Assembly (NCBI RefSeq): GCF_035917455.1
Contig: NZ_CP109078.1
Coordinates: 6,556,001-6,620,000, forward strand
Reading direction: 5' to 3'
Length of the DNA stretch: 64,000 bases
Origin: Micromonospora sp. NBC_01796
GTDB taxonomy: Bacteria; Actinomycetota; Actinomycetes; Mycobacteriales; Micromonosporaceae
The position numbers and the translations under genes are program-made. Each line of letters begins with the position of its first letter. Positions within the stretch are counted from its first letter, which is position 1. Shown here in pieces: positions 1-64,000 of this stretch. The notes under the pieces were generated by a model. That model saw nothing but the letters and a program-made list of their open reading frames with translations, did not search any database and was not told the DNA's origin.

Positions 1-1003
1 CGCCGGAATAGGTCAGGTAGCCGTGTCCGGCCGGCGGGGTGGAACTCGCCGGCTCGATCGTCGAGCCCTCGTGCCACTCGTTGAACGACGTGATCGACAC
101 CCAGTCCGGCGGGGTCGGCGTACCCAGGGCGTTGGTCCACTGCCGGTCGTACGCGGCCCCGTTGTCCCGGCCGAGCGTGGGCGTGGTGTTGCCCGGCACC
201 GCCCGGTCGTCCAGGTAACCGGGCGCCACCGAGGGTGCCCAGACCAGCCCGTTCGCCCGGCAGTACGCCGCCGCGTTCGCCCAGCCCGGCGCGGTCGCCC
301 CGGCGATGCCGTCATAGGTGTACATGCCGCCGAAGTTGGCCACCTTCGAGGTGTCCGTCGTCTGGGCCAGGACGATGTTGTTCGCCCGCACCTGGGCCAG
401 CGGGGACCAGTCGGTGATCCGCAGGCTCTCGAAGACGTAGAACGCCGGGCGGTTGCCGTGCGCGGCGTCCCGGTAGAAGGCCGGGCTGGATCCGTACCGG
501 GAGTTGATGTAGTTGATGTCGGCGACCGTGCTGGCCGCGGTCCGCCCGCTGTACGGCTCCAGGTGCCAGGCGACCTTGATGCCGTACTGGGCGGCGGCGG
601 TCATGACCCGGGCGGTCAGGTTGTCCTCGTACGAGCCCTGCCCCCACCAGCTGTAGACGATCGTGCCCACCCCGGCCTGGCTGATCCAGGCCATGTGCTG
701 GTTGATCGTGGCGACGTCGCCGGAGTCGTACGCACCCCGGGTCGGGTAGTAGTCCGCGCCGATGTCCTGCGGCGGGGTGTGGTTGCCCTGCTGCCAGTGC
801 CGGTAGCTGCCGGCGACGGTCGGGTTGCCGTACCAGGAGTAGTAGAAGATGTGGACGTTGGACGCCGGTGCGGCCAGCGCCCGGACGGGTTCCTCTGCTC
901 GCGGCGCCGCCTGCGGCGCCGGGCCGGGTGCGCCGACGAGCCCGACCGCGGTCAGCAGCAGGGTCGCCAGGGCGGTGCGCCCCCAGCGGGAGATCCGGTG
1001 CAT
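1..1003 (-). CDS. Secreted glycoside hydrolase family 99-like protein (3' end off window)
   Basis: Probable endo-acting alpha-mannan/mannoside hydrolase, secreted. The start is the ATG at 1003, preceded by a GGAGG seven bases upstream. Residues 1 to about 45 form a signal peptide (positively charged MHRISRWGR, then a hydrophobic run ending near ALAAPAS). The mature part begins with VHIFYYSWYGNP, a GH99 hallmark, and has WHLEPYSGR near residues 144-152. Near the end it has SFNEWHEGSTIEP, in which E309 and E312 have the same three-residue spacing as the catalytic Glu pair of characterised GH99 enzymes. The C-terminus lies beyond base 1, so a binding module there cannot be excluded. It is the last visible gene of the minus-strand carbohydrate operon, 79 bases downstream of the sugar dehydrogenase gene. 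Family assignment is confident; substrate is inferred. Confidence 0.85.
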   Translation of the reverse strand, partial: MHRISRWGRTALATLLLTAVGLVGAPGPAPQAAPRAEEPVRALAAPASNVHIFYYSWYGNPTVAGSYRHWQQGNHTPPQDIGADYYPTRGAYDSGDVATINQHMAWISQAGVGTIVYSWWGQGSYEDNLTARVMTAAAQYGIKVAWHLEPYSGRTAASTVADINYINSRYGSSPAFYRDAAHGNRPAFYVFESLRITDWSPLAQVRANNIVLAQTTDTSKVANFGGMYTYDGIAGATAPGWANAAAYCRANGLVWAPSVAPGYLDDRAVPGNTTPTLGRDNGAAYDRQWTNALGTPTPPDWVSITSFNEWHEGSTIEPASSTPPAGHGYLTYSG

Positions 1004-1082
1004 GTGTTTCCTCCGTGGTTGCCGAGCCTGGCCCTGACCGGTGCGGGCGGTGGCACGCCCGCACCGGTCACGGGTGCGGCGA

Positions 1083-3926
1083 TCAGCCGCCGATAAGGTC
1101 GAAGCGTTCCCAGGCACCGATCGCCGCTCGGTTGGCGATCAGCGCCTGGGCGCCGCCGCCTTCGGCGGCGACGTACTGGTTGTTCCCGATGGAGCGCAGG
1201 CTCACGCTGCCGTCGGTGTTACGGACGAGTTGGAACGTCTCCCAGGTGCCGATGGTGGTTTTGTTGGCGATCAGGGGAGCGGTGCCGTTGGCGGCGGTGA
1301 CGATCAGCCCGTTGGCCTTGGCCCGCAGGGCGATGTTGCCGTTGCCGGCGTCGAGGCGGTCGAACTGCTCCCAGGGGCCGATCGCGGCCCGGTTGGCGAT
1401 CAGCGGTGCCGCCCCGCCGTTGTCGGCGGACACGTACTGGCTGTTCACCCGGGCCCGCAGGCTGATCACCGCGGGCGTGCTGGTGGTGCCCGTGGTGAAG
1501 GTGAACGCGTCCACGTCGAACAGGTTCCCCTGCCCGGTCACGCCCTTGAACACCAGGTAGAGCGTGGTGCTGCCGGTCGGCGCGTTGGACAGGTTGGCGG
1601 TCACGTTCGTGAACGTCTCCCAGCCGCCGGTCGGCGCGACCGCGACGCTACCGAGCAGGGTGCCGGTGGCGGAGCCGGTACGCACCTCGATGGTGCCGCC
1701 GACACCGCCGGAGGAGACCCGGGCGGTGAACTGGGTCGCGTTGCCCAGCAGGTACGGCTGGTACGAGATCCAGTCGCCGTTGTCGACGAAGCCGGCCGTA
1801 CGGCCACCCTCGGCGGCGGCGTGGTCGGCCGTCTGGATGCCGGACTGGGCGCCGAAGTGCTCGCCCTGCCGGTGCTTCGGCTGGAGCGTCCGGGTGCTGC
1901 GCGAGGTCAGACCACCGTTGTCGGTGTACGAGGCGTCGAAGACCCCGAAGATGTTCGCGGCCGAGTCGTGCTCCCCGTCGACCGGGATGGTGATCGTCCC
2001 GGTGCAGCCGGTCTTGGAGGTGATCTGGTGGGCGTGGCTGTCATGCCCCAGCGAGTACGTCACCGTCACCCGGGCACAGTTGATCGTGCCGTCCTCGTTG
2101 TCGGCGGCGCTGACCGTGAACGGGACGGTGTCCCCGAAGTTGAACAGCTGACCGTTGGCCGGCAGTTGCAGGTTCACCGTCGGCGCGGTGTTGCCGACCG
2201 TCACCACCAGGCTCGCCGTACCGGTCAGCCCGGTCGGGTCGGTGACCCGCAGGGTCGGCGAGTACGTGCCGTTCGCGGTGTACGTCTTGGTCGGGTTGGC
2301 CGCCGTCGACGTGGTCCCGTCGCCGAAGGTCCAGAGGTAGGACAGTGCCCCGCCCTCGGGGTCCGAACTGCCGGCCGAGGAGAACGTCACGGTCAGCGGG
2401 TTCGGGCCGGAGGTCGGGTTGGCCGAGGCGACCGCCACCGGGCTGCGGTTGCCGCCGCCGATGTACTCGACCCGGATCAGCGCCTGGTTGTTCGACCCGG
2501 TGCCGTAGTCGAGCACGTACAGCGCACCGTCCGGGCCGAACGCCATGTCCATGACCTGCGTGCCGGTCCACGGGAACGCGGAGATCTCACCGGGGGTGCC
2601 GTTGGAGTTGACCGCGATCGCCTTGATCCAGCGGCGGCCGTACTCACCGGCGAAGTACTGGCCGTCGAGCGACTGCGGGAACTTGACCGCCGAGTTCAGC
2701 GAGGCGTTGTACCGGTAGACCGGGCCGCCCATCGGCGACTCCGAGCCGCCGCCGAACTCCGACGGTGAGCCCGCGTCGCCGCCGTACCGGATCCAGCTCG
2801 CCTTGGCCGGCGGGAGGGTGGTCTGGCCGGTGTTGCGGAACGAGTTGTTGGTCGGGCCGCCGGTGCAGTTGTACTTCGCCTGCGACGGCCCGGACGGGAA
2901 GGTGTACTCGTTGTACGTCTCCGCGCTGGTGTTCGTACCGGTGCAGTACGGCCAGCCGTAGTTGCCGGGCGCGGTGATCCGGTTGAACTCCACCTGGCCG
3001 CTCGGTCCCCGGTTCGCGTCGCTGACACCGGCGTCCGGGCCGTAGTCACCGAGGTAGACGATGCCGGTGGGCTTGTCGACGCTCATCCGGAACGGGTTGC
3101 GGAAACCCATCGCGTAGATCTCCGGCCGGGTGTTGGCCGTCCCCGGCGCGAACAGGTTCCCGGCCGGGACGGTGTACGTCCCGTCCGCCTGCGGCTTGAT
3201 CCGCAGGACCTTGCCGCGCAGGTCGTTGGTGTTGCCCGAGGAGCGCTGGGCGTCGAACTGCGGGTTGCGGGTGGTCCGCTCGTCGATCGGGGTGTACGAG
3301 TTCGACTCGAACGGGTTGGTGTCGTCGCCGGTGCTCAGGTAGAGGTTGCCGGCGGCGTCGAAGTCGATGTCACCGCCGACGTGGCAGCACTGCCCCCGGT
3401 CGTTGTTCACCTGGAGCATGATCCGCTCACTGCCCATGTTCAGCGTGTCGTCGCTGTTCAGGGTGAACCGGGACAGCCGCAGGTGGCCCTTCCACGCGTC
3501 GAAGTCGGCCGCCGTACCGGTGGTCGGTGCGTCCCCGCCGGGTGTGCTGAGGGTGGGGGAGTAGTACAGGTAGATGAAGCGGTTGGAGGCGAAGTTGGGG
3601 TCCGCCGCGACGCCCTGCAGCCCCTCCTCGTCGTGGGTGTAGACCGGGATGTTGCCGGCGACCTTGGTGTTGCCGGCCGCGTCGGTCACCCGGACGGTGC
3701 CGTTGCGGGCGGTGTGCACCACCGAACGGTTCGGCAGCACCGCCAGGCCCATGGCCTCGCCGATCTCGGCGGAGCCGGTGGCCAGGACAACCTGCTGGTA
3801 GTCGGCGGGCGGGATCACCACGGCCTGGGCCGCGCTCGGGGCGGCGGCCACGGCGAGCGCGGTGCTCGTCGCGGCGACCGTGGCCGCGACGAGCAGTCGC
3901 GACCAGCGGTGGAGGGTGGGGGACAT
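1083..3926 (-). CDS. Secreted PQQ-dependent glucose/sorbosone dehydrogenase with PKD, CBM6-like and fascin-like modules
   Basis: A 947-residue secreted multidomain oxidoreductase. The order is signal peptide (1 to about 37, ending AAPSAAQA); a GSDH-type six-bladed propeller (about 40-490, with GLQGVAADPNF, DIDFDAAGNLYLSTGDD and LRGKVLRI); a PKD domain (about 496-585, LWTFGDGTTS); an Ig-like stretch; a CBM6-like beta-sandwich (about 680-810, GDWISYQPY, FDVDAFTF); and three repeats of a fascin-like beta-trefoil (about 815-947, pattern NSQYVSADNGG...LIANR...WEQF). Family members oxidise sugars with PQQ; the acceptor here is unknown. The same trefoil ends the GH95-like protein of this operon, so both probably bind the same polymer. 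The ATG at 3926 was chosen because it opens the signal peptide; an in-frame extension upstream overlaps the ThuA gene and lacks sense as protein. Fifty bases separate it from the upstream gene. Confidence 0.9.
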   Translation of the reverse strand: MSPTLHRWSRLLVAATVAATSTALAVAAAPSAAQAVVIPPADYQQVVLATGSAEIGEAMGLAVLPNRSVVHTARNGTVRVTDAAGNTKVAGNIPVYTHDEEGLQGVAADPNFASNRFIYLYYSPTLSTPGGDAPTTGTAADFDAWKGHLRLSRFTLNSDDTLNMGSERIMLQVNNDRGQCCHVGGDIDFDAAGNLYLSTGDDTNPFESNSYTPIDERTTRNPQFDAQRSSGNTNDLRGKVLRIKPQADGTYTVPAGNLFAPGTANTRPEIYAMGFRNPFRMSVDKPTGIVYLGDYGPDAGVSDANRGPSGQVEFNRITAPGNYGWPYCTGTNTSAETYNEYTFPSGPSQAKYNCTGGPTNNSFRNTGQTTLPPAKASWIRYGGDAGSPSEFGGGSESPMGGPVYRYNASLNSAVKFPQSLDGQYFAGEYGRRWIKAIAVNSNGTPGEISAFPWTGTQVMDMAFGPDGALYVLDYGTGSNNQALIRVEYIGGGNRSPVAVASANPTSGPNPLTVTFSSAGSSDPEGGALSYLWTFGDGTTSTAANPTKTYTANGTYSPTLRVTDPTGLTGTASLVVTVGNTAPTVNLQLPANGQLFNFGDTVPFTVSAADNEDGTINCARVTVTYSLGHDSHAHQITSKTGCTGTITIPVDGEHDSAANIFGVFDASYTDNGGLTSRSTRTLQPKHRQGEHFGAQSGIQTADHAAAEGGRTAGFVDNGDWISYQPYLLGNATQFTARVSSGGVGGTIEVRTGSATGTLLGSVAVAPTGGWETFTNVTANLSNAPTGSTTLYLVFKGVTGQGNLFDVDAFTFTTGTTSTPAVISLRARVNSQYVSADNGGAAPLIANRAAIGPWEQFDRLDAGNGNIALRAKANGLIVTAANGTAPLIANKTTIGTWETFQLVRNTDGSVSLRSIGNNQYVAAEGGGAQALIANRAAIGAWERFDLIGG

Positions 3927-3976
3927 CTGGTTCCTTTCCGGGGGTGGTGCCGGTGGGGGTGAGGGGAAGCGCAGGG

Positions 3977-6106
3977 TCAGGAGCCGTAGACCTCGAACTC
4001 CCAGAGCGAGTAGCCGTAGGGGGCCAGGGCGCGCTGGGTGCCGTACACCCGGACGTAGCGGCCGGTGCCGGTCAGGGTCAGGTCGTCGATCCCGCCGTCG
4101 GAGGCGGTGGTCGAGTAGGCGGTGGTCCAGGTGCTGTTGTCGGTCGAGGTCTGGACCTGGTACGCCCGCCCGTACGCGGCCTCCCAGTTGAGCCGGACCC
4201 GGCTGATCGACCGGGTGGCGCCCAGGTCGACGGAGATCCACTGCGGGTCGGCGTACGCGCTGCCCCAGCGGGTGGCCGGGTTGCCGTCGACCGCGTTGGC
4301 GGCCACGTGCGCGCTGCCGGTCTCGACACTGGAGGCGGCGGTGGGCCGACCCGTCGACAGGAGCGTGGGCGTGCCGGTGACCGGGGTGCCGTACACGTTC
4401 AGGTCCCACAGGGAGTAGCCCCAGGCGGTGGCGCGCTGGGTGCCGTACACCCGGACGTAGCGCCCGGTCCCGGTGAGGGTGACGTCGTCGACGCCGCCGT
4501 CGGAGGTCGTGGTCGAGTAGGCGGTGGTCCAGGTGCTGTTGTTGGGCGAGGTCTGGATCTGGTACGCCCGCCCGTAGGCCGTCTCCCAGTTGAGCCGGAC
4601 CCGGTTCAGGTTGTACGTCGCACCGAGGTCCACCGAGATCCACTGCGGGTCGGCGGAGAGGCTGCCCCAGCGGGTGGCCGGGTTGTTGTCGACCGCGTTC
4701 GCCGCCACGTGCGGGCTGCCGGCCTCGACACTGGAGGCGGTGGTGGGCTTGCCCTGGGCCAGGTCGGTGCCGGGCTGCGGCGGGTTGCCGCCCTCGGCCT
4801 TGATCCGGATGTTGCGGTAGTTGATGTCCATCCCGGCGCCGTCGTTCTGCACGCCGATGTAGCCGTTGGCGATGTTCCGGGTGCTGGTGTAGTCGTTGAT
4901 CTTCACCCCGTTGAGCCAGATCTCCACCCGCTGCCCGTGCACCCCGATCTCGTACGTGTTCCACGACCCCGGCGGGTTCAGCGCGGCGGCCCGCAGGGTG
5001 GTGTCCGGCGCCTTGAGGCTGTAGACGCTCCCGGTGGTCCGGGACGGGTCGGCGTCGGTCGCGTCGATCTGGATCTCGTGGCCGGCGTCGACCGGCTGCC
5101 ACGGGTCACCCTGCGGGTCGGGGAAGCCGATGAACACCCCGCCGTTGTCGTCGCCGGGCATCATCCAGTCGAGCTTCAGCGAGTAGTTGGCGAACGTGCG
5201 GACCGGGTACCAGAGCAGACCCATCCCGCCGACCGAGGTCAGCGTCCCGTCGGCCAGGGTGAAGCCACCCGGACCGGCCTGACGCCACTGGTTCAGGCTC
5301 GCCTGGCTGCCGTCGAACAGGGCGGTGTAACCGACCTCGGGGCGGCAGTCGGCCGGCTTCGCACCGGCCGCGATCTGGATCCCGCCGAGCAGCATCCGGG
5401 TGAAGTTCGCCTCGGTGTACGTCTGCTCGGTGTGCCCGAGCCCGGTGTACCAGGACCGCCCGCCGCCGTAGTTCTGGCACCAGGTGATCGGGTGGTCCCC
5501 GCCCATCGACCCGCCGCTGTACGACGACTCGTCCAGGTTGGACAACACCTTGACGTTCGCCCTCGGGTTGGCGCGGTAGTTGTACCACTCGTCGGTACGG
5601 GTCCAGCTCTGCGGCAGGTGCGCGGTGGAGACGTTCGACCGGTCCTCGGTGCGTACGGTCGCCTGCTGGGTTGCCGGGTGCGAGGCGAAGTAGCCGCCGA
5701 CGAGTCCGCCGTACCAGGCCCAGTCGTACTCGGTGTCGGCGGCGGCGTGCACCCCGACGTACCCCCCACCGGCGGCGATGTACGCCTGGAAGGCGTTCTG
5801 CTGGGTGGTGTCGAGCACGTCACCGGTGGTGGAGAGCCAGACCACCGCCTGGTACTGGGCCAGGTTGGTGGCCGTGAACTGACCGGCGTCCTCGGTCGCG
5901 GTGACCGTGAAACCGTTCGCCGCACCGAGCTGCTGGATGGCGGCGATGCCGTTGGGGATGGACGAGTGACGGAAGCCGGCGGTCTTGGAGAAGACGAGGA
6001 CCTTGGTCAGGGGTGCCGCCGACGCCGCCGGTGGTGTCACCCCGACCAGGGCGGCCGTCGCCACCAGGGCGGCGCTGAGGACCGTGGAGAGCGCACGGAT
6101 GCGCAT
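3977..6106 (-). CDS. Secreted ThuA / 3-keto-disaccharide hydrolase (DUF1080) / tandem discoidin protein
   Basis: A 709-residue secreted protein. A signal peptide (1-30, ending PPAASA) is followed by a ThuA domain (about 33-255: VLVFSKTAGFRHSSIP, GYVGVHAAADTEYDW, DHPITWCQNYGGGR), a DUF1080/3-keto-disaccharide hydrolase jelly roll (about 265-430: WRQAGPGGFTLADGTL, GHEIQID) and two consecutive F5/8 type C (CBM32-like) domains (about 445-570 and 585-709). The two discoidin copies are nearly identical in protein and DNA, pointing to a recent internal duplication. ThuA and DUF1080 proteins belong to oxidised-sugar (3-keto-glycoside) metabolism in known systems, which fits the adjacent sugar dehydrogenase. 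The order ThuA then GSDH is common in actinomycetes. It is preceded by a 159-base gap holding a hairpin and followed 50 bases later by the dehydrogenase. Confidence 0.9.
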   Translation of the reverse strand: MRIRALSTVLSAALVATAALVGVTPPAASAAPLTKVLVFSKTAGFRHSSIPNGIAAIQQLGAANGFTVTATEDAGQFTATNLAQYQAVVWLSTTGDVLDTTQQNAFQAYIAAGGGYVGVHAAADTEYDWAWYGGLVGGYFASHPATQQATVRTEDRSNVSTAHLPQSWTRTDEWYNYRANPRANVKVLSNLDESSYSGGSMGGDHPITWCQNYGGGRSWYTGLGHTEQTYTEANFTRMLLGGIQIAAGAKPADCRPEVGYTALFDGSQASLNQWRQAGPGGFTLADGTLTSVGGMGLLWYPVRTFANYSLKLDWMMPGDDNGGVFIGFPDPQGDPWQPVDAGHEIQIDATDADPSRTTGSVYSLKAPDTTLRAAALNPPGSWNTYEIGVHGQRVEIWLNGVKINDYTSTRNIANGYIGVQNDGAGMDINYRNIRIKAEGGNPPQPGTDLAQGKPTTASSVEAGSPHVAANAVDNNPATRWGSLSADPQWISVDLGATYNLNRVRLNWETAYGRAYQIQTSPNNSTWTTAYSTTTSDGGVDDVTLTGTGRYVRVYGTQRATAWGYSLWDLNVYGTPVTGTPTLLSTGRPTAASSVETGSAHVAANAVDGNPATRWGSAYADPQWISVDLGATRSISRVRLNWEAAYGRAYQVQTSTDNSTWTTAYSTTASDGGIDDLTLTGTGRYVRVYGTQRALAPYGYSLWEFEVYGS

Positions 6107-6204
6107 GGTTGCTCCTTCGCGGAGGACTGGAGGGGTTCGGGAGCTCGCCGCCCATGGGCGTGGACGGAACCGGTCGTCCGCCCGGACGGGGGTCGTAGCC
6201 TGGC

Positions 6205-6221
6205 ATCGCCCGCCGGGCGAT
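6205..6221 (-). repeat. Intercistronic stem-loop
   Basis: Perfect inverted repeat ATCGCCC / GGGCGAT with a three-base loop between the GH95-like and ThuA genes. There is no T-run, so it is more likely an mRNA-stabilising or attenuating hairpin than a full terminator. Function is inferred from position. Confidence 0.45.
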
Positions 6222-6265
6222 CCCTGCGGCTGCCGACCCCCGCCGGGAGGTACGTAGCCGGGTCG

Positions 6266-9200
6266 CTAGCCGGAGACCAGGGTGAACTTCTCCCAGGGGC
6301 CGATCGTGGCGCGGTTGGCGATGAGCGCCCCCGCACCCCCGTTCTCGGCCGACACGTAACTGTTGTTGACCGTGGCCCGGAAGCTCACCGTGCCGTCCGA
6401 GTTGCTCACCTGCGTGAACGTCTCCCACGAGCCGGCCGAGGGCCGGTTGGCGATCAGCGCCGCCGCACCGGCGTTCTCGGCGCAGACGAACTGGTTGTTC
6501 GCCCGCGACCGCAGCGCCACGTTGCCCGAGCCGACGGCGACCACGTCGAACTGCTGGGCGGTGCCGACGGTGGTGGAGTTGGCGATCAGCGGTGCGCTGC
6601 CGGCGGTGACGTACTGGTTGTTGGCCTGGGCGCGCAACGCCGTGCCGCCGGTGGGCGTGGAGCCGCCGGTGAGGATCCGCAGGGCGTCGACCATGCCGAC
6701 CGAGGTGGCCTTGTTGACGATCCGGATCGTGTGCGAGCCGTTGGTCAGGCCGGTCTTGCTGTAGACCACCGCCTGCGCCTGTCGGGCGCCGCTGACGTAC
6801 AGGTTCACGTTGGCCTGGAGGACGTTGTCGATGTAGACGTCGACGTTGCCCATGTCACCGTTGCGCTCCGACAGGTACTCCACCCCGGTACCGGTGAAGG
6901 TGTACGAGGCGGTCGCGCCGACGGTGTTGGTGTGGTGGGTGTCGTCGTTGTAGTCGCCGTACCCCCGGGCGGTGGTCAGGTGCCAGTTGGCGTCGTAGGT
7001 GAGCAGGGTGTTGTTGACCAGCCCGCCACCTCCGGTGCCGCCACCGAGGCCGAGGGTCGAAGCCGTGTTGAGCAGGCTCTTGGCGCCCTGGTTGGCGGTT
7101 CCGGTCAACGTCGTCGAGCTGTAACCGCTCAGCGGCTTGGCGGTCCGCTCGACCACGTACACCGCGTTGGCCGCGGTGGCGAAGGTGATCTCGCCGGCCG
7201 TGCTGGTCGTCAGGATGGCGTTGTCCGACGTACGCCGGACCCGGACCTCCTGGGTGCCCCACGGGTTGACCACCCGAGCCTGCTTGCCGTACAGGCTCTT
7301 GATCCCGACGTACTTGGTCTCGTTGGCCTCGCGCTCCGAGCTGACCAGGAAACCGTCCTTGGCCAGGAGGGTGAACTTGCCGACGAAGCCCGACGGGATC
7401 GCCGGGAACACCCGGATCTTGTCGTTGTAGCTCTGCATCAGCGACTCGTTCATCGCGGCCAGGTGGATGCCCAGGTACTCGAACACCCCGTTGGTGTTGT
7501 TGGTCATGCCGTTGGGGTAGTTCTGGTACTTCTGCAGCATCGTCCGCATGCCCTGGAACGCCTGGTCGGCGAGGCCGAGCCGGGCCGCGTGCACGTGGTC
7601 GTTGGACCAGACGTTGCCGTACGGGTGCGGCCGGACGTTGAACGTGTTGATCGCGGTCTGCTGGTCGGCGTACCCGATCCCGGTCTGGTCGTAGGGCCAG
7701 ACCAGCTCCAACGCCACGTTCTCGTTGTTGCGGGTCTGCGAGATCGGCGGATCGTGCGGCAGGTAGGCGCCGTTCTGGACCTGGTACGGGGCCAGGTTGT
7801 TGACGATGTTCTGCCAGTTCGCCCGCAGCCCGCTGTCCAGCCCGAGCTGGTTGCTGACCGAGATGGTGAGCGGGAAGAGCAGCCGTACGGCGGCCAGGTC
7901 GGTGATCGCGTTGCGTACGTCCCAGTACGTCTCGTGCGAGTTCGAGTTCGCCATGTAGTACCGGCCGTTGCCGTCGACCGACAACCGGTCCTCGTAGAAC
8001 TTCACCGCCTCCCGCATGTACGGGTACGCCGTGTTGCGCAGGTAGTTCTCGTCGTTGGTGTACCGGTACTGCAGGTACATGTTGTACGCGGCCTCGGTGC
8101 CGGTGGAGTACAGGTCGTTGACGTAGTCGCTGTTGATCGTCCCGCGCGCGTTCCCGTCCCAGCCCATCGTCTCCGGCACCCAGAGCCCGTCACTGCCGTA
8201 CCGGGTCGTCGTGTACGACTTCAGCGCGCTCAGGTTGCGGCTGTAGAGCCGGTTGAACCCGCCCATCAGCTCGGTGTGGTTCGAGGCGTAGAACGAGTTG
8301 TAGACGTCACGTTGGTTCCAGTACCAGTACCCGTTGCTCCACTTGCTCTGGTCCTGGGTCGCCCGGAACACACCGTTGATGAAGTGCAACGGATAGTTGC
8401 CGTAGCCACCGGCTGCGATCATGTACGTGGCCAGGTAGTAGACGTTCTCCAGGTAGTCGGCGTCACCGGCCGAGTTGGAGTACTGGACGAACGACTTCTC
8501 CCAGAACGCGTGCCACCAGTTGCGGTAGTTGTTCAGGGTGGTCGCGTACCCGGTGCTCTTGACCGAGGCGAGCTGGTTGCGGGCCTGGGTGACCGAGTTG
8601 AGGCCGGGGGAGTTGATCCGGCTGGCGGCGGTGAACCAGACCGTGTAGCTGGAGGTCGGGGTGATGTTCAACCGGACCTGCCGGCCGTTGACGACCTGGG
8701 AGGTGTAGCTGGCTCCCTCGACCGTGGCGGCGAGGGTGTAGCCGAAGTTGTTCGGGTCGGTCTGCCCCCGGCTGATCCCGACCCCGCTCGCGTCCGCGAA
8801 CGTCGAGTACGTCCGCCACGTGTTCAGGTCCGGCACGTCGGCGATGTTCTGGACCGTGTTCGGGTCCCACAGGCTCAGGTCCAGCCCGACGCTCGTGACA
8901 CCCGGCCGGGTGTCCTCGACGTGGATGCCCATCACCTCGGAGTTGGGCGAGCCCATCACGGTCACCGTACGGTTGCTGTCGTACTTCGTGGTGAGCGTGC
9001 CGTCGTAGAGCGAGAGCCGCTGCTGGAACGTCGAGTAGCCGGTGTCCATCTGCGGGTTGCTGAACAGGTTCACCAGGCCGGCCGCGTACGTCGACTGCTG
9101 CGACAGGTCGACCCCGGACACCTGCATGGTGAGGCCGTTCTGGTTCCAGGCCATCGCCCCGGTGCGCCCGTTGCCGACCGTCAGGCCGTGCAGCGGGTTG

Positions 9201-9391
9201 GTGTTCGGGCGGTTGTAGACGATGTCGTGCTTCGACAGGTAGTTGGCGTAGTTGACGTTCAGTGTCCCGGTGCCGGAGTTGAACGCGGCGTCCGTGGGTG
9301 ACGCTGCCGCCGGGGTGCTCTGTCCGCTGACCGCCAGGCCGACCACGAGCAGGGCGGCGGCGGCGATGCGGGTCGGCGTACTCATCTTCAT
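6266..9391 (-). CDS. Secreted GH95-like glycoside hydrolase with C-terminal carbohydrate-binding and fascin-like modules
   Basis: A 1041-residue secreted hydrolase, first gene of the operon. The start ATG at 9391 begins MKMSTPTR, a signal peptide ending QSTPAAASP; an AGAGGGG-type ribosome site lies just upstream. The N-terminal region has LTVGNGRTGAM, resembling the GNGrlGAM signature of family 95, followed by an (alpha/alpha)6-barrel-like region (about 280-690) with SNSHETYWDVRNAITD, RNNENVALELVWPYD and RLGLADQAFQGM. About 792-910 is a beta-sandwich module (DANWHLTTARGYGDY) and 915-1041 a three-repeat fascin-like trefoil, closely related to that of the sugar dehydrogenase. GH95 enzymes include alpha-L-fucosidases and alpha-L-galactosidases; the substrate here is not readable, and a DUF5703-type relative is the main alternative name. 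Confidence 0.82.
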   Translation of the reverse strand: MKMSTPTRIAAAALLVVGLAVSGQSTPAAASPTDAAFNSGTGTLNVNYANYLSKHDIVYNRPNTNPLHGLTVGNGRTGAMAWNQNGLTMQVSGVDLSQQSTYAAGLVNLFSNPQMDTGYSTFQQRLSLYDGTLTTKYDSNRTVTVMGSPNSEVMGIHVEDTRPGVTSVGLDLSLWDPNTVQNIADVPDLNTWRTYSTFADASGVGISRGQTDPNNFGYTLAATVEGASYTSQVVNGRQVRLNITPTSSYTVWFTAASRINSPGLNSVTQARNQLASVKSTGYATTLNNYRNWWHAFWEKSFVQYSNSAGDADYLENVYYLATYMIAAGGYGNYPLHFINGVFRATQDQSKWSNGYWYWNQRDVYNSFYASNHTELMGGFNRLYSRNLSALKSYTTTRYGSDGLWVPETMGWDGNARGTINSDYVNDLYSTGTEAAYNMYLQYRYTNDENYLRNTAYPYMREAVKFYEDRLSVDGNGRYYMANSNSHETYWDVRNAITDLAAVRLLFPLTISVSNQLGLDSGLRANWQNIVNNLAPYQVQNGAYLPHDPPISQTRNNENVALELVWPYDQTGIGYADQQTAINTFNVRPHPYGNVWSNDHVHAARLGLADQAFQGMRTMLQKYQNYPNGMTNNTNGVFEYLGIHLAAMNESLMQSYNDKIRVFPAIPSGFVGKFTLLAKDGFLVSSEREANETKYVGIKSLYGKQARVVNPWGTQEVRVRRTSDNAILTTSTAGEITFATAANAVYVVERTAKPLSGYSSTTLTGTANQGAKSLLNTASTLGLGGGTGGGGLVNNTLLTYDANWHLTTARGYGDYNDDTHHTNTVGATASYTFTGTGVEYLSERNGDMGNVDVYIDNVLQANVNLYVSGARQAQAVVYSKTGLTNGSHTIRIVNKATSVGMVDALRILTGGSTPTGGTALRAQANNQYVTAGSAPLIANSTTVGTAQQFDVVAVGSGNVALRSRANNQFVCAENAGAAALIANRPSAGSWETFTQVSNSDGTVSFRATVNNSYVSAENGGAGALIANRATIGPWEKFTLVSG

Positions 9392-9574
9392 CGACACGAT
9401 CCCCTCTAGATCGCTCGTTGGCGATGTGCCCGTGCCACGGACGCGGTGCGTCCGTGCGACTCCCCATCCGCCGAAGTGGGGAGCTACCACGAGCTGGTTT
9501 TACGTGAGTTCGGACGGGTTTTCCGGCGCGATGATCCGCCCCGGATGTCCAACCGACCCACATCTGTCACATGC

Positions 9575-9603
9575 AGTTAACATCGGATGTCTTTGCTAGT
9601 CAA
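9575..9603 (-). promoter_or_regulatory. Predicted promoter of the secreted carbohydrate operon
   Basis: On the minus strand a TTGACT -35 (9598-9603) and TTAACT -10 (9575-9580) are separated by exactly 17 bases, and the spacer contains the operator-like ACATCCGATGT. The spacing and the locally lower GC support a housekeeping-type promoter about 185 bases before the GH95-like start. Confidence 0.55.
9580..9590. promoter_or_regulatory. Operator candidate 1 (ACATC-N-GATGT)
   Basis: An 11-base palindrome with a single central base, sitting between the -35 and -10 of the operon promoter. Bound repressor here would block RNA polymerase. The cognate regulator is not identifiable in the window. Confidence 0.5.
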
Positions 9604-9725
9604 TCCTTGGCCGTCGATGTTCTGTCGCCCCAGGTCAGGCCGGGTGAAGTCGCTTCGCCGCAGGGTGATCCTTGGTAGCGGGGCAGGCACCGGAAGCCAC
9701 CACGGCCCCGACCCGACCGGTGAAC

Positions 9726-9734
9726 CATCCGATG
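9726..9734. promoter_or_regulatory. Operator candidate 2 (CATCCGATG)
   Basis: Second copy of the nine-base near-palindrome, about 145 bases upstream of the promoter copy. Confidence 0.35.
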
Positions 9735-9760
9735 TCGGGTCCCTCCTGGCGGCCGGAATT

Positions 9761-9769
9761 CATCCGATG
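9761..9769. promoter_or_regulatory. Operator candidate 3 (CATCCGATG)
   Basis: Third copy, starting 35 bases from the second. Two upstream copies plus one in the promoter would allow repression by DNA looping; this is inference. Confidence 0.35.
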
Positions 9770-9845
9770 ACGTCCGCCTTCCGAGCTGTCGTGGCAGGAC
9801 AGGTGGGCGTCCGTGAGGGCGTGGCGGGTCGGACCCGGAGCCGTG

Positions 9846-10601
9846 CTACGGGTGCCAGCGGACCCGTGGTGGGTCGACCGCCGGTCCGGGTTCCGGCGGA
9901 TCCTCTTCGTCGGAGCGCGGCCCCGGCGTGCGGGACGGCACCCGCGTCGGATCGGCACCGACGGGATGGCGTTGCTCCACACTGGCTCGGATCGCCGTGA
10001 ACGCGGTCCTCGACCTGCGGCGGATGTACCAGACATGCCCGACCGTGCCACCCAGCAGGATCAGCAGGCCGCCGGTGCCGGCGACCCACGTCGGCGCACC
10101 CGAGTGCCGCAGGGCCAGGCCGCCCCCGAGGGCGAGCAGGGCACTGTTCACCAGGCCGATGGTGCCGGAGAGCCCGACGACCTCGCGCAGCCACGGCCCG
10201 CCGGGTGGCCGTCCCTGGTAGATGCCGCGATCGTCCAGGGTGGGCATGACGATGTACGGGGCCACCTCCGGCGCCCGCCGGGCCAGGTAGGTACGGATCG
10301 AGTCGGTCGCCACCGCGTACAGCCGGGCCCGGTTGGTGAACTCGACCTGCCGGACGAAGATGGTCGACCCGAGCAGCAGCACCAGCGCGCCGATCCCGGT
10401 CACCGCCCCGGTGATCGCCGGGCCGCCGCCCCCGCCGGTGATCAGGGCCGCCGCGACCGCGGTCGCGGCCGACGTCACCACCAGGAAGAAGTTGAACCGG
10501 GCGGTGGCCTGGTCGGTGTTCGCCCGGCGCGCCTCGCGCAGGTGCTCGTACTCGGCCAGCGCCACGGTCAGCGCGGTGTCCGGATCCTCGGCCACGGCCA
10601 C
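9846..10601 (-). CDS. Four-helix membrane protein of unknown function
   Basis: 251 residues. An N-terminal helical segment (EYEHLREARRANTDQATAR) leads into two adjacent membrane helices (about 38-58 and 65-85), then a soluble stretch, then two more helices (about 140-165 and 172-190), and a Pro/Asp/Glu-rich cytoplasmic tail. No enzymatic motif is visible. It is the last gene of the DeoR/DUF4406/NUDIX unit, 27 bases after the NUDIX gene. The start is ambiguous between two GTG codons at 10601 and 10595; the GGGAG motif fits the second better. Not recognised as a named family. Confidence 0.7.
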   Translation of the reverse strand: MAVAEDPDTALTVALAEYEHLREARRANTDQATARFNFFLVVTSAATAVAAALITGGGGGPAITGAVTGIGALVLLLGSTIFVRQVEFTNRARLYAVATDSIRTYLARRAPEVAPYIVMPTLDDRGIYQGRPPGGPWLREVVGLSGTIGLVNSALLALGGGLALRHSGAPTWVAGTGGLLILLGGTVGHVWYIRRRSRTAFTAIRASVEQRHPVGADPTRVPSRTPGPRSDEEDPPEPGPAVDPPRVRWHP

Positions 10602-10628
10602 TCCCGTCGATCGGCGACCGGGCCGAGC

Positions 10629-11297
10629 CTAGCCGTCCCGGTCGACGCGGAACGGACCGTGCAGGGCCGCCCACTGCAACAGCATGATGGTCTTGGCGTC
10701 GACGATCCCTCCGGTACGGGTCAGCTCCAGCGCCTCCCGGAACGGCACCTCGACCACCTCGATCTCCTCGCCCTCGTCGGGTCGACCGCCGCCCTCGTCC
10801 TGTCGGGTGTGCTCGCCGTAGCGGGCCGCGTAGCAGTGCAACCGCTCGGTGACCGAGCCGGGACTCGTGTACGCGTCGAAGACGTGCTCCAACTCGCCGA
10901 TCCGGTGCCCGGTCTCCTCCTCCGCCTCGCGCCGGACCGCCTGCTCCGGGGCGTCGGCGTCGAGCAGGCCGGCGGCGGTCTCCAGCAGCATCCCGTCCGG
11001 GTGGCCGTTGACGTACGCGGGGAAGCGGAACTGCCGGGTCAGCAGGACGGTGCGGCGTATCGGGTCGTAGAGCAGGACGGTGGCACCGTTGCCGCGATCG
11101 TAGGTCTCCCGCTGCTGACTGCTCCACCCACCGTGGCGGTCCTGGAAGTCGAAGGTGGTGCGGCGCAGCACGTACCAGTCGTTGGCGAGGAGGGTGACGT
11201 CGCGTACCCGTACCCTCGGATTGCCGTCGAGGTCGCGGCCGGCGCGGTCGAGACCGGTCCGGCCACGGCGGTCCGGGGTGGAAAGGCCCGCGGTCAC
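10629..11297 (-). CDS. NUDIX hydrolase, NudK (GDP-mannose/ADP-ribose pyrophosphatase) type
   Basis: 222 residues. The core follows E. coli NudK closely: YDRGNGATVLLYD, VLLTRQFRFPAYVNG, then the NUDIX box ETAAGLLDADAPEQAVRREAE continuing EETG, and DAYTSPGSVTERLH. NudK-type enzymes hydrolyse nucleotide sugars to a nucleotide monophosphate and sugar phosphate with a divalent metal bound by the REnnEE glutamates, which are all present. The start was set at the GTG at 11297, which overlaps the stop of the upstream gene as GTGA and so is translationally coupled; a longer frame reaching 11414 lies inside that gene and is low-complexity Arg/Gly. Pairing with a nucleoside-deoxyribosyltransferase-like gene suggests nucleotide clean-up or salvage. 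Confidence 0.88.
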   Translation of the reverse strand: MTAGLSTPDRRGRTGLDRAGRDLDGNPRVRVRDVTLLANDWYVLRRTTFDFQDRHGGWSSQQRETYDRGNGATVLLYDPIRRTVLLTRQFRFPAYVNGHPDGMLLETAAGLLDADAPEQAVRREAEEETGHRIGELEHVFDAYTSPGSVTERLHCYAARYGEHTRQDEGGGRPDEGEEIEVVEVPFREALELTRTGGIVDAKTIMLLQWAALHGPFRVDRDG

Positions 11298-11683
11298 CGG
11301 GCGGCCGGGATCTCGTCCGGATGCCGGTAGACGGCCTTGCCGGCGCGGCGGGCCACCTCGACCATGGCGTCCGCGCCCGCCGACGGCCCGCCGACCCGCA
11401 GCACCGCGTCGCACCGGTCGAGCAACCTCTCCGCGTACGGGTGGAAGACCTCGGTGAAGGCCGGGTCCCCGGTCCGGGTGGATCCGGCCAGCGCGGCGAG
11501 CGGCAGGGCGAGGTCCTCGCCGGTCACCGGCAGATGTCCACGCCGGAACAGTGGCAGGGCCACCGCGTGCATCGCGGCGACGTTCGCGGCCAGTTTCGCC
11601 GGATCGTCACCGGTGCCCGAGCGGTACGGGCCCGCCACCAGGATCATCAGCGGGCGCCGTTCGGCGGGTGGAACGGTGGTCAT
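11294..11683 (-). CDS. DUF4406 / nucleoside 2-deoxyribosyltransferase-like protein
   Basis: 129 residues with a single small alpha/beta domain. MILVAGPYRSGTGDDPAKLAA followed by HAVALPLFRRGHLPVTGED and RLLDRCDAVLRVGGPSAGAD matches the Rossmann-like fold of DUF4406 and nucleoside 2-deoxyribosyltransferase relatives, where the GPY/S loop and the late acidic Asp contact the nucleoside. The start ATG at 11683 has GGAAGGA seven bases upstream. It follows the DeoR gene by 22 bases and overlaps the NUDIX gene by four. Enzymatic activity is inferred from fold only. Confidence 0.75.
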   Translation of the reverse strand: MTTVPPAERRPLMILVAGPYRSGTGDDPAKLAANVAAMHAVALPLFRRGHLPVTGEDLALPLAALAGSTRTGDPAFTEVFHPYAERLLDRCDAVLRVGGPSAGADAMVEVARRAGKAVYRHPDEIPAAR

Positions 11684-11705
11684 GGTCGTCCTTCCGGTCA
11701 CCGGG

Positions 11706-12491
11706 TCAGGCGAGGTGGACCTCGGTGCCGGCCGCGCGCAGGGCGGCCAGGGTGTCGGGGCCCAGCGGGTGGGTGGCGCCGTCCGCGGCGGCGGCGTCGG
11801 TGACGAAGTCGCCCGCCGCGTCGAGCCCGGCGATCCGGCTGAACGCGCGGGTGCCGAGTTTGGTCGCGTCGGCCACGGCGATGGTGCGACCGGACCGTTC
11901 CAGCGCGGCCTGCTTGACCGCCGCGTCGTCGAGCGAGAACTCCGAGTAGCCGTCCTCGGCGTGCACCCCGCCGAGGGAGAGCACGAAGCAGTCGAAGGCC
12001 AGGTCCCGCAGTGCGCGCAGGGTGAGCTGCCCGACCATCGACCCCTCGGCCGGTCGGGGTTCCCCGCCGACCACCAGCAGCCGGATCCCCGGCTGGTCGA
12101 CCAACCGCGCCGCCGCCTGCAGACTCAGTACGCCGACCGTGAGCGGGGCCCGCAGCCGCAGGTGGGTGGCCACGTGCACGGTGGTCGTGCCGGCGTCGAG
12201 CAGGACCGTCTGCCCGGGCTCGACCAGTGCGGCGGCGGTCGCCCCGATCCGGTCCTTGGTGGCCGCCTGCCAACCGGCCCGTACGGCGAAACCGGACTCG
12301 GCCGCCACCGGCCGGACCGCGACGGCCGCCCCTCGGACCCGCTGGACCAGCCCCTGCTGGTGCAGCGCGTCCAGGTCCCGGCGGACGGTCATCTCGGACA
12401 CCCCGAGCCGGGTGGCGAGCTCGGGTACGGCGATCCGACCGGCCGCCTGGACCAGGCGCAGGGTCACGTCCAACCGATCAGCGATGGGCAC
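11706..12491 (-). CDS. DeoR/GlpR-family transcriptional regulator
   Basis: 261 residues. The N-terminal DeoR winged helix is clear: VPELATRLGVSEMTVRRDLDAL is the recognition region (about residues 22-43). The C-terminal sugar-phosphate sensor domain has the family signatures LLDAGTTTVHVA, GVLSLQAAARL and CFVLSLGGVHAEDGYSEFS. Such proteins repress sugar or nucleoside operons until a phosphorylated sugar binds. It is the first gene of a four-gene minus-strand unit with a DUF4406-like protein and a NUDIX hydrolase, so a nucleotide-sugar or deoxyribose signal is plausible. The GTG start at 12491 has no ribosome site but lies seven bases after a TATAAA -10, indicating a leaderless mRNA. Confidence 0.9.
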   Translation of the reverse strand: MPIADRLDVTLRLVQAAGRIAVPELATRLGVSEMTVRRDLDALHQQGLVQRVRGAAVAVRPVAAESGFAVRAGWQAATKDRIGATAAALVEPGQTVLLDAGTTTVHVATHLRLRAPLTVGVLSLQAAARLVDQPGIRLLVVGGEPRPAEGSMVGQLTLRALRDLAFDCFVLSLGGVHAEDGYSEFSLDDAAVKQAALERSGRTIAVADATKLGTRAFSRIAGLDAAGDFVTDAAAADGATHPLGPDTLAALRAAGTEVHLA

Positions 12492-12498
12492 GGCGTCA

Positions 12499-12528
12499 TT
12501 TATACCACCGCGCTGTTAGAAGTGTGAG
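12499..12528 (-). promoter_or_regulatory. Predicted leaderless promoter of the DeoR operon
   Basis: On the minus strand CTCACA (12523-12528) and TATAAA (12499-12504) are 18 bases apart; the GTG start follows the -10 by seven bases, so transcription should begin at or very near the start codon. Confidence 0.6.
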
Positions 12529-12554
12529 ATCTGTGTTCGAAAGCGGACCGCCGA

Positions 12555-14972
12555 TCAGGCGCGCCCGGTCACCCCCAGGTACGTCCGCAGGTGACGGGCG
12601 GTGAGCGAGTCCCCGCCCGCGACCAGGTCCGCGGGGGTACCGGTGAACACCACCCGGCCGCCGTCCTGCCCGGCACCGGGACCGAGGTCGATCAGCCAGT
12701 CGGCGTGTGCCATCACCGCCTGGTGGTGCTCGATCACCACCACCGTGTTGCCGTCGTCGACCAGCCGGTCCAACAGGGCGAGGAGCTTGTCCACGTCGGC
12801 CAGGTGCAGCCCGGTGGTCGGTTCGTCCAGCACGTACGTGGTGGCCTTCTCCGCCATCTGGATGGCCAGCTTGATCCGCTGCCGCTCCCCGCCGGACAGG
12901 GTGGTGAGCGGCTGCCCCAGCCCGATGTAACCCAGGCCGGCGTCGGAGAGCCGGTCGAGGATCGCCCGCGCCGGTCCGCTGGTGAAGAAGTCCCGCGCCT
13001 CGGTCACCGACATGGCCAGGACCTCGCTGATGTCCCGGCCGCGCAGCTTGTGGGTGAGCACCTCGGGGGTGAACCGCTTGCCCTCACACTGCTCGCAGAC
13101 CGACGCCACCCCGGCCATCATGGCGAGGTCGGTGTACACGAGGCCGATGCCCTTGCAGTTCCCGCACGCACCCTCGGAGTTCGCGCTGAACAGGGCCGCC
13201 TTGACCCCGTTCGCCTTCGCGAAGGCGGTCCGGATCGGGTCGAGCAGGCCGGTGTAGGTGGCCGGATTGCTGCGCCGGGAGCCCCGGATCGGGGACTGGT
13301 CGACCACGGCCACCCCCTCGCGGCGAGGCAGCGACCCGTGGATCAGTGAACTCTTGCCCGATCCGGCGACCCCGGTGACCACGGTCAGTACGCCGAGCGG
13401 GATGTCGACGTCGACGTCCTTGAGGTTGTGCAGGTGGGCGCCGGTGATGTGGAGCTGCCCCTGCGGCTGCCGTACACGCTCGCGCAGCCGGGCCCGGTGA
13501 CCCAGGTGCCGCCCGGTGAGGGTGTCGGATCTCCGGAGTCCGGCGACGTCGCCGGTGTAGCAGATCCGGCCGCCGGCCGATCCCGCGCCCGGTCCCAGGT
13601 CGACCACGTGGTCGGCGATCTCGACCACCTCGGGCTTGTGCTCCACCACCAGTACGGTGTTGCCCTTGTCGCGCAGCCGGATCAGCAGGTCGTTCATCCG
13701 CTGGATGTCGTGCGGGTGCAGGCCCACCGTCGGCTCGTCGAAGACGTAGGTGACGTCGGTGAGGCTGGAGCCGAGGTGCCGGACCATCTTCACCCGTTGC
13801 GCCTCGCCACCGGAGAGGGTGCCGGACTCCCGGTCCAGGCTCAGGTAACCGAGGCCGATCTCGACCAGTGAGTCCAGGGTGTCGCGCAGCGTCCTGACCA
13901 GCGGCGCCACCGAGGGGTCCGTGATGGCGCGGACGAACGTGGCCAGGTCGCTGATCTGCATGGCGGAGCACTCGGCGATGTTGCGGCCGTCGATGGTCGA
14001 GCCCAGCGCCGCCGCGTTGAGCCGGGCGCCACCGCAGGCCGGGCAGCCGGTGAAGGTGACGGCCCGGTCGACGAAGGCCCGGATGTGCGCCTGCATCGAC
14101 TCGCGGTCCTTGGCCAGGTAGAGCCGCTGCACCTTGACCAGCAGGCCCTCGTACGTGGTGTTGAAGTTGTTCGTCATGATCTTGGTGGGAGGCTTGTGCA
14201 GGAAGTCCTCCCACTGCTGCGGGGTGTAGTCCTTCAGCTTCGTGTCCGGGTCGAAGAGGCCGGACTGGGCCATGGTCTGCCAGTACCACCCTCCGACGGC
14301 GAAGTTCGGCGCGGTGATCGCACCCTCGTTGAGCGACAGGTCGACGTCCACGAGCTGGTGGACGTCGATGGTGGACACCCGGCCGAGTCCCTCGCACTCC
14401 GGGCACATGCCCTCGGCGCTGTTGAAACTGAACGCGGTCGAGGTGCCGACGTGCGGGGTGCCGAGACGGCTGAAGATGATCCGCAGCATGGTGTGGGCGT
14501 CGGTCGCCGTACCGACGGTGGAGCGCGAGTTGGCCCCCATCCGCTCCTGGTCGACCACGATCGCCGCGCTGAGGTTGTGCAGGGCGTCCACGTCCGGCCG
14601 GCCGAGGTTCGGCATGAAGGACTGGACGAAGGCGGTGTAGGTCTCGTTGATGAGCCGCTGGGACTCGGCGGCGATGGTGCCGAAGACGAGCGAGGACTTC
14701 CCGGAACCGGAGACGCCGGTGAAGACCGTGAGGTGGCGTTTGGGAATGTCCACGGAGACGTCGGCCAGGTTGTTCTCCCGGGCGCCCCGTACCTCGATCA
14801 TCCCGTGGCTGTCGGCGGGGCGGGTCGGGTTGGTGCGGTCGAGATCGGCGCGCTGACCGGGGGCGGCGTCAACGGCGGCGCGTGGTTCCGGTCGGTTCTC
14901 GTCGGCGAGCAGCAGTCCGCCGCCCGGCCCGCCCCCGTTGCCCGACGGTTGGCTGGCGCGGTCGTTTCCCAT
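12555..14972 (-). CDS. UvrA-like ATPase of the DrrC type (drug/intercalator resistance)
   Basis: 805 residues, shorter than UvrA (about 950) because the UvrB-binding and insertion regions are reduced, as in DrrC-type proteins of antibiotic producers. Two ABC ATPase halves are visible: GVSGSGKSS and LSGGEAQRVK with DEPTVGLHPHD in the first; GVAGSGKSS, LSGGERQRIK and DEPTTGLHLAD in the second. Zinc-module CxxC pairs are retained (CPECEGLG, CPACGG, CGNCKGIG, CEQCEG). The protein probably displaces DNA-bound drugs such as anthracyclines or senses damage. The Gly/Pro-rich first 55 residues look disordered. It is transcribed divergently from a TetR regulator, with a palindrome in the 74-base gap, so drug-induced derepression is likely. 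Confidence 0.9.
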   Translation of the reverse strand: MGNDRASQPSGNGGGPGGGLLLADENRPEPRAAVDAAPGQRADLDRTNPTRPADSHGMIEVRGARENNLADVSVDIPKRHLTVFTGVSGSGKSSLVFGTIAAESQRLINETYTAFVQSFMPNLGRPDVDALHNLSAAIVVDQERMGANSRSTVGTATDAHTMLRIIFSRLGTPHVGTSTAFSFNSAEGMCPECEGLGRVSTIDVHQLVDVDLSLNEGAITAPNFAVGGWYWQTMAQSGLFDPDTKLKDYTPQQWEDFLHKPPTKIMTNNFNTTYEGLLVKVQRLYLAKDRESMQAHIRAFVDRAVTFTGCPACGGARLNAAALGSTIDGRNIAECSAMQISDLATFVRAITDPSVAPLVRTLRDTLDSLVEIGLGYLSLDRESGTLSGGEAQRVKMVRHLGSSLTDVTYVFDEPTVGLHPHDIQRMNDLLIRLRDKGNTVLVVEHKPEVVEIADHVVDLGPGAGSAGGRICYTGDVAGLRRSDTLTGRHLGHRARLRERVRQPQGQLHITGAHLHNLKDVDVDIPLGVLTVVTGVAGSGKSSLIHGSLPRREGVAVVDQSPIRGSRRSNPATYTGLLDPIRTAFAKANGVKAALFSANSEGACGNCKGIGLVYTDLAMMAGVASVCEQCEGKRFTPEVLTHKLRGRDISEVLAMSVTEARDFFTSGPARAILDRLSDAGLGYIGLGQPLTTLSGGERQRIKLAIQMAEKATTYVLDEPTTGLHLADVDKLLALLDRLVDDGNTVVVIEHHQAVMAHADWLIDLGPGAGQDGGRVVFTGTPADLVAGGDSLTARHLRTYLGVTGRA

Positions 14973-15007
14973 ACCGTTCCCCCTGATATTCTTACGGCAT
15001 AAAAAGA

Positions 15008-15023
15008 TAACCTGACGAGGTTA
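15008..15023. promoter_or_regulatory. TetR operator candidate
   Basis: Perfect inverted repeat TAACCT-GACG-AGGTTA in an AT-rich gap between the divergent drug-resistance ATPase and TetR genes, overlapping both promoter regions. This is the typical place and size for a TetR-family operator. Confidence 0.65.
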
Positions 15024-15046
15024 GTTTATGCTCTAAGGAGTTGCAA

Positions 15047-15841
15047 GTGGTGGTCTTTGCCGGCCAGGGCGATCCCCGTCGTTCGATGGCCCTGCTGTGG
15101 CGTACCCCGGGCTCGCCCGAGGTGCGGACCGGTCCGGGGCCCAAGCCGGCACTGAACGTGGACGAGATCGTGGACGCGGCGATCGAGGTGGCCGACCGGG
15201 ACGGCATGGCCGGCCTGTCCATGCGCGCGGTGGGCGAGCGGTTCGGACGTACGGCGATGGCGCTCTACACGTACGTGCCGAACAAGGCCGAACTGCTCGA
15301 CCTGATGTACGACCGGGTACACGCCGAACTACCCACCGGGTACGCCCCGGAGCCCGGCTGGCGGGACACGCTCACCGCCTGGGCCGGCGACCTGTGGGAG
15401 TTCTACCTGCGCCACCCCTGGGTGCTCCAGGTGTCCCAGGCCCGACCGGTCCTCGGACCGAACGAGTACGTCGTACTGGAGACCCTGCTGGGGATCCTCT
15501 ACCGGACCGGACTGGACGCCAAGGCGCTGCGACGTACGGTCGGCACGCTGTTCCACTTCGTCCGGGGTCTCGCCCAGACGGTGACGGAGGCCCGGCACGC
15601 GAAGGTGGCCACCGGAATGTCGGACGAGGACTGGTGGTACGCCCGATCGGCCCTGCTGGCGGAGGTCGCCCCCGACTTCGCCGAGCGGTTCCCGACCGTG
15701 ACCCGGATGGAGAGCGACCAGGGTTTCCAACTCGACGACGAGACCGTGCCCTACCTGGAGCAGGAGGCGCGGGAGACGTTCAGGTTCGGCCTCACCGTGC
15801 TGCTCGACGGCATCGAGTCCGCCAGGGCGACCTCCGCGTAG
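15047..15841 (+). CDS. TetR-family transcriptional regulator
   Basis: 264 residues. The HTH region is LNVDEIVDAAIEVADRDG followed by LSMRAVGERFGRTAMALYTYV with VPNKAELLDLMYD, matching TetR proteins with a TetR_C-type ligand domain. The GTG at 15047 was preferred over the TTG at 15041 because the strong AAGGAG (15035-15040) would touch the latter but is six bases from the former. It probably represses itself and the divergent UvrA-like gene through the TAACCT/AGGTTA palindrome and releases on drug binding. The stop is followed 15 bases later by the GNAT gene. Confidence 0.9.
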   Translation: MVVFAGQGDPRRSMALLWRTPGSPEVRTGPGPKPALNVDEIVDAAIEVADRDGMAGLSMRAVGERFGRTAMALYTYVPNKAELLDLMYDRVHAELPTGYAPEPGWRDTLTAWAGDLWEFYLRHPWVLQVSQARPVLGPNEYVVLETLLGILYRTGLDAKALRRTVGTLFHFVRGLAQTVTEARHAKVATGMSDEDWWYARSALLAEVAPDFAERFPTVTRMESDQGFQLDDETVPYLEQEARETFRFGLTVLLDGIESARATSA

Positions 15842-15855
15842 GGACGGTCGCAGAA

Positions 15856-16392
15856 ATGCGCTGGCGGTCCGCGGCGTACTCGGCGACCATGGCCGGCGTG
15901 CCACAGACCCCGACAACCATCTCGATCAACCTGGTACGCCCCGACTCCGACGTCGGCAGCAGGATCCTGCGCGACTACTACGACGACATCGTGAGCCGCT
16001 ACCACGGCCGCCGGGCGACCTCGGCCGAACTCGACGCGGTGCTGCTCGACGAGCCCAGCGACGACCTCGTGCCCCCGCACGGTTACTTCTGGGCGGCCAC
16101 CGACGGCACCACCCCGGTCGGTTGCGCCGGCCTGCGGCTCCTGCCCGACGCCCTCGGCGAGGTCACCCGCGTCTTCGTCGCCGGGACCGCCCGTCGACAG
16201 GGGATCGCGTCACGGTTGCTCACCGGGTTGGAGGAGGTCGCCCGGAGCCGGGGCCTGTCGCGGCTGCGGCTCGACACCCGCCACGACCTGGTCGAGGCAC
16301 GCCGGCTCTACACCGGGCACGGGTACGTCGAGGTGGAGCCGTTCAACACCAGCCCGTACGCCGAGCACTGGTTCGCCAAACCGCTCGACTGA
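15856..16392 (+). CDS. GNAT-family N-acetyltransferase
   Basis: 178 residues. The acetyl-CoA binding signature is VTRVFVAGTARRQGIASRLLTGLEE (motif A, Q/RxxGxG/A form RRQGIA) preceded by PVGCAGLRLLPDALGE and followed by LDTRHDLVEARRLYTGHGY. Substrate is unknown. The start is uncertain: ATG 15856 or ATG 15889; neither has a strong ribosome site, though the downstream one removes an unusual Arg/Ser-rich extension. It is 14 bases after the TetR stop and may be read through from that promoter. Confidence 0.82.
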   Translation: MRWRSAAYSATMAGVPQTPTTISINLVRPDSDVGSRILRDYYDDIVSRYHGRRATSAELDAVLLDEPSDDLVPPHGYFWAATDGTTPVGCAGLRLLPDALGEVTRVFVAGTARRQGIASRLLTGLEEVARSRGLSRLRLDTRHDLVEARRLYTGHGYVEVEPFNTSPYAEHWFAKPLD

Positions 16393-16435
16393 CGACCAGG
16401 GTCTCGCCGGGGCTGCGTCGACTGCTCATGGCTTC

Positions 16436-16441
16436 TAGGCT
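16436..16441 (+). promoter_or_regulatory. -10 element, leaderless kinase-like gene
   Basis: TAGGCT six bases before the ATG at 16448, the usual geometry of a leaderless actinobacterial promoter; the -35 is weak. Confidence 0.4.
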
Positions 16442-16447
16442 CGCGGG

Positions 16448-16945
16448 ATGGCGAAGGTCCTGATCACCGGGATGTCGGGCACCGGCAAGTCGACGGTGCT
16501 GCGGATCCTCGCCACCCGAGGGCACCGGAGCGTCGACACCGACACCGACCGGTGGAGTCACTGGGTGACGCTGCCGGACGGATCGTCCGACTGGATCTGG
16601 CGCGAGGAGACGATGACGGACCTGCTCGCGGGCCATCGAACGGGACACCTGTTCGTGGCCGGCTGCAAGAGCAACCAGGGCCGGTTCTATCCGGAGTTCG
16701 ACCATGTCGTGCTGCTCAGCGCTCCCGTCGAGGTGCTGCTGTCGCGCATTGCCGCCCGGACCGACAACCCGTACGGCAAGCGGCCCGACGAACGGGCTGC
16801 CATCCTGGAGCACGTCGCCGTCGTCGAACCCCTGCTCCGGGCCACCGCCACCGCCGAGATCGACGCGTCCGCCCCGATCGAATCGGTCGTCCGGCAGGTG
16901 GAGGACCTCTCTCGGGAGAGACCACGTCCGGTTGACACCCCTTAG
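16448..16945 (+). CDS. P-loop kinase-like protein (shikimate/adenylate-kinase fold)
   Basis: 165 residues. Walker A is GMSGTGKST (residues about 8-16), followed by [20 protein letters not shown], a typical small-molecule kinase start. [27 protein letters not shown] contains the lid-type arginine region. It resembles AAA_18/shikimate-kinase-like small kinases; the phosphate acceptor is unknown. There is no ribosome site, but a TAGGCT six bases upstream supports a leaderless ATG start. It ends 17 bases before the SDR start. Confidence 0.8.
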
Positions 16946-16962
16946 CGGTGGGAGGAAGTGCC

Positions 16963-17736
16963 GTGCGGCGTTCGTACGTGGTGACCGGTGGTGGTCGAGG
17001 GGTCGGCCGGTCCATCGTGGAGCGGCTCCTCGCCGACGGTCACGCGGTTGTGGTGATCGAGCTCTCGGCACCGGCCCTGAGCTGGACGGCGGACCATCCG
17101 GCCGGTCCACGGCTGGTCGCGCTTGCCGGCAGCGCCGCCGACGAGGAGGTGACCGAGGCCGCCGTCGATCTCGCGGCGACGGCGGGGACCTTCGCCGGCT
17201 GGGTCAACAACGCCGCGATCTTCCGTGACGCGGCGCTGCACTCCGCCCCGGCCCGCGAGGTCGCCGACCTGATCGCCGGCAACGTCGAGCCGGCCGTGGT
17301 CGGCTGCGCGACGGCGGTCCGCCGGTTCCTCGCCGCCGGTACGCCTGGGGCGATCGTCAACATCTCCTCCCACCAGGCCCAACGCGCGGTACGCGGTGCC
17401 CTGCCCTATGCCACGGCCAAGGCCGCCGTGGAGGGCCTCACCCGGGCGGCTGCGGTCGACTACGGGCCGTACGGCATCCGGGTCAATGCCGTCGCGCTCG
17501 GCAGCATCACCACCGAGCGCTACGAGGGGCTCCTCGCCGGTCTCCCGCAGCGGGAGGCGGCCGGGGTGGAGGCGGAGATGGCCCGACTCCATCCGGTGGG
17601 GCGGGTGGGCCGACCCGACGAGGTGGCGGCGACGGTCGCCTACCTCCTCTCCGACCAGGCGAGTTTTGTCAACGGCGCGATCCTGCCGGTGGACGGCGGC
17701 CGGTCGGCGCTCGGGCTGGATCCCGAGGCCACCTGA
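16963..17736 (+). CDS. Short-chain dehydrogenase/reductase
   Basis: 257 residues, classical SDR. The cofactor site is [12 protein letters not shown] (TGxxxGxG), the structural motif is WVNNAAIF (NNAG variant), and the catalytic residues are the Ser of NISSHQ and YATAK. The C-terminal [34 protein letters not shown] is typical of 3-oxoacyl-ACP-reductase-like members. Substrate unknown. The GTG at 16963 was chosen over one at 16948 because GGGAGG (16950-16955) is seven bases upstream of it and would overlap the earlier codon. Confidence 0.88.
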
Positions 17737-17748
17737 CCGCCACCGGCG

Positions 17749-18240
17749 TCAGTCGGCGGCGAGTTCGTCGGCGGCAGCCTGGCCGGCCTCGGCGGTGCGG
17801 CGCAGGAAGTCGGCGAGGAGTTCGAGTTGCTCGGGTGTGTAGCCGGCGCAGATCTCGTCCATCGAGCCGTTCATCCCCGCGTAGAGGCGGATCAGTTCGG
17901 CATTGCGGTCGCGCAGGGCGCGGACCCGTACCGCCCGGCGGTCGGCCGGGTCGCGCTCGCGGGTCACCCAGCCGCCACGTTCGAGTCGGTCGAGGATCCC
18001 GGTCATGGTGGCGGCGTGCAGCCCGGTACGCCGGGCCAGGGCGGTCGGGCTGAGCGGACCGTGCCGGTTGATCAGATCCAGACAGTCGAAGTCGACGTCC
18101 CTCAGTTCGAGGTGCGCGCTCACCTGGTGGTTGAGCAGGGACAGCTGGATGCCGAGTTCACGCAGCGAATCCTTGATCCCGGTGGTCAGTCGCCGTCGTT
18201 GGCGGCTGCCGTCGGTGCCCGAAGGTGATACGGAACTCAT
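17749..18240 (-). CDS. MarR-family transcriptional regulator
   Basis: 163 residues. The winged helix is visible as FDCLDLINRHGPLSPTALARR, TGLHAATMTGILDRLERGGWV and TRERDPADRRAVRVRAL, the last being the conserved DxRxxxV wing. It is divergent from an NAD(P)-binding protein across a 76-base gap to that gene's ATG, which contains a strong 27-base imperfect palindrome, so it probably represses both genes. The ligand is likely an electrophile or aromatic compound, by analogy to the family. The 3' end faces the SDR gene with 12 bases between. Confidence 0.9.
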   Translation of the reverse strand: MSSVSPSGTDGSRQRRRLTTGIKDSLRELGIQLSLLNHQVSAHLELRDVDFDCLDLINRHGPLSPTALARRTGLHAATMTGILDRLERGGWVTRERDPADRRAVRVRALRDRNAELIRLYAGMNGSMDEICAGYTPEQLELLADFLRRTAEAGQAAADELAAD

Positions 18241-18259
18241 ATAGTCTGCCTTCCAAATT

Positions 18260-18286
18260 CATATGCTACGGTTCCCGTATTATATG
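18260..18286. promoter_or_regulatory. MarR operator candidate
   Basis: Arms CATATGCTACGG and CCGTATTATATG around TTC match at 10 of 12 positions. The right arm contains TATTAT, a likely -10 for the rightward gene, so binding would block transcription. Confidence 0.65.
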
Positions 18287-18316
18287 GGTTACCTGACCGG
18301 AAGGCAGGAACAGCAG

Positions 18317-18985
18317 ATGAAGCTGACCATCTTCGCGGCGACCGGCGGCATCGGGCGACAACTGCTCGAACAGGCCGTCACCGCGGGCCACGACGTCACC
18401 GCGGTCGTCCGCAATCCGAAGAAGTTGACCGGCAGTCCGGCGCGGATCCTCACCGCCGACCTGGCCGCCCCCGACCCCGCCGTGATCGAATCCGCCGTGC
18501 TCGGAGCCGACGGCGTGCTGTCCGGGCTCGGCGCGAGTTCGACGGCCGAGGCCGGCGTTGCCCGGCGGGGTACCGAGGCCATCATCGCGGCCATGCGGGC
18601 AACGGGGGTCCGTCGCATCGTCGTGGTGAGTGCCGCCCCGATCGGCACCGTGCCCTCGCCCAGCCGGCCGGCGCCGCCCAGACACGATCCGGGCGACGGC
18701 TTCTTCATGCGCCACCTGGGCGCCCGATTCGCGCGGACCGCGTTCCGCCAGCACTACGCGGACCTCGCGCGGATGGAGGACGTCCTGCGCGACAGCGATC
18801 TCGACTGGACGATCGCCCGCCCGCCGAAGCTGACCGACAAGCCGCTGACCTCTGCCTACCGGATCGCGTACGGGCAGAACGTCCGGGGCGGCTTCTCCAT
18901 CTCGCGCGCCGATGTCGCCCACTACATGCTCCGTGCCCTGGAGGATTCCCGCACCGTGCGGCAGATCGTGGGCCTCGCGAACTGA
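18317..18985 (+). CDS. NAD(P)-binding atypical SDR (NmrA/BVR-B-like)
   Basis: 222 residues. The N-terminus MKLTIFAATGGIGRQLLEQA is the GxxGxxG dinucleotide site of atypical short-chain dehydrogenases, followed by VTAVVRNPKKL and a C-terminal DLDWTIARPPKLTDKPL, as in NAD(P)H-binding flavin reductase/BVR-B-like proteins. The ATG at 18317 has AGGAA six bases upstream; an in-frame ATG at 18263 would place the start inside the operator. Divergence from MarR suggests induction by a reactive substrate. Confidence 0.88.
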   Translation: MKLTIFAATGGIGRQLLEQAVTAGHDVTAVVRNPKKLTGSPARILTADLAAPDPAVIESAVLGADGVLSGLGASSTAEAGVARRGTEAIIAAMRATGVRRIVVVSAAPIGTVPSPSRPAPPRHDPGDGFFMRHLGARFARTAFRQHYADLARMEDVLRDSDLDWTIARPPKLTDKPLTSAYRIAYGQNVRGGFSISRADVAHYMLRALEDSRTVRQIVGLAN

Positions 18986-19033
18986 TCGGCCGATCGACGG
19001 CCATCGACCGTCCGGACAGGACAAGCGTCACTA

Positions 19034-19064
19034 CTGACAGGTAATCGACCTATTCGCAGATAGT
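19034..19064 (+). promoter_or_regulatory. Possible NRPS promoter
   Basis: CTGACA (19034-19039) and GATAGT (19059-19064) with a 19-base spacer, about 120 bases before the NRPS start, in a locally AT-richer stretch. Weak, spacing on the long side. Confidence 0.3.
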
Positions 19065-19184
19065 CATGCAAGGCGGACCTGATCATGGGCTGATGTTCGC
19101 CGCGGGTTCACCCACCGCCGGCACTTCCTTCGTAGCGTCTCAGCGCTGTCCCCGATCGTGCTGCGAAGGCCAAGGAGATCCACC

Positions 19185-22100
19185 GTGGGTGTCGTACCTG
19201 CCGTCGACCTGTCCGACGTCGGCCGATCCGCGCGTACCCGGGGTGTTGCGGTCGACGTGCTCGAGGCGATCGACGAGCGGGCACGCCGGGCACCGGCGGC
19301 GGTCGCCCTCGTCGACCCGACCGGTGAACTCACGTACGCGGAGCTGGTCGCCGAGGTGACCGAACTCGCCGGCACCCTCGTCGGTGCCGGGGTGAGCGGT
19401 GGCGACCTGATCGGACTCTGCCTCGGCCGGGGACGCACGGCGGTGGTGGCGATGCTCGCGGTGCTCCGGGCCGGCGCGGGATACGTGCCGCTCGACCCCG
19501 GCTACCCGCCGGCCCGGCTGGCCCTCATGGTCGAGGACGTACGGCCACGGCTGGTGCTCGTCCCCGCCGACGTCGACCCCCCGCCGCTGCCCGAGGGCAC
19601 CGAGGTTCTCCGGATCGGGGAACCGGGGCCGCCCTCGGGCACGGCGGCACCTGCCACCCGCGCCACCGCCGAGGATCCCGCGTACGTCATCTTCACCTCC
19701 GGCTCCACCGGCCGACCCAAGGGCGTGATGGTGCCCCGCCCGGCGCTTCACCACTTCTGCGCCGCCGCCCGGGACCGGTACGCGCTCACCCCGGCCGACC
19801 GGGTGCTCCAGTTCGCCTCGCTCAGCTTCGACGCCAGCGTCGAGGAGATCTTCCCGCCGCTGACCGCCGGTGCGACCGTGGTGGTCCGCGACGAGGACAT
19901 GATCAGCCGCCCGGACCTGTTCCTGGACCGCTGTGCCGCGCTCGGCGTCACCGTGCTCGACCTGCCCACCGCGTACTGGCACGAGTTGGTCGTGGCGCTC
20001 GACCGGGGCGAGGCGGAACTACCCGCGACGGTCCGGCTGGTGATCATCGGTGGGGAGGCGGCACAGGCGGGTGCCGTACGGGATTGGCAGGCCCGTACCG
20101 GCCCGGCCGTACGGCTGCTCAACACGTACGGGCCGACCGAGACGACGGTGGTCGCCACGGTCGCGGACCTCACCGGCTGGAACGGCGACGGGCCGGTGCC
20201 GATCGGGCACCCGCTGCCCGGTGTCACCGTCCGGGTGCTCGACCCGTCCGGGAAGCCGGTTGTCGTCGGTGATCCGGGGGAGCTGGTCATCGGTGGCGCG
20301 GGTGTGGCCACCGGTTACCTGCGCCGACCCGACCTGACCGCCGAGCGTTTTGTTCCCGGCCCGGACGGCGCGCCGGAGTACCGCACGGGGGACCGGGTCC
20401 GGCAGCTTGCCGACGGAGAGCTCGTCTACCTGGGTCGGTTCGACCACCAGGTGAAGATCCGTGGCTTCCGGGTCGAGCTGGGCGAGGTCGAATCCGCCCT
20501 GCGGGCGCTGCCCGGCATCACCGACGCGGTGGTCCTGGTCGACGGGCGTTCCGGGCAGCCGAGGCTGGTCGGGCACCTGACGGCCGCCGAGGGAGCGGTC
20601 GACCCGGTCACGGTACGCCGGCAGCTCGCCGCGACCCTGCCCGCCCATCTCGTGCCGGCCGCGATCGTCGGCCACGCCCGCTTCCCGCTCACCCCGCAGG
20701 GCAAGGTCGACCGGGCGGCGCTCGGTGCCGTACCGGTGGCCATGACGGCGACCGGCGCGGACCCGGCGGCGGCGCCCGGTGACCCGTTCGTGGCACGGGT
20801 CGGCGGGCTCTGGGCCGACCTGCTCGGTGTCACCGACGTCGCGACCACCGACGACCTCTTCGCTCTCGGCGCCGACTCGCTCGACGCGATCCGGCTGACC
20901 AGCGCGCTCCGGCGCGAGTACGGCGTGGACCTGACCCTCGCCCAGCTCTACGCGGCACCGACCCTCGCCGAACTCGTCGCCCTGCTCCGCTCGACCGGTA
21001 CGCCGACCACGGGACCGGACCCGGCGTCGAACGGGACACCGGACCCGGTGGCGTCGACCGACGAGCCCGAGCCGGAGCCGTTCGAACTGCCGCTCTCCCC
21101 ACTACAGCGGGACTTCTGGATCGCCGAGCAGGTCAGCGGCGAGCTGCCGGCGCACACCCTCGGCATCAGGTACCGGATGGCCGGACCGGTCAGCGCCGGG
21201 ACCATCGCCGCGTGCCTGGCGGAGCTCGCCCGCAGGCATCCCCTGCTGCGGGCCCGGTTCCCGCTCGACGGGGACGAACCGCGGATGGTGATCGTGCCGG
21301 ACGCCACGGTCGAGCTGACCGAGGTCGACCTGCGGGACCTGCCGACCGACCTGCGCGAATCCCGGCTCGAACAGGCGCGCCGGCAGGCCGTACGGGAACC
21401 GGTCGACCTGGCCGACGGACCGCTGGCGCGGGCGCTGCTGCTGCGTACCGGCGGCGACGACGAACTGCTGCTCGTGGTCCACCACCTGGTGTTCGACGGC
21501 TGGTCGGTCGGGGTCCTCGGCGACGAACTGGCCCGACTCCACCGGGACCTGTCGGCGGGTCGCACCCCGGCGCCCACGCCGCCGCGACCACTGCCGGACC
21601 TCGCCGCCCGGCGCCTCGCCCACGCCGCCGACGAGACGCTCACCGGGTACTGGCGGGACCGGTTCGCCGACGCCGACCTGGACCTGGAACTGCCGGCCGA
21701 CCGCCCGCGCCCACCCGTACGGTCGTTCGCCGCCGGCCGGGTGGCCCGCCAGCTCGACCCGGAGCTGGTCGACCGGCTGCGCCGGTGTGGCCGGGCGCAC
21801 CGGGCCAGCCTCTTCATGGTGGTACTGGCCGGGCTCCAGTCGGTGCTGCTGCGTTACACCGGCCGGACCGACGTGACGGTGCTGGCGCCGGTGGCCGGGC
21901 GGACGGAGCCCGACCTGGAGTCGCTGGTCGGCCCGGTGCTCAACATCCTGCCGATGCGCGGTGACGTCGGCGGCGAGCCGACCTTCGCCGAACTGGTGGA
22001 GCGGGTACGCGACGCGGTGGTCCGCGACCTGGACCATCAGGAACTGTCGCTGCCGGACATCATCGCGGCCACCCGGCGACCCGCCAGCGGTAACCGCAAC

Positions 22101-25100
22101 CGGCTCAGCGGGGTGATGCTGACCGTGCACAACACACCCGTACCCGGCACCGACCCGGTGCGGTACGCCGGTGAGGTGGCCCCGGCGGCGACCATGGTGG
22201 ATCTCGCGGTCGGTCTGGACTTCCCCGTCGACGGTCCGGTGCTGAGCGTCGACTACGCCACCGAACTCTTCGACGCCGAGCGGGTCGAGGCGCTGCTGGA
22301 CCACCTGCTGACGCTCCTCGCCGCCGGAGTCGAGGGGCCGTCCACCCCGGTCACCCGGCTGGACCTGCTCACCCCGGCCGAGCGGACCCGGATCCTGCAC
22401 GACTGGAACGACCACGCCGCGCCGGTACCGGCCGCCAACGGTCTGCACGAGCTGTTCGAGCGGTGCGCGGCGGCGACCCCGGCCGCACCGGCGCTCACGT
22501 ACGGGGACACCACGATCAGCTACCGGCAGCTCAACGAGCGGGCCAACCGGCTCGCCCGGCTGCTGCGCGAGCGCGGTGTACGCCCCGGCGGCCGGGTGGC
22601 GATCTGCCTCGACCGGGGGATCGAACTGTTCGTGGCGATGTGGGCGGTGCTGAAGGCCGGCGGTGCGTACGTGCCGCTCGACCCGGCGTACCCGCCGGAC
22701 CGGCTGCGCTACATGCTGACCGACAGCCGGGCGCTGGCCCTGGTGACCCGCCTCGACCTGGCCGGTGCCCCACAGGCCCCCGACGGGGTGGCGGTGCTGG
22801 CGCTGGACCGGGACGCGGCGACGATCGACGTGCTCGACCACACCGACCCGCCCGGGGTCAACGTGCCGGACGATCCGGCGTACGTCATCTACACCTCCGG
22901 CTCCACCGGTCGGGCCAAGGGCGTGGTGGTCAACCACGGAAACCTGGTGCACGCGGCGGTGATGTGGCAGCGCGCGTACCGGCTCGATCCGGGGTGGACG
23001 TACCAGCAGGCGGCCAGCTTCTCCTTCGACATGTTCGTCGGGGAGACGCTGCGCGCGCACTGCACCGGCGGTCGGTTGGTGGTGGTGCCCCGCGAGGTAC
23101 TGCTCGACCCCGCCGACCTGTACGCGTTGATGCGCGACGAACAGGTCAACTGCACCGAACTCGTACCGGCGGTCCTGCGTACCCTGCTCGCCCACGTGGA
23201 GGCGAGCGGCCAGCGGCTGGACTTCGTCCGGTTGCTGATCGGCGGCGGCGAGAAGTGGCACGTACGGGAGTACCAGCAGGCCCGGCGGCTGGTCGGGGTC
23301 GGCAACCGGGTGGTGAACGCGTACGGGGTCACCGAGGTCACCGTGGACAACGTCTACTTCGACGGTGACGTCGACGGGTTGCCGCCGGACGCGCCCCTGC
23401 CGATCGGGCAGCCGTTCCCGAACAACCGGGTGTACGTGCTCGACGCGTACGGCCAACCGGTGCCCGCCGGGGTGGTCGGTGAGCTGTACCTCGGTGGGGT
23501 GGGAGTCGCGCCCGGTTACCACGACCGGCCGGAGCTGACCGCCGAACGTTTTGTCCCCGACCCCTACGCCGACGCGCCCTCCGGTGTGGACCGGGACGCG
23601 GCCGGACTCACCGGTGGGATGACCGAGTCGGCCCGGATGTACCGGACCGGGGACGCGGCCCGGTTCCACCGGAACGGCAACGTCGACTTCCTGGGCCGGC
23701 TCGACGACCAGGTCAAGATCAACGGTTACCGGGTGGAGCTGGGCGAGGTCGAGGCCGTCATGGGCACCCTGGACGGGGTGCTGGCCTGCGCCGCCGCCGT
23801 GCACCAGCTCCCGTCCGGGATCGCCCAACTCGTCGGTTACCTGGTCGCCCGGCCGGGCGCCGAGGTCACCGAGGCCGACGTACGCGACGCGCTCGCCGCC
23901 AGCCTCCCGGTGCACATGGTGCCGGCGCGGGTGGTCGAGCTGCCCCGGCTGCCGCTCACGCCCAACGGCAAACTCGACCGTCGGGCGCTACCGGCACCCC
24001 CGGCCGCGGGTACGGCAACCGGCGGTACGGCACCGCGTACGCCCACCGAGCGGCGCCTGGTGGCGGTCTGGGCCGAGACGCTCGGGGTGACCGGGATCGG
24101 CATCGACGACACCTTCTTCTCCCTCGGTGGGGACTCGTTCACCGCGCTGCGCCTGGTCCGGCGAATCGAGCCCGCGCCGACCCTGATCGAGCTGTACCAG
24201 CACCCCACCGTCCGTACGCTCGCCGCCCTGCTCGACCGGCGACCGGCCGAACCGGCCGGCGGCCCGGACCGGCTGCTGCATCGGATGACCCCGAACGACG
24301 CGGACCCGGCCACCGGTGGGGTGACCGTGGTCGGGGTGCCCTACTCCGGTGGCAGCGCGATCGCCTACCAGCCGCTCGCGGCGGCCCTGCCGGCGAACTG
24401 GGCGCTCTACGCGCTGGAACTGCCGGGCCACGACCAGTCCCGGCCGGACGAAGCGCTGCTGCCCGGTACCGAGGTGGCCGCCCTGGTGCTCCCCGAGATC
24501 GAGGCGCTGACCGGGCCGGTCCTGCTCTACGGGCACTGCCTCGGGGTCGCGGTCACCATGGAAATCGCCCGCCGGGCCGAGGCGGCCGGGGTCGAGCTGA
24601 TCGGGGTCGGACTCGGCGCCGGTTTCCCCACCGCCCGGCTCCCCGGGCGGTTCTTCGACTGGTTCTACCGGTTGGTACCGACCGACCGGTTCACCTCCGA
24701 CCGGGAGTACCTGTCCTACCTGCGCGGCCGGGGCGGCTTCACCGACCTGGACCGTCCCGAGGACGAGGCGTTCGTGCTGCGCAACGTACGGCACGACGCG
24801 CGGGACGCGGAGGAGTACTTCACCGCGGACTACCGGGGTGCCGAGCCGACCCGGCTGCGCGCGCCGGTGCTGGCGGTCGTCGGCGCCCGAGACCGGGTGA
24901 CCGAGCACTACCAGGAGCGGCACCGCGAGTGGGAGCACTTCGCCACCGAGGTCGACCTCGCGGTGTTGCCGAAGGCCGGTCACTTCTTCGTCCGCAGCCA
25001 CCCCGAGCCGCTGGCCCGGGTTCTGGTCGAGCGGGCCCGGCAGTGGCTGCGACGTACCGGTTCCGAACCCGCGGCGGCCGACCCGGCACCCGCCGCCGCC

Positions 25101-26513
25101 GAGACCGCGCCGAAGACCGAGGTCGTCCCGGCGCCGGCCGTCCCGGCGGTACGTCGCCGGCCGTCGCCGAGCCTGTCCCGGTTCGCGTTGGTCGCCTTCG
25201 GCCAGTTCGTGTCGATGATCGGCAGTGGACTCAGCACCCTGGTCCTGAGCATCTGGGTCTACCAGCAGACCGGTGCGATCACGGACTTCGCCGTGGTCAG
25301 CGCGGTCGGCATGCTGCCCGGGATCCTGGTCGGCCCGGTGGCCGGCGCGGTCGCCGACCGGTGGGACCGGCGGCGGGTCATGCTCGCCAGTGACGCGGCG
25401 GCGGCCCTCGCGATGGGCACCCTTGGCCTGGCGGTCCTCGGCGGCGGGCTGGAACTCTGGCAGGTCTACCTGGCGGTGTCGGTCACCTCGGTCGCCGGCG
25501 CCTTCCAACGACCCGCCTACCTGGCGGCGGTGGCCCAGTTGGTGCCGAAGCGCTACCTCGGTCACGCCAACGGGATCAGCCAGCTCGGGGTGAACTTCGG
25601 CCTGGTGTTCGCGCCGATGCTCGGCGCCGGCCTGATCGGTCTGATCGGCATCTCCGGGGTGATCCTGCTCGACGTACTGACCTTCTGCGTCGGGGTGAGC
25701 ACCCTGATCTTCGTCCGGTTCCCGGACCTGATGTTCCGGCGGCGGGAGGAGACGTTCCGGCGCGAGGTGGCCAACGGTTGGCGGTACATCGCCCGCCGGC
25801 CGGGACTCCGCGCGGCACTGCGGTTCTTCGTCATCGACCACGCCCTCTACACGCTCGGGTTCGCGGTCATCACCCCGATGCTGCTGATCGAACAGTCCCC
25901 GATGGCGCTCGGCGCGGCGCTCTCCGCCGGTGGTCTCGGCGGGCTCTGCGGCAGCCTGCTGATGGGCCTGTGGGGCGGCACCGCCCGGCGGGCGAACGGA
26001 GTGATCATTTTCATGGGCCTGGCCAGCCTGGCGATGGCGATCGTCGGTGTCGGGGCCAGCCCGGTCTTCGCCGTGATCGGCATGTTCCTGCTCACCTTCG
26101 GCGAGTCGGTCACCGAGGGCCACTGGATCGCGCTGATCCAGACCAAGGTCGGCTTCGAGTTGCAGGGCCGGGTCCTGTCGATCTTCATCACGGTGATGAT
26201 GCTGACCATGCCGCTGGGCTACCTGGTGGTCGGGCCGCTGGCCGACCACTACGTCCAGCCGCTGCTCGAACCGGGCGGCGGGCTCGCCGACACGGTCGGC
26301 GCCCTGATCGGCACCGGACCCGGACGCGGCCTCGCCCTGCTGGTCATCGTCAGCGGGCTGCTCCAACTCGGCTGGGCGGTCCGGGGCTGGTTCAACCGTC
26401 CCCTGCGGCTGATCGAGGACCACCTGCCGGACGCCGTACCCCCGGCCGAGATCGGCGACCGGGACACCCTCCAGCGCGAGGCCGACGAACTGCTGCTCGC
26501 GACCAGGAACTGA
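19185..26513 (+). CDS. Bimodular NRPS (A-T-C-A-T-TE) fused to an MFS exporter
   Basis: 2442 residues. A1 (about 10-520) has FTSGSTGRPKG, YGPTETT, YRTGD and LTPQGKVDR; T1 carries S565 in LGADSLD; C (about 632-1060) has the HHxxxDG motif with H767; A2 (about 1087-1600) has YTSGSTGRAKG and LTPNGKLDR; T2 carries S1651 in LGGDSFT and is a few residues short after it; TE (about 1705-1950) has GHCLG, so the nucleophile position is Cys1785 rather than Ser. After a Pro/Ala linker, about 1990-2400 is a complete EntS-like MFS transporter (GAVADRWDRRRVM). The first module lacks a C domain, so the line should make a dipeptide. Start GTG has AAGGAG seven bases upstream. Selectivity residues read DAEDIGTVVK (A1) and DMGEIGAVDK (A2), suggesting basic amino acids. 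Product unknown. Confidence 0.93.
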   Translation: MGVVPAVDLSDVGRSARTRGVAVDVLEAIDERARRAPAAVALVDPTGELTYAELVAEVTELAGTLVGAGVSGGDLIGLCLGRGRTAVVAMLAVLRAGAGYVPLDPGYPPARLALMVEDVRPRLVLVPADVDPPPLPEGTEVLRIGEPGPPSGTAAPATRATAEDPAYVIFTSGSTGRPKGVMVPRPALHHFCAAARDRYALTPADRVLQFASLSFDASVEEIFPPLTAGATVVVRDEDMISRPDLFLDRCAALGVTVLDLPTAYWHELVVALDRGEAELPATVRLVIIGGEAAQAGAVRDWQARTGPAVRLLNTYGPTETTVVATVADLTGWNGDGPVPIGHPLPGVTVRVLDPSGKPVVVGDPGELVIGGAGVATGYLRRPDLTAERFVPGPDGAPEYRTGDRVRQLADGELVYLGRFDHQVKIRGFRVELGEVESALRALPGITDAVVLVDGRSGQPRLVGHLTAAEGAVDPVTVRRQLAATLPAHLVPAAIVGHARFPLTPQGKVDRAALGAVPVAMTATGADPAAAPGDPFVARVGGLWADLLGVTDVATTDDLFALGADSLDAIRLTSALRREYGVDLTLAQLYAAPTLAELVALLRSTGTPTTGPDPASNGTPDPVASTDEPEPEPFELPLSPLQRDFWIAEQVSGELPAHTLGIRYRMAGPVSAGTIAACLAELARRHPLLRARFPLDGDEPRMVIVPDATVELTEVDLRDLPTDLRESRLEQARRQAVREPVDLADGPLARALLLRTGGDDELLLVVHHLVFDGWSVGVLGDELARLHRDLSAGRTPAPTPPRPLPDLAARRLAHAADETLTGYWRDRFADADLDLELPADRPRPPVRSFAAGRVARQLDPELVDRLRRCGRAHRASLFMVVLAGLQSVLLRYTGRTDVTVLAPVAGRTEPDLESLVGPVLNILPMRGDVGGEPTFAELVERVRDAVVRDLDHQELSLPDIIAATRRPASGNRNRLSGVMLTVHNTPVPGTDPVRYAGEVAPAATMVDLAVGLDFPVDGPVLSVDYATELFDAERVEALLDHLLTLLAAGVEGPSTPVTRLDLLTPAERTRILHDWNDHAAPVPAANGLHELFERCAAATPAAPALTYGDTTISYRQLNERANRLARLLRERGVRPGGRVAICLDRGIELFVAMWAVLKAGGAYVPLDPAYPPDRLRYMLTDSRALALVTRLDLAGAPQAPDGVAVLALDRDAATIDVLDHTDPPGVNVPDDPAYVIYTSGSTGRAKGVVVNHGNLVHAAVMWQRAYRLDPGWTYQQAASFSFDMFVGETLRAHCTGGRLVVVPREVLLDPADLYALMRDEQVNCTELVPAVLRTLLAHVEASGQRLDFVRLLIGGGEKWHVREYQQARRLVGVGNRVVNAYGVTEVTVDNVYFDGDVDGLPPDAPLPIGQPFPNNRVYVLDAYGQPVPAGVVGELYLGGVGVAPGYHDRPELTAERFVPDPYADAPSGVDRDAAGLTGGMTESARMYRTGDAARFHRNGNVDFLGRLDDQVKINGYRVELGEVEAVMGTLDGVLACAAAVHQLPSGIAQLVGYLVARPGAEVTEADVRDALAASLPVHMVPARVVELPRLPLTPNGKLDRRALPAPPAAGTATGGTAPRTPTERRLVAVWAETLGVTGIGIDDTFFSLGGDSFTALRLVRRIEPAPTLIELYQHPTVRTLAALLDRRPAEPAGGPDRLLHRMTPNDADPATGGVTVVGVPYSGGSAIAYQPLAAALPANWALYALELPGHDQSRPDEALLPGTEVAALVLPEIEALTGPVLLYGHCLGVAVTMEIARRAEAAGVELIGVGLGAGFPTARLPGRFFDWFYRLVPTDRFTSDREYLSYLRGRGGFTDLDRPEDEAFVLRNVRHDARDAEEYFTADYRGAEPTRLRAPVLAVVGARDRVTEHYQERHREWEHFATEVDLAVLPKAGHFFVRSHPEPLARVLVERARQWLRRTGSEPAAADPAPAAAETAPKTEVVPAPAVPAVRRRPSPSLSRFALVAFGQFVSMIGSGLSTLVLSIWVYQQTGAITDFAVVSAVGMLPGILVGPVAGAVADRWDRRRVMLASDAAAALAMGTLGLAVLGGGLELWQVYLAVSVTSVAGAFQRPAYLAAVAQLVPKRYLGHANGISQLGVNFGLVFAPMLGAGLIGLIGISGVILLDVLTFCVGVSTLIFVRFPDLMFRRREETFRREVANGWRYIARRPGLRAALRFFVIDHALYTLGFAVITPMLLIEQSPMALGAALSAGGLGGLCGSLLMGLWGGTARRANGVIIFMGLASLAMAIVGVGASPVFAVIGMFLLTFGESVTEGHWIALIQTKVGFELQGRVLSIFITVMMLTMPLGYLVVGPLADHYVQPLLEPGGGLADTVGALIGTGPGRGLALLVIVSGLLQLGWAVRGWFNRPLRLIEDHLPDAVPPAEIGDRDTLQREADELLLATRN

Positions 26514-26596
26514 GCCGCCCGCCACCAACCGCCCGACACCAGTCACCGGCCCCAGCCATCTTTCACCGGCCACCCCGGCCAGATCTGAGGATCCCC

Positions 26597-27520
26597 ATGT
26601 CCATCGACACCCTCGCCGCCGCCGACGAAGCGCCCACCGACGCGTACGGCACCCCGCTGATCGAGGCCGCCGGCCTGGTCCCGGGCGTACGGATCCTGGT
26701 CAAGGACGAGACCAGGTACGCCTCCGGCAGTCACAAGGAGCCGGCCGCGCGTGCCGTGGTGGCCCGCGCGATCGCCGACGGCTACCGGCACGTTGTCGTC
26801 GCCACCTGCGGCAACTACGGGCGCGCGATGGCGATGGCGACCCGCGCCGCCGGGCTGACCTGCACCGTCGTGCTGCCGCAGGGGTGGAGTGACGGCGGTG
26901 CGTTCATGCGGGCGGCCGGCGCGCGGGTGCACCTGGTGGCGGGCAGCTACGAGGACGCGGTGGACGAGTCCCGCCGGCTCGCGGCCGAGGACGGCGCGAT
27001 CGACGGCAACGTCGACGGCCCGTACGTCGACGCGGTGTTCGCGGGGCACGGGGTGGTGGTCCCGGCGCTGCGGGAGGTGCTCGGCGAGCCCCCGGCCGCG
27101 CTCTGGATCCCGGTCGGGAACGGCACCACGATCATCGCGGTGCACCGCCAGTTGCGTGCCCTGGACTGGCCCACGGTGATCAACGGGGTCGGCTCCGCCG
27201 GCAACAACCCGGTGCTGACGAGCTGGCCGGGCGAGTACCGGATGCTCCCGCCGGACGGGGTCAGCACCACCGACCACAACCAGCCCCTGGTCAACTGGCA
27301 CGCCCTGCAGGGACCGGAGGCGATGGCCGCGATCGCGGACACCGGCGGCGAGGCGTACGGCGTCGACGACCGCCAGCTATGCGATGCCCGTACCGCACTC
27401 GCCCGGTACGGCGCCCACCCGACCGCCGCCGGAGCCGTCGCGCTGGCGGGTCTGCTCGCCCGGGCGGACGCGGTCGGCCTGGCACCGGGGACCCATGTGG
27501 TCCTGCTCAGCGGCCGCTGA
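26597..27520 (+). CDS. Fold-type II PLP-dependent enzyme (threonine synthase/cysteine synthase-like)
   Basis: 307 residues. ETRYASGSHKEPAAR carries the Schiff-base lysine K47, VVATCGNYGRAMAMA is the substrate/phosphate-associated loop, and WIPVGNGTTIIA is the phosphate-binding glycine loop of fold-type II enzymes. It is shorter than threonine synthase (about 350-490) and lacks the threonine synthase N-terminal domain, so it is more likely a beta-replacement, lyase or dehydratase acting on a precursor amino acid. Lying 83 bases after the NRPS stop with GAGG upstream, and followed by the desaturase, it probably makes or modifies a building block of the peptide. The exact reaction cannot be read. 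Confidence 0.82.
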   Translation: MSIDTLAAADEAPTDAYGTPLIEAAGLVPGVRILVKDETRYASGSHKEPAARAVVARAIADGYRHVVVATCGNYGRAMAMATRAAGLTCTVVLPQGWSDGGAFMRAAGARVHLVAGSYEDAVDESRRLAAEDGAIDGNVDGPYVDAVFAGHGVVVPALREVLGEPPAALWIPVGNGTTIIAVHRQLRALDWPTVINGVGSAGNNPVLTSWPGEYRMLPPDGVSTTDHNQPLVNWHALQGPEAMAAIADTGGEAYGVDDRQLCDARTALARYGAHPTAAGAVALAGLLARADAVGLAPGTHVVLLSGR

Positions 27521-27558
27521 CCACACCCGCACAGACCCACCCACGCCCTGGAGACGTG

Positions 27559-28533
27559 ATGACCGTGACAACCGCAGTACCCGGTCCGGCGCTGCTGTTC
27601 ACCCGTACCCGAGTGTCCGGTTCGGACGAGCGGGTGTTCGTTGCCAAGCTGGCGGTGCTGGCCGTACTCAGCGCGGCGGGCGTCGTGCTCGCGCTGCGGC
27701 CGGAGCCGCTGCTCGTCGCGCTCGGCGTGGTGCTGCTGGCGGCGATGTACACCCATGCGGTGGAGTTGCAGCACCAGTGCCTGCACCACTCGGCGTTCCG
27801 GAACTCGTTGCCGCACCGGCTGGTCGGCGTGCCGCTGGGGCTTCCGCTGCTGGTGGTCTACAGCCACTACCGGCTGCGCCACCTGCAGCACCACCGGTTC
27901 CTCGGCACCCCGCAGGACACCGAGTTCTTCGGTTTCGACACCCGTAAGCCGATCACCGCGCCGGGCCTGCTGCGCGGGCTGCTCGACTACCCGAGGCTCG
28001 GCTCGGTCGGGCTGGACGTCGTCCGGTCGGCGACCGGCCGGTGGCGTTACCAGTACGGCCCGGTCAGCCCCACCATGCGCCGCAAGATTGTCACCGAACA
28101 CCTCATCCTGGGCGCGGTGGTGCTGGCCGCGGTCGGTCTCGCCCTGGCCGGGTACGGGCAGTACCCGCTCCGGTTGTGGGTCCTGCCCCTGCTGCTCGCG
28201 GTGCCGATGCACTTCCTCGTCGAGTTGCCCGAGCATCTGCTCTGCGAGACCGACACCACCGACGTCCTGCGCAACACCCGCTCGATCCGTGGCAGTTGGT
28301 TGAGTACCTGGTACACCAACGGCAACAACCTGCACATCGAGCACCACGCGGCGATGACGGTCCCGATCAACCAACTGCCGGGCCGGCACGAGGAGACGCG
28401 GCTGTACGCGACGAACGTCGAGCGCAGCTACGCCGATTTCTACCGGCTGCTCTGGCGCGAGTTGCGCCGTCCCCGACCGCAGGTGGCGGCCGGTCGGCAG
28501 ACCACGGGCGACCGTACGGCGTCGACCGTCTGA
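27559..28533 (+). CDS. Membrane-bound fatty-acid-desaturase-family oxygenase
   Basis: 324 residues, with four predicted membrane helices in two pairs. All three histidine clusters of the di-iron family are present: HQCLHH (H72-H77), HLQHH (H108-H112) and HIEHH (H259-H263). Members desaturate or hydroxylate acyl chains, but some act on amino-acid-derived products (for example rhizobitoxine biosynthesis), which suits this NRPS context better than lipid metabolism. ATG 27559 follows GGAG at a normal distance and lies 38 bases after the PLP-enzyme stop. A strong hairpin 27 bases downstream ends the cluster. Confidence 0.85.
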   Translation: MTVTTAVPGPALLFTRTRVSGSDERVFVAKLAVLAVLSAAGVVLALRPEPLLVALGVVLLAAMYTHAVELQHQCLHHSAFRNSLPHRLVGVPLGLPLLVVYSHYRLRHLQHHRFLGTPQDTEFFGFDTRKPITAPGLLRGLLDYPRLGSVGLDVVRSATGRWRYQYGPVSPTMRRKIVTEHLILGAVVLAAVGLALAGYGQYPLRLWVLPLLLAVPMHFLVELPEHLLCETDTTDVLRNTRSIRGSWLSTWYTNGNNLHIEHHAAMTVPINQLPGRHEETRLYATNVERSYADFYRLLWRELRRPRPQVAAGRQTTGDRTASTV

Positions 28534-28560
28534 GCGGTGACCGGCCCCGGCCGGTGGAAA

Positions 28561-28588
28561 ACGGCCCGGCCCGACGTGGCCGGGCCGT
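28561..28588 (+). terminator. Terminator of the NRPS cluster
   Basis: Perfect 11-base stem ACGGCCCGGCC / GGCCGGGCCGT with a six-base loop. It has no T-run, as is common in high-GC actinomycetes. Confidence 0.75.
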
Positions 28589-28869
28589 CGCAGTCATGTG
28601 TCGGGCGAATCTTTACAGTGACAACATGGCGCCGCCCAGGGTGACTTTGCAATGACAAGATTTGCCTCCCGGTGCGGGTACGGGGAGACTTCCTGTCGTA
28701 CCCCGACGGCACGATGACGTGATGTCCGTCCCCGCCGCGCCCCGCCGACCCGGACAGTCCCGTCAGAGCGGACAGGGGAGTAGGTAGGCTCGCGGGCAGC
28801 GCCGGCCCGCCGACCGACGATCATGCCGATTCTCGGCGTGTAACACCGCACCTCTGGGAGTTCAGCTCG
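28589..28869. other. Intergenic region upstream of parE
   Basis: No gene. It contains repeated GTGACA/GTGACT/ATGACA hexamers (28619-28657), a hairpin with arms GGGTACG/CGTACCC (28676-28703) and a TAGGCT -10 at 28785-28790, about 80 bases before the TTG start. Confidence 0.45.
28785..28790 (+). promoter_or_regulatory. Likely -10 of the parE promoter
   Basis: TAGGCT hexamer in a GTAGGTAGGCT context; the -35 is not recognisable. Confidence 0.35.
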
Positions 28870-30927
28870 TTGACTGCACAGCCTGAGATTCTGTACGGGG
28901 CAGACGACCTCACCCATCTGGAAGGCCTCGACGCCGTCCGGAAGCGACCCGGCATGTACATCGGGTCGACCGACAGCCGTGGCGTGGGTCACCTGTTCAA
29001 CGAGATCCTGGACAACTCCACCGACGAGGGCGTGGCCGGTCACGCCACCCATGTCGAGGTCACCCTGCACGCCGACGGTTCGGTGCAGGTGGACGACGAC
29101 GGCCGGGGGATCCCCACCGACCTGCACGCACGCTCCGGGCTCTCCGGCGTCGAGCTGGTCCTGACCCGGCTGCACGCCGGCGGGAAGTTCGGCGGCTCCG
29201 GCTACAAGACCTCCGGCGGTCTGCACGGTGTGGGCGCCTCGGCGGTCAACGCGCTCTCCCACCGGTTCGACGTCACCGTCGCACGCGGCGGGCAGGTCCA
29301 CCAGATGTCGTTCCAGCACGGCGTGCCGGGTGTCTTCGACGGCGCGGGGCCGGATGCGACCTTCACCCGGCAGCCGGGCCTGCGGCCGGTGGGCCGGATG
29401 AAGCGCGGTGCCTCCACCGGCACCTCCATCCGCTACTGGCACGACGCCCGCTACTTCGAGACCGGCGCCTCGCTCGACGTGGACGCCGTCCGGACCAAGC
29501 TGCGCAACACCGCGTTCCTCGTGCCCGGCGTCACCTACGCGTTGCGGGACAACACCGCCGAGACGCCCACGACCGAGACGTTCCACTTTCCCAACGGCCT
29601 CGGCGACATGGTGGACTTCCTGACCCCGGCCGGGGACAAGCCGGTCTCCGGCACCCTCCTCATCAACGGCGAGGGCACCTACCGGGAGAACGCCGCCGAC
29701 GAGCACGGCGTGATGCAGAGCAACGTGGAGCGCCGGGCCGAGGTCGAGGTCGCGCTCAAGTGGGGGACCGGTTACGAGCGGACGGTGGAGACCTTCACCA
29801 ACACCATCCGCAACGTGCACGGCGGCACCCACCGCAAGGGTTTCGAGCGCGGTGCCGTACGGGCGTTGACGACCGCGATCCGCAACACCCGTGGTCTGCT
29901 CAAGCCGAAGGAGGATCCGCCGATCCTCGACGACGTGCTCGAGGGCATGACCGTCGTGGTGCACGTGCGGATCCCCGAGCCGCAGTTCACCTCGCAGACC
30001 AAGGACGAACTCTCCACCGCCCCGGTCACCAAGGTGGTCCAGACGGTCGTCGAGCAGCAGGTCAAGGCCTGGCTGGAGGACCGGCGGACCAAGGCCGAGG
30101 CGCGTACGGTGCTGCAGAAGATCGTGGACGCCGCGCGGGTCCGGCTGACCCAGAAGCAGCAGAAGGACGCGGCCCGGCGCAAGACCGCGCTCGAGGGCGC
30201 CTCGATGCCGCCGAAGCTGGTGGACTGCCGCTCCACCGGGGTCGAGCGCAGCGAGCTGTTCATCGTCGAGGGGGACAGCGCGCTGGGCACCGCCCGGCTG
30301 GCCCGGTCGTCGGAGTACCAGGCCCTGCTGCCGATCCGGGGCAAGATCCTGAACGTGCAGAAGGCCAGCCTGCAACAGGTCCTGGACAATGCCGAGTGTT
30401 CGGCGATCGTCCAGGTGCTCGGGGCCGGCTCGGGTCGTACCTTCGATCTCGACGCCCTCCGGTACGGCCGGATCATGATCATGGCGGACGCGGACGTGGA
30501 CGGCTCGCACATCCGTACCCTGCTGATCACCCTGTTCGCGAAGTACATGCGACCGGTGATCGAGGCCGGTCGGCTGTTCGCCGCGGTGCCACCGCTGCAC
30601 AAGGTCACCACCAAGGGCCGCAACCCGGAGACCCGCTACACCTACACCCAGGCCGAGATGTCGAGCACGGTGGCCCGGCTGGAGAAGGCCGGCAAGCAGG
30701 TCGTCACCCCGATTCCCCGGTTCAAGGGTCTCGGCGAGATGGACGCCGACGAGTTGTGGGACACCACGATGAACCCGGCCACCCGCGCGGTCCGCCGGAT
30801 CAAGCTCGACGACGTCCAGGCGGCCGAGGACGTCCTGGAGTTGCTGATGGGGGAGAAGGTCGAACCCCGCAAGAACTGGCTCATCGACTCCGCCAGCCGG
30901 GTCGACCAGGAGACCATCGACACCTGA
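28870..30927 (+). CDS. parE: DNA topoisomerase IV subunit B (ParE/GyrB type)
   Basis: 685 residues. The GHKL ATPase domain (about 15-225) has EILDNSTDEG, DDDGRGIPTD and KTSGGLHGVGASAVNALS; the transducer follows; the TOPRIM domain has EGDSALG (E467) and DADVDGSHIRTLL; the C-terminus has PRFKGLGEMDADELWDTTMNP. It pairs with the ParC-type subunit 96 bases downstream to form an ATP-driven type IIA topoisomerase, probably for decatenation or as a second gyrase-like enzyme. The start is a TTG with TGGGAG eight bases upstream; no ATG or GTG fits before the conserved DLTHLEGLDAVRKRPGMYIG. Confidence 0.93.
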   Translation: MTAQPEILYGADDLTHLEGLDAVRKRPGMYIGSTDSRGVGHLFNEILDNSTDEGVAGHATHVEVTLHADGSVQVDDDGRGIPTDLHARSGLSGVELVLTRLHAGGKFGGSGYKTSGGLHGVGASAVNALSHRFDVTVARGGQVHQMSFQHGVPGVFDGAGPDATFTRQPGLRPVGRMKRGASTGTSIRYWHDARYFETGASLDVDAVRTKLRNTAFLVPGVTYALRDNTAETPTTETFHFPNGLGDMVDFLTPAGDKPVSGTLLINGEGTYRENAADEHGVMQSNVERRAEVEVALKWGTGYERTVETFTNTIRNVHGGTHRKGFERGAVRALTTAIRNTRGLLKPKEDPPILDDVLEGMTVVVHVRIPEPQFTSQTKDELSTAPVTKVVQTVVEQQVKAWLEDRRTKAEARTVLQKIVDAARVRLTQKQQKDAARRKTALEGASMPPKLVDCRSTGVERSELFIVEGDSALGTARLARSSEYQALLPIRGKILNVQKASLQQVLDNAECSAIVQVLGAGSGRTFDLDALRYGRIMIMADADVDGSHIRTLLITLFAKYMRPVIEAGRLFAAVPPLHKVTTKGRNPETRYTYTQAEMSSTVARLEKAGKQVVTPIPRFKGLGEMDADELWDTTMNPATRAVRRIKLDDVQAAEDVLELLMGEKVEPRKNWLIDSASRVDQETIDT

Positions 30928-31023
30928 CGGGGCCGAGCCGGCCGCCGGCTCCGCCACGCCCGAGTCGCTGTGTAACAAGAGCGGTCGCCGAACCGGCCGA
31001 CGGATGGAAGAGAGCACGCAGTC

Positions 31024-33549
31024 ATGGCACGCCGTACCGGCAAACCCTCGAAGGTCGACCTGTCCGCCTTCGACCAGGCGGGGGCGCGGGTTCTCGACAA
31101 CCCGCTCGCCACCGAGGTGGAGGACTCCTACCTGGAGTACGCCTTCTCGGTGATCCACTCCCGGGCGCTGCCGGACGCGCGCGACGGTCTCAAGCCGGTG
31201 CACCGCCGGATCCTGTACTCCATGAGCGAGCAGGGCTACCGGCCGGACCGGGGGCACGTGAAGTCGGCCCGCGTCGTCGGTGACGTGATGGGTAAGTACC
31301 ACCCGCACGGCGACACCGCCATCTACGACGCGATGGTCCGGTTGGCGCAGAACTTCTCCCTCAACGTCCCGCTGATCGACGGCCACGGCAACTTCGGCTC
31401 GCCGGACGACGGCCCGGCCGCCGCCCGGTACACCGAGGCCCGGATGTCCCGCGAGGCGATGCTGCTGGTCGGCGAGCTCGGCGAGGGCACGGTCGACTTC
31501 CGGCCGAACTACGACGGGTCGCTCTCCGAGCCCAGCGTTCTGCCCGCCGCCTTCCCGAACCTGCTGGTCAACGGCACCTCGGGGATCGCGGTCGGGATGG
31601 CCACGAACATGATCCCGCACAACCTCGGCGAGGTGGTCGCGGCGGCCCGTTGGCTGATCAGGCACCCGGACGCGTCCCTGGACAAGCTGATGGAGTTCGT
31701 CCCCGGTCCGGACCTGCCGACCGGTGGCCTGCTGCTCGGCCTGGACGAGGTGCGCAAGGCGTACGAGACCGGGCGTGGGGTGGTCCGGATGCGGGGCCGG
31801 GTGACGATCGGCCCGCTGGAGGGCAGCCGGGGCCGGCAGGCCATCACCGTCACCGAGTTGCCGTACGGCGTCGGTGCGGAGAAGGTCATCGAGGCGATCA
31901 CCGACGAGGTACGCGGCAAGCCGATCACCTCCGGCCCCCGCAAGGGTCAGCGCCAGCCGGCCCGGTTGCAGGGCATCGCCGACGTGAAGGACCTGACCGA
32001 CCGGGAGAACGGCACCCGCCTGGTCATCGAGTGCAAGGTCGGGGTGAACCCGCAGGCACTGCTCGCCGACCTCTACCGGCTCACCCCGCTGGAGCAGTCG
32101 TTCGGCGTGAACAACCTCGTCCTGGTGGACGGGCAGCCGCAGACCCTCGGGCTCAAGTCACTGCTCGAGGTGTTCCTTGCCCACCGCTATCAGGTGGTGA
32201 CCCGCCGTACGACGTTCCGCCGACGTAAGCGGCAGGACCGGTTGCACCTGGTCGACGGCCTGTTGATCGCACTGCTCGACATCGACGAGGTGGTCCGGCT
32301 GATCCGGGGCAGCGACAACGCCCTGGCCGCCCGGGACGCCCTGATGGGTCGGTTCCAGCTCTCCGAGATCCAGGCCGGTTACATCCTCGACACCCCGTTG
32401 CGCCGGCTCACCAAGTTCGACCGGATCGAGCTGGAGGCCGAGCGGGACCAGTTGCGCAACGAGATCGCCGCGCTGTCGGCGATCCTCGACGACGAGGCAG
32501 TGCTGCGCCGGGTCGTCTCGGACGAACTGGCCGCCGTGGTGAAGGACTTCGCGACCCCACGGCGTACGACCCTGGTCGACGGGGACCTCAAGGAGGTGCT
32601 CGCCGCCTCCGCTCCGGCCGGTCCGCTGGAGGTCGCCGACGACCCCTGCCAGGTGATCCTCTCCGCGACCGGTCTGGTCGCCCGGACCGCCGCCGAGTCC
32701 GAGGAGACCTCCGAGGGGCGGCGCCGCAACGGCCGTACCAAGCACGACGCGGTCCGTACGGTCGTCCGGGCCACCGCCCGTGGCCAGGTGCTCCTGATCA
32801 CCAGCGCCGGTCGGGCGTTCAAGACCGACGTCCTTCCGCTGCCGGTCCTGCCCGAGCAGGCCGGCACGGTGTCGGTCAGCGGCGGCATGTCCGCCTCCGA
32901 GCTGGTGTCGTTGCAGTCGGGCGAGACCGTCGTGGGGCTGGTGCCCCTGGGTGAGCAGGGGGCCGGGTCACCGGGGCTCGCCCTGGGCACCCGGCAGGGC
33001 GTGGTCAAGGTGTGCGCGCCGGAATGGCCGGTCCGGGCGGACGAGTTCGAGGTGATCGGCCTGCGCGAGGGCGACGAGGTGGTCGGTGCGACCTGGCTCG
33101 CCGACGGTACGGAGTCGCTCGTCTTCGTCACCTCGGACGCCTCGCTGCTGCGGTTCCCGGCGCAGCTCGTACGCCCGCAGGGGCTCAAGGGCGGCGGCAT
33201 GGCCGGCGTCAACCTCACCACCGACGCGCAGGTCCTGTTCTTCGGGGCGGTCCGGACAAACGACCCGGAGCAGGGCGACCCGATGGTGGTCACCAGCACC
33301 GGCAGTGGCGTGAAGGTCACCCCGTTCGCCCTCTACCCGGCCAAGGGCCGAGCCACCGGCGGAGTACGGGCACAGCGGTTCCTGAAGGGCGAGACCCGGC
33401 TGGTCGTGGCCTGGGTGGGGCCGCGTCCGGTCGGTGCGAGCAAGCGCGGGGAGCCGCTCGCCCTCCCCACCACCGACGAGCGCCGCGACGGGTCCGGCAC
33501 CGCCATCTTCGGCCCGGACATCATCGGCCACCTCGTCGAGCGCGGCTGA
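31024..33549 (+). CDS. parC: DNA topoisomerase IV subunit A (ParC/GyrA type)
   Basis: 841 residues. The breakage-reunion domain has [37 protein letters not shown] and the catalytic tyrosine Y136 in [10 protein letters not shown]. The position equivalent to E. coli GyrA Ser83 is Thr and that of Asp87 is Asp. The C-terminal beta-pinwheel has repeated units ([37 protein letters not shown]) but no canonical GyrA box QRRGGKG, favouring decatenase over supercoiling activity. ATG 31024 follows a GGAAGAG-type site. Confidence 0.93.
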
Positions 33550-33566
33550 CCCGACCGTTCACAGCA

Positions 33567-33597
33567 CCGCCGGTCGGCCCTCGCGGCCGACCGGCGG
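33567..33597 (+). terminator. Terminator of parE-parC
   Basis: Perfect 13-base stem CCGCCGGTCGGCC / GGCCGACCGGCGG with a five-base loop, 18 bases after the parC stop. Confidence 0.8.
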
Positions 33598-33972
33598 ATG
33601 TCGTTCCGGGGCCGTTCGGGTCGCACAACGTGTACGGCAGATGAACGGACTTCCACCGTGGACCGCCGGCACCCGTCCTCGAGCAGTGGCCTGTGCCACT
33701 CGTCGGCCCCATGATGCGGCGGTCGCCTGACCCAGCCACAGCCCCAAGCATCACGAGCGTCACGGACAGTGACCAAATAGGACCCTGTTGGCGTATCGAT
33801 CGCGTTGCAGGCGACGGATTGATACATCCGTTACCGGGCAATGGGTTGGCGCCGGGACTCTTCCCCTACCGGCCGACAAACTCTGCCAGATGCGCCGCTG
33901 GCGGAACGGCTATGGCAGCCGTATCCTGCTCCCGGCGCGTTTCCTGCTGCGCCAAACGGGGAGGTCATAAAC
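33598..33972. other. Long upstream region of the sugar transferase gene
   Basis: No gene that I can support. About 375 bases with lower GC in the middle (33760-33840), where a promoter is likely, but no clear -35/-10 pair. The final stretch includes a GCCAG...CTGGC hairpin; no known riboswitch core was recognised. An open frame from 33841 continuous with the gene is possible but lacks a ribosome site. Confidence 0.35.
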
Positions 33973-35535
33973 ATGTCGAGCTGGCCGACGGTGCGCCAGG
34001 ATTCGGTCGGGCAACCCATCGACGAGGCGAACGGCCAGTCGGTACCGGTACCCGGCCAGGGGACGGCGGTCGGCGAGTTCGACACCGAGACGACGATCCC
34101 CAAACCCCGTACGGCGCGTGGACGGGCCACTGCACCGGGTAACTCGGGTCCCTCGCCGTACGCGACCACTGCGGTTCTGCCCTATGTCAGTTCCCGCGCT
34201 TCGGGACGTACCCGTGGTTTGCGGGCCTGGATGCTCACCGCGCCGGTCGACATCGTCGCCCTCCTGGCGCCGCTGCTGCTGACCGACCGCTACCAGCGCG
34301 GGACGTTGTTCGCCGCCGCACTGACGGTCACCATCTTCGCCACCGGTGGCCTCTACCGGGCCCGCCGGCATGTGAGCATCCTCGACGAACTGCCCAGCCT
34401 CTGTGGCCGGCTGCTCGCCTCGGCCGGCATCGTGGCGGTCATCGCGGCCTCGCGGCACGACGAACTCCAGTACCTGGTCGGGTTCATGCACGGGGTGGCG
34501 CTCTCCGCCGGGCTGGTCATCGTCGGGCGGGCGATCACCAGGAAGATCGCGCTGGTCGCCCGCAAACGACGGTGGGCGGAGCACAACGCCATCATCCTCG
34601 GTGGCGGTCCGATCGCTCTCGAGATCGCCCGGTTGCTGCGCCGCTACCCCCAGTACGGCCTCCGCTTCGCCGGCTGTGTCGACGCCGAGATGCACAACGA
34701 ACCCGGTGCACCGCCGCTGATCGGTACCTTCAACGACCTCGAGAAGCTCATCTCGGTTGTCGAGTGCGACGTGCTCATCATCGCCGACCCCACCTCCGAC
34801 GAGGGCACTCTGATGGAGATCCTGCAACAGCCGGGCTCCGCGAGCTGTGACCTCTGGGCGGTGCCCCGGCTGTGGGGCTCCCGTTCCTACGCCGGGCTCC
34901 CGGACCACATCGGCGCGATCCCGGTCGTGCAGATCCGGCACACCACCCTGTCCGGCCCCAGGTGGGCGGTGAAGCGGGCCTCGGACATCATCTTCGCGTC
35001 CATCGCGCTGCTCGCGCTGAGCCCGATCCTGTTGCTCTGCGCGATCGCCACGTTCCTCGACGGTGGGCGCGGGATCTTCTTCTACCAGGAGCGGATCGGG
35101 CGTTACGGCCAGCCGTTCAATGTGATCAAGTTCCGTTCGATGCGCCCGGTCAACGAGCGGGAGTCGCAGACGAATTGGTCCATCGCGAACGACCAGCGGG
35201 TCAGTCCGATCGGTCGGTTCATGCGGCGTACGTCGCTGGACGAGTTGCCTCAGCTCTGGAACATCCTGCGTGGTGACATGACGGTGGTCGGTCCGCGTCC
35301 GGAGCGTCCCTTCTTCGTGGAGAAGTTCTCCGCCGAGCACCCCGACTACGCGATGCGCCACCGGGTGCCGGTCGGTTTGACCGGGCTTGCCCAGGTCAGT
35401 GGCTTGCGCGGGGACACCCCGATCTCCGACCGGGCCCGGTTCGACAACTACTACATCGAGAACTGGTCGCTCTGGCTGGACATCAAGGTCGTGCTGCGTA
35501 CGGTGGCCGAGGTGTTCCGTGGGGGTGGGCGTTAG
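33973..35535 (+). CDS. Polyprenyl glycosylphosphotransferase (WbaP/CpsE-like sugar transferase)
   Basis: 520 residues. Four N-terminal membrane helices (about 85-200) precede a Rossmann-like CoA-binding region (AIILGGGPIALEIARLL), a fifth helix and the bacterial sugar transferase domain (about 330-520): KRASDIIFASIALLALSP, YQERIGRYGQPFNVIKFRSM, RRTSLDELPQLWNILRGDM and VGPRPERP. It transfers a sugar-1-phosphate from UDP-sugar to a polyprenyl phosphate, starting exopolysaccharide or glycoprotein glycan assembly. GGGGAGG upstream fixes the ATG at 33973. No other glycan genes follow, so it is a solitary initiating transferase here. Confidence 0.92.
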   Translation: MSSWPTVRQDSVGQPIDEANGQSVPVPGQGTAVGEFDTETTIPKPRTARGRATAPGNSGPSPYATTAVLPYVSSRASGRTRGLRAWMLTAPVDIVALLAPLLLTDRYQRGTLFAAALTVTIFATGGLYRARRHVSILDELPSLCGRLLASAGIVAVIAASRHDELQYLVGFMHGVALSAGLVIVGRAITRKIALVARKRRWAEHNAIILGGGPIALEIARLLRRYPQYGLRFAGCVDAEMHNEPGAPPLIGTFNDLEKLISVVECDVLIIADPTSDEGTLMEILQQPGSASCDLWAVPRLWGSRSYAGLPDHIGAIPVVQIRHTTLSGPRWAVKRASDIIFASIALLALSPILLLCAIATFLDGGRGIFFYQERIGRYGQPFNVIKFRSMRPVNERESQTNWSIANDQRVSPIGRFMRRTSLDELPQLWNILRGDMTVVGPRPERPFFVEKFSAEHPDYAMRHRVPVGLTGLAQVSGLRGDTPISDRARFDNYYIENWSLWLDIKVVLRTVAEVFRGGGR

Positions 35536-35545
35536 CGGGGGTGGT

Positions 35546-35617
35546 GGGGTTGGGGCGGCATGCCCCGCTCTGGGCGGTCAGGCTTGATCCCTCCGCGGGG
35601 CATGCCGCCCCAACCCC
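35546..35617. repeat. 23-base perfect inverted repeat
   Basis: Arms at 35546-35568 and 35595-35617 are exact reverse complements over 23 bases, around a 26-base loop, 10 bases after the sugar transferase stop. The arms are much longer than needed for termination, with a central GCATGC. It could be a rho-independent-like terminator or a dispersed palindromic element. Confidence 0.75.
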
Positions 35618-35672
35618 TTAGCCGCTTGGGTTGTGGCGGCAGCAGGGGTTGTTCTGTCTGAAGATGTGTTGG

Positions 35673-35707
35673 AACGCCGGGTCACCTTTGGTGGGCCGGC
35701 GTTTTTG
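35673..35707 (+). terminator. Intrinsic terminator with T-run
   Basis: Stem AACGCCGG / CCGGCGTT, extended inside by CACC/GGTG around TTT, followed directly by TTTTTG. This is the most canonical terminator in the window and shields the following ABC operon from upstream transcription. Confidence 0.8.
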
Positions 35708-35788
35708 TGTATTGGTTGCGGTGACTATCTGTTGAGTGGCATGTGTCTTTGGGTGGCTGGGGCTTGTTGGGGTGGGGTGCTGGGCTGG

Positions 35789-35794
35789 TAGGGT
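35789..35794 (+). promoter_or_regulatory. -10 element of the ABC importer operon
   Basis: TAGGGT eight bases before the GTG at 35803, consistent with a leaderless transcript; a TTGGGG lies 16 bases upstream. Confidence 0.4.
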
Positions 35795-35802
35795 CCGGCG
35801 TT

Positions 35803-36810
35803 GTGAAAACGACTTTCATTTCGATTATGGCCGTGGTGGCCCTTGGTGGTCTGGTTGCCTGCGATGAGTCCCCGGCGCCGGAGGCGGCGGGGGTGACGGC
35901 GGGCGCGAGCCCGGTGGTGGTGAGTAGTTGCGGGTTGCCGCTGACCGTGGCGGCACCGCCGAGCCGGGCGGTCGCCCTCGAGCAGAACGCCACCGAGATC
36001 ATGCTGACCCTCGGGCTGGCCGACCGGATGATCGGCACCAGCTACCAGACCGACCCGGTGCTGCCCGAGCTTCGCGCCGACTACGACCGGGTGCCGGTGC
36101 TGGCCAAGCTCTACCCCTCGCGGGAGGCGGTACGCGCGGCGAACCCCGACTTCGTCTACTCCACGTACTCGTCGGCGTACGCGCCGGACGCGGCGGGGGA
36201 GCGTAAGGAACTGGGTGCACTCGGGGTGCCCGCGTACCTGTCCGCGTTCGCCTGCGAGGACCAGGCCATCGCCAGGGACGAGGTGACGTTCGACGGCATC
36301 TTCGCCGAGATCAGGGACATCGCCACCATCTTCGGTGTGGCGGCCAAGGGCGACCGGGTGGTGGCCGGACAGCAGGCCCGGCTGGACGCGGCGAAGCGAA
36401 CCGGTACGGCCGCACCGGACACCTCGCTGCTCTGGTACTACTCCGGCACCAGCACCCCGTACGTGGCCGGACACGGTGGGTTGCCGGACACCATCAGTTC
36501 GCTGCTCGGGGCGACCAACGCGTTCACCGACGCGAAGCAGAAGTGGCCGGCCGGCAACTGGGAGGAGATCGCCCAGCGCAACCCGGACGTGATCGTGCTG
36601 GCCGACCTGACCCGTGGCGGCGACGGCGACAGTGCCCAGTCGAAGATCGACTTCCTGCGGAAGAACCCGGTCACGGCCAAGCTCGACGCGGTGGTCAACG
36701 GGCGGTTCATCACCGTGTCCGGCTCGTCGATGGACCCCTCGATCCGCAGCGTAGGCGCGTTGGAGCAGGTCAGCGCCGGTCTGCACACCCTCGCCCCGAA
36801 CCTGCGATGA
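35803..36810 (+). CDS. ABC transporter substrate-binding lipoprotein (FepB/BtuF-like)
   Basis: 335 residues. The signal is MKTTFISIMAVVALGGLVAC with a lipobox LVAC (Cys about residue 20), so it is membrane-anchored outside the cell. The body has the two-lobed periplasmic fold of metallophore/cobalamin-binding proteins: PSRAVALEQNATEIMLTLGL, VPVLAKLYPSREAVRAANPD and NPDVIVLADLTRGG. It is the first gene of a four-gene operon with a methyltransferase, a FecCD permease and an ATPase, all overlapping by ATGA or GTGA. The GTG start overlaps a Zur-box-like palindrome. Ligand is not readable: a zinc or iron metallophore, cobalamin or an F420 precursor are alternatives. Confidence 0.87.
   Translation: MKTTFISIMAVVALGGLVACDESPAPEAAGVTAGASPVVVSSCGLPLTVAAPPSRAVALEQNATEIMLTLGLADRMIGTSYQTDPVLPELRADYDRVPVLAKLYPSREAVRAANPDFVYSTYSSAYAPDAAGERKELGALGVPAYLSAFACEDQAIARDEVTFDGIFAEIRDIATIFGVAAKGDRVVAGQQARLDAAKRTGTAAPDTSLLWYYSGTSTPYVAGHGGLPDTISSLLGATNAFTDAKQKWPAGNWEEIAQRNPDVIVLADLTRGGDGDSAQSKIDFLRKNPVTAKLDAVVNGRFITVSGSSMDPSIRSVGALEQVSAGLHTLAPNLR
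35804..35818. promoter_or_regulatory. Zur-box-like palindrome
   Basis: TGAAAACGACTTTCA: perfect TGAAA/TTTCA arms, 13 of 15 positions equal to the actinobacterial Zur pattern TGAAAATGATTTTCA as I remember it. It covers the start codon and predicted transcription start of the importer operon. Confidence 0.5.
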
Positions 36811-37589
36811 ACACCGGAGAAGCCATGCTCGACGAGACCACCACCCACCCCGCCCGGCGGCTGCTCCGGCTCTGGGACGACCAGCAGGCCGCGTACGTCG
36901 CCAACCGCGAGGACCGGTTCACCGCCATGCTCGACGTACTGCGGTTGCTGCTCCCGGACGACCTGACCGTGCTCGACCTGGCCTGCGGTCCCGGTGCGAT
37001 CTCCGACCGGGTGCTCGGGGCCCTGCCGAACGCCCGGACCGTCGCCGTCGACTACGACCCGATCCTGCTGCACGTCGCCCGGGGTGCGCTCGCCGAGCAC
37101 GGGGCACGGGCGCAGGTGCACGAGGTTGACCTGGTCGCCCCGGACTGGAGCCGGTTCCTCGACGGGCGGCGGATCGACGCCGTACTCAGCTCCACGGCGC
37201 TGCACTGGCTCTCGCCCGAGCAACTCCTGCGGGTCTACACCGCGGCGGCCGAGCTGCTTCCGCCCGGCGGCATCCTGCTCAACGCCGACCACCTCCGGTT
37301 CGCCCCGTCGACCACCCTGCACGACCTGTCGCGACTGCACGACGCGAAGGTGCAGCAGGCCGGCTTCGCCGGTGGTGCGCTCGACTACCAGCAGTGGTAC
37401 GCCGAAGCCCTCGCCGATCCGGAGATCGCCCCGCTGGCGGTGGAGCGGGAACGGCGTTTTGCCGACCGGCCACCGCAGCCCCTGGCACCGCTGGAGTTCC
37501 ACCTCGCCGCGCTGCGTACGGCAGGGTTTGCCGAGGTCGGCACGGTGTGGCAGTACCTCGACGACTACGTGGTGTTCGCCCGCCGATGA
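36807..37589 (+). CDS. SAM-dependent class I methyltransferase
   Basis: 260 residues. LTVLDLACGPGAISDRVL is motif I (DLxCGxG), TVAVDYDPILLHVAR is the acidic strand binding the SAM ribose, and AVLSSTALHWLSPEQ is motif IV. The acceptor is unknown. It sits between the binding protein and the permease, overlapping both genes by ATGA, so it is made with the importer and may modify the imported ligand or a metallophore. A second possible start is the ATG at 36825 with GGAG upstream. Confidence 0.85.
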   Translation: MNTGEAMLDETTTHPARRLLRLWDDQQAAYVANREDRFTAMLDVLRLLLPDDLTVLDLACGPGAISDRVLGALPNARTVAVDYDPILLHVARGALAEHGARAQVHEVDLVAPDWSRFLDGRRIDAVLSSTALHWLSPEQLLRVYTAAAELLPPGGILLNADHLRFAPSTTLHDLSRLHDAKVQQAGFAGGALDYQQWYAEALADPEIAPLAVERERRFADRPPQPLAPLEFHLAALRTAGFAEVGTVWQYLDDYVVFARR

Positions 37590-38668
37590 GGACGACATGG
37601 ATGGGCGGGTCGGCAGGAGTCGCCGACCCGCCCCGGCCCCGGGCCACCGCCCGGCCGGGCGGTGGACTCGCCGGACCGGTCCTCGCCGGTGGTCTGGTGC
37701 TGCTCGGGCTGAGCGCGGCGGCGGCGGTCACCATCGGCACCGCCGACCTGTCGGTAGCCGACGTGGTACGCACAGTGGCCGCGCATCTCGGCGTACCGGT
37801 GCGACCGCTGCCCCGGCTGGCCGACAGCATCGTCTGGGACCTGCGGATGCCCCGGGTCCTGCTGGCCGGGCTGGTCGGCGGTGGGCTGGCGCTCTGCGGC
37901 GCGGTGTTGCAGGCGTTGACCCGTAACCCGCTGGCCGACCCGTTCCTGCTCGGCATCTCGTCCGGGGCCAGCACCGGTGCGGTCGCGGTGCTCGTACTCG
38001 GGCTCGGGGTCGGCTCGGTTCCGCTGTCCACCGGGGCGTTCCTGGGCAGTGCCGCCGCGTTCGGTGCGGTGCTGCTCTTCGCCGGCCGGCAGTGGACCCA
38101 ACCGAGCCGGATCGTGCTCGCCGGTGTCGCGGTCTCCCAACTCTTCAGCGCCGTGACCAGCCTGATCGTGGTCTCGGACGCGAGCGTGCAGAACACCCGC
38201 AGCGTCACCTTCTGGCTGCTCGGCTCGCTCACCGCGGCGTCCTGGCCGGCGGTGACCCTGGCCGCCGTGGTCACCGGCGCAGGCTTCCTCGCCTGTTGGT
38301 GGTACGCCCCCGCGCTGGACGCCTTCGCCTTCGGCGTCGACACCGCCGAGTCCCTCGGCTTCGCCGCGGCCCGTACCCGGCTCGTCCTGTTCGGCACCAC
38401 GGCCCTGGTCGCCGCCGTGCTGGTCGCGGCGAGCGGGGCGATCGGTTTTGTCGGGCTGACCATCCCGCACGCGGCCCGACTCCTGGTCGGGGCGCAGCAC
38501 CGGATCCTGCTGCCGACCTGCGTGGTCACCGGTGCGGTCTTCCTGATCTGGGCCGACACCGCCGCCCGGACGGTGTTCAGTCCGCAGGAACTGCCGGTGG
38601 GTGTGCTGACCGCACTGATCGGGGTGCCGGTGTTCGCCCTGGTCATGCGCCGCCGGAGCCGACCGTGA
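37586..38668 (+). CDS. FecCD-family ABC transporter permease
   Basis: 360 residues and about ten membrane helices. Family signatures are LRMPRVLLAGLVGGGLALCGAV, LQALTRNPLADPFLLGISSGAS and GAIGFVGLTIPHAARLLVG. Such permeases dimerise and import iron-siderophore, heme, cobalamin or other metallophore complexes with the ATPase encoded next. The first 35 residues (Gly/Pro/Arg-rich) are cytoplasmic. ATG overlaps the methyltransferase stop by four bases. Confidence 0.9.
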   Translation: MRTTWMGGSAGVADPPRPRATARPGGGLAGPVLAGGLVLLGLSAAAAVTIGTADLSVADVVRTVAAHLGVPVRPLPRLADSIVWDLRMPRVLLAGLVGGGLALCGAVLQALTRNPLADPFLLGISSGASTGAVAVLVLGLGVGSVPLSTGAFLGSAAAFGAVLLFAGRQWTQPSRIVLAGVAVSQLFSAVTSLIVVSDASVQNTRSVTFWLLGSLTAASWPAVTLAAVVTGAGFLACWWYAPALDAFAFGVDTAESLGFAAARTRLVLFGTTALVAAVLVAASGAIGFVGLTIPHAARLLVGAQHRILLPTCVVTGAVFLIWADTAARTVFSPQELPVGVLTALIGVPVFALVMRRRSRP

Positions 38669-39516
38669 CGCGCCCCGACGACAGCGGTGCCGAGCTGACC
38701 GGGCGGGACGTCGACAGTGGTGCCGACCTGGTCGCCCGGGAGGTCGACTGGGGTGTGCGTGGGGTGCGGATCTTGCACGAGGTGGCGCTGCGGGCCGTAC
38801 CCGGCAGCACGGTCGGGCTGCTCGGCCCGAACGGGTCCGGCAAGTCGAGCCTGCTCCGGCTGCTCGCCGGGCTGGGTCGGCCCGACGCCGGAGGGGTGCT
38901 GCTCGACGGGGAGCCGCTGGTCGACCTGCCGCGCCGCCGGCTCGCCCGCCGGATCGCCGTGGTGCACCAGCAGGTCAGCCCGGACGTGGACATGTCGACG
39001 TTGGACGTACTCCTGCTCGGCCGGATCCCGCACCGGCCCCGGCTGGCGGCGACCAGCGCGACCGACCTCGACCTGGCCCGCCGGGCCCTGGCCGACGCGG
39101 GCCTGGCCGGGTTCGAACGGCGTCGGTGGTCCGGGCTCTCCGGCGGCGAACGGCAGCGGGTCGACATCGCCCGCGCCCTGCTCCAGGAGCCGGACCTGCT
39201 GCTGCTCGACGAACCGACCAACCACCTGGACGTACGGCACCAGCTCGAACTGTTGCACTTCCTCGCCGCGTCACCGATGACGGTGGTGGTCACCCTGCAC
39301 GACGTCGACCTGGCCGCCCAGTACTGCGACCGGATCGTCCTGCTGCACGACGGACGGGTGGCCGCCGCCGGCACCCCGGCGGAGGTGTTCACACCGGAGC
39401 GCCTGCTGGCGGTCTACCGGGCGGACGCCGAGGTGAGCATCGGATCCGACGGCCGGCCGAGGGTACGTTTCCGTCGCCCCCGTACGCCGGCCGCCGGTCC
39501 CGAAGCCGGTGACTAG
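38665..39516 (+). CDS. ABC transporter ATP-binding protein (FepC/BtuD-like)
   Basis: 283 residues. Walker A is LLGPNGSGKSS, the signature is LSGGERQRVD, Walker B with D-loop is DLLLLDEPTNHLD, and the switch is VTLHDVDLAAQYCD. It energises the FecCD permease. The GTG start overlaps the permease stop as GTGA. Its stop shares bases CTAG with the stop of the convergent asparaginase gene. Confidence 0.92.
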   Translation: MTRPDDSGAELTGRDVDSGADLVAREVDWGVRGVRILHEVALRAVPGSTVGLLGPNGSGKSSLLRLLAGLGRPDAGGVLLDGEPLVDLPRRRLARRIAVVHQQVSPDVDMSTLDVLLLGRIPHRPRLAATSATDLDLARRALADAGLAGFERRRWSGLSGGERQRVDIARALLQEPDLLLLDEPTNHLDVRHQLELLHFLAASPMTVVVTLHDVDLAAQYCDRIVLLHDGRVAAAGTPAEVFTPERLLAVYRADAEVSIGSDGRPRVRFRRPRTPAAGPEAGD

Positions 39517-40889
39517 TCCTTCGGCTTGCCGTTCGGTGCGGTGTCCCACTCCGGGTTGCCGAGCGTGGTCACCCAGTCCCGTACCCGGTCCACGTTGGTG
39601 GGGGCGAAGGCGAGGCTGAGCAGGAGGAGCAGCCGCGCCTTCTGGGGCAGCAGGTCGTCGCCGGCGATGATCGGCGCGGTGGTGCTGCTGCCGTAGACGG
39701 AACCGGAGCCGGTCCGCGTCGTACTCACAAAGACCACTCCCTGCGCGGCGGCGGCCGTCCGGGCGCTGCTCTGCGCGGACGACAGCCCACCGGCGCCGGT
39801 GCCGGCGGTGACGATGCCCTTGACCCCGGCGGCGGCGAACCCGCTGATCGCCTCACCGCCGGCCTGCTGGTAGCTGTAGACGACCTCGACCCGGGGCAGC
39901 GCGGTCGGCTGGATCCGGGACAGGTCGAACGGGGTCAGCCAATCCCGGGTACGGTCGCAGTCGTCGACCCGCGCCGGTGCCCGCCCGACCTTGATGTTCG
40001 GCCCGTCGACCCAGCCCAGTACGCCGAACTCCCGGCTCTGGAAGGTGTCCATCCGGCTGGAGTTGGTCTTGGTCACGTCCCGGGCGGCGTGGAACTCGTC
40101 CCCGAGCAGCAGCACGGTGCCGTAGCAGTACGTGGTCTGGCTGGCCGCCAGGACGATCGAGTTGTAGAGGTTCGCGGGACCGTCCGCGCCGATCACCTGC
40201 GGCCCGTCCGGGGTGACCGCCGCCCACGGCCGCATCGCACCCGTGATAACCACCGGTTTGCGGCTCTGCACGGTCAGGTCGAGCCAGTACGCGAACTCCT
40301 CCATCGTGTCGGTGCCACTGGTGACCACCACCGCGTCGGCCGACTTGAGCGCGTTCTGCACGGCGAGGGTGAGCGCGTGGAACTCGGCCATGGTGTAACC
40401 GCCGGAGCCCTTGTTGCCGAACTGCACCGTGCTGACGTCGGCGACCTGACCGATCTCCGGTTGGAGTTGGCCGACCATGCTGGAGATCGCGATCTGGCCC
40501 GACCGGTAGTCGGTGAAGCTGCTCCGCGAGGTGGCGACGCCGGAGATGGTGCCCCCGGTGCCGATCACGGTCACCTTCGGCTTGCGGGTCTTCGCCGTGG
40601 CGAGCGCCTCGGTGTAGGCGACGCTGACGATCCCGGTGGGCGCCTGCACCCCGGTCACCGCGCCGGCCGGGGGTGCTCCCGCCTCGGCGGAGTCGACCTG
40701 GGTGGTCAGGCCGAGGACGAGGGCGGCGCCCAGGGTCGCGCTGAGCAGTGGCGTGAGTACGGCACCGAGCCGCCACGGCGCCGGTCGCGGCCGGGACACC
40801 GGTTCGGCGGTGCTGTGCACGGTCGTTCCGGGGCCGACGATCGGCTCGGAGCCGACGGTCGGTTCGGACGGGATGTTCGGGTCGGACAT
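39513..40889 (-). CDS. Membrane-anchored L-asparaginase-like amidohydrolase (type II)
   Basis: 458 residues. A Pro/Thr-rich cytoplasmic start with imperfect repeats (SEPTVGSEPIVG) is followed by one membrane helix (about residues 38-62). The external catalytic domain has both asparaginase signatures: VTVIGTGGTISG with the nucleophilic Thr, and VVVTSGTDTMEEFAY with the Thr-Asp pair; GADGPANLYNSIVLAAS also fits. It hydrolyses asparagine, and possibly glutamine, outside the membrane. The start is the ATG at 40889 with GGAGG six bases upstream. The N-terminal anchor in place of a cleavable signal is somewhat unusual. Confidence 0.9.
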   Translation of the reverse strand: MSDPNIPSEPTVGSEPIVGPGTTVHSTAEPVSRPRPAPWRLGAVLTPLLSATLGAALVLGLTTQVDSAEAGAPPAGAVTGVQAPTGIVSVAYTEALATAKTRKPKVTVIGTGGTISGVATSRSSFTDYRSGQIAISSMVGQLQPEIGQVADVSTVQFGNKGSGGYTMAEFHALTLAVQNALKSADAVVVTSGTDTMEEFAYWLDLTVQSRKPVVITGAMRPWAAVTPDGPQVIGADGPANLYNSIVLAASQTTYCYGTVLLLGDEFHAARDVTKTNSSRMDTFQSREFGVLGWVDGPNIKVGRAPARVDDCDRTRDWLTPFDLSRIQPTALPRVEVVYSYQQAGGEAISGFAAAGVKGIVTAGTGAGGLSSAQSSARTAAAAQGVVFVSTTRTGSGSVYGSSTTAPIIAGDDLLPQKARLLLLLSLAFAPTNVDRVRDWVTTLGNPEWDTAPNGKPKD

Positions 40890-41016
40890 GGTGGCCTCCG
40901 CGGTGGGGTGCGGTGGAAGGGGAAACCGCATCCTCCGAGTCAGAGTTTTCGATCTTGTTAAGCATCGATTTCACCTCGTCCCCGCCGGCTGGCTCGCCTC
41001 CCGGCGGGTGCGCCTC

Positions 41017-41022
41017 TAGCCT
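41017..41022 (+). promoter_or_regulatory. -10 element of the lipoprotein gene
   Basis: TAGCCT six bases before the GTG at 41029; an alternative GTG at 41023 directly abuts the hexamer, so 41029 is the better start. Confidence 0.4.
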
Positions 41023-41028
41023 GTGCGG

Positions 41029-42237
41029 GTGCGGATCAAGACTGGATCGTTGCTGCTCGCCGTCGGTGTCACCGTCGCCCTCCTGCCCGGCTGCGGGCGT
41101 ACGGCCGATGTCGACCCGTCGTCGCCCACGCCCGCACCGAACGGGAGTGCGGCGGCGGCCGGTCCGGAGGCGGGTACGAGCGACGGGCTCGGCGCGGCAC
41201 CGACGGGTAGCCCGTCGAGCACGCCGAGCAGGGCGGCGGTGGTGCCGGCACGGGCGGGCAACCCCGGCGGCGGTGCCACGGTCCCGGCCGAGGGCCGCGC
41301 GGTGGACACCAGCCGCCCGACCCGCAGGATCGGCACCGGCACACCCGCGAGCTGCACGAGCAGAGCGGTCGTCTCGGCGGTCGCGGCCGGCGGGATCATC
41401 ACCTTCGACTGCGGCCCGGACCCGGTGACCATCACCCTGACCGAGACCGCCAAGGTCAGGAACGCGAACGGTCCCCGAGTGGTGCTCGACGGCGGTGGAA
41501 AGGTCACCCTCAGCGGTGGCGGCAAGCGCCGCATCCTCTACCTGAACACCTGCGACCAGGCGCAGGGGTGGACCACGTCGCACTGCGACAACCAGGACCA
41601 CCCGCAGCTCACCGTACAGAACCTGACGTTCGCCGACGGCAACTCCACCGGGGAGAAGACCGAGGGCGGCGGCGGGGGCGCGGTTTTCGTCCGGGGCGGG
41701 CAGTTCAAGGTGGTCAACTCGCGCTTCGTCCGCAACCGGTGCGACCGTACCGGGCCGGACCTGGGCGGGGCCGCGGTCCGGGTGCTCAGCCAGTACCAGG
41801 GCAAACCGGTGTACGTGGTGGACAGCACCTTCGGTGGTGCCGCCGGTCAGGGTGGCTCCTGTTCGAACGGTGGCGCGCTGAGCAGCATCGGGGTCTCCTG
41901 GGTGGTACTCAACAGCGTGTTCAGCCACAACGAGGCGATCGGACAGGGGGCCAACCCCGCTCGCGGCGGCACACCCGGTGGGGGCAGCGGCGGGGCGATC
42001 TACTGCGACGGCAACAATTTCACCGTACGGATCGCCGGCACCATCGTCGAGAACAACCACGCGAAGGAGGGCGGCGGCGCGGTCTTCTTCGTCAGCAACG
42101 ATCGCAGCGGAACGATGCGGATCGAGAAGTCCACCCTTCGACGGAATCCGAGTGACGGTTTCGAAACCCAGGGCCTGCCGGGGATCTTCTTCCTCGGTGC
42201 GAGCCGGCCGACCACCACCGGATCGACATTGAGCTGA
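41029..42237 (+). CDS. Secreted beta-helix lipoprotein
   Basis: 402 residues. MRIKTGSLLLAVGVTVALLPGC is a lipoprotein signal (lipobox LPGC), followed by about 80 residues rich in Ala/Gly/Pro/Ser, a cell-wall-spanning linker. The rest is a right-handed parallel beta-helix of pectate-lyase type, with asparagine-ladder-like turns (VQNLTFADGNSTG, VNSRFVRNRCD, LNSVFSHNEAIG, VENNHAKEGGGAVFF). No catalytic residues could be assigned. Such proteins bind or cleave polysaccharides or act as adhesins. It is divergent from the asparaginase gene. Confidence 0.8.
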   Translation: MRIKTGSLLLAVGVTVALLPGCGRTADVDPSSPTPAPNGSAAAAGPEAGTSDGLGAAPTGSPSSTPSRAAVVPARAGNPGGGATVPAEGRAVDTSRPTRRIGTGTPASCTSRAVVSAVAAGGIITFDCGPDPVTITLTETAKVRNANGPRVVLDGGGKVTLSGGGKRRILYLNTCDQAQGWTTSHCDNQDHPQLTVQNLTFADGNSTGEKTEGGGGGAVFVRGGQFKVVNSRFVRNRCDRTGPDLGGAAVRVLSQYQGKPVYVVDSTFGGAAGQGGSCSNGGALSSIGVSWVVLNSVFSHNEAIGQGANPARGGTPGGGSGGAIYCDGNNFTVRIAGTIVENNHAKEGGGAVFFVSNDRSGTMRIEKSTLRRNPSDGFETQGLPGIFFLGASRPTTTGSTLS

Positions 42238-42322
42238 TCTCCGCGGCGGAATACCGCAAGGGAAAGGAAAACAGCAAGAATTCAACTATGGCGGCCGGCC
42301 ACGCGTCTCTATGTTCGGATGC

Positions 42323-43387
42323 ATGAGTCTCCCGACCGAACCGATCGGAAGCATTCCCCGACCGCCGGCACTGCTCGCCGGCATCGCCGACTTCGAGACC
42401 GGGCGGATCGGGCGCGAGGCGCTCGACGCCCTGTACGACGACGCCGTCCGGGACACCATCACCCGGTTCGAGGCGCTCGGCTCACCCGTCGTCACCGACG
42501 GCGAGCAGCGCAAACCGAGCTTCGCCACCTACCCCGTACACGGGTCTTCGGAACTGGCCGGCGACGGTGTCGTCATTCCGTTCGCGGACGGCCACACCCG
42601 TACGCTGCCGAGCCTGACCACCGGTCCGTTCCGGTACGCGACCCGCGCCGAGGGCTACCTGCGCGCCGCCCAGCGGCACGCGACCGCCCCGGTCAAGCAG
42701 GCCGTGATCGCGCCGTCGGCGCTGAGTCTGCTCTACCCCGCGGCCGGCATCCCCGGCTACGACCGGGAGGCCTTCCTCGACGACCTGGTCGACGAGGCCG
42801 AGGCGGACGTCCGGGGCGCCCTCGACGCGGGCGCCCACGCGGTCCAACTCGACTTCACCGAGGGGCGGCTGTCGGTCAAACTCGACCCGTCCAAGGGCAT
42901 CCTCGACTCGTTCGTGGCGCTGAACAACCGGGTGCTGGACCGGTTCACCCCCGAGCAGCGGGCCAGGATCGGCGTACACACCTGCCCCGGTGGCGACCAG
43001 GACTCGACGCACAGCCTCGACGTCGACTACGCCGAACTGCTGCCGAGCCTGTTCGCCCTGCACGCGGGAGTCTTCTACGTACAGCTCGCCAGCGAGTCCG
43101 AACCGGACCGCGTACTGGCGACGATCGCCGCCCACGTCCGTCCGGACCAGCGGGTGTTCGTCGGGGTGATCGACCCGATCGACCCGGTGGTCGAGACACC
43201 CCGGCAGGTCCGCGACCGGGTGCTGCGGGCCGCCGAGTACATCCCGCCGGAACGGCTCGGCACCTGCGACGACTGCGGGTTCGCCCCGTTCGGCGACGAC
43301 CTGTCGACCTCGCGAGAAACGGCCTGGGCGAAGGTACGCGCCCGGGTGGAAGGCACCGAACTGGCCGCACGAGAACTGGGAGTGTGA
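42323..43387 (+). CDS. Cobalamin-independent methionine synthase (MetE C-terminal) family protein
   Basis: 354 residues, a single (beta/alpha)8 barrel corresponding to the C-terminal half of MetE. LPTEPIGSIPRP opens the barrel; the zinc site appears intact, with H219 and C221 in VHTCPGGD, a Glu in QLASESEPD and C315 in GTCDDCGF. Stand-alone members include core methionine synthases and alkyl-thiol transferases such as coenzyme M lyases, so the methyl donor is uncertain. The start may instead be the ATG at 42311; neither has a good ribosome site. It is four bases from the AhpD-like gene. Confidence 0.85.
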   Translation: MSLPTEPIGSIPRPPALLAGIADFETGRIGREALDALYDDAVRDTITRFEALGSPVVTDGEQRKPSFATYPVHGSSELAGDGVVIPFADGHTRTLPSLTTGPFRYATRAEGYLRAAQRHATAPVKQAVIAPSALSLLYPAAGIPGYDREAFLDDLVDEAEADVRGALDAGAHAVQLDFTEGRLSVKLDPSKGILDSFVALNNRVLDRFTPEQRARIGVHTCPGGDQDSTHSLDVDYAELLPSLFALHAGVFYVQLASESEPDRVLATIAAHVRPDQRVFVGVIDPIDPVVETPRQVRDRVLRAAEYIPPERLGTCDDCGFAPFGDDLSTSRETAWAKVRARVEGTELAARELGV

Positions 43388-43391
43388 CAAC

Positions 43392-43940
43392 GTGGCGCAC
43401 ATCAATCTGGGTATCGACGAGAGTGAGTTTCCGGGCATCACCGGCCCGATGCGGTACCGTCCGGAGACGGCCAAGCCGCTCAACGAACTGGCCGAGGTGC
43501 TGCTCCGGCAGGGCTCGGACACCTTCACCACCGGTGAGCGCGAGCTGGTCGCGGCCTACGTCTCCGGGCTCAACGACTGCGACTTCTGCTGTTCGTCGCA
43601 CTCCGCGTTCGCCGCCCGGCAACTCGACGAGGGCATGACCCTGGTCGACCAGGTACGGGCCGACCTCGACAGCGCGCCGGTGTCGGCGAAGCTGCGTGCG
43701 CTGCTGCGGATCGCGGGGGCGGTGCAGAACAGCGGCCGTAAGGTCACCCCCGACCTGGTCGAGGCCGCCCGCGCCGAGGGAGCCACCGATCTGGAGATCC
43801 ATGACACGGTCCTGATCGCGGCGGCGTTCTGCATGTTCAACCGGTACGTCGACGGGCTCGGCACCCTGGTACCGGCCGATCCGGCGACGTACTACCCCGC
43901 GTCCGCCGAACGGATCGTCACGATCGGGTACGGAGTCTGA
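43392..43940 (+). CDS. Carboxymuconolactone decarboxylase/AhpD-like peroxidase-related protein
   Basis: 182 residues, all helical. The AhpD-type active site is present as NDCDFCCSSHSAFA (CxxC with downstream His) and is preceded by the conserved acidic FTTGERELVAAYVSGL. Family members reduce peroxides or shuttle thiol redox equivalents. It follows the MetE-like gene by four bases, so the pair probably acts together, perhaps the AhpD-like protein keeping a thiol reduced. GTG start. Confidence 0.87.
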   Translation: MAHINLGIDESEFPGITGPMRYRPETAKPLNELAEVLLRQGSDTFTTGERELVAAYVSGLNDCDFCCSSHSAFAARQLDEGMTLVDQVRADLDSAPVSAKLRALLRIAGAVQNSGRKVTPDLVEAARAEGATDLEIHDTVLIAAAFCMFNRYVDGLGTLVPADPATYYPASAERIVTIGYGV

Positions 43941-43947
43941 GCAGCCG

Positions 43948-46314
43948 TCACCGCTGACGGGTCTGGGTGAGCCGGTCCTGTAGTCGGGCGTGCCGGAACT
44001 GGTAGACCGAACCCACCACCCGCAGGATCTCCCGCTGGTGGGCGTTCTCCAGGAACCGCATCCCCCGTACGGGACCGTCTCCCCGGACCCAGAGCTGCAG
44101 GAACAGCAGCCCGGTCCGCCAGGTGCTGGACACCGTGATCGTGGCGGCGACCGCGGTCGCCAACCCGAGGGTCATTCCGGTGATGATCCCGACCCCGGCG
44201 GCGACCGGGAGCGGGTCGTGCCGGACGGTGGCCATCGCGTCGGTGAATCCGGCGGCGAAGCCGACCACGAGTCCGAAGATCGCGCCGACCGACAGGCCCC
44301 GCCGCCGGTCCTGCTGCCATGCCGTGATCGGGTCGATCGGTGCGGCGACGTCCAGCGACGCCGCCGAGAACCCGTCGATGAGCCCGAAGGCGAGTACGAA
44401 GGCCAGCCCGATGACCAGCCCGGTGCCGAGCCCGGTCGGCAGCCCGTACGCGAGACCGACGGGTACGCCGGTCGCCAGCCCGATCGGCAACCCCGTCGCG
44501 AGTCCGGCCGGAAGCCCGTGGGTGAGCCCGGCCCGGATGGTCCGCCCGAGCCCGGACTGCGGTGCGAGCGCCGATCCGGTCGGCCTGATCCCGATCCCGG
44601 AGGCGATTCCGGTCGCGATCCCGGCGGCGAGGGCGGCGCCGACGCTGACCGTGAGCGCGGTGACGGCGCCGAAGCTCGGGCCGACGGTCAGTACGGTGGC
44701 GATCCCGACCGCGAGCCCGGACACCAGTCCCATGCCGAGGCTGAACCGGGAGCCCGCGGATCCGGAGAAGCCGCCCACCGGGGACTCCCGGCGCTCGACG
44801 GCCAGCCCGATCGCGAGCCCCAGCACCAGGCCGATCACGGTGGCCGGCAACGGGTCCATGGTGGAACGTTCGCCCAGTTCCTCGGTGAACCGGGCGACGA
44901 CGGCGGCGGTCGCCCCGGCGGCGAGGCCCACGAACAGCACGGTGGCGAGGATCCGTACCGGCGCCGACGCCCACCGGTGCATCCGCCACCAGGCGAGGTC
45001 ACGGGTGTTGTGGCTGGTCATCTGGGCTGCCGCGTGTCCGAGCCAGCGCCTGGCCCGAACCAGGTCGTACGGACCCACCGGCTTGCCGGGGCGGGGCCGG
45101 TACGCGGCCGGCAGCACCCGGTCGAGCAGGAAGTCCTCGATTTCGGTCGCCTCGTGGAAGCGCTCCGGTGCCAGCAGTTCGTCGACCTCGGCGGGGTCGA
45201 CGAAGGTGTCCCGGAGCAGGGTCACGGTCAGCGGCGAGGAGAGGGCGTGGGCGAGCGGGCTGTCCGGCTGCTCGCGGAGCCGGCCCAGCAGCCGTCGCCA
45301 GGCCGGGGGAGGGTCGTTCACCAGCCATCGGGCGAGATAGTCGGCGGTGACGGTGGCCGGCAGCGGGCGCAGTTCGAGTGCCGCCGCGTCGTGCAGGTGC
45401 CCGGTGCGTACGGCCTCGGTGAACTCGTCGCTGCGGGTCAGCAGCACCAGCCGGAAGTTTGCCTGCTCGTCGATCGACTCCAGCGCGCTGGCCCGGGACT
45501 CGGCTGCCATCTCGTCGAAACCGTCGAGGAAGAGGGCGATCAGGCCCTCGTCGACCAGCCGGGCGGCGGCGTTCGGTCCGTACTTCGGTGCGTTCAGGAA
45601 GGCGAATTCGCTGACCAGCCGGCCCACCAGCCAGTGCCGCAGGGTCTGCTGCTGCGGCTCCCAGCTCTGCGGGGTGAGCAGCACCGGCACCGGCACCCGC
45701 CGGCGTACGTCCGGGTCGAGCCGGCGCCGTTGGTGCAGCGCCTCGACCAGGGTCAGGATCGCGGCCCCGGTCTTGCCGGCGCCCTGATCGCCGAGGATCA
45801 CCAGCCGGCCGGAACTCAACCCGGCGTAGATCCGGAAGAGTTGCGCCAGCCCACCTGCCTCGATCATCTCGGCGGTCACGGTCTCGACGCCCGGCAGCGG
45901 CTCGAACCGACCCAGGGACAGGCCCTCGGGGTCGGCGACCGCGTCCTCGATCCGCCCGGTGACCGGCCGGGTCGACCAGGCCCAGCGGACCGGGATCGGC
46001 GCCGGCCGGTACAGCCGTCGATCGGTTGCCGCCTCCTCCCACTGCTCCCGCAGCGCCTTGGCGAGGGCGTCGGCGGCCAGGGCGAGGGAGTCGCCGTCGT
46101 CCTGCCCGTGCAGCCGCCGGTGCCGCCACAGCACCGCCACCAGCCCGCTGATCAGGGGGGTGACGATCGCCGTGACCACCGAGATGACGATCCCGGTCGC
46201 CTCCCTGTTGCCGGCGGCGAGGGTGAAGGCGAGCACCGCCCCGCCGATCAGCAGGAACCCGAGCGTGGCCAGACCGACCACTGGCCACAGTCGTAGGCGT
46301 TCGGCCGGCGGCAT
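43948..46314 (-). CDS. Membrane NACHT-domain NTPase with glycine-rich multi-helix C-terminus
   Basis: 788 residues. Two N-terminal membrane helices (about 10-60) precede a NACHT STAND ATPase (about 165-440): Walker A LVILGDQGAGKTG with K181, Walker B LIALFLDGFDEMA (the DGFDE form of NACHT), and the sensor LVLLTRSDEF. From about 450 the protein has roughly ten hydrophobic segments built of short GL/GI/GV repeats (for example GLPAGLATGLPIGLATGVPVG). No leucine-rich or TPR sensor is visible. NACHT proteins in actinomycetes belong to conflict and immune-type signalling; here the membrane array may be sensor or effector. It stands alone, convergent with the AhpD-like gene. ATG start lacks a strong ribosome site. 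Confidence 0.85.
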   Translation of the reverse strand: MPPAERLRLWPVVGLATLGFLLIGGAVLAFTLAAGNREATGIVISVVTAIVTPLISGLVAVLWRHRRLHGQDDGDSLALAADALAKALREQWEEAATDRRLYRPAPIPVRWAWSTRPVTGRIEDAVADPEGLSLGRFEPLPGVETVTAEMIEAGGLAQLFRIYAGLSSGRLVILGDQGAGKTGAAILTLVEALHQRRRLDPDVRRRVPVPVLLTPQSWEPQQQTLRHWLVGRLVSEFAFLNAPKYGPNAAARLVDEGLIALFLDGFDEMAAESRASALESIDEQANFRLVLLTRSDEFTEAVRTGHLHDAAALELRPLPATVTADYLARWLVNDPPPAWRRLLGRLREQPDSPLAHALSSPLTVTLLRDTFVDPAEVDELLAPERFHEATEIEDFLLDRVLPAAYRPRPGKPVGPYDLVRARRWLGHAAAQMTSHNTRDLAWWRMHRWASAPVRILATVLFVGLAAGATAAVVARFTEELGERSTMDPLPATVIGLVLGLAIGLAVERRESPVGGFSGSAGSRFSLGMGLVSGLAVGIATVLTVGPSFGAVTALTVSVGAALAAGIATGIASGIGIRPTGSALAPQSGLGRTIRAGLTHGLPAGLATGLPIGLATGVPVGLAYGLPTGLGTGLVIGLAFVLAFGLIDGFSAASLDVAAPIDPITAWQQDRRRGLSVGAIFGLVVGFAAGFTDAMATVRHDPLPVAAGVGIITGMTLGLATAVAATITVSSTWRTGLLFLQLWVRGDGPVRGMRFLENAHQREILRVVGSVYQFRHARLQDRLTQTRQR

Positions 46315-46697
46315 GTCTCGAAGTGTGACAGCCGGCCGTCACCGCCCACTACCGGAAAACGGCCGGCCGCGCCCACCGGCCGGTCAGGTGATCTCCCGGC
46401 CGGCGGCCACGCCGGGGCCGGCGGTGTCGCGGTACGCCAGCCAGCCCGTCCCGACGGATCAGAACATGCCGTGCGGGTTGGCGGACCGGTCGGGAACCGG
46501 TGACCGTCCATTCGGATCGCTCGGGAACGAGATATCGTGGGCGTCGGCAGTGCGCCTGCCTGCGCCCGATGTGACAGCCCACGCCTGGCCACATGAAGGG
46601 GCCAAGAGTCTCCGACTCCGCGCGACTGTTGTCGAGCTTCGGCGTGCCGGTCACGCCGCCCGTTCGGTGCGGGGCGTGGGGCTGCACCGGAGGCGTC
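46315..46697. other. Divergent intergenic region
   Basis: 383 bases between the NACHT gene and the hypothetical gene at 46698. Two GGCCGGC-rich inverted segments lie near 46355-46440 and a lower-GC patch with GAGATATCG at 46528-46536. No gene and no convincing promoter pair. Confidence 0.35.
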
Positions 46698-47675
46698 ATG
46701 ACCGATGAGCAGAATCCCCGGCGGTCTCCCCGACCCGGCCGTGCCCGCAAGCGGGCGATCCGCGGGGAGGCGGCCCGCACCGGTGTCGCGTACTCGATCG
46801 CGGCCCGGCAACTCGAAGCGGCCGGGCTGGCACCCGGCGAGACTCTCTCCAGTTACGGGCGGACCATCTATCCGGTCGGCTCCGACTCGCACCGGCGGCT
46901 GGTGATCGAGCGTCGCGAGCGGCGTTCCCTCGACCAACGGGTTGCGGACACCCGTCGGGCGGCGGCCCTGCCGGACGGCCGTGCCCAGCACCTCGTCGAG
47001 CGTTTCCCGCCGACACGGGGACGGCGGGGTACGGGTGTCGGCCCGCTCTATCACGGCGGAGGTCGCGAGGAACTGCTCGCGATGTTGTACGTCGTCGTCG
47101 CGGCGGAGTCGCCGGGGCTGCTGCCAGCCGTCGGTGATCTGGTCTGGATCGCCGAGATGGGGGAGGAGACCGCGGTGGACATGGCCTGCGCCGAGCTGGA
47201 CCGTGAGGCGCGCGGACTGCTCGACCGGGAGCCGGCGGAGCTGTGGTCGGCGGTCGAGAGGGCCCTGGCCGCGGCGGAGCGCAACGCGGACTGGCAGATC
47301 CGGCAGGAGTCGATCCGGCTTGCCGCGCTGTTGCACACCATGATGACGCCCCGGATGGGTAGGGCGGGGGAGGTCTACGTGGAGGGCATGCCGCTCGTCG
47401 GGGTCGGTCAGATCCTCGACACGCTGCTCATCGTCGCCGACGACGGACATGCACCCGGTACCCGGGTCCGCCTCCTCCACCAGCCGCACGTGGGACGTAC
47501 GGCCACCATCACCGGTGCTCTGTGGGGAAGGTCCGGCCCTCCGGTCGGCTATCGCATCTGGCTCGACCGGGCGAGGTCGGCCGAGTCGGCCCGTGCCGAT
47601 GATCTGGCGGTCCTGCCCGACCAGGACCTCCTGCCATCCTCGACCGGCTTTCCTGCTCCCACGGTGCCGGACTGA
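46698..47675 (+). CDS. Hypothetical protein with N-terminal basic helical region
   Basis: 325 residues, not recognised as a named family. After a basic Pro/Arg start, KRAIRGEAARTGVAYSIAAR recalls short basic helices seen in many uncharacterised actinobacterial proteins that may bind nucleic acid. The middle (about 110-240) is helical and acidic (LLPAVGDLVWIAEMGEETAVDM), and the end (about 260-310) has a short beta-rich segment (GTRVRLLHQPHVGRTATITGALWG) resembling an SH3-like barrel. ATG 46698 has GGAGG five bases upstream, better than in-frame codons before it. It lies among the conflict-type genes but nothing visible links it to them. Confidence 0.7.
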   Translation: MTDEQNPRRSPRPGRARKRAIRGEAARTGVAYSIAARQLEAAGLAPGETLSSYGRTIYPVGSDSHRRLVIERRERRSLDQRVADTRRAAALPDGRAQHLVERFPPTRGRRGTGVGPLYHGGGREELLAMLYVVVAAESPGLLPAVGDLVWIAEMGEETAVDMACAELDREARGLLDREPAELWSAVERALAAAERNADWQIRQESIRLAALLHTMMTPRMGRAGEVYVEGMPLVGVGQILDTLLIVADDGHAPGTRVRLLHQPHVGRTATITGALWGRSGPPVGYRIWLDRARSAESARADDLAVLPDQDLLPSSTGFPAPTVPD

Positions 47676-47688
47676 CGCGGGTGTCCGT

Positions 47689-47734
47689 CGAGGTCCCGAC
47701 CGTCACCAGGAGCCGGGCGACGGTCGGGACCTCG
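47689..47734. terminator. Bidirectional terminator
   Basis: Perfect 16-base arms CGAGGTCCCGACCGTC / GACGGTCGGGACCTCG with a 14-base loop, between convergent genes. It should end transcription from both sides. Confidence 0.8.
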
Positions 47735-47744
47735 GCTGCGCCGG

Positions 47745-48266
47745 CTATTCGCCGGCGAGGAGGGCTGCCCGGACGGGTTCGGGTGTCATCTCCGGGAACC
47801 GTTCCTGGAAGTCGAGGGTTCCGACCCAGGTGGGCCGCAGGCCGATCCGGACCATTCGCAGGCCGGGCTTGTCGATCGCCTCCAGGTAGGCGTCGCCCGC
47901 CTCCTCGCCCATCCCCGCGCGCTGCATGGTGGCGTACTCGGGGAGGACGCCCTCGACCTCGGCCAGGGTGACCTTCCCGCGCAGGGTGAGCACCTGCGGA
48001 AGACCGTCGGCGGTGTCGATGCAGATCGCCACGTCCGGTCGGACCCGCAGGTCCCGGATCTTGTACGTGCCGGCGAACGCGCCGACGACCACCTCTTCGC
48101 CGGTCCACAGGTAGTTCACCGGGATCAACCGGGGTGTCCCGTCCCTGCCGGTGTAGGCCAGACGGGCCACTGCGGTCATGGTGAGCAGGCGTTGCGCCAG
48201 CGGGGTGTCCAGCAGTCTCACGTCACCCTGCGGCAGGCTCGCGGCTCGTGTGTTGGGGAGGCTCAT
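47745..48266 (-). CDS. Pyridoxamine 5'-phosphate oxidase-family (split barrel flavin) protein
   Basis: 173 residues. VARLAYTGRDGTPRLIPVNYLW and VVVGAFAGTYKIRDLRVRPDVAICID are the split-barrel FMN-binding signature of PPOX-type proteins, which include flavin/F420-dependent reductases and heme-degrading enzymes. The substrate is unknown. ATG 48266 has no ribosome site but a TAGCTT seven bases upstream suggests a leaderless mRNA. It is divergent from an HxlR regulator, with a palindrome between, so HxlR probably controls it. Confidence 0.85.
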   Translation of the reverse strand: MSLPNTRAASLPQGDVRLLDTPLAQRLLTMTAVARLAYTGRDGTPRLIPVNYLWTGEEVVVGAFAGTYKIRDLRVRPDVAICIDTADGLPQVLTLRGKVTLAEVEGVLPEYATMQRAGMGEEAGDAYLEAIDKPGLRMVRIGLRPTWVGTLDFQERFPEMTPEPVRAALLAGE

Positions 48267-48309
48267 GGAAGTCAAGCTAGAGGAACAGCTCCTGTAGAAC
48301 AAGCATAAC

Positions 48310-48322
48310 TCCTAGATTAGGA
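48310..48322. promoter_or_regulatory. HxlR operator candidate
   Basis: TCCTA-GAT-TAGGA palindrome between the divergent PPOX and HxlR genes, overlapping the -35 region of the rightward promoter. Confidence 0.45.
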
Positions 48323-48329
48323 TCTGCGG

Positions 48330-48335
48330 TAGCCT
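48330..48335 (+). promoter_or_regulatory. -10 element of the HxlR gene
   Basis: TAGCCT seven bases before the ATG at 48343, again the leaderless geometry. Confidence 0.4.
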
Positions 48336-48342
48336 GTGGACC

Positions 48343-49023
48343 ATGGGCGGCGTGCGTAGCTATGGGGATCCGTGTGGTGTGGCGCGTGGACTCGATGTCC
48401 TCGGCGAGCGGTGGGCGGTGCTGGTGGTCCGCGACCTCCTGCTCGGCCCCAAGCGCTTCAACGACCTGCTCGGCGGCCTGCGCGGCGTGAGCCCGAACGT
48501 GCTCAGCCAACGGCTCCGGGAGCTGACCGAGGACGGCGTCGTCCAGCGGCGGGACCTGGGTCCGCCGACCCGCGTCCGCCTCTACGAGCTGACCGAATGG
48601 GGCCGCGCCCTGGAGCCCCTCCTGCTCCAGCTCGGACGCTGGGGAAGCCAGGCCCCACCGCTGCCCGAAGGCGCACTCGGCATCGACTCCCTGCTGCTCA
48701 GCATCAGGGCGGCCGTCGACCCGGCTCGGGCGGCGGACCTCGGCGGCGTCTACGAGTTCCGCGTCGACGCCGACACGTACGTCGCCGAGGTTGCCGACGA
48801 CTCGGTTCGGATCCGTCGCGAGACGGCACCCGGGCCGCCGGACGCGACGCTCACCACCGATATCGACACGCTCCGGGCGGTCTGCGACCACCGGATCACC
48901 CTGGGGGCGGCACTGGATTCCGGCGCGCTGCGGCTGAGCGGTGACCTGCATGCCCAGCGGCGCCTCACCGATCTGCTGATGGCCCCGTTCACGCCCCCAC
49001 CCCAGCCGACCGCCCTCACATAG
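48343..49023 (+). CDS. HxlR-family transcriptional regulator with C-terminal SCP2-like domain
   Basis: 226 residues. The HxlR winged helix (about 8-100) is clear: DPCGVARGLDVLGERWAVLV, FNDLLGGLRGVSPNVLSQRL and LYELTEWGRALEPLLLQLGRW. Residues about 125-220 resemble a sterol-carrier/SCP2-like ligand domain (YEFRVDADTYVAEV, DATLTTDIDTLRAV), as in other fused actinobacterial members. HxlR proteins often respond to reactive carbonyls or quinones. The 3' end overlaps the convergent cyclase-like gene by eight bases. Confidence 0.9.
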   Translation: MGGVRSYGDPCGVARGLDVLGERWAVLVVRDLLLGPKRFNDLLGGLRGVSPNVLSQRLRELTEDGVVQRRDLGPPTRVRLYELTEWGRALEPLLLQLGRWGSQAPPLPEGALGIDSLLLSIRAAVDPARAADLGGVYEFRVDADTYVAEVADDSVRIRRETAPGPPDATLTTDIDTLRAVCDHRITLGAALDSGALRLSGDLHAQRRLTDLLMAPFTPPPQPTALT

Positions 49024-50365
49024 TCGCGTCGGCCACCGCGATCCAGGCGTCGGCCCGGAACCCCTTGCTCGGGATCTCCACCGTCACCGGACGGAACCGA
49101 TCGGCGCGCAGGTCACGGGGCTCGTGCCGGACGATCTCGTCGTAGACGATCGCGGAGACGGCCACCACCAGGTCCGCCCCGGTCGCCTCCCGCAGCGCCG
49201 TACGGAGTGGGGTGCTGTCCAGCAGCCGGCTCACGTGGATGACGGCGTCGCCCGCGTAGCCGTTGTGCGCGGGGTAGACCAGCCCGGTGTGGATCGCCAA
49301 CCGAAGCCGCAGCCGGGCGTCGTCGCGCAGGTCCCGGTTCAGGTGCCGCAGCGCGACCGCCAGTTCGCGCAGGAGGTCGGCGACCGCCCGTGGCTCGTCG
49401 AGCCCGAGCGGGAGCAGGACCAGTTGCCCGTCGCCCTGTTCCTGCCACTGCCAGAGTCCCCGGTCGAGGCCGGCGTACCGGGCGGCGGTGTCGAGGACCT
49501 CGACGAACCGGCGTTGCAGCGCGAGCTGGCCGTGCACGTCCCGCGAGCTGTACGCCTCCGCGTCCGCTGCCAGGCACAGCCTGGTGGTGCCCGTACCGAT
49601 CGTGGAGGGGCCGTTGTGGACCGGGACGGTGACGGCGGGCGTCGGCGATCCGTCCGGGTCGAGCAGGATGATCGGGGTGGAGAACTGTTCCGGGTGACGG
49701 GTCCTCGGCCGGCTGAGCTGCATCGATCCGAGGTAGGGCCAGCGCAGGGAGGCCAGGGCGGACAGCTCTCCGGACACCGTCGTGGCACCGGGTGGCATCC
49801 GCAGGACGGCCGCCACCACGTAACTCCCGTCCGCCAACGGGCCGCCTTCCGCGTCGCGCAACGACCAGCCGAGCGAGTCGCTGCCGTACCCGTTGACCTC
49901 GACGGCGATGGTGCCGGCGAGGACCGGACCGCCCGGTGCGGCCGGCAGGTGCAGTGGGATCGGCACCGCGCCGAGCACGGCCGGCAGTCCGCCCGGACCG
50001 ATCGGGCGGGGCGGCTCCAGGTCCAGCCCGATCGCTTCCGGCCCGGCCCGGCGGAGCCGGATCGTGACGTCCAGGAACTCCTGCCGTTGCGCCCGTGCCT
50101 CCAGCGCGAACGGCAGGACCAGCCGGACGTATCGCCACTTCCGGGCGTCGCGCAGCTCCCGGAACGCGGCCGGGAAGACCTCAAGACCGATCTCGTACGC
50201 CAGCGGCCGGCCGAACGTGATCGCGCCCTGCCGGATCGGTCGGACCGTGTCCCCGCCGAGCATCTGCTCGAAGTCGCAGAGGTCCAGCCGGGCGAGCGGG
50301 TCGTCGACGGCCGGCGCGGCGACGGGTGCGGTGGTGACGCCCTCGCCCTGAACCGGCCCGGTCAT
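49016..50365 (-). CDS. Protein with C-terminal class III nucleotidyl-cyclase-like domain
   Basis: 449 residues. The first 250 are beta-rich with no recognised domain. From about 262 to 445 the sequence follows the class III adenylate/guanylate cyclase fold: D268 in CLAADAEAYSSRD and D312 in EQGDGQLVLLP are 44 residues apart, the spacing of the two metal-binding aspartates, then LRLRLAIHTGLVYPAHNGYAG and VSRLLDS. The Asn that normally follows (VNxAaRL) is His, so activity may be altered or lost. Class III-fold cyclases that make cCMP/cUMP drive Pycsar immunity. It overlaps the CHAT gene by ATGA and is the last gene of that operon. Product nucleotide and activity are inferred. Confidence 0.75.
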   Translation of the reverse strand: MTGPVQGEGVTTAPVAAPAVDDPLARLDLCDFEQMLGGDTVRPIRQGAITFGRPLAYEIGLEVFPAAFRELRDARKWRYVRLVLPFALEARAQRQEFLDVTIRLRRAGPEAIGLDLEPPRPIGPGGLPAVLGAVPIPLHLPAAPGGPVLAGTIAVEVNGYGSDSLGWSLRDAEGGPLADGSYVVAAVLRMPPGATTVSGELSALASLRWPYLGSMQLSRPRTRHPEQFSTPIILLDPDGSPTPAVTVPVHNGPSTIGTGTTRLCLAADAEAYSSRDVHGQLALQRRFVEVLDTAARYAGLDRGLWQWQEQGDGQLVLLPLGLDEPRAVADLLRELAVALRHLNRDLRDDARLRLRLAIHTGLVYPAHNGYAGDAVIHVSRLLDSTPLRTALREATGADLVVAVSAIVYDEIVRHEPRDLRADRFRPVTVEIPSKGFRADAWIAVADATM

Positions 50366-53300
50366 GCGCTCGCTCCGAACAGGACGAACCCCAGCCACAG
50401 TTCCGGGTCGTCGGGATGGTCCTCGATCAGTTCGAGGTGGGCCCGGCGAAAAGCGGCCGGTACGGGGCGCCCACCGCCGAGCCACTCCCGGTGGAAGCCG
50501 TACATGATTTCCATGCTTGTCTCCTCTCCTACCGAACAGAGGCTGGTCAGCAGCTTGGTCGGTCCGGTCAACAGAAAAGCCCTGGTCATGCCGATGATGC
50601 CGTCGGCGGCCACGGCACCGCGTCCACCTCGGCAGCAGGAGAGCACGACGAGGTCGGCGTCGAGGTGCAGTTGCCGCAGGTCGCGCATGCGGACGATCCC
50701 GTCGTGGTCGGCCGTACCGGCCAGCGCCACGAACGGCATCCGCGCCTCGGACCCGGCGAGCTGGTCCGGTGCCGGCGGCAGCTCGACCAGTTCCGCGTCG
50801 GCGTGGGTGGCCAGGTAGAGCACGTCGGCGGGGGATCCCGGTGCGCGCAGGGCGGCCAGACTCGCCTGGTTGCCGTACCGCACGTCGACGCCCGCGGTGT
50901 AGTGGCGGCTGATCGCACCGAACACCCGCTCGGTCGCGGTCAGCGCCGGGAGGGTGCCGGAGCCGTACGGCACCGGTGGCATCGGCTGCGGGTTGACCAG
51001 GGCCAGCAGGCGTGGCTCCCGAGCCGGACGGCGATCGAGCCGCTCCCGCAGCCCGCCCAGTACCGCGAGGCTGGGCAGCAGCTCGATCGCGTGCCGGGCG
51101 GCGAGCGGCCTTCCGTCCGGTCCGGTCAGGGCCGGGAACGGCACCCGGAGGGTGATCCCGTGCGGGACCACCGTGACCGGCTCGTCCGGATCGGCGGGAA
51201 GCAGCGTGGCCGTGACCGGTTCCCACAGCAGTGCCCCGAGGCGGGCGAGGATGTCCAGCATCTCCGGCCGGTCGGCGGGACCCAGATCGGTCTCCTCGGC
51301 CAGGCTGAGCAACCGGTTGACGTCCGTGGCGAGGGCGTCCGGGTCGATCACGCGTACGGCGGTCACCGGCTCGCCGTCGCCGCGTACGGTCCAGACGGTC
51401 AGCCGGGACCCGTGCAGGAAATACTCGACCACGGTGCGTCGATGGGCGCGGAGGATGCCGCGCAGGGTGGAGCCGTTCAGAGCCGGTGCGGTGCCGGGGC
51501 TCGTCCCACCGGTGGAATCGTCGCCGGTACGGTGCAGCAGGTCGGCGAAGGCTCGGGCCCGGCTCTGCTCGCTCGCCACCAGGGCTTCCCGGTGTGCGCC
51601 GAGATCGGTGAGCAGGTCGACCAGCCGGGCGAAGAACGGCTGCGCCCGTTCCGCCGCGAAGATCTTGTCCCAGTCCCGGTCGAGCAACGCCCGCCAGCGC
51701 TCGGCGTACCCGGTCAGCGGGCCGACCGCCGCGGGCGTTGCGCGCCGGACGTGCTCGGTGCTGCGGGCCACCCGCGCCCGGTGCAGCGCCGACCGCCGGT
51801 TCTCGGCGATCTCGGCGGTGGTACGCAGCACCCCGGCCGTGTCGGTCCGGTGCTGGTGGCCGGTGCCGGCTGAGCGGCGGAGGGCCGGGGCGTCGGTGGC
51901 GGGCTGGTCCGGTGCCGCTTCCCCGGCCAGGTGGCGCAGTCGTCGGGAGGTCGTGTCCAGGACCGTGATGCAGGCGTTGCCGGCGGAGGCGATGGTCGCC
52001 GGGTCGGTCAGCGCGGCCGTGGCGGCGGCGGCGACCAGGTCCCGGAGGGTGGCCGCGCAACCGGCGACGACCGCCACGGCATCGTAGGGAATCGACCCCG
52101 CCCTGTCGGTGGGTTGCACCAAGTCGGTCGAGTGCGTCGGGGCGAGCGCGCGGAGCAGATCGGCCTGGGTGTCGAGGAGTTCGGCGGTGTCCGTGGCGAG
52201 CCGGAGCAGCAGGGTGAGTCCGGGCGGGGCGGTGGCGTACCGCTGCTGGATCTCGACGGCGGTGCCGAGCGCCTCGACCAGGGCGGGATGGTCACGCAGC
52301 GCGAACGCGCCGACGATCTGGTGGTTGACCAGCAGGGCGAGGTCACCCAGTGCATGATCGGCCGCCGGGGTGCCGGGCGCGTCGGTGAGCACCGCCCGGT
52401 ACCGCGCGACGGCCGCCGCCGCGAGCGGAGCCGCCTGTGCCGGCCGTCGGGTGCTGTACAGGTCGAGTGCCAGCCGTCGAAGGGAGGCGGGACCCGTCGT
52501 GTCCGGCACCGGCGGCTGGAGCACCACCGCCCGCCAGCCCTCCCGCGAGGGCGCCAGGCCCACGGCGAGCCCGATGGTCGGCAACAGACGCAGCACCGTC
52601 GCACCGGACGGGGTGGACCAACCGGTCCGGTCCGGGTCGCTGCCGTCGGGCACCGACTCCACCGTGATCGGTCCGGTCGGGTCGTCGACCGGGAGCCACC
52701 GTCCTCTGAGCGTTGGTCGGGCCAGCCAACGGCGGTACCGCTCGACGTCGTGTCCGCGTACCGGGCCGGTGAAGGTGATCTGCCGCTGCTCGTTCCGGTC
52801 GGTGACGATCCCGAGTTCGCCGGAGAGGACCAGGTGGTCGGGGTCGAACCGGAGGGTGAGTTCGGCTGTTGTCGGCTCGTACCGGTGCTCGGCGTCGTAC
52901 CAGGTCGGGAGCGGGGCGACGGTCCGCCGTACCCGCAGTGGGGTGGCCTTGGCGAACGTCTCGGGGTCCAGGTCGCCCAGCGACCACCAGAGCTGGTCCC
53001 CATCGCCGCGACCCGCCGTGGCCAGGGTGAAGGTGAACCGGCCCCGACCGTCGGGCAGGGTGAACACCGCCTCGGCGGGCGATGGTGACCCTGCCTGGTC
53101 CAGCCCGACGAGTTCCAGGTCGAACACCGGCATCAGCAGGTCGAACGGCGTACGCGGTGGGTGTGCCGCCGAGGCGGTCCGAAGGACCTCGAACGGCCAC
53201 GGCTCGGTGACCGGGCCGGGCGGCGGTTCGGTGCCGACGGCGTCGAGCGGCCGAAGTGTCTGCGTCAGCCAGGTCACCACCGGACCGTCCAGTGTCGATC

Positions 53301-53616
53301 GAACGAGGAGCGCGGCCAGCTCGAGACGCTCGCCTGACCGGTCAGCACCGCGTGCGAGCAGCGCGTCGAGGGTGGTCCCGGCGCGGGCGGCGGACACCTC
53401 CACGGTCCCGCCGTCGTGCTGCCACCAGCGGCCGGTCAGGTCGAGGTCAGCGGCCCGGATCCGGGCGGTGCCGTCGGGCCGGAGTTCGTACCGGGCCTCG
53501 GGGGCGACCGGCTCCGGCTCGGGTTCCCACTGGGCCCGGAGCCGGTTCGCCGACCACGACCGGCGCAGGGTACGCCCGTCGACGACCTCGGCCACGTACA
53601 CCGCGTCCATGCTCAC
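50362..53616 (-). CDS. CHAT-domain (caspase-like) protease
   Basis: 1084 residues. The C-terminal CHAT domain (about 760-1084) has the catalytic His in LYLATHADAE (H938) and Cys in VVLSCCRGGRGA (C994/C995, C995 aligning with the usual LSAC position), plus GIIGMTRAFLLTGPTK, typical of family C80-like/separase-fold proteases. The first 330 residues are beta-rich and resemble nothing I know; 360-750 is helical, perhaps a degenerate repeat scaffold. CHAT proteases act in programmed-death and immune-type systems, for example with type III CRISPR effectors. The GTG start overlaps the upstream stop (GTGA); an ATG follows two codons later. Confidence 0.87.
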   Translation of the reverse strand: MSMDAVYVAEVVDGRTLRRSWSANRLRAQWEPEPEPVAPEARYELRPDGTARIRAADLDLTGRWWQHDGGTVEVSAARAGTTLDALLARGADRSGERLELAALLVRSTLDGPVVTWLTQTLRPLDAVGTEPPPGPVTEPWPFEVLRTASAAHPPRTPFDLLMPVFDLELVGLDQAGSPSPAEAVFTLPDGRGRFTFTLATAGRGDGDQLWWSLGDLDPETFAKATPLRVRRTVAPLPTWYDAEHRYEPTTAELTLRFDPDHLVLSGELGIVTDRNEQRQITFTGPVRGHDVERYRRWLARPTLRGRWLPVDDPTGPITVESVPDGSDPDRTGWSTPSGATVLRLLPTIGLAVGLAPSREGWRAVVLQPPVPDTTGPASLRRLALDLYSTRRPAQAAPLAAAAVARYRAVLTDAPGTPAADHALGDLALLVNHQIVGAFALRDHPALVEALGTAVEIQQRYATAPPGLTLLLRLATDTAELLDTQADLLRALAPTHSTDLVQPTDRAGSIPYDAVAVVAGCAATLRDLVAAAATAALTDPATIASAGNACITVLDTTSRRLRHLAGEAAPDQPATDAPALRRSAGTGHQHRTDTAGVLRTTAEIAENRRSALHRARVARSTEHVRRATPAAVGPLTGYAERWRALLDRDWDKIFAAERAQPFFARLVDLLTDLGAHREALVASEQSRARAFADLLHRTGDDSTGGTSPGTAPALNGSTLRGILRAHRRTVVEYFLHGSRLTVWTVRGDGEPVTAVRVIDPDALATDVNRLLSLAEETDLGPADRPEMLDILARLGALLWEPVTATLLPADPDEPVTVVPHGITLRVPFPALTGPDGRPLAARHAIELLPSLAVLGGLRERLDRRPAREPRLLALVNPQPMPPVPYGSGTLPALTATERVFGAISRHYTAGVDVRYGNQASLAALRAPGSPADVLYLATHADAELVELPPAPDQLAGSEARMPFVALAGTADHDGIVRMRDLRQLHLDADLVVLSCCRGGRGAVAADGIIGMTRAFLLTGPTKLLTSLCSVGEETSMEIMYGFHREWLGGGRPVPAAFRRAHLELIEDHPDDPELWLGFVLFGASA

Positions 53617-54560
53617 CCGTTCAGGTCCGGCGGCTGCCAGGCGCGCTCGAACGCCTCGTACGGGTCGTCCGGCTCATCCGCGACCAGGGTCCCCTGCACC
53701 TCCGCCCGGTAGTCGACCACCCGGTCGTCGCGCAGGCCGCTCGCCCGTACCTCGCCGGTGACGAGGGTCCCGGTGAAGTGCAGCGCCATCATCGCCCGGC
53801 GGGCCGACACCGGTAGCGGCGGCGGCACCCAGTCGAGGTGAAGGCCGGACGGCACCGGGGTCGGCGCGGTCCAACTGACGGTGGAAACGCCCGCGTGCGG
53901 GGCGGACAGTTCGGCCCGCAGCCGCCCACCGGTCAGATCCAGCGTGTACCGCCCGATGTCCTCGCGACCGCTGTCGGCGGTGGCGGCGAGCCAACTGATG
54001 TCGCCGATCACGCCGATGTCCTCGCCGAACAGCGTCACCTCGAGCAGTTCCGAACTCGTCGGCGGGAGCAGGGCCAGCTCCGCGACGACGGAACGGAACG
54101 CGACCCCGTCGGTGACCCCGGTCAGCTCCACCCGGTAGACGGCCGGTAGGGGGATCCCGCCAACCCGCCCGAAACCCGTACCGGCGCCGGGTCCCTCGGT
54201 ACGCAGGAGCTGGGTGAGGGTGACCCGCTCGTCGTGCACCAGGGTCTGGATGTGGTACTCGGCGGTCAGCCGCAGTGCCCCGTCGGCCGGTGCGATCCCG
54301 CCGGCCATCGAGGCTCGGGCGGAGCCGTCGGGGCTGTTCCGGGCGGCGACGAAGCGTACGCCGGGACCCTCCGGCCGGTGCATGCCCGGCAGCGGGAAGA
54401 GGTCGTCCCGGGCGAGTCCCGGACGCGGTACGACGAGCAGGCGCCCGTCCGGGTGCAGCCACCACCCGGTGCCCTGCAACATCCGGTACAGACCCGGCCT
54501 CGCCCGTGCGGTGCCGTGGGTGTCCACCCGGGCGGGACCATCCGGGACCAGCCGTCTCAT
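53613..54560 (-). CDS. Unknown beta-rich protein, first gene of the CHAT operon
   Basis: 315 residues. No named domain was recognised. A repeated beta pattern runs throughout (VYRVELTGVTDGVAFRSVVA, LLEVTLFGEDIGVIGDISWLA, RYTLDLTGGRLRAELSAP), with GWWLHPDGRLLVVPRPG near the start. Motifs RYxxxLTGGxLRAxL recall the beta-rich N-terminal regions of the CHAT and cyclase-like proteins, so the three may share a carrier or recognition module. ATG 54560 has GGAGG seven bases upstream. It overlaps the CHAT gene by four bases. No signal peptide. Confidence 0.7.
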   Translation of the reverse strand: MRRLVPDGPARVDTHGTARARPGLYRMLQGTGWWLHPDGRLLVVPRPGLARDDLFPLPGMHRPEGPGVRFVAARNSPDGSARASMAGGIAPADGALRLTAEYHIQTLVHDERVTLTQLLRTEGPGAGTGFGRVGGIPLPAVYRVELTGVTDGVAFRSVVAELALLPPTSSELLEVTLFGEDIGVIGDISWLAATADSGREDIGRYTLDLTGGRLRAELSAPHAGVSTVSWTAPTPVPSGLHLDWVPPPLPVSARRAMMALHFTGTLVTGEVRASGLRDDRVVDYRAEVQGTLVADEPDDPYEAFERAWQPPDLNG

Positions 54561-54756
54561 CACGCCACCTCCGCCGAACGGGCCGTCACGTCGCATCAGG
54601 AAAGCCGTCCCGCATGGGAGTCCGGGCGTTCGGCGTAGCCGTGCCGTCACGAATGCGGTCGGGAAACCCCTGCCGTCAGGAAAGCAGAAGCCCGCTCGCG
54701 CGATCCGCTCAGTTGAGGGAATCCCGACCCGTCGTCGGTGCGATGCTCGGACGGTG

Positions 54757-55326
54757 ATGGGACGACGGGCGAGACAGCAGGTACGTCGTCGCCGGGCAGC
54801 CGCGGGCGTCCGGGCGGAGCCGGGACCGGGGGAGAACTTTGCCTGGCAGGTGCATGCGGCGCAGGAGTCCTGGACGGCCCAGCTCGACGTGAAAGCCTCG
54901 ATCCTGCTCGCCTTCGAGGGCGGCACGATCGTCGTGTCGGTGCCGACCCAGGGTTGGCTCTCCGCGGCGGCCACCGACGGCTGGCCACGCTACCTCGGCC
55001 TCGCCGGGATCGTCACGTTGGTGGTGGCGATGGTCCTGACCGCGGTCACGATCGCGCCCCGGTTGGGCTCACCCCGCCGGCACCGGATCGAGTACCGCGA
55101 CAACCTCGTCTACTTCGGACACCTTCGGCTCTGGTCGCCGCCGGCCCTCGGGCGTCGGTTGGACCGGCTGACCCTTGCCGATCACAACCAGATGCTCTCC
55201 CGGCAACTGGTCGTGATGAGCCGGCTCAACTGGCGCAAACACCGATTCCTTCAGGTGTCGATCGTCGCGCTCCTGCTCGCGCTGGGTGCGCTGAGCGGTC
55301 AGGTGTTCCTCGCCTGGCAGGGCTGA
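54757..55326 (+). CDS. Pycsar-type membrane effector (PycTM, DUF5706-like)
   Basis: 189 residues. An Arg-rich start leads into ENFAWQVHAAQESWTAQLDVKASILLAFEG, where the D-x-KAS motif begins the first membrane helix; two helices (about 50-70 and 82-105), then NLVYFGHLRLWSPPALG and SRQLVVMSRLNWRKHRFLQV, and a third helix at 162-182. This layout matches the DUF5706/PycTM effector family, which opens the membrane when it binds cCMP or cUMP. No cyclase gene lies beside it in the same direction; the only cyclase-like domain is in the divergent operon whose first start is 196 bases away. It has its own T-run terminator. Family call is by pattern memory, not a search. Confidence 0.75.
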   Translation: MGRRARQQVRRRRAAAGVRAEPGPGENFAWQVHAAQESWTAQLDVKASILLAFEGGTIVVSVPTQGWLSAAATDGWPRYLGLAGIVTLVVAMVLTAVTIAPRLGSPRRHRIEYRDNLVYFGHLRLWSPPALGRRLDRLTLADHNQMLSRQLVVMSRLNWRKHRFLQVSIVALLLALGALSGQVFLAWQG

Positions 55327-55362
55327 GTCGTCCCTCCGGGTCGTGCTGTCGGGTGTCCGACC

Positions 55363-55400
55363 GACGGGATCCGCTGCCTGACCGACGAATCCCGTCTTTT
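55363..55400 (+). terminator. Terminator after the PycTM-like gene
   Basis: Stem GACGGGAT / ATCCCGTC with an 18-base loop, followed by TTTT, 36 bases after the stop. It separates this gene from the dynamin operon. Confidence 0.6.
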
Positions 55401-55444
55401 GATGCGGAGCCGTTGCCGTCCTGCCGAGAACCTGTAGTCAGCGC

Positions 55445-55474
55445 CGGTCGACCGGGCCGCATACCGGTCGACCG
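55445..55474. promoter_or_regulatory. Two phased palindromes upstream of the dynamin operon
   Basis: CGGTCGACCG occurs at 55445-55454 and 55465-55474, exactly 20 bases apart (about two helical turns), forming also an 11-base inverted repeat. They lie 40-70 bases before the dynamin start, consistent with an operator at or just after the transcription start. Confidence 0.5.
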
Positions 55475-55514
55475 TCGCGTGACCGGCTGCGGGAGTGTGA
55501 GAGGCGGTTCAGCG

Positions 55515-58061
55515 ATGGCGTCCAACGTCGAGGCAAAGATCATCGCAACCATCGAGAGTCGGGCCCGGCACCGTCCGGGCATCGAGCGGATCCGCTCCGC
55601 GTACGAGGTGATGGTCGGCCGGCTCACGTCGCTGCAACTGCTGGCCAACGAGGTACTGGGCGAGGTGCACCGCCATCCGGGGCGCCCGGAGTACGCGGAC
55701 CTGGCCGGGGACCTGGGCGCCCTGCTGTTCGGGCCGGGTTCGCTGGAGGTCCTGGTGCCGTCGGCGGTCGAGTTCGGTGGGCAACTGGGCGTGGTGCACG
55801 CGCGGGTGCACCGGGAGACGGTCAACATCGGCGTGCTCGGACGTACGCGGGCGGGCAAGAGCACCATCCTGCGGGGGATCACCGGGCAGGGGCGCAACGT
55901 CATCCCGTCCAGTACGGACTTCCCGACGACCGCCGCGCGTACCCGGATCCACCACTCGACGGACCGGCAGGAGGCGGTCATCTCGTTGCGTACCTGGGAG
56001 GCGTTCCGGGACGAGTACCTGCGGCCGTTGCACGAGGGGGCGAAGCTGGGCCCGGTGCCCGGTACGCCGGAGGAGTTCGTCGCCCGGTCGTACCCGGAGG
56101 CGGTCAACACCGACGCGGGCCCGGACCGGCAGACGGACGCCGAGGGCAAGGTACGCGCGCAACCGTTCCTCGACAAGATCAACGAGGCGCAGCGGAGCTT
56201 CGGTGACTACCGGGGCATGCTGCTCGGCGAGCGCCGGACGATGACCGTACCCCTGGCGGAGCTGCGGCCCTTCGTCGCCTATCCGGAAGGCGGGCGGGGG
56301 GACAAGCGCCTCTACCACGCGGTGCGCGACGTGCACATCTACTGCCCGTTCCGCCAGGTCGACCGGGCCCGGGTGGCACTGGTGGACCTGCCCGGCGCGA
56401 ACGAGGCGGGCCTCGACATCGACCGGCACTTCCTCAGCGACCTGAACAACGACGTCGACCTGCTGATGTGCGTCAAGAAGCCGAACTCGGACAACGTGCA
56501 CCACGGCAACGACGACTTCCAGATCCTGCAACTCGGCCAGGACGCCGGCCACGACGTCCGGCTCGCCGACTTCCTGGTCATGGTCGTGAACCGGGACAAG
56601 GCCCTGGCCGAGTCGTCCTTCCGCAACGCCTTCGCCGAGGTGGAGAAGGTGACCCGGCGCCAGGGCATCACGACGTTGGAGTGCAACGCCGCCGACGAGG
56701 CGAGCGTCCAGGACCGGGTGCTGCTCCCGGTGCTCGGTCACCTCGCCGACCGGCTCGCCGGCATGGACGCGATGGTCATCGCCGCCATGCGCCGCCGGTT
56801 GGACGAGATCATCGGTGAGACCCGTACCGTCGTCGGCCGGCTCGACCACCAGGTCAAGCGGTGGCGGCAGACCCTGCCGGACGAGGACGACCAGGTCCGC
56901 GCCCTCTCCTACGAGCTGCGAAACACCCTCGGCCAGGCGTTGTTCGAGTTGCAGGGCGCGTACGCCGACGCCGTCCGCCAGGAGACCCCGATCGAGCAGA
57001 TCGAGCTGGCCATCGGCACCGCCGAGGAGCAGGTACGCAGGTGGACCGAGGAGGGATTCGGCCGGGGGCAGCACACCGAGTGGGAGAGCAGGGCCATCGC
57101 CGGCCTGACGGTCGAACCGTTTCGCGAGTACGAGCGGCAGTTCAACCGTGCCCGGCAGGAGATCACCCGGCAGTTCCAGTTCGTCGACGCCTCCCTGCAC
57201 GCCGCCGTCGAGAAGCTCTGGGCGGACGTTGCCGTGGTCCTGCGTACGCAACTGAGCAGCGAGCTGGTGCCCGAGGGCAGCGACGCGCTGCCCCGACTGC
57301 TCGCCTCGATCGACCACCTGAAGGTGCCGGCGTTCAAGCAGGCCGCCGAGCGCCTGGCGAGCCTGCAACGCGACTACGGGAGCCTCTTCCTGCGGGTGGC
57401 GACCCCGATCATCATCAAGGTCGACCTGGGCAGGTGGAAGGGGCGCCTGGTCGGGACCGGCCCCGAGGACCCGGAACCGGTGCCGCGCTCCGACGGCCGA
57501 GCCGACCGATCCGGCGGTCGATCGACCCGGGCCGAACGCGCGTCGTCGCGAGAGGAGCGCGCGCCCGACAACGACGACGAGTGGTGGCTGAGCTACGACA
57601 AGCCCGCCGGGGGCGTACGGGAACAGCCGCCGCGAGAGTCCGCGCAACCGCCACCGGCGGCGGAGCGGTCGGCCCCGGCCGGCAACGGCTCCTACGCCCC
57701 CGGCCCGTGGTCCGGTCGGCCGGCGCAGGAGGTGCACAACCTGGAGTCGATGTTGCGCGAGGTGATCGAGGAGACGGTCGCGGAGCTCGTGAAGGACCTG
57801 CGACGCGAGTCGCTGTCGATCGCCCAGGTGCTGGCCGCGACCCTCTGGGTGTTCGCCGACGGTGCCGGTCGCACACCCGACGGCGAGTTCGAGTACCAGC
57901 GGATCTGCAAGCCGTACCGGACCAAGATCTGGCCCGGCGTGTTCGACGGGACGGTGGCGTTGATGGCGGACCGGATCGTGGCGCTCGACGACGGTGGCCG
58001 GGGCCTGGTCGACTCGGTGACCGCGCTCGACCAGGCGCTCGTGAGCAGTGCGGCCGGCTAG
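55515..58061 (+). CDS. Dynamin-like GTPase
   Basis: 848 residues. The GTPase domain (about 95-420) has G1 VLGRTRAGKST (K115), G3 VDLPGANEAG (D291) and a G4-like VVNRDK. Long helical segments (about 430-620, e.g. RQEITRQFQFVDASLHAAVEKLW) follow, as in bacterial dynamins, then a disordered Pro/Arg/Ser region (about 655-745) and a C-terminal helical domain (750-848). Bacterial dynamins remodel or seal membranes, and some act in phage defence. It heads a five-gene operon with a kinase-like, a zinc-ribbon, a vWA and a PP2C protein. ATG 55515 has only a weak AGAGG. Stop-to-start spacing to the next gene is two bases. Confidence 0.82.
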   Translation: MASNVEAKIIATIESRARHRPGIERIRSAYEVMVGRLTSLQLLANEVLGEVHRHPGRPEYADLAGDLGALLFGPGSLEVLVPSAVEFGGQLGVVHARVHRETVNIGVLGRTRAGKSTILRGITGQGRNVIPSSTDFPTTAARTRIHHSTDRQEAVISLRTWEAFRDEYLRPLHEGAKLGPVPGTPEEFVARSYPEAVNTDAGPDRQTDAEGKVRAQPFLDKINEAQRSFGDYRGMLLGERRTMTVPLAELRPFVAYPEGGRGDKRLYHAVRDVHIYCPFRQVDRARVALVDLPGANEAGLDIDRHFLSDLNNDVDLLMCVKKPNSDNVHHGNDDFQILQLGQDAGHDVRLADFLVMVVNRDKALAESSFRNAFAEVEKVTRRQGITTLECNAADEASVQDRVLLPVLGHLADRLAGMDAMVIAAMRRRLDEIIGETRTVVGRLDHQVKRWRQTLPDEDDQVRALSYELRNTLGQALFELQGAYADAVRQETPIEQIELAIGTAEEQVRRWTEEGFGRGQHTEWESRAIAGLTVEPFREYERQFNRARQEITRQFQFVDASLHAAVEKLWADVAVVLRTQLSSELVPEGSDALPRLLASIDHLKVPAFKQAAERLASLQRDYGSLFLRVATPIIIKVDLGRWKGRLVGTGPEDPEPVPRSDGRADRSGGRSTRAERASSREERAPDNDDEWWLSYDKPAGGVREQPPRESAQPPPAAERSAPAGNGSYAPGPWSGRPAQEVHNLESMLREVIEETVAELVKDLRRESLSIAQVLAATLWVFADGAGRTPDGEFEYQRICKPYRTKIWPGVFDGTVALMADRIVALDDGGRGLVDSVTALDQALVSSAAG

Positions 58062-58063
58062 CG

Positions 58064-59284
58064 ATGTCCGACGACACCTCCTGGCCGTCCCTGCGGGACT
58101 ACCTGACGGCCATGCAACGCCCGGCCGGCTCGCTGCTGGGAGAGAAGCCCGGCAGGTTCGTGCCGCTGCGCGAGGCGGACGACACGATCATGCCGGTCCA
58201 GGGGCAGTCGGCGTATGTCTTCTACGGTGACCTCGACGGCACACCGACCGTGCTGCGCTGCTTCAAACGGCCGCCGGACGAGTTTCTGCGGGAGCGTTAC
58301 CTGCGGCTGGCCCGGTACACGGCGGAGGTCGGGTGCCCGTACTTCGCCGACTTCGAGTGGTGGGACGGCGGACTCTACGCCGGTGGCCGGCACACCCCCG
58401 TGCTGTTGATGGAGGACGTCGGCGGCCGGTCCATCCGGCAGCACCTCGCCGCGGTCCGTGGCGACGAGGAGAAGCTGGACAAGCTGGCGGACCAGTGGTC
58501 CGGGCTGACCACCGACCTCACCACCAGTGGGCTGGCCCACGGCGACCTCCAGCAGGACAACATCTGGATCGCTCCGGACGACCGGCTGCGCCTGATCGAC
58601 CTCGACGCGGTGTGGGCCCCGCCCCTGGCCGACCTGCCACCCCGGGAGGTCGGCCACCCCAACTTCCAGCACCCGAAGCGGATCGCCGACGGTTACTGGG
58701 GCTCCGACGTGGACCGGTTCTCCGCCCTGGTGGTCCTCATCTCGATCAGGGCACTCGCCCGGGATCCGGGTCTGTGGGACGAGTACCACCTCGACGAAAA
58801 CCTGATCTTCACCGAGGAGGACTTCACCCGGAGCATGGCGTCGCCGATCTGGTTCCGGCTCGCCTCCAACAGCGATCCACGCGTACGCGACCTGACGGCA
58901 CAGTTGGCCGAACTCTGCGCCGCCGGGTTGGCCGGCGCGACGTCGCCGTACCCGGTGACCCGGCCGGCGCGGAGCACCGCTTCGGTCCCCCTGGTTGTCG
59001 CCCAACCGGTACCGGCCGAGCCCGAGCCGGTTCCCGTCGACCGGACGTCGCCATGGGCGGAGCCGGTGGTACTCAAGCCGCCGAAGGTCAAGGTCCCGAA
59101 GGTCAAACCACCGAAGGTCAAGCCGCCGAAGACCGGGCCGGTTCGACCCCCGACACCGAGGACGACGCCAGGCCGACCCGGTTCGACCGCACGGGTACGC
59201 CGCAAGCGTGGCTGGGTCGGGCCGCTGTTTCTGCTGGCACTGGTGGTCGGTGTGATCACGGTTATCGGATCTCTGATCGGTTGA
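58064..59284 (+). CDS. Protein kinase-like (HGDLxxxN) membrane protein
   Basis: 406 residues. The catalytic loop is LAHGDLQQDNIWI (H159, D161, N166) and the metal-binding segment is LIDLDAVW (D179/D181, in place of DFG), a pattern shared by small-molecule kinases and the divergent kinases of TerY-P systems. The N-lobe is short (SAYVFYGDLDGTPTVLRCFKRP carries a candidate Lys). After about 330 there is a Lys/Pro repeat (PKVKVPKVKPPKVKPPK), then one C-terminal membrane helix (about 385-404). Kinase plus PP2C plus vWA in one operon suggests a phosphorylation switch at the membrane. Target unknown. Confidence 0.8.
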   Translation: MSDDTSWPSLRDYLTAMQRPAGSLLGEKPGRFVPLREADDTIMPVQGQSAYVFYGDLDGTPTVLRCFKRPPDEFLRERYLRLARYTAEVGCPYFADFEWWDGGLYAGGRHTPVLLMEDVGGRSIRQHLAAVRGDEEKLDKLADQWSGLTTDLTTSGLAHGDLQQDNIWIAPDDRLRLIDLDAVWAPPLADLPPREVGHPNFQHPKRIADGYWGSDVDRFSALVVLISIRALARDPGLWDEYHLDENLIFTEEDFTRSMASPIWFRLASNSDPRVRDLTAQLAELCAAGLAGATSPYPVTRPARSTASVPLVVAQPVPAEPEPVPVDRTSPWAEPVVLKPPKVKVPKVKPPKVKPPKTGPVRPPTPRTTPGRPGSTARVRRKRGWVGPLFLLALVVGVITVIGSLIG

Positions 59285-60633
59285 TGGGGATGAGGATGAG
59301 CGACGCAGAGCTCTCGAAGCAGCGCCCCCGGCAGACTCTGTCGGTTCCGCTGCCGTACGCCGTCGGGGCCGTGCTGCTCGCGGTCGCGCTTGTGCTCGCG
59401 GTGTCGGCACTGGGCACCCGGCCGGCCGAACGACCGACGGTCATGGTCGTGGAAGCGGGCTGGCCCGTTGCGGACCAGGTGGCAGAGCGGCGACAGGAGG
59501 CCGCGCGACTGGGCGCGGACACCCTGGTCATCGTGGTCCACCTGGAACCGGCCGGTCGAGCCGCGGTCGCCGTCCCGGTGCACAAGGACGACACCCTCGA
59601 CGGCCTGGCGAAGAGGTGGGGGATCGACCCCAGGACGCTGGCGGCCGACAATCCGCGGCGCTTCGACAAGGGGAAACTGGTCAACCCGGCCGCGCCCATC
59701 TCGGTCCGGCTCACCAACCCCTACCAGGTCCCGGAAGGTCAGCAGTTGTTCCGGTCGTGGGCGGTGGGCGGGCCGGCAGCGGAAACCGGTCCGGCCGCCG
59801 TCACGGTCTTCACCACCGCCGGCGCACAGCCGGTCGTGGACGCACTGTCGTCGACCGTGGTGGTGCTCGACTCGACCGGGCAGGTGTGGGCCGGCCCGCC
59901 CGACCCTGCCCCCACCGGGGCGGCGTGGCGGTGGGTCCTGGTGGTGTTCCTGCTCATCCTGGCCGCCCTCTGCCTGGTGGTCGGACGGTTCCCGGCGGTG
60001 GGCCAGGTCGACGCGGCTCTGGCGCGGTTGACCCGGGTATGGCCGGACCGGTCCGTTCGGGGCCGGGAACCGTCCACCGGCGGGCCGTCCCCGGCGGCGC
60101 ACCCCAACCCGGGTGGGCCGTCTGGTCCCGTCCGGACACCCCCGCGCGAGGACACCACCCCGCCCACCACCATGCCGCCCGCTGCTCCGCCGATGCCCGC
60201 GACCGGTGCGGTGCCCGGGAGTGACATGCGGTCGTCGGCCGGAATACCACCGGCCGTCGCGAGTCAGGGAAAACCACCGGCCGTCGCGAGCCAACCGGGA
60301 AACCGGCGCACGCACGCGGGGTACGACGAGCCGGAGCAGCCACGACGGCCGGCTCCGGCTCCGGCTCCGGCTCCGGCCAATGCTCCGGCTCCGGTCGCGG
60401 CTCCGGCTACCGGCACGGCTGCCGGGTTCGACTTCACCCCCTGGATCGACCGGCAACGAGGGCCGGAATCAGCCGCCCAGTGCCCCAGGTGCTTCAACTT
60501 CGGTCTGTTCCGCCAAGAGAGCGAATACCGATGCGACCGGTGCGGCGAGGCGGGCAGGGTCGCATCGGGGGTCTGGCCCGGCGTGGTGCTGGGCGGCGCC
60601 GGGACGTACGGCGGCAGCAAGCCCAGTCACTGA
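59284..60633 (+). CDS. Membrane protein with LysM-like and zinc-ribbon segments
   Basis: 449 residues. One membrane helix (about 24-44), then an extracytoplasmic or luminal part with a LysM-like element (HKDDTLDGLAKRWGIDPRTL, about 100-145), a second helix (about 219-240), a long Pro/Ala-rich linker including APAPAPAPANAPAPV, and a C-terminal zinc ribbon with two CxxC knuckles (CPRC...CDRC). The ribbon may dock the adjacent vWA protein, as zinc ribbons do in TerY-like proteins. Start ATG 59284 overlaps the kinase stop (TGATG); ATG 59296 with GGGGATGAGG upstream is an alternative. No enzymatic motif. Confidence 0.75.
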   Translation: MGMRMSDAELSKQRPRQTLSVPLPYAVGAVLLAVALVLAVSALGTRPAERPTVMVVEAGWPVADQVAERRQEAARLGADTLVIVVHLEPAGRAAVAVPVHKDDTLDGLAKRWGIDPRTLAADNPRRFDKGKLVNPAAPISVRLTNPYQVPEGQQLFRSWAVGGPAAETGPAAVTVFTTAGAQPVVDALSSTVVVLDSTGQVWAGPPDPAPTGAAWRWVLVVFLLILAALCLVVGRFPAVGQVDAALARLTRVWPDRSVRGREPSTGGPSPAAHPNPGGPSGPVRTPPREDTTPPTTMPPAAPPMPATGAVPGSDMRSSAGIPPAVASQGKPPAVASQPGNRRTHAGYDEPEQPRRPAPAPAPAPANAPAPVAAPATGTAAGFDFTPWIDRQRGPESAAQCPRCFNFGLFRQESEYRCDRCGEAGRVASGVWPGVVLGGAGTYGGSKPSH

Positions 60634-60634
60634 A

Positions 60635-60642
60635 AAGGAGGT
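60635..60642 (+). promoter_or_regulatory. Perfect Shine-Dalgarno of the vWA gene
   Basis: AAGGAGGT six bases before the ATG, much stronger than those of its operon neighbours, implying high expression of the vWA protein. Confidence 0.7.
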
Positions 60643-60648
60643 ACGGAA

Positions 60649-61431
60649 ATGCAGGTGAATCGCAAGACCCCCGGTTGCTTCGTGTTCCTGCTCGACCAGT
60701 CGGCGTCGATGAGCCAGCCGATGTTGGGCGCCGAGAAGAAGACCAAGGCCCAGGCGTTGGCGGACATCGTCAACGAGCTTCTCCAGTCGATCGTCATGCG
60801 CAGCGTCAAGTCCCGCAACGAGCCGCCCCGGCACTACTTCGACATCGGTCTGATCGGGTACGGCACCGGCGCACGCCCGCTCTTCTCCGGTGCACTGGCC
60901 GGCCGCCTGCTGGCTTCCGTCGCCGAGGTCGCCGCCGGAAAGATCCGGGTCGACCGCGACGCGGACGGTCACGTCCAGCCGATCTGGTTCGACCCGGTGG
61001 CCTCGGGGGTGACCCACATGTGCGCGGCCCTCGACCTCGCGGGCAAGATCGTGGAGGGGTGGACGAACAGCCATCCGGAGTCCGGCCCGCCGATCATCGT
61101 GAACATCACCGACGGGTACGCGACCGACGGCGACCCGGTCCCGGTGTCGCGCCGGATCACCTCCGGCGGCACCAACCACGGCTCGACCCTGTTGTTCAAC
61201 ATCGCGCTCTCGTCCAGCGAGGCGACCACGGTGGCCTACCCGTCGACCGACCGTGCCCTCACCGACGAGCGGGCCAAGGCCCTGTTCCAGATGTCCTCCC
61301 CGCTACCGCCGCTGATGCGCCAGTACGCGGCCGAACTCGGCGCCGACGTACAGGACAACGCCCGAGGGTTCGTCTACAACGCCGACCTGGAAGCGATGAT
61401 CCAGGCGATCGACGTCGGCACCAGGACCTGA
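60649..61431 (+). CDS. von Willebrand factor A (TerY-like) protein
   Basis: 260 residues, a single vWA domain. The metal site is complete at the start: LLDQSASM gives DxSxS (D16, S18, S20), with a Thr in GVTHMCAAL and an Asp in VNITDGYATDGD. TerY-type vWA proteins act as scaffolds or regulators with a kinase and a PP2C phosphatase, both of which flank this gene. It starts after a perfect AAGGAGGT and ends five bases before the phosphatase start. Confidence 0.87.
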   Translation: MQVNRKTPGCFVFLLDQSASMSQPMLGAEKKTKAQALADIVNELLQSIVMRSVKSRNEPPRHYFDIGLIGYGTGARPLFSGALAGRLLASVAEVAAGKIRVDRDADGHVQPIWFDPVASGVTHMCAALDLAGKIVEGWTNSHPESGPPIIVNITDGYATDGDPVPVSRRITSGGTNHGSTLLFNIALSSSEATTVAYPSTDRALTDERAKALFQMSSPLPPLMRQYAAELGADVQDNARGFVYNADLEAMIQAIDVGTRT

Positions 61432-61436
61432 GACCG

Positions 61437-62222
61437 ATGACCACGGTCGGTCGGACGGACGGCTTGAGGTTCGTCGCACACGCCTACTCGTTCCCCAAGG
61501 ACGAGGACCATCCCACCGAGTGGGAGGACGGTGCCGGCCACTATCTGGGGCGCGGGCGCGGCTGGTTCGCGGTGGCCGACGGCGCCAGCAGCGGATTCCA
61601 CGTCAAGGAGTGGGCGAAGCGGCTGGTCACGGGGTTCGTGACCCGACGGCTGGATTCCTCGGTCGCGTTGCAGGACCTCATAGACGAGGAGGGTGAGCGC
61701 TGGTCGGACACGCGGGACGCTCCGACCCGTGAGCAGGTCGAGCAGCAGTGGTGGCAGGAGGCGGCACCGCTGCGACAGGACACCGCCGCGGCGTTCGTCG
61801 GCGCGTACGTCAAGGCGACCGGTCCGCGTACCGGGATCTTCCGGGCTTTCGCGGTCGGGGACTGCTGCCTGATGCACGTCAGGGAGTCGACGCTGCTGAT
61901 GTCGTTCCCGTTGTCCAGTCCGGAGGCCTTCGCCCAGAATCCGGCGCTCGTCTACAGTCGGCCGGAGAAGATGCCGGCGGGCGTCGAGGGCATCCAGCTC
62001 TCGTCGGGTCAGCTCCGTCCGGGGGACATGCTGATCCTGGCCAGTGACCGGCTCAGCCAGTGCCTGCTGTGGCACTCCGCGAGGTCCGACGGGGCGGTGT
62101 GGGAGGCGCTGCGGGCGGTCGACCGGCAGTCCTTCGAGACTCTGGTACGCGCCCTGCGTACCCACGGCAGCCTGGAGGTCGACGACGTCACCCTGCTCCG
62201 GATCGCCGTGCTCGCGGAGTAG
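61437..62222 (+). CDS. PP2C-family phosphatase-like protein
   Basis: 261 residues. WFAVADGASSGFHVKEWAK holds the DG metal motif, FRAFAVGDCCLMHV the GDC/GDS motif, MLILASDRLSQCLL the ASDG-like motif (with R for G), and LEVDDVTLLRIAV the final DD/DN motif. So the acidic residues for two metals are conserved with small variations. It presumably reverses phosphorylation by the operon's kinase. Last gene of the operon, followed by a hairpin. Confidence 0.85.
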   Translation: MTTVGRTDGLRFVAHAYSFPKDEDHPTEWEDGAGHYLGRGRGWFAVADGASSGFHVKEWAKRLVTGFVTRRLDSSVALQDLIDEEGERWSDTRDAPTREQVEQQWWQEAAPLRQDTAAAFVGAYVKATGPRTGIFRAFAVGDCCLMHVRESTLLMSFPLSSPEAFAQNPALVYSRPEKMPAGVEGIQLSSGQLRPGDMLILASDRLSQCLLWHSARSDGAVWEALRAVDRQSFETLVRALRTHGSLEVDDVTLLRIAVLAE

Positions 62223-62223
62223 A

Positions 62224-62263
62224 GCGGGGGCGGTGGCCGACGGCAATCGGTCGCCGCCCCCGC
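62224..62263 (+). terminator. Terminator of the dynamin-kinase-vWA-PP2C operon
   Basis: Perfect stem GCGGGGGCGG / CCGCCCCCGC starting one base after the PP2C stop, with a partly paired 20-base interior. Confidence 0.7.
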
Positions 62264-62323
62264 CCCGCCGGTGAACTTTCCCTCGCTGACACTCAACCTT
62301 CGACCCCTCGGTGACCTCTCATC

Positions 62324-62337
62324 CGTTGACGTCAACG
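62324..62337. promoter_or_regulatory. 14-base palindrome before the sigma factor gene
   Basis: CGTTGACGTCAACG, a perfect palindrome ending 20 bases before the GTG start. Likely a regulator binding site. Confidence 0.45.
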
Positions 62338-62357
62338 TGCAGGAGGGACCGGACAAG

Positions 62358-62873
62358 GTGAGTGATGACGGATTCCGGGAGTTCGTCGAGGTTCGTTACG
62401 GCGACCTTCTCCGTACCGCCTACCTGCTGACCGGATCACGGGACGCGGCACAGGACCTGCTCCAGAACGCCCTGGTCGTCACGATGCGCCGCTGGCGGCA
62501 GGTCGACGAACCGATGGCGTACGTCCGGCGGGTCATGGTCAACGAGCGAACGAGCCTGTGGCGGCGGCTCGGCTCGCGTGAGCTGCTGACCGCGATCGTG
62601 CCGCAGCGCGAACAGCCCGACGGCACCGATCGCCTCGCCGAGCGGGACCAACTGTTGACCGCGTTGCGCCGGCTGCCGGCCCGGATGCGGGCGGTGCTGG
62701 TCCTGCGGTACTGGGAAGAGCTGTCCGAGATGGAAACGGCGCAGCTTCTCGGCTGTTCCGTGGGCACCGTGAAGAGTCAGGCGTCCCGGGGGCTGGCCCG
62801 TCTCCGTGACGTGCTCGGAGAGTCCGGCGATTCGCAGGTGCCGTCGAAAGTGACCGTGGGAGGGATCGCATGA
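62358..62873 (+). CDS. SigE-family ECF RNA polymerase sigma factor
   Basis: 171 residues. Region 2 has FVEVRYGDLLRTAYLLTGSRDAAQDLLQNALV; region 4 has LRRLPARMRAVLVLRYWEELSEMETAQLLGCSVGTVKSQASRGLARL. This is the actinobacterial SigE group of short ECF sigma factors. GTG 62358 has AGGAGG 11 bases upstream, a little far but the only fitting start. It overlaps the next gene by ATGA, the usual sigma/anti-sigma arrangement. Confidence 0.9.
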   Translation: MSDDGFREFVEVRYGDLLRTAYLLTGSRDAAQDLLQNALVVTMRRWRQVDEPMAYVRRVMVNERTSLWRRLGSRELLTAIVPQREQPDGTDRLAERDQLLTALRRLPARMRAVLVLRYWEELSEMETAQLLGCSVGTVKSQASRGLARLRDVLGESGDSQVPSKVTVGGIA

Positions 62874-64000
62874 GCGTGGACGAGTTGCGGGCCGGGTTCC
62901 GGCGGCTCACCGATCCGGTGCTGCCGAGCGAAGACCCGTACGGCGAAGTGCTGCGCCGGGCGCGCAGCCGTCGGCGGAACAGGTTCGCCGGATTCGGCGC
63001 GGCCGGTGCCGCCCTTCTTGCCCTGGCGCTGTCCGGACCGGCCATCGTCGGCGTCGGCGGCTGGCAGGGTGCGCCTCCTTCCGAGGGGTACCCGGTCGAG
63101 TCGGAGTGGACCTGGCGACTGATCGACTCCCCGACGCGGGGCAACCTCGCGGGCGACACCGAGTTGGTGTCCGACCTGACCCGGGCGCTCGCCGACGAGT
63201 CCCCACTGCCCGGGGTGAAGGTCCTCTTCGTCCACGATTTCGCCCGGTCGCGCGTCGCCCTGGTCGCCGACTACTCCGACTCGGCCGCGAGTTTGTCCGT
63301 CCTCCGCGAGGACCGTGGCGCATCGGCCGGCGATCTCGCCCGGAGCGACGGACTCCGCAACGCCCGGCTGGACCCCTTCGTCAACGCTCACGGTCTGCTC
63401 GGCGACGAGGAGGTACGGGTGTCGTTCTGGCAACTCGGGCTGGCTCCCGCCGGTTGCACGGTGGCAACTTCGGAGCACGCGACGATCGGCCCGGACGGTG
63501 CGGTCCGGCGGGTCTGGCAGCCCGCCCCGACCGGGGACTACGCGGTGAGTGAGGAGATGCCGGCTGCTCGATGGCGGACGACCTGCGACGGCGTCGTGCG
63601 TCAGGAGGGACCGGTGGAGCCCGGAATCGACGAGATCGACGATCTTGCTGCGCCGTCCGATCCGGAGGCGGCTTCCGACTGGACGACCCTCCTTGACCGG
63701 CCGACCGGGCAGGCGGCGCTGGCGTCGTACCAGGAACTGGTGGGACCGGCCGGTCTGGCGGCCACCAGGCCGGTCGTTCGCTGGGCGGGCACCGTCACCG
63801 ACGGGGCGCACGCGGTGCCGGCGGCACTGCTCGGGCCGGCGACCGGCCCCGGCGCGGTGGTGCTCCAGGTCGGCGCCGAGTCGAAGGCCCTGGTGGCCCT
63901 GGTCGACAACAACCAAGCCACTCCGGACGACTCAGCGACCGGGGCGGCGAACCGCGCCGGATGGTCGCTGGTCGCACCGGGGACCGCGGACGACTCAGGC
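62870..64000 (+). CDS. Membrane protein in the anti-sigma position (3' end off window)
   Basis: At least 377 residues; the frame is open to the window end. A short cytoplasmic N-terminus (MSVDELRAGFRRLTDPVLPS) with a basic RRARSRRRNR precedes one membrane helix (about 40-62). The rest is extracellular and Ala/Asp-rich, with two Cys (in APAGCTV and TTCDGV) that could form a disulphide. There is no zinc-binding HxxxCxxC anti-sigma motif, so the anti-sigma role rests on position and topology only. Translation is coupled to the sigma gene. Confidence 0.75.
   Translation, partial: MSVDELRAGFRRLTDPVLPSEDPYGEVLRRARSRRRNRFAGFGAAGAALLALALSGPAIVGVGGWQGAPPSEGYPVESEWTWRLIDSPTRGNLAGDTELVSDLTRALADESPLPGVKVLFVHDFARSRVALVADYSDSAASLSVLREDRGASAGDLARSDGLRNARLDPFVNAHGLLGDEEVRVSFWQLGLAPAGCTVATSEHATIGPDGAVRRVWQPAPTGDYAVSEEMPAARWRTTCDGVVRQEGPVEPGIDEIDDLAAPSDPEAASDWTTLLDRPTGQAALASYQELVGPAGLAATRPVVRWAGTVTDGAHAVPAALLGPATGPGAVVLQVGAESKALVALVDNNQATPDDSATGAANRAGWSLVAPGTADDSG

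Follow-up and report, generated by a model that had tools for sequence, protein, structure and literature searches.

Dynamin-like GTPases take part in bacterial defense, as in the Eleos (LeoBC) system, and a dynamin of Bacillus subtilis reportedly confers phage resistance. Phosphorylation modules of the TerY-P type are hypothesized to be metal-sensing, phosphorylation-dependent switches, and the kinase of the stand-alone antiphage modules carries an OB fold, according to the available part of PMC11090510. The sequence-only reading had described TerY-P as known from computational surveys, which is true but incomplete, as protection against phage is reported in the accessible text of PMC10889362; that of PMC7699616 also attributes antiphage activity to TerY-P. 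No client of TerY-P-like phosphorylation modules is named in the portions of PMC11090510 and PMC7699616 at hand. Actinobacterial GAP1-N2 systems with linked kinase, PP2C, and vWA genes form a "third theme" in the available sections of PMC7159879; the word dynamin does not occur in that paper.

Here, we analyzed a locus in which a dynamin gene precedes a TerY-P-like gene set. It lies in a 64-kb stretch of DNA (the window), to which all coordinates refer. The combination of a dynamin with such a triad was initially thought to be undescribed, and in keeping with this, searches of the open-license literature showed no paper joining the two; two papers name both separately in their available text. 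Open reading frame coordinates and RNA folding bore out the predicted layout, i.e., five tightly spaced genes on the same strand followed by a hairpin (Table 1). The junctions from P0001 to P0005 measure 2 bases, a 1-base overlap, 15 bases, and 5 bases, and the hairpin has a minimum free energy of -46.1 kcal/mol and a z-score of -4.25 (68 nt folded), making it the probable end of the operon. The promoter scan yielded no sigma-70-like site. The composition of the operon is typical of the window, with 29 of 58 window stretches deviating more, and thus gives no sign of recent transfer; inspection by eye of the genes predicted on either side revealed no integrase or transposase.

Table 1. Features of the operon and its flanks, in window coordinates
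Feature	Position	Strand	Evidence
P0001, dynamin-superfamily GTPase, 848 aa	55515..58061	+	ORF, Pfam, fold model
P0002, Ser/Thr kinase-like protein, 406 aa	58064..59284	+	ORF, PADLOC, helix prediction
P0003, membrane/zinc-ribbon protein, 449 aa	59284..60633	+	ORF, helix prediction, alignment
P0004, TerY-type vWA protein, 260 aa	60649..61431	+	ORF, PADLOC, MIDAS alignment
P0005, PP2C-type phosphatase, 261 aa	61437..62222	+	ORF, PADLOC, aligned aspartates
Hairpin 3' of the last stop codon, 17-bp stem	62224..62263	+	RNA folding
PycTM-type two-helix membrane protein, upstream neighbor (ATG 54757 is one possible start)	54757..55326	+	
CHAT-domain (caspase-like) protein, divergent neighbor	50362..53616	-	

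P0001 comprises a GTPase domain (residues about 100 to 415), a long helical stalk, a linker (about 647 to 729), and C-terminal helices. Its identity as a dynamin, proposed from the outset, is marginal in Pfam, where Dynamin_N falls just under the cut-off (E = 1.4e-5) and MMR_HSR1 passes its own. A fold search was needed because the sole PDB sequences matched by a P0001 profile were four chains, helical or repeat-like and unrelated to it. Using Foldseek with an AlphaFold2 model (mean pLDDT 83.9, from an alignment of 35 sequences), we found SynDLP, BDLP, IniA, and the yeast and human mitofusins among the best PDB matches, with E values from 2e-11. TM-scores by query length were low (0.16 to 0.27 among the 50 matches listed), as may be expected for multi-domain dynamins in different states. 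The GTPase motifs G106, G109, G114-K115-S116, D291-L292-P293-G294, and N359 are invariant in 35 aligned rows and, together with the stalk fold of the model, confirm the predicted protein as a dynamin-superfamily GTPase. P0001 thus has the GTPase and helical stalk fold of BDLP, SynDLP, IniA, and the DLP pair, but differs from them by its low identity (about 10 to 13%), by its link to a phospho-signaling cassette, and by the absence of any predicted membrane helix or hydrophobic membrane segment. Eleos was ruled out, as the LeoBC profile matches only residues 100 to 124 of P0001, i.e., the G1 region (E = 9e-4). In a viral fold library, the dynamin-family matches among the best rows came from giant viruses only and were uninformative.

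PADLOC profiles of the TerY-P set match the next kinase, vWA, and PP2C genes, confirming the proposed triad. P0002 matches STK_OB (2e-40) over the kinase half only, i.e., profile positions 58 to 284 of 562. It carries the HGDLQxxN motif and the aspartate motif that follows, and it has, as had been predicted, a Pro/Lys-rich stalk and a membrane helix, a single one that lies at the extreme C terminus (residues 388 to 406); no C-terminal OB fold or zinc ribbon was found. In an alignment placed by eye, the invariant basic residue R65 occupies the position expected of the beta-3 lysine. Given this replacement and the absence of the OB fold found in phage-tested TerY-P kinases, P0002 is a putative active kinase. 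P0004 matches TerY (4.8e-65) and has a complete MIDAS (D16-S18-S20, T122, and D155) that is invariant in three aligned vWA proteins. P0005 matches the PP2C of the set (9.8e-23), with aspartates conserved in six aligned sequences at the places expected of metal ligands (D31, D48, D204, and D249/D250). The operon therefore resembles TerY-P in all three components, but it departs from it in that its kinase bears a stalk and a membrane helix rather than an OB fold or a zinc ribbon of its own, its zinc ribbon resides on a separate membrane protein, and a dynamin is added.

That separate protein, P0003, firmly has two membrane helices (residues 26 to 44 and 218 to 236) flanking a middle part, followed by a Pro-rich linker and a C-terminal zinc ribbon with two CxxC pairs (C400, C403, C417, and C420). 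The sequence-only reading was right about a membrane protein with a zinc ribbon but not about a LysM domain, which scores 13.9 bits in Pfam against a cut-off of 20.9 and has no Pfam match in four P0003-related proteins; it was rejected as a firm domain.

The triad recurs elsewhere. Run against 296 class genomes, the TerY profile yielded 27 places in 21 genomes, including the window's own. The 26 others, each taken with 5 to 20 kb of sequence that in some cases ended at a contig end, all carry kinase, PP2C, and vWA genes, and HMM searches of these regions detected a dynamin or a DO-GTPase2-like gene at none of them. The triad thus does not need a dynamin. Seven have the kinase first, as in the window (order A), and 19 have the order vWA-PP2C-kinase. 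A zinc-ribbon motif is present in the ORF between kinase and vWA in five of the seven order-A triads (L075, L077, L079, L089, and L100) and was not found there in L076 and L078; its four cysteines are kept in all five aligned rows (window, L013, L077, L089, and L100). Genes 2 to 5 therefore represent a recurring four-gene cassette and not a novelty of the window, so the membrane zinc-ribbon protein is not what makes the combination undescribed, as had been suggested. Nor are kinase/PP2C/vWA sets linked to actinobacterial GTPase systems new, having been published in PMC7159879, as its available text shows. Reading by eye, we noted opposite-strand genes of WXG100-like and Rhs-repeat-like type next to two order-A cassettes, L078 and L100.

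The dynamin is the unusual part of the operon, as most of its relatives pair with a second, DO-GTPase2-like GTPase instead. Scanning genome contigs with the single dynamin protein retrieved no relative, and scanning with an alignment of three dynamins gave 35 related loci. A DO-GTPase2-like gene neighbors the dynamin at 29 of these, 26 of which also have a GAP-like gene; both labels are given by resemblance. The kinase cassette is present at one locus only (L013, Streptomyces griseoflavus JCM 4479), and none of these genes was seen at the five loci L041 to L045. Among six partners scanned, the Pfam DO-GTPase2 cut-off was reached by P0013, P0014, and L014, the last exactly at the cut-off; P0011 and L015 scored under it, and the family was not listed for L046. 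No GAP1 family was listed in a Pfam scan of the third genes at dynamin loci. In L014 (Nocardia) and L015 (Paractinoplanes), the DO-GTPase2-like domain lies behind a zinc-ribbon-like stretch, itself preceded in L014 by a kinase-like stretch; these stretches were recognized by eye and have no Pfam match. All four other dynamins of the class have a DO-GTPase2-like match in the 20 kb of sequence taken, on the opposite strand at L124, and weaker kinase matches occur at L124 and L122 (4.9e-32 and 8.8e-13). Comparing dynamin neighborhoods, as the sequence-only reading advised, thus revealed a partner that it had missed. Some relatives are found on plasmid records of Streptomyces, Nonomuraea, and cyanobacteria (L002 to L008; 10 records), in part beside DO-GTPase2-like genes.

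These neighborhoods recall the GAP1-N2 DO-GTPase systems, which, like the operon, combine a PP2C and a vWA protein with an actinobacterial kinase that bears membrane helices or a zinc ribbon, all linked to a GTPase. The side genes of the third theme are present in the window, and relatives of P0001 adjoin DO-GTPase2-like genes. The operon differs in that its GTPase is a dynamin and in that HMM searches of the 64-kb window and of L013 gave no DO-GTPase2-like or GAP-like match. Our best reading is that it adds a variant to the TerY-P and GTPase-centered systems, the new part being the joining of a dynamin to the cassette.

This pairing occurs in only two operons among the loci examined, those of the window and of L013. 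Both have the five genes in the same order, with PADLOC TerY-P profiles matching all three triad genes in each, and the dynamin-kinase junction of L013 measures 3 bases. The proteins are 36% (dynamin), 42% (kinase), 43% (vWA), and 31% (PP2C) identical. The two dynamins are sisters in a tree of 42 rows (99/93) and form one group with L014 and L015 (100/100); the kinases are also sisters (SH-aLRT 96), nested in the order-A triads (98). The vWA tree recovered the order-A group (98) and did not resolve the pair as sisters, the window's vWA being closest to that of the dynamin-free triad L089, at 51% identity; in the PP2C tree, no starred set contains the window's protein. Long branches were flagged, so these positions are less sure than the support values.

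The two kinase-linked dynamins also have the longest linkers. Residues 647 to 729 of P0001 contain Ser/Thr and are probably disordered because their confidence in the AlphaFold2 model is very low. Measured in 35 dynamin rows on the aligned part corresponding to window residues 636 to 736, the linker has 101 residues in the window and 79 in L013; L014 and L015 follow with 49 and 45, and the other 31 range from 13 to 44 (median 22). The long linker of P0001, a candidate phospho-site region, could thus be a phospho-switch, its phosphorylation being a prediction only.

The operon is accessory, as had been anticipated. Its dynamin is present in one of three genomes of the genus, the own one, and is lacking in two congeners; in two of 21 relatives, own included, the other (G011) being of the DO-GTPase2-like type; and in five of 296 class genomes, own included, possibly a lower bound because three first-look candidates were scored per genome. 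A TerY-type vWA is found in one of 25 relatives, i.e., the own genome, and apart from this genome only G316 has both genes, on different contigs. The congener G002 matches the window at 46331, 49027-49258, 55183-55342, and 68165, with 134, 1, and 67 bases between successive matching blocks. Segment 55343-68164 (12.8 kb), which holds the operon, is thus absent at the syntenic site of G002, by insertion or loss. These patchy counts and the missing segment rule out a core developmental locus of actinomycetes.

To the left of the operon, a cluster at 49016-55326 encodes P0006, the CHAT protein, one further protein, and the PycTM membrane protein. P0006 has no Pfam or PDB match, and by eye we take it to resemble class III cyclases; among the loci retrieved, it has homologues at two dynamin loci, L034 and L019. 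At 8 of the 43 dynamin loci other than the window (L003, L007, L017, L019, L022, L035, L036, and L037), a CHAT gene lies no more than about 10 kb from the dynamin, versus 0 of 26 triad-only loci, a weak contrast given a profile seeded from a dynamin locus, near-copy rows, and unequal flank lengths. CHAT proteins are possible effectors of the dynamin and DO-GTPase2-like systems.

Antiphage or other conflict defense is the most likely role of the operon, with the dynamin as the likely client of the cassette. We hold the chances about even that the five genes form one operon and one machine, i.e., a membrane-tethered phospho-signaling cassette with a dynamin client for defense or conflict. P0003 and the tail-anchored kinase P0002 would form a membrane signaling complex with the vWA protein as adaptor. 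An envelope or phage cue would shift the kinase/PP2C balance and change phosphorylation of the disordered linker of the dynamin, or of the vWA protein, which would bring the dynamin to the membrane or trigger its assembly there. Once assembled, it might block infection by membrane disruption, remodeling, or sealing; the sequence-only reading had conjectured phospho-controlled remodeling or sealing at an injury. More tentatively, the dynamin may be a phospho-gated immune effector whose linker is switched by the membrane kinase and PP2C, with the vWA protein as phospho-adaptor and the cassette replacing the DO-GTPase2-like partner. In either form, the operon offers a candidate client for TerY-P-like modules, a dynamin whose gene ends 2 bases before that of the kinase, and would, if the proposal is true, link dynamin-based and GTPase-centered bacterial immunity.

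Other explanations were weighed against this defense machine. An IniA-like envelope-stress or membrane-maintenance system, in which wall or membrane damage is sensed by the cassette and the dynamin acts to seal or remodel the membrane, with no role against phage, would fit the fold match of P0001 with IniA, the membrane helices in two components, and the ECF sigma factor gene at 62271, although the latter lies beyond the hairpin. We consider it rather unlikely, since the patchy presence of the dynamin and the TerY-type vWA (5 and 21 of 296 genomes) is unlike housekeeping and the three triad proteins match defense-module profiles. The proximity of CHAT genes and P0006 homologues to dynamins, together with the DO-GTPase2-like neighbors of 29 of 35 related dynamins, might instead reflect a GTPase-centered conflict system of the kind described in PMC7159879. 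In it, the dynamin would replace the DO-GTPase, and a switch for killing or altruistic death would work by means of a nearby CHAT or PycTM effector, not by membrane remodeling through the dynamin. This appears less probable still. The CHAT gene is divergent, the CHAT/PycTM cluster is reduced in G002 to two scars of its own (232 and 160 bp), and no CHAT, PycTM, or P0006 match was found in 22 kb around the L013 operon; only some partners reach the DO-GTPase2 cut-off, and the CHAT profile was dynamin-seeded, with several dynamin loci being near-copies.

It is improbable that the dynamin gene merely lies upstream of an independent triad with no working link. The lack of a dynamin at all 26 other triads and the single cassette among 35 related dynamins, most of them next to a DO-GTPase2-like gene, would agree with chance, but the same gene order and a 2- to 3-base dynamin-kinase junction are kept in two genomes despite 31 to 43% identity, and the two operons are sisters in the dynamin and kinase trees.

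On the right flank (62271-64000), the ECF sigma factor gene after the hairpin is followed by a gene that runs past the window end and, by eye, possibly encodes an anti-sigma partner; both lie within the segment absent from G002.
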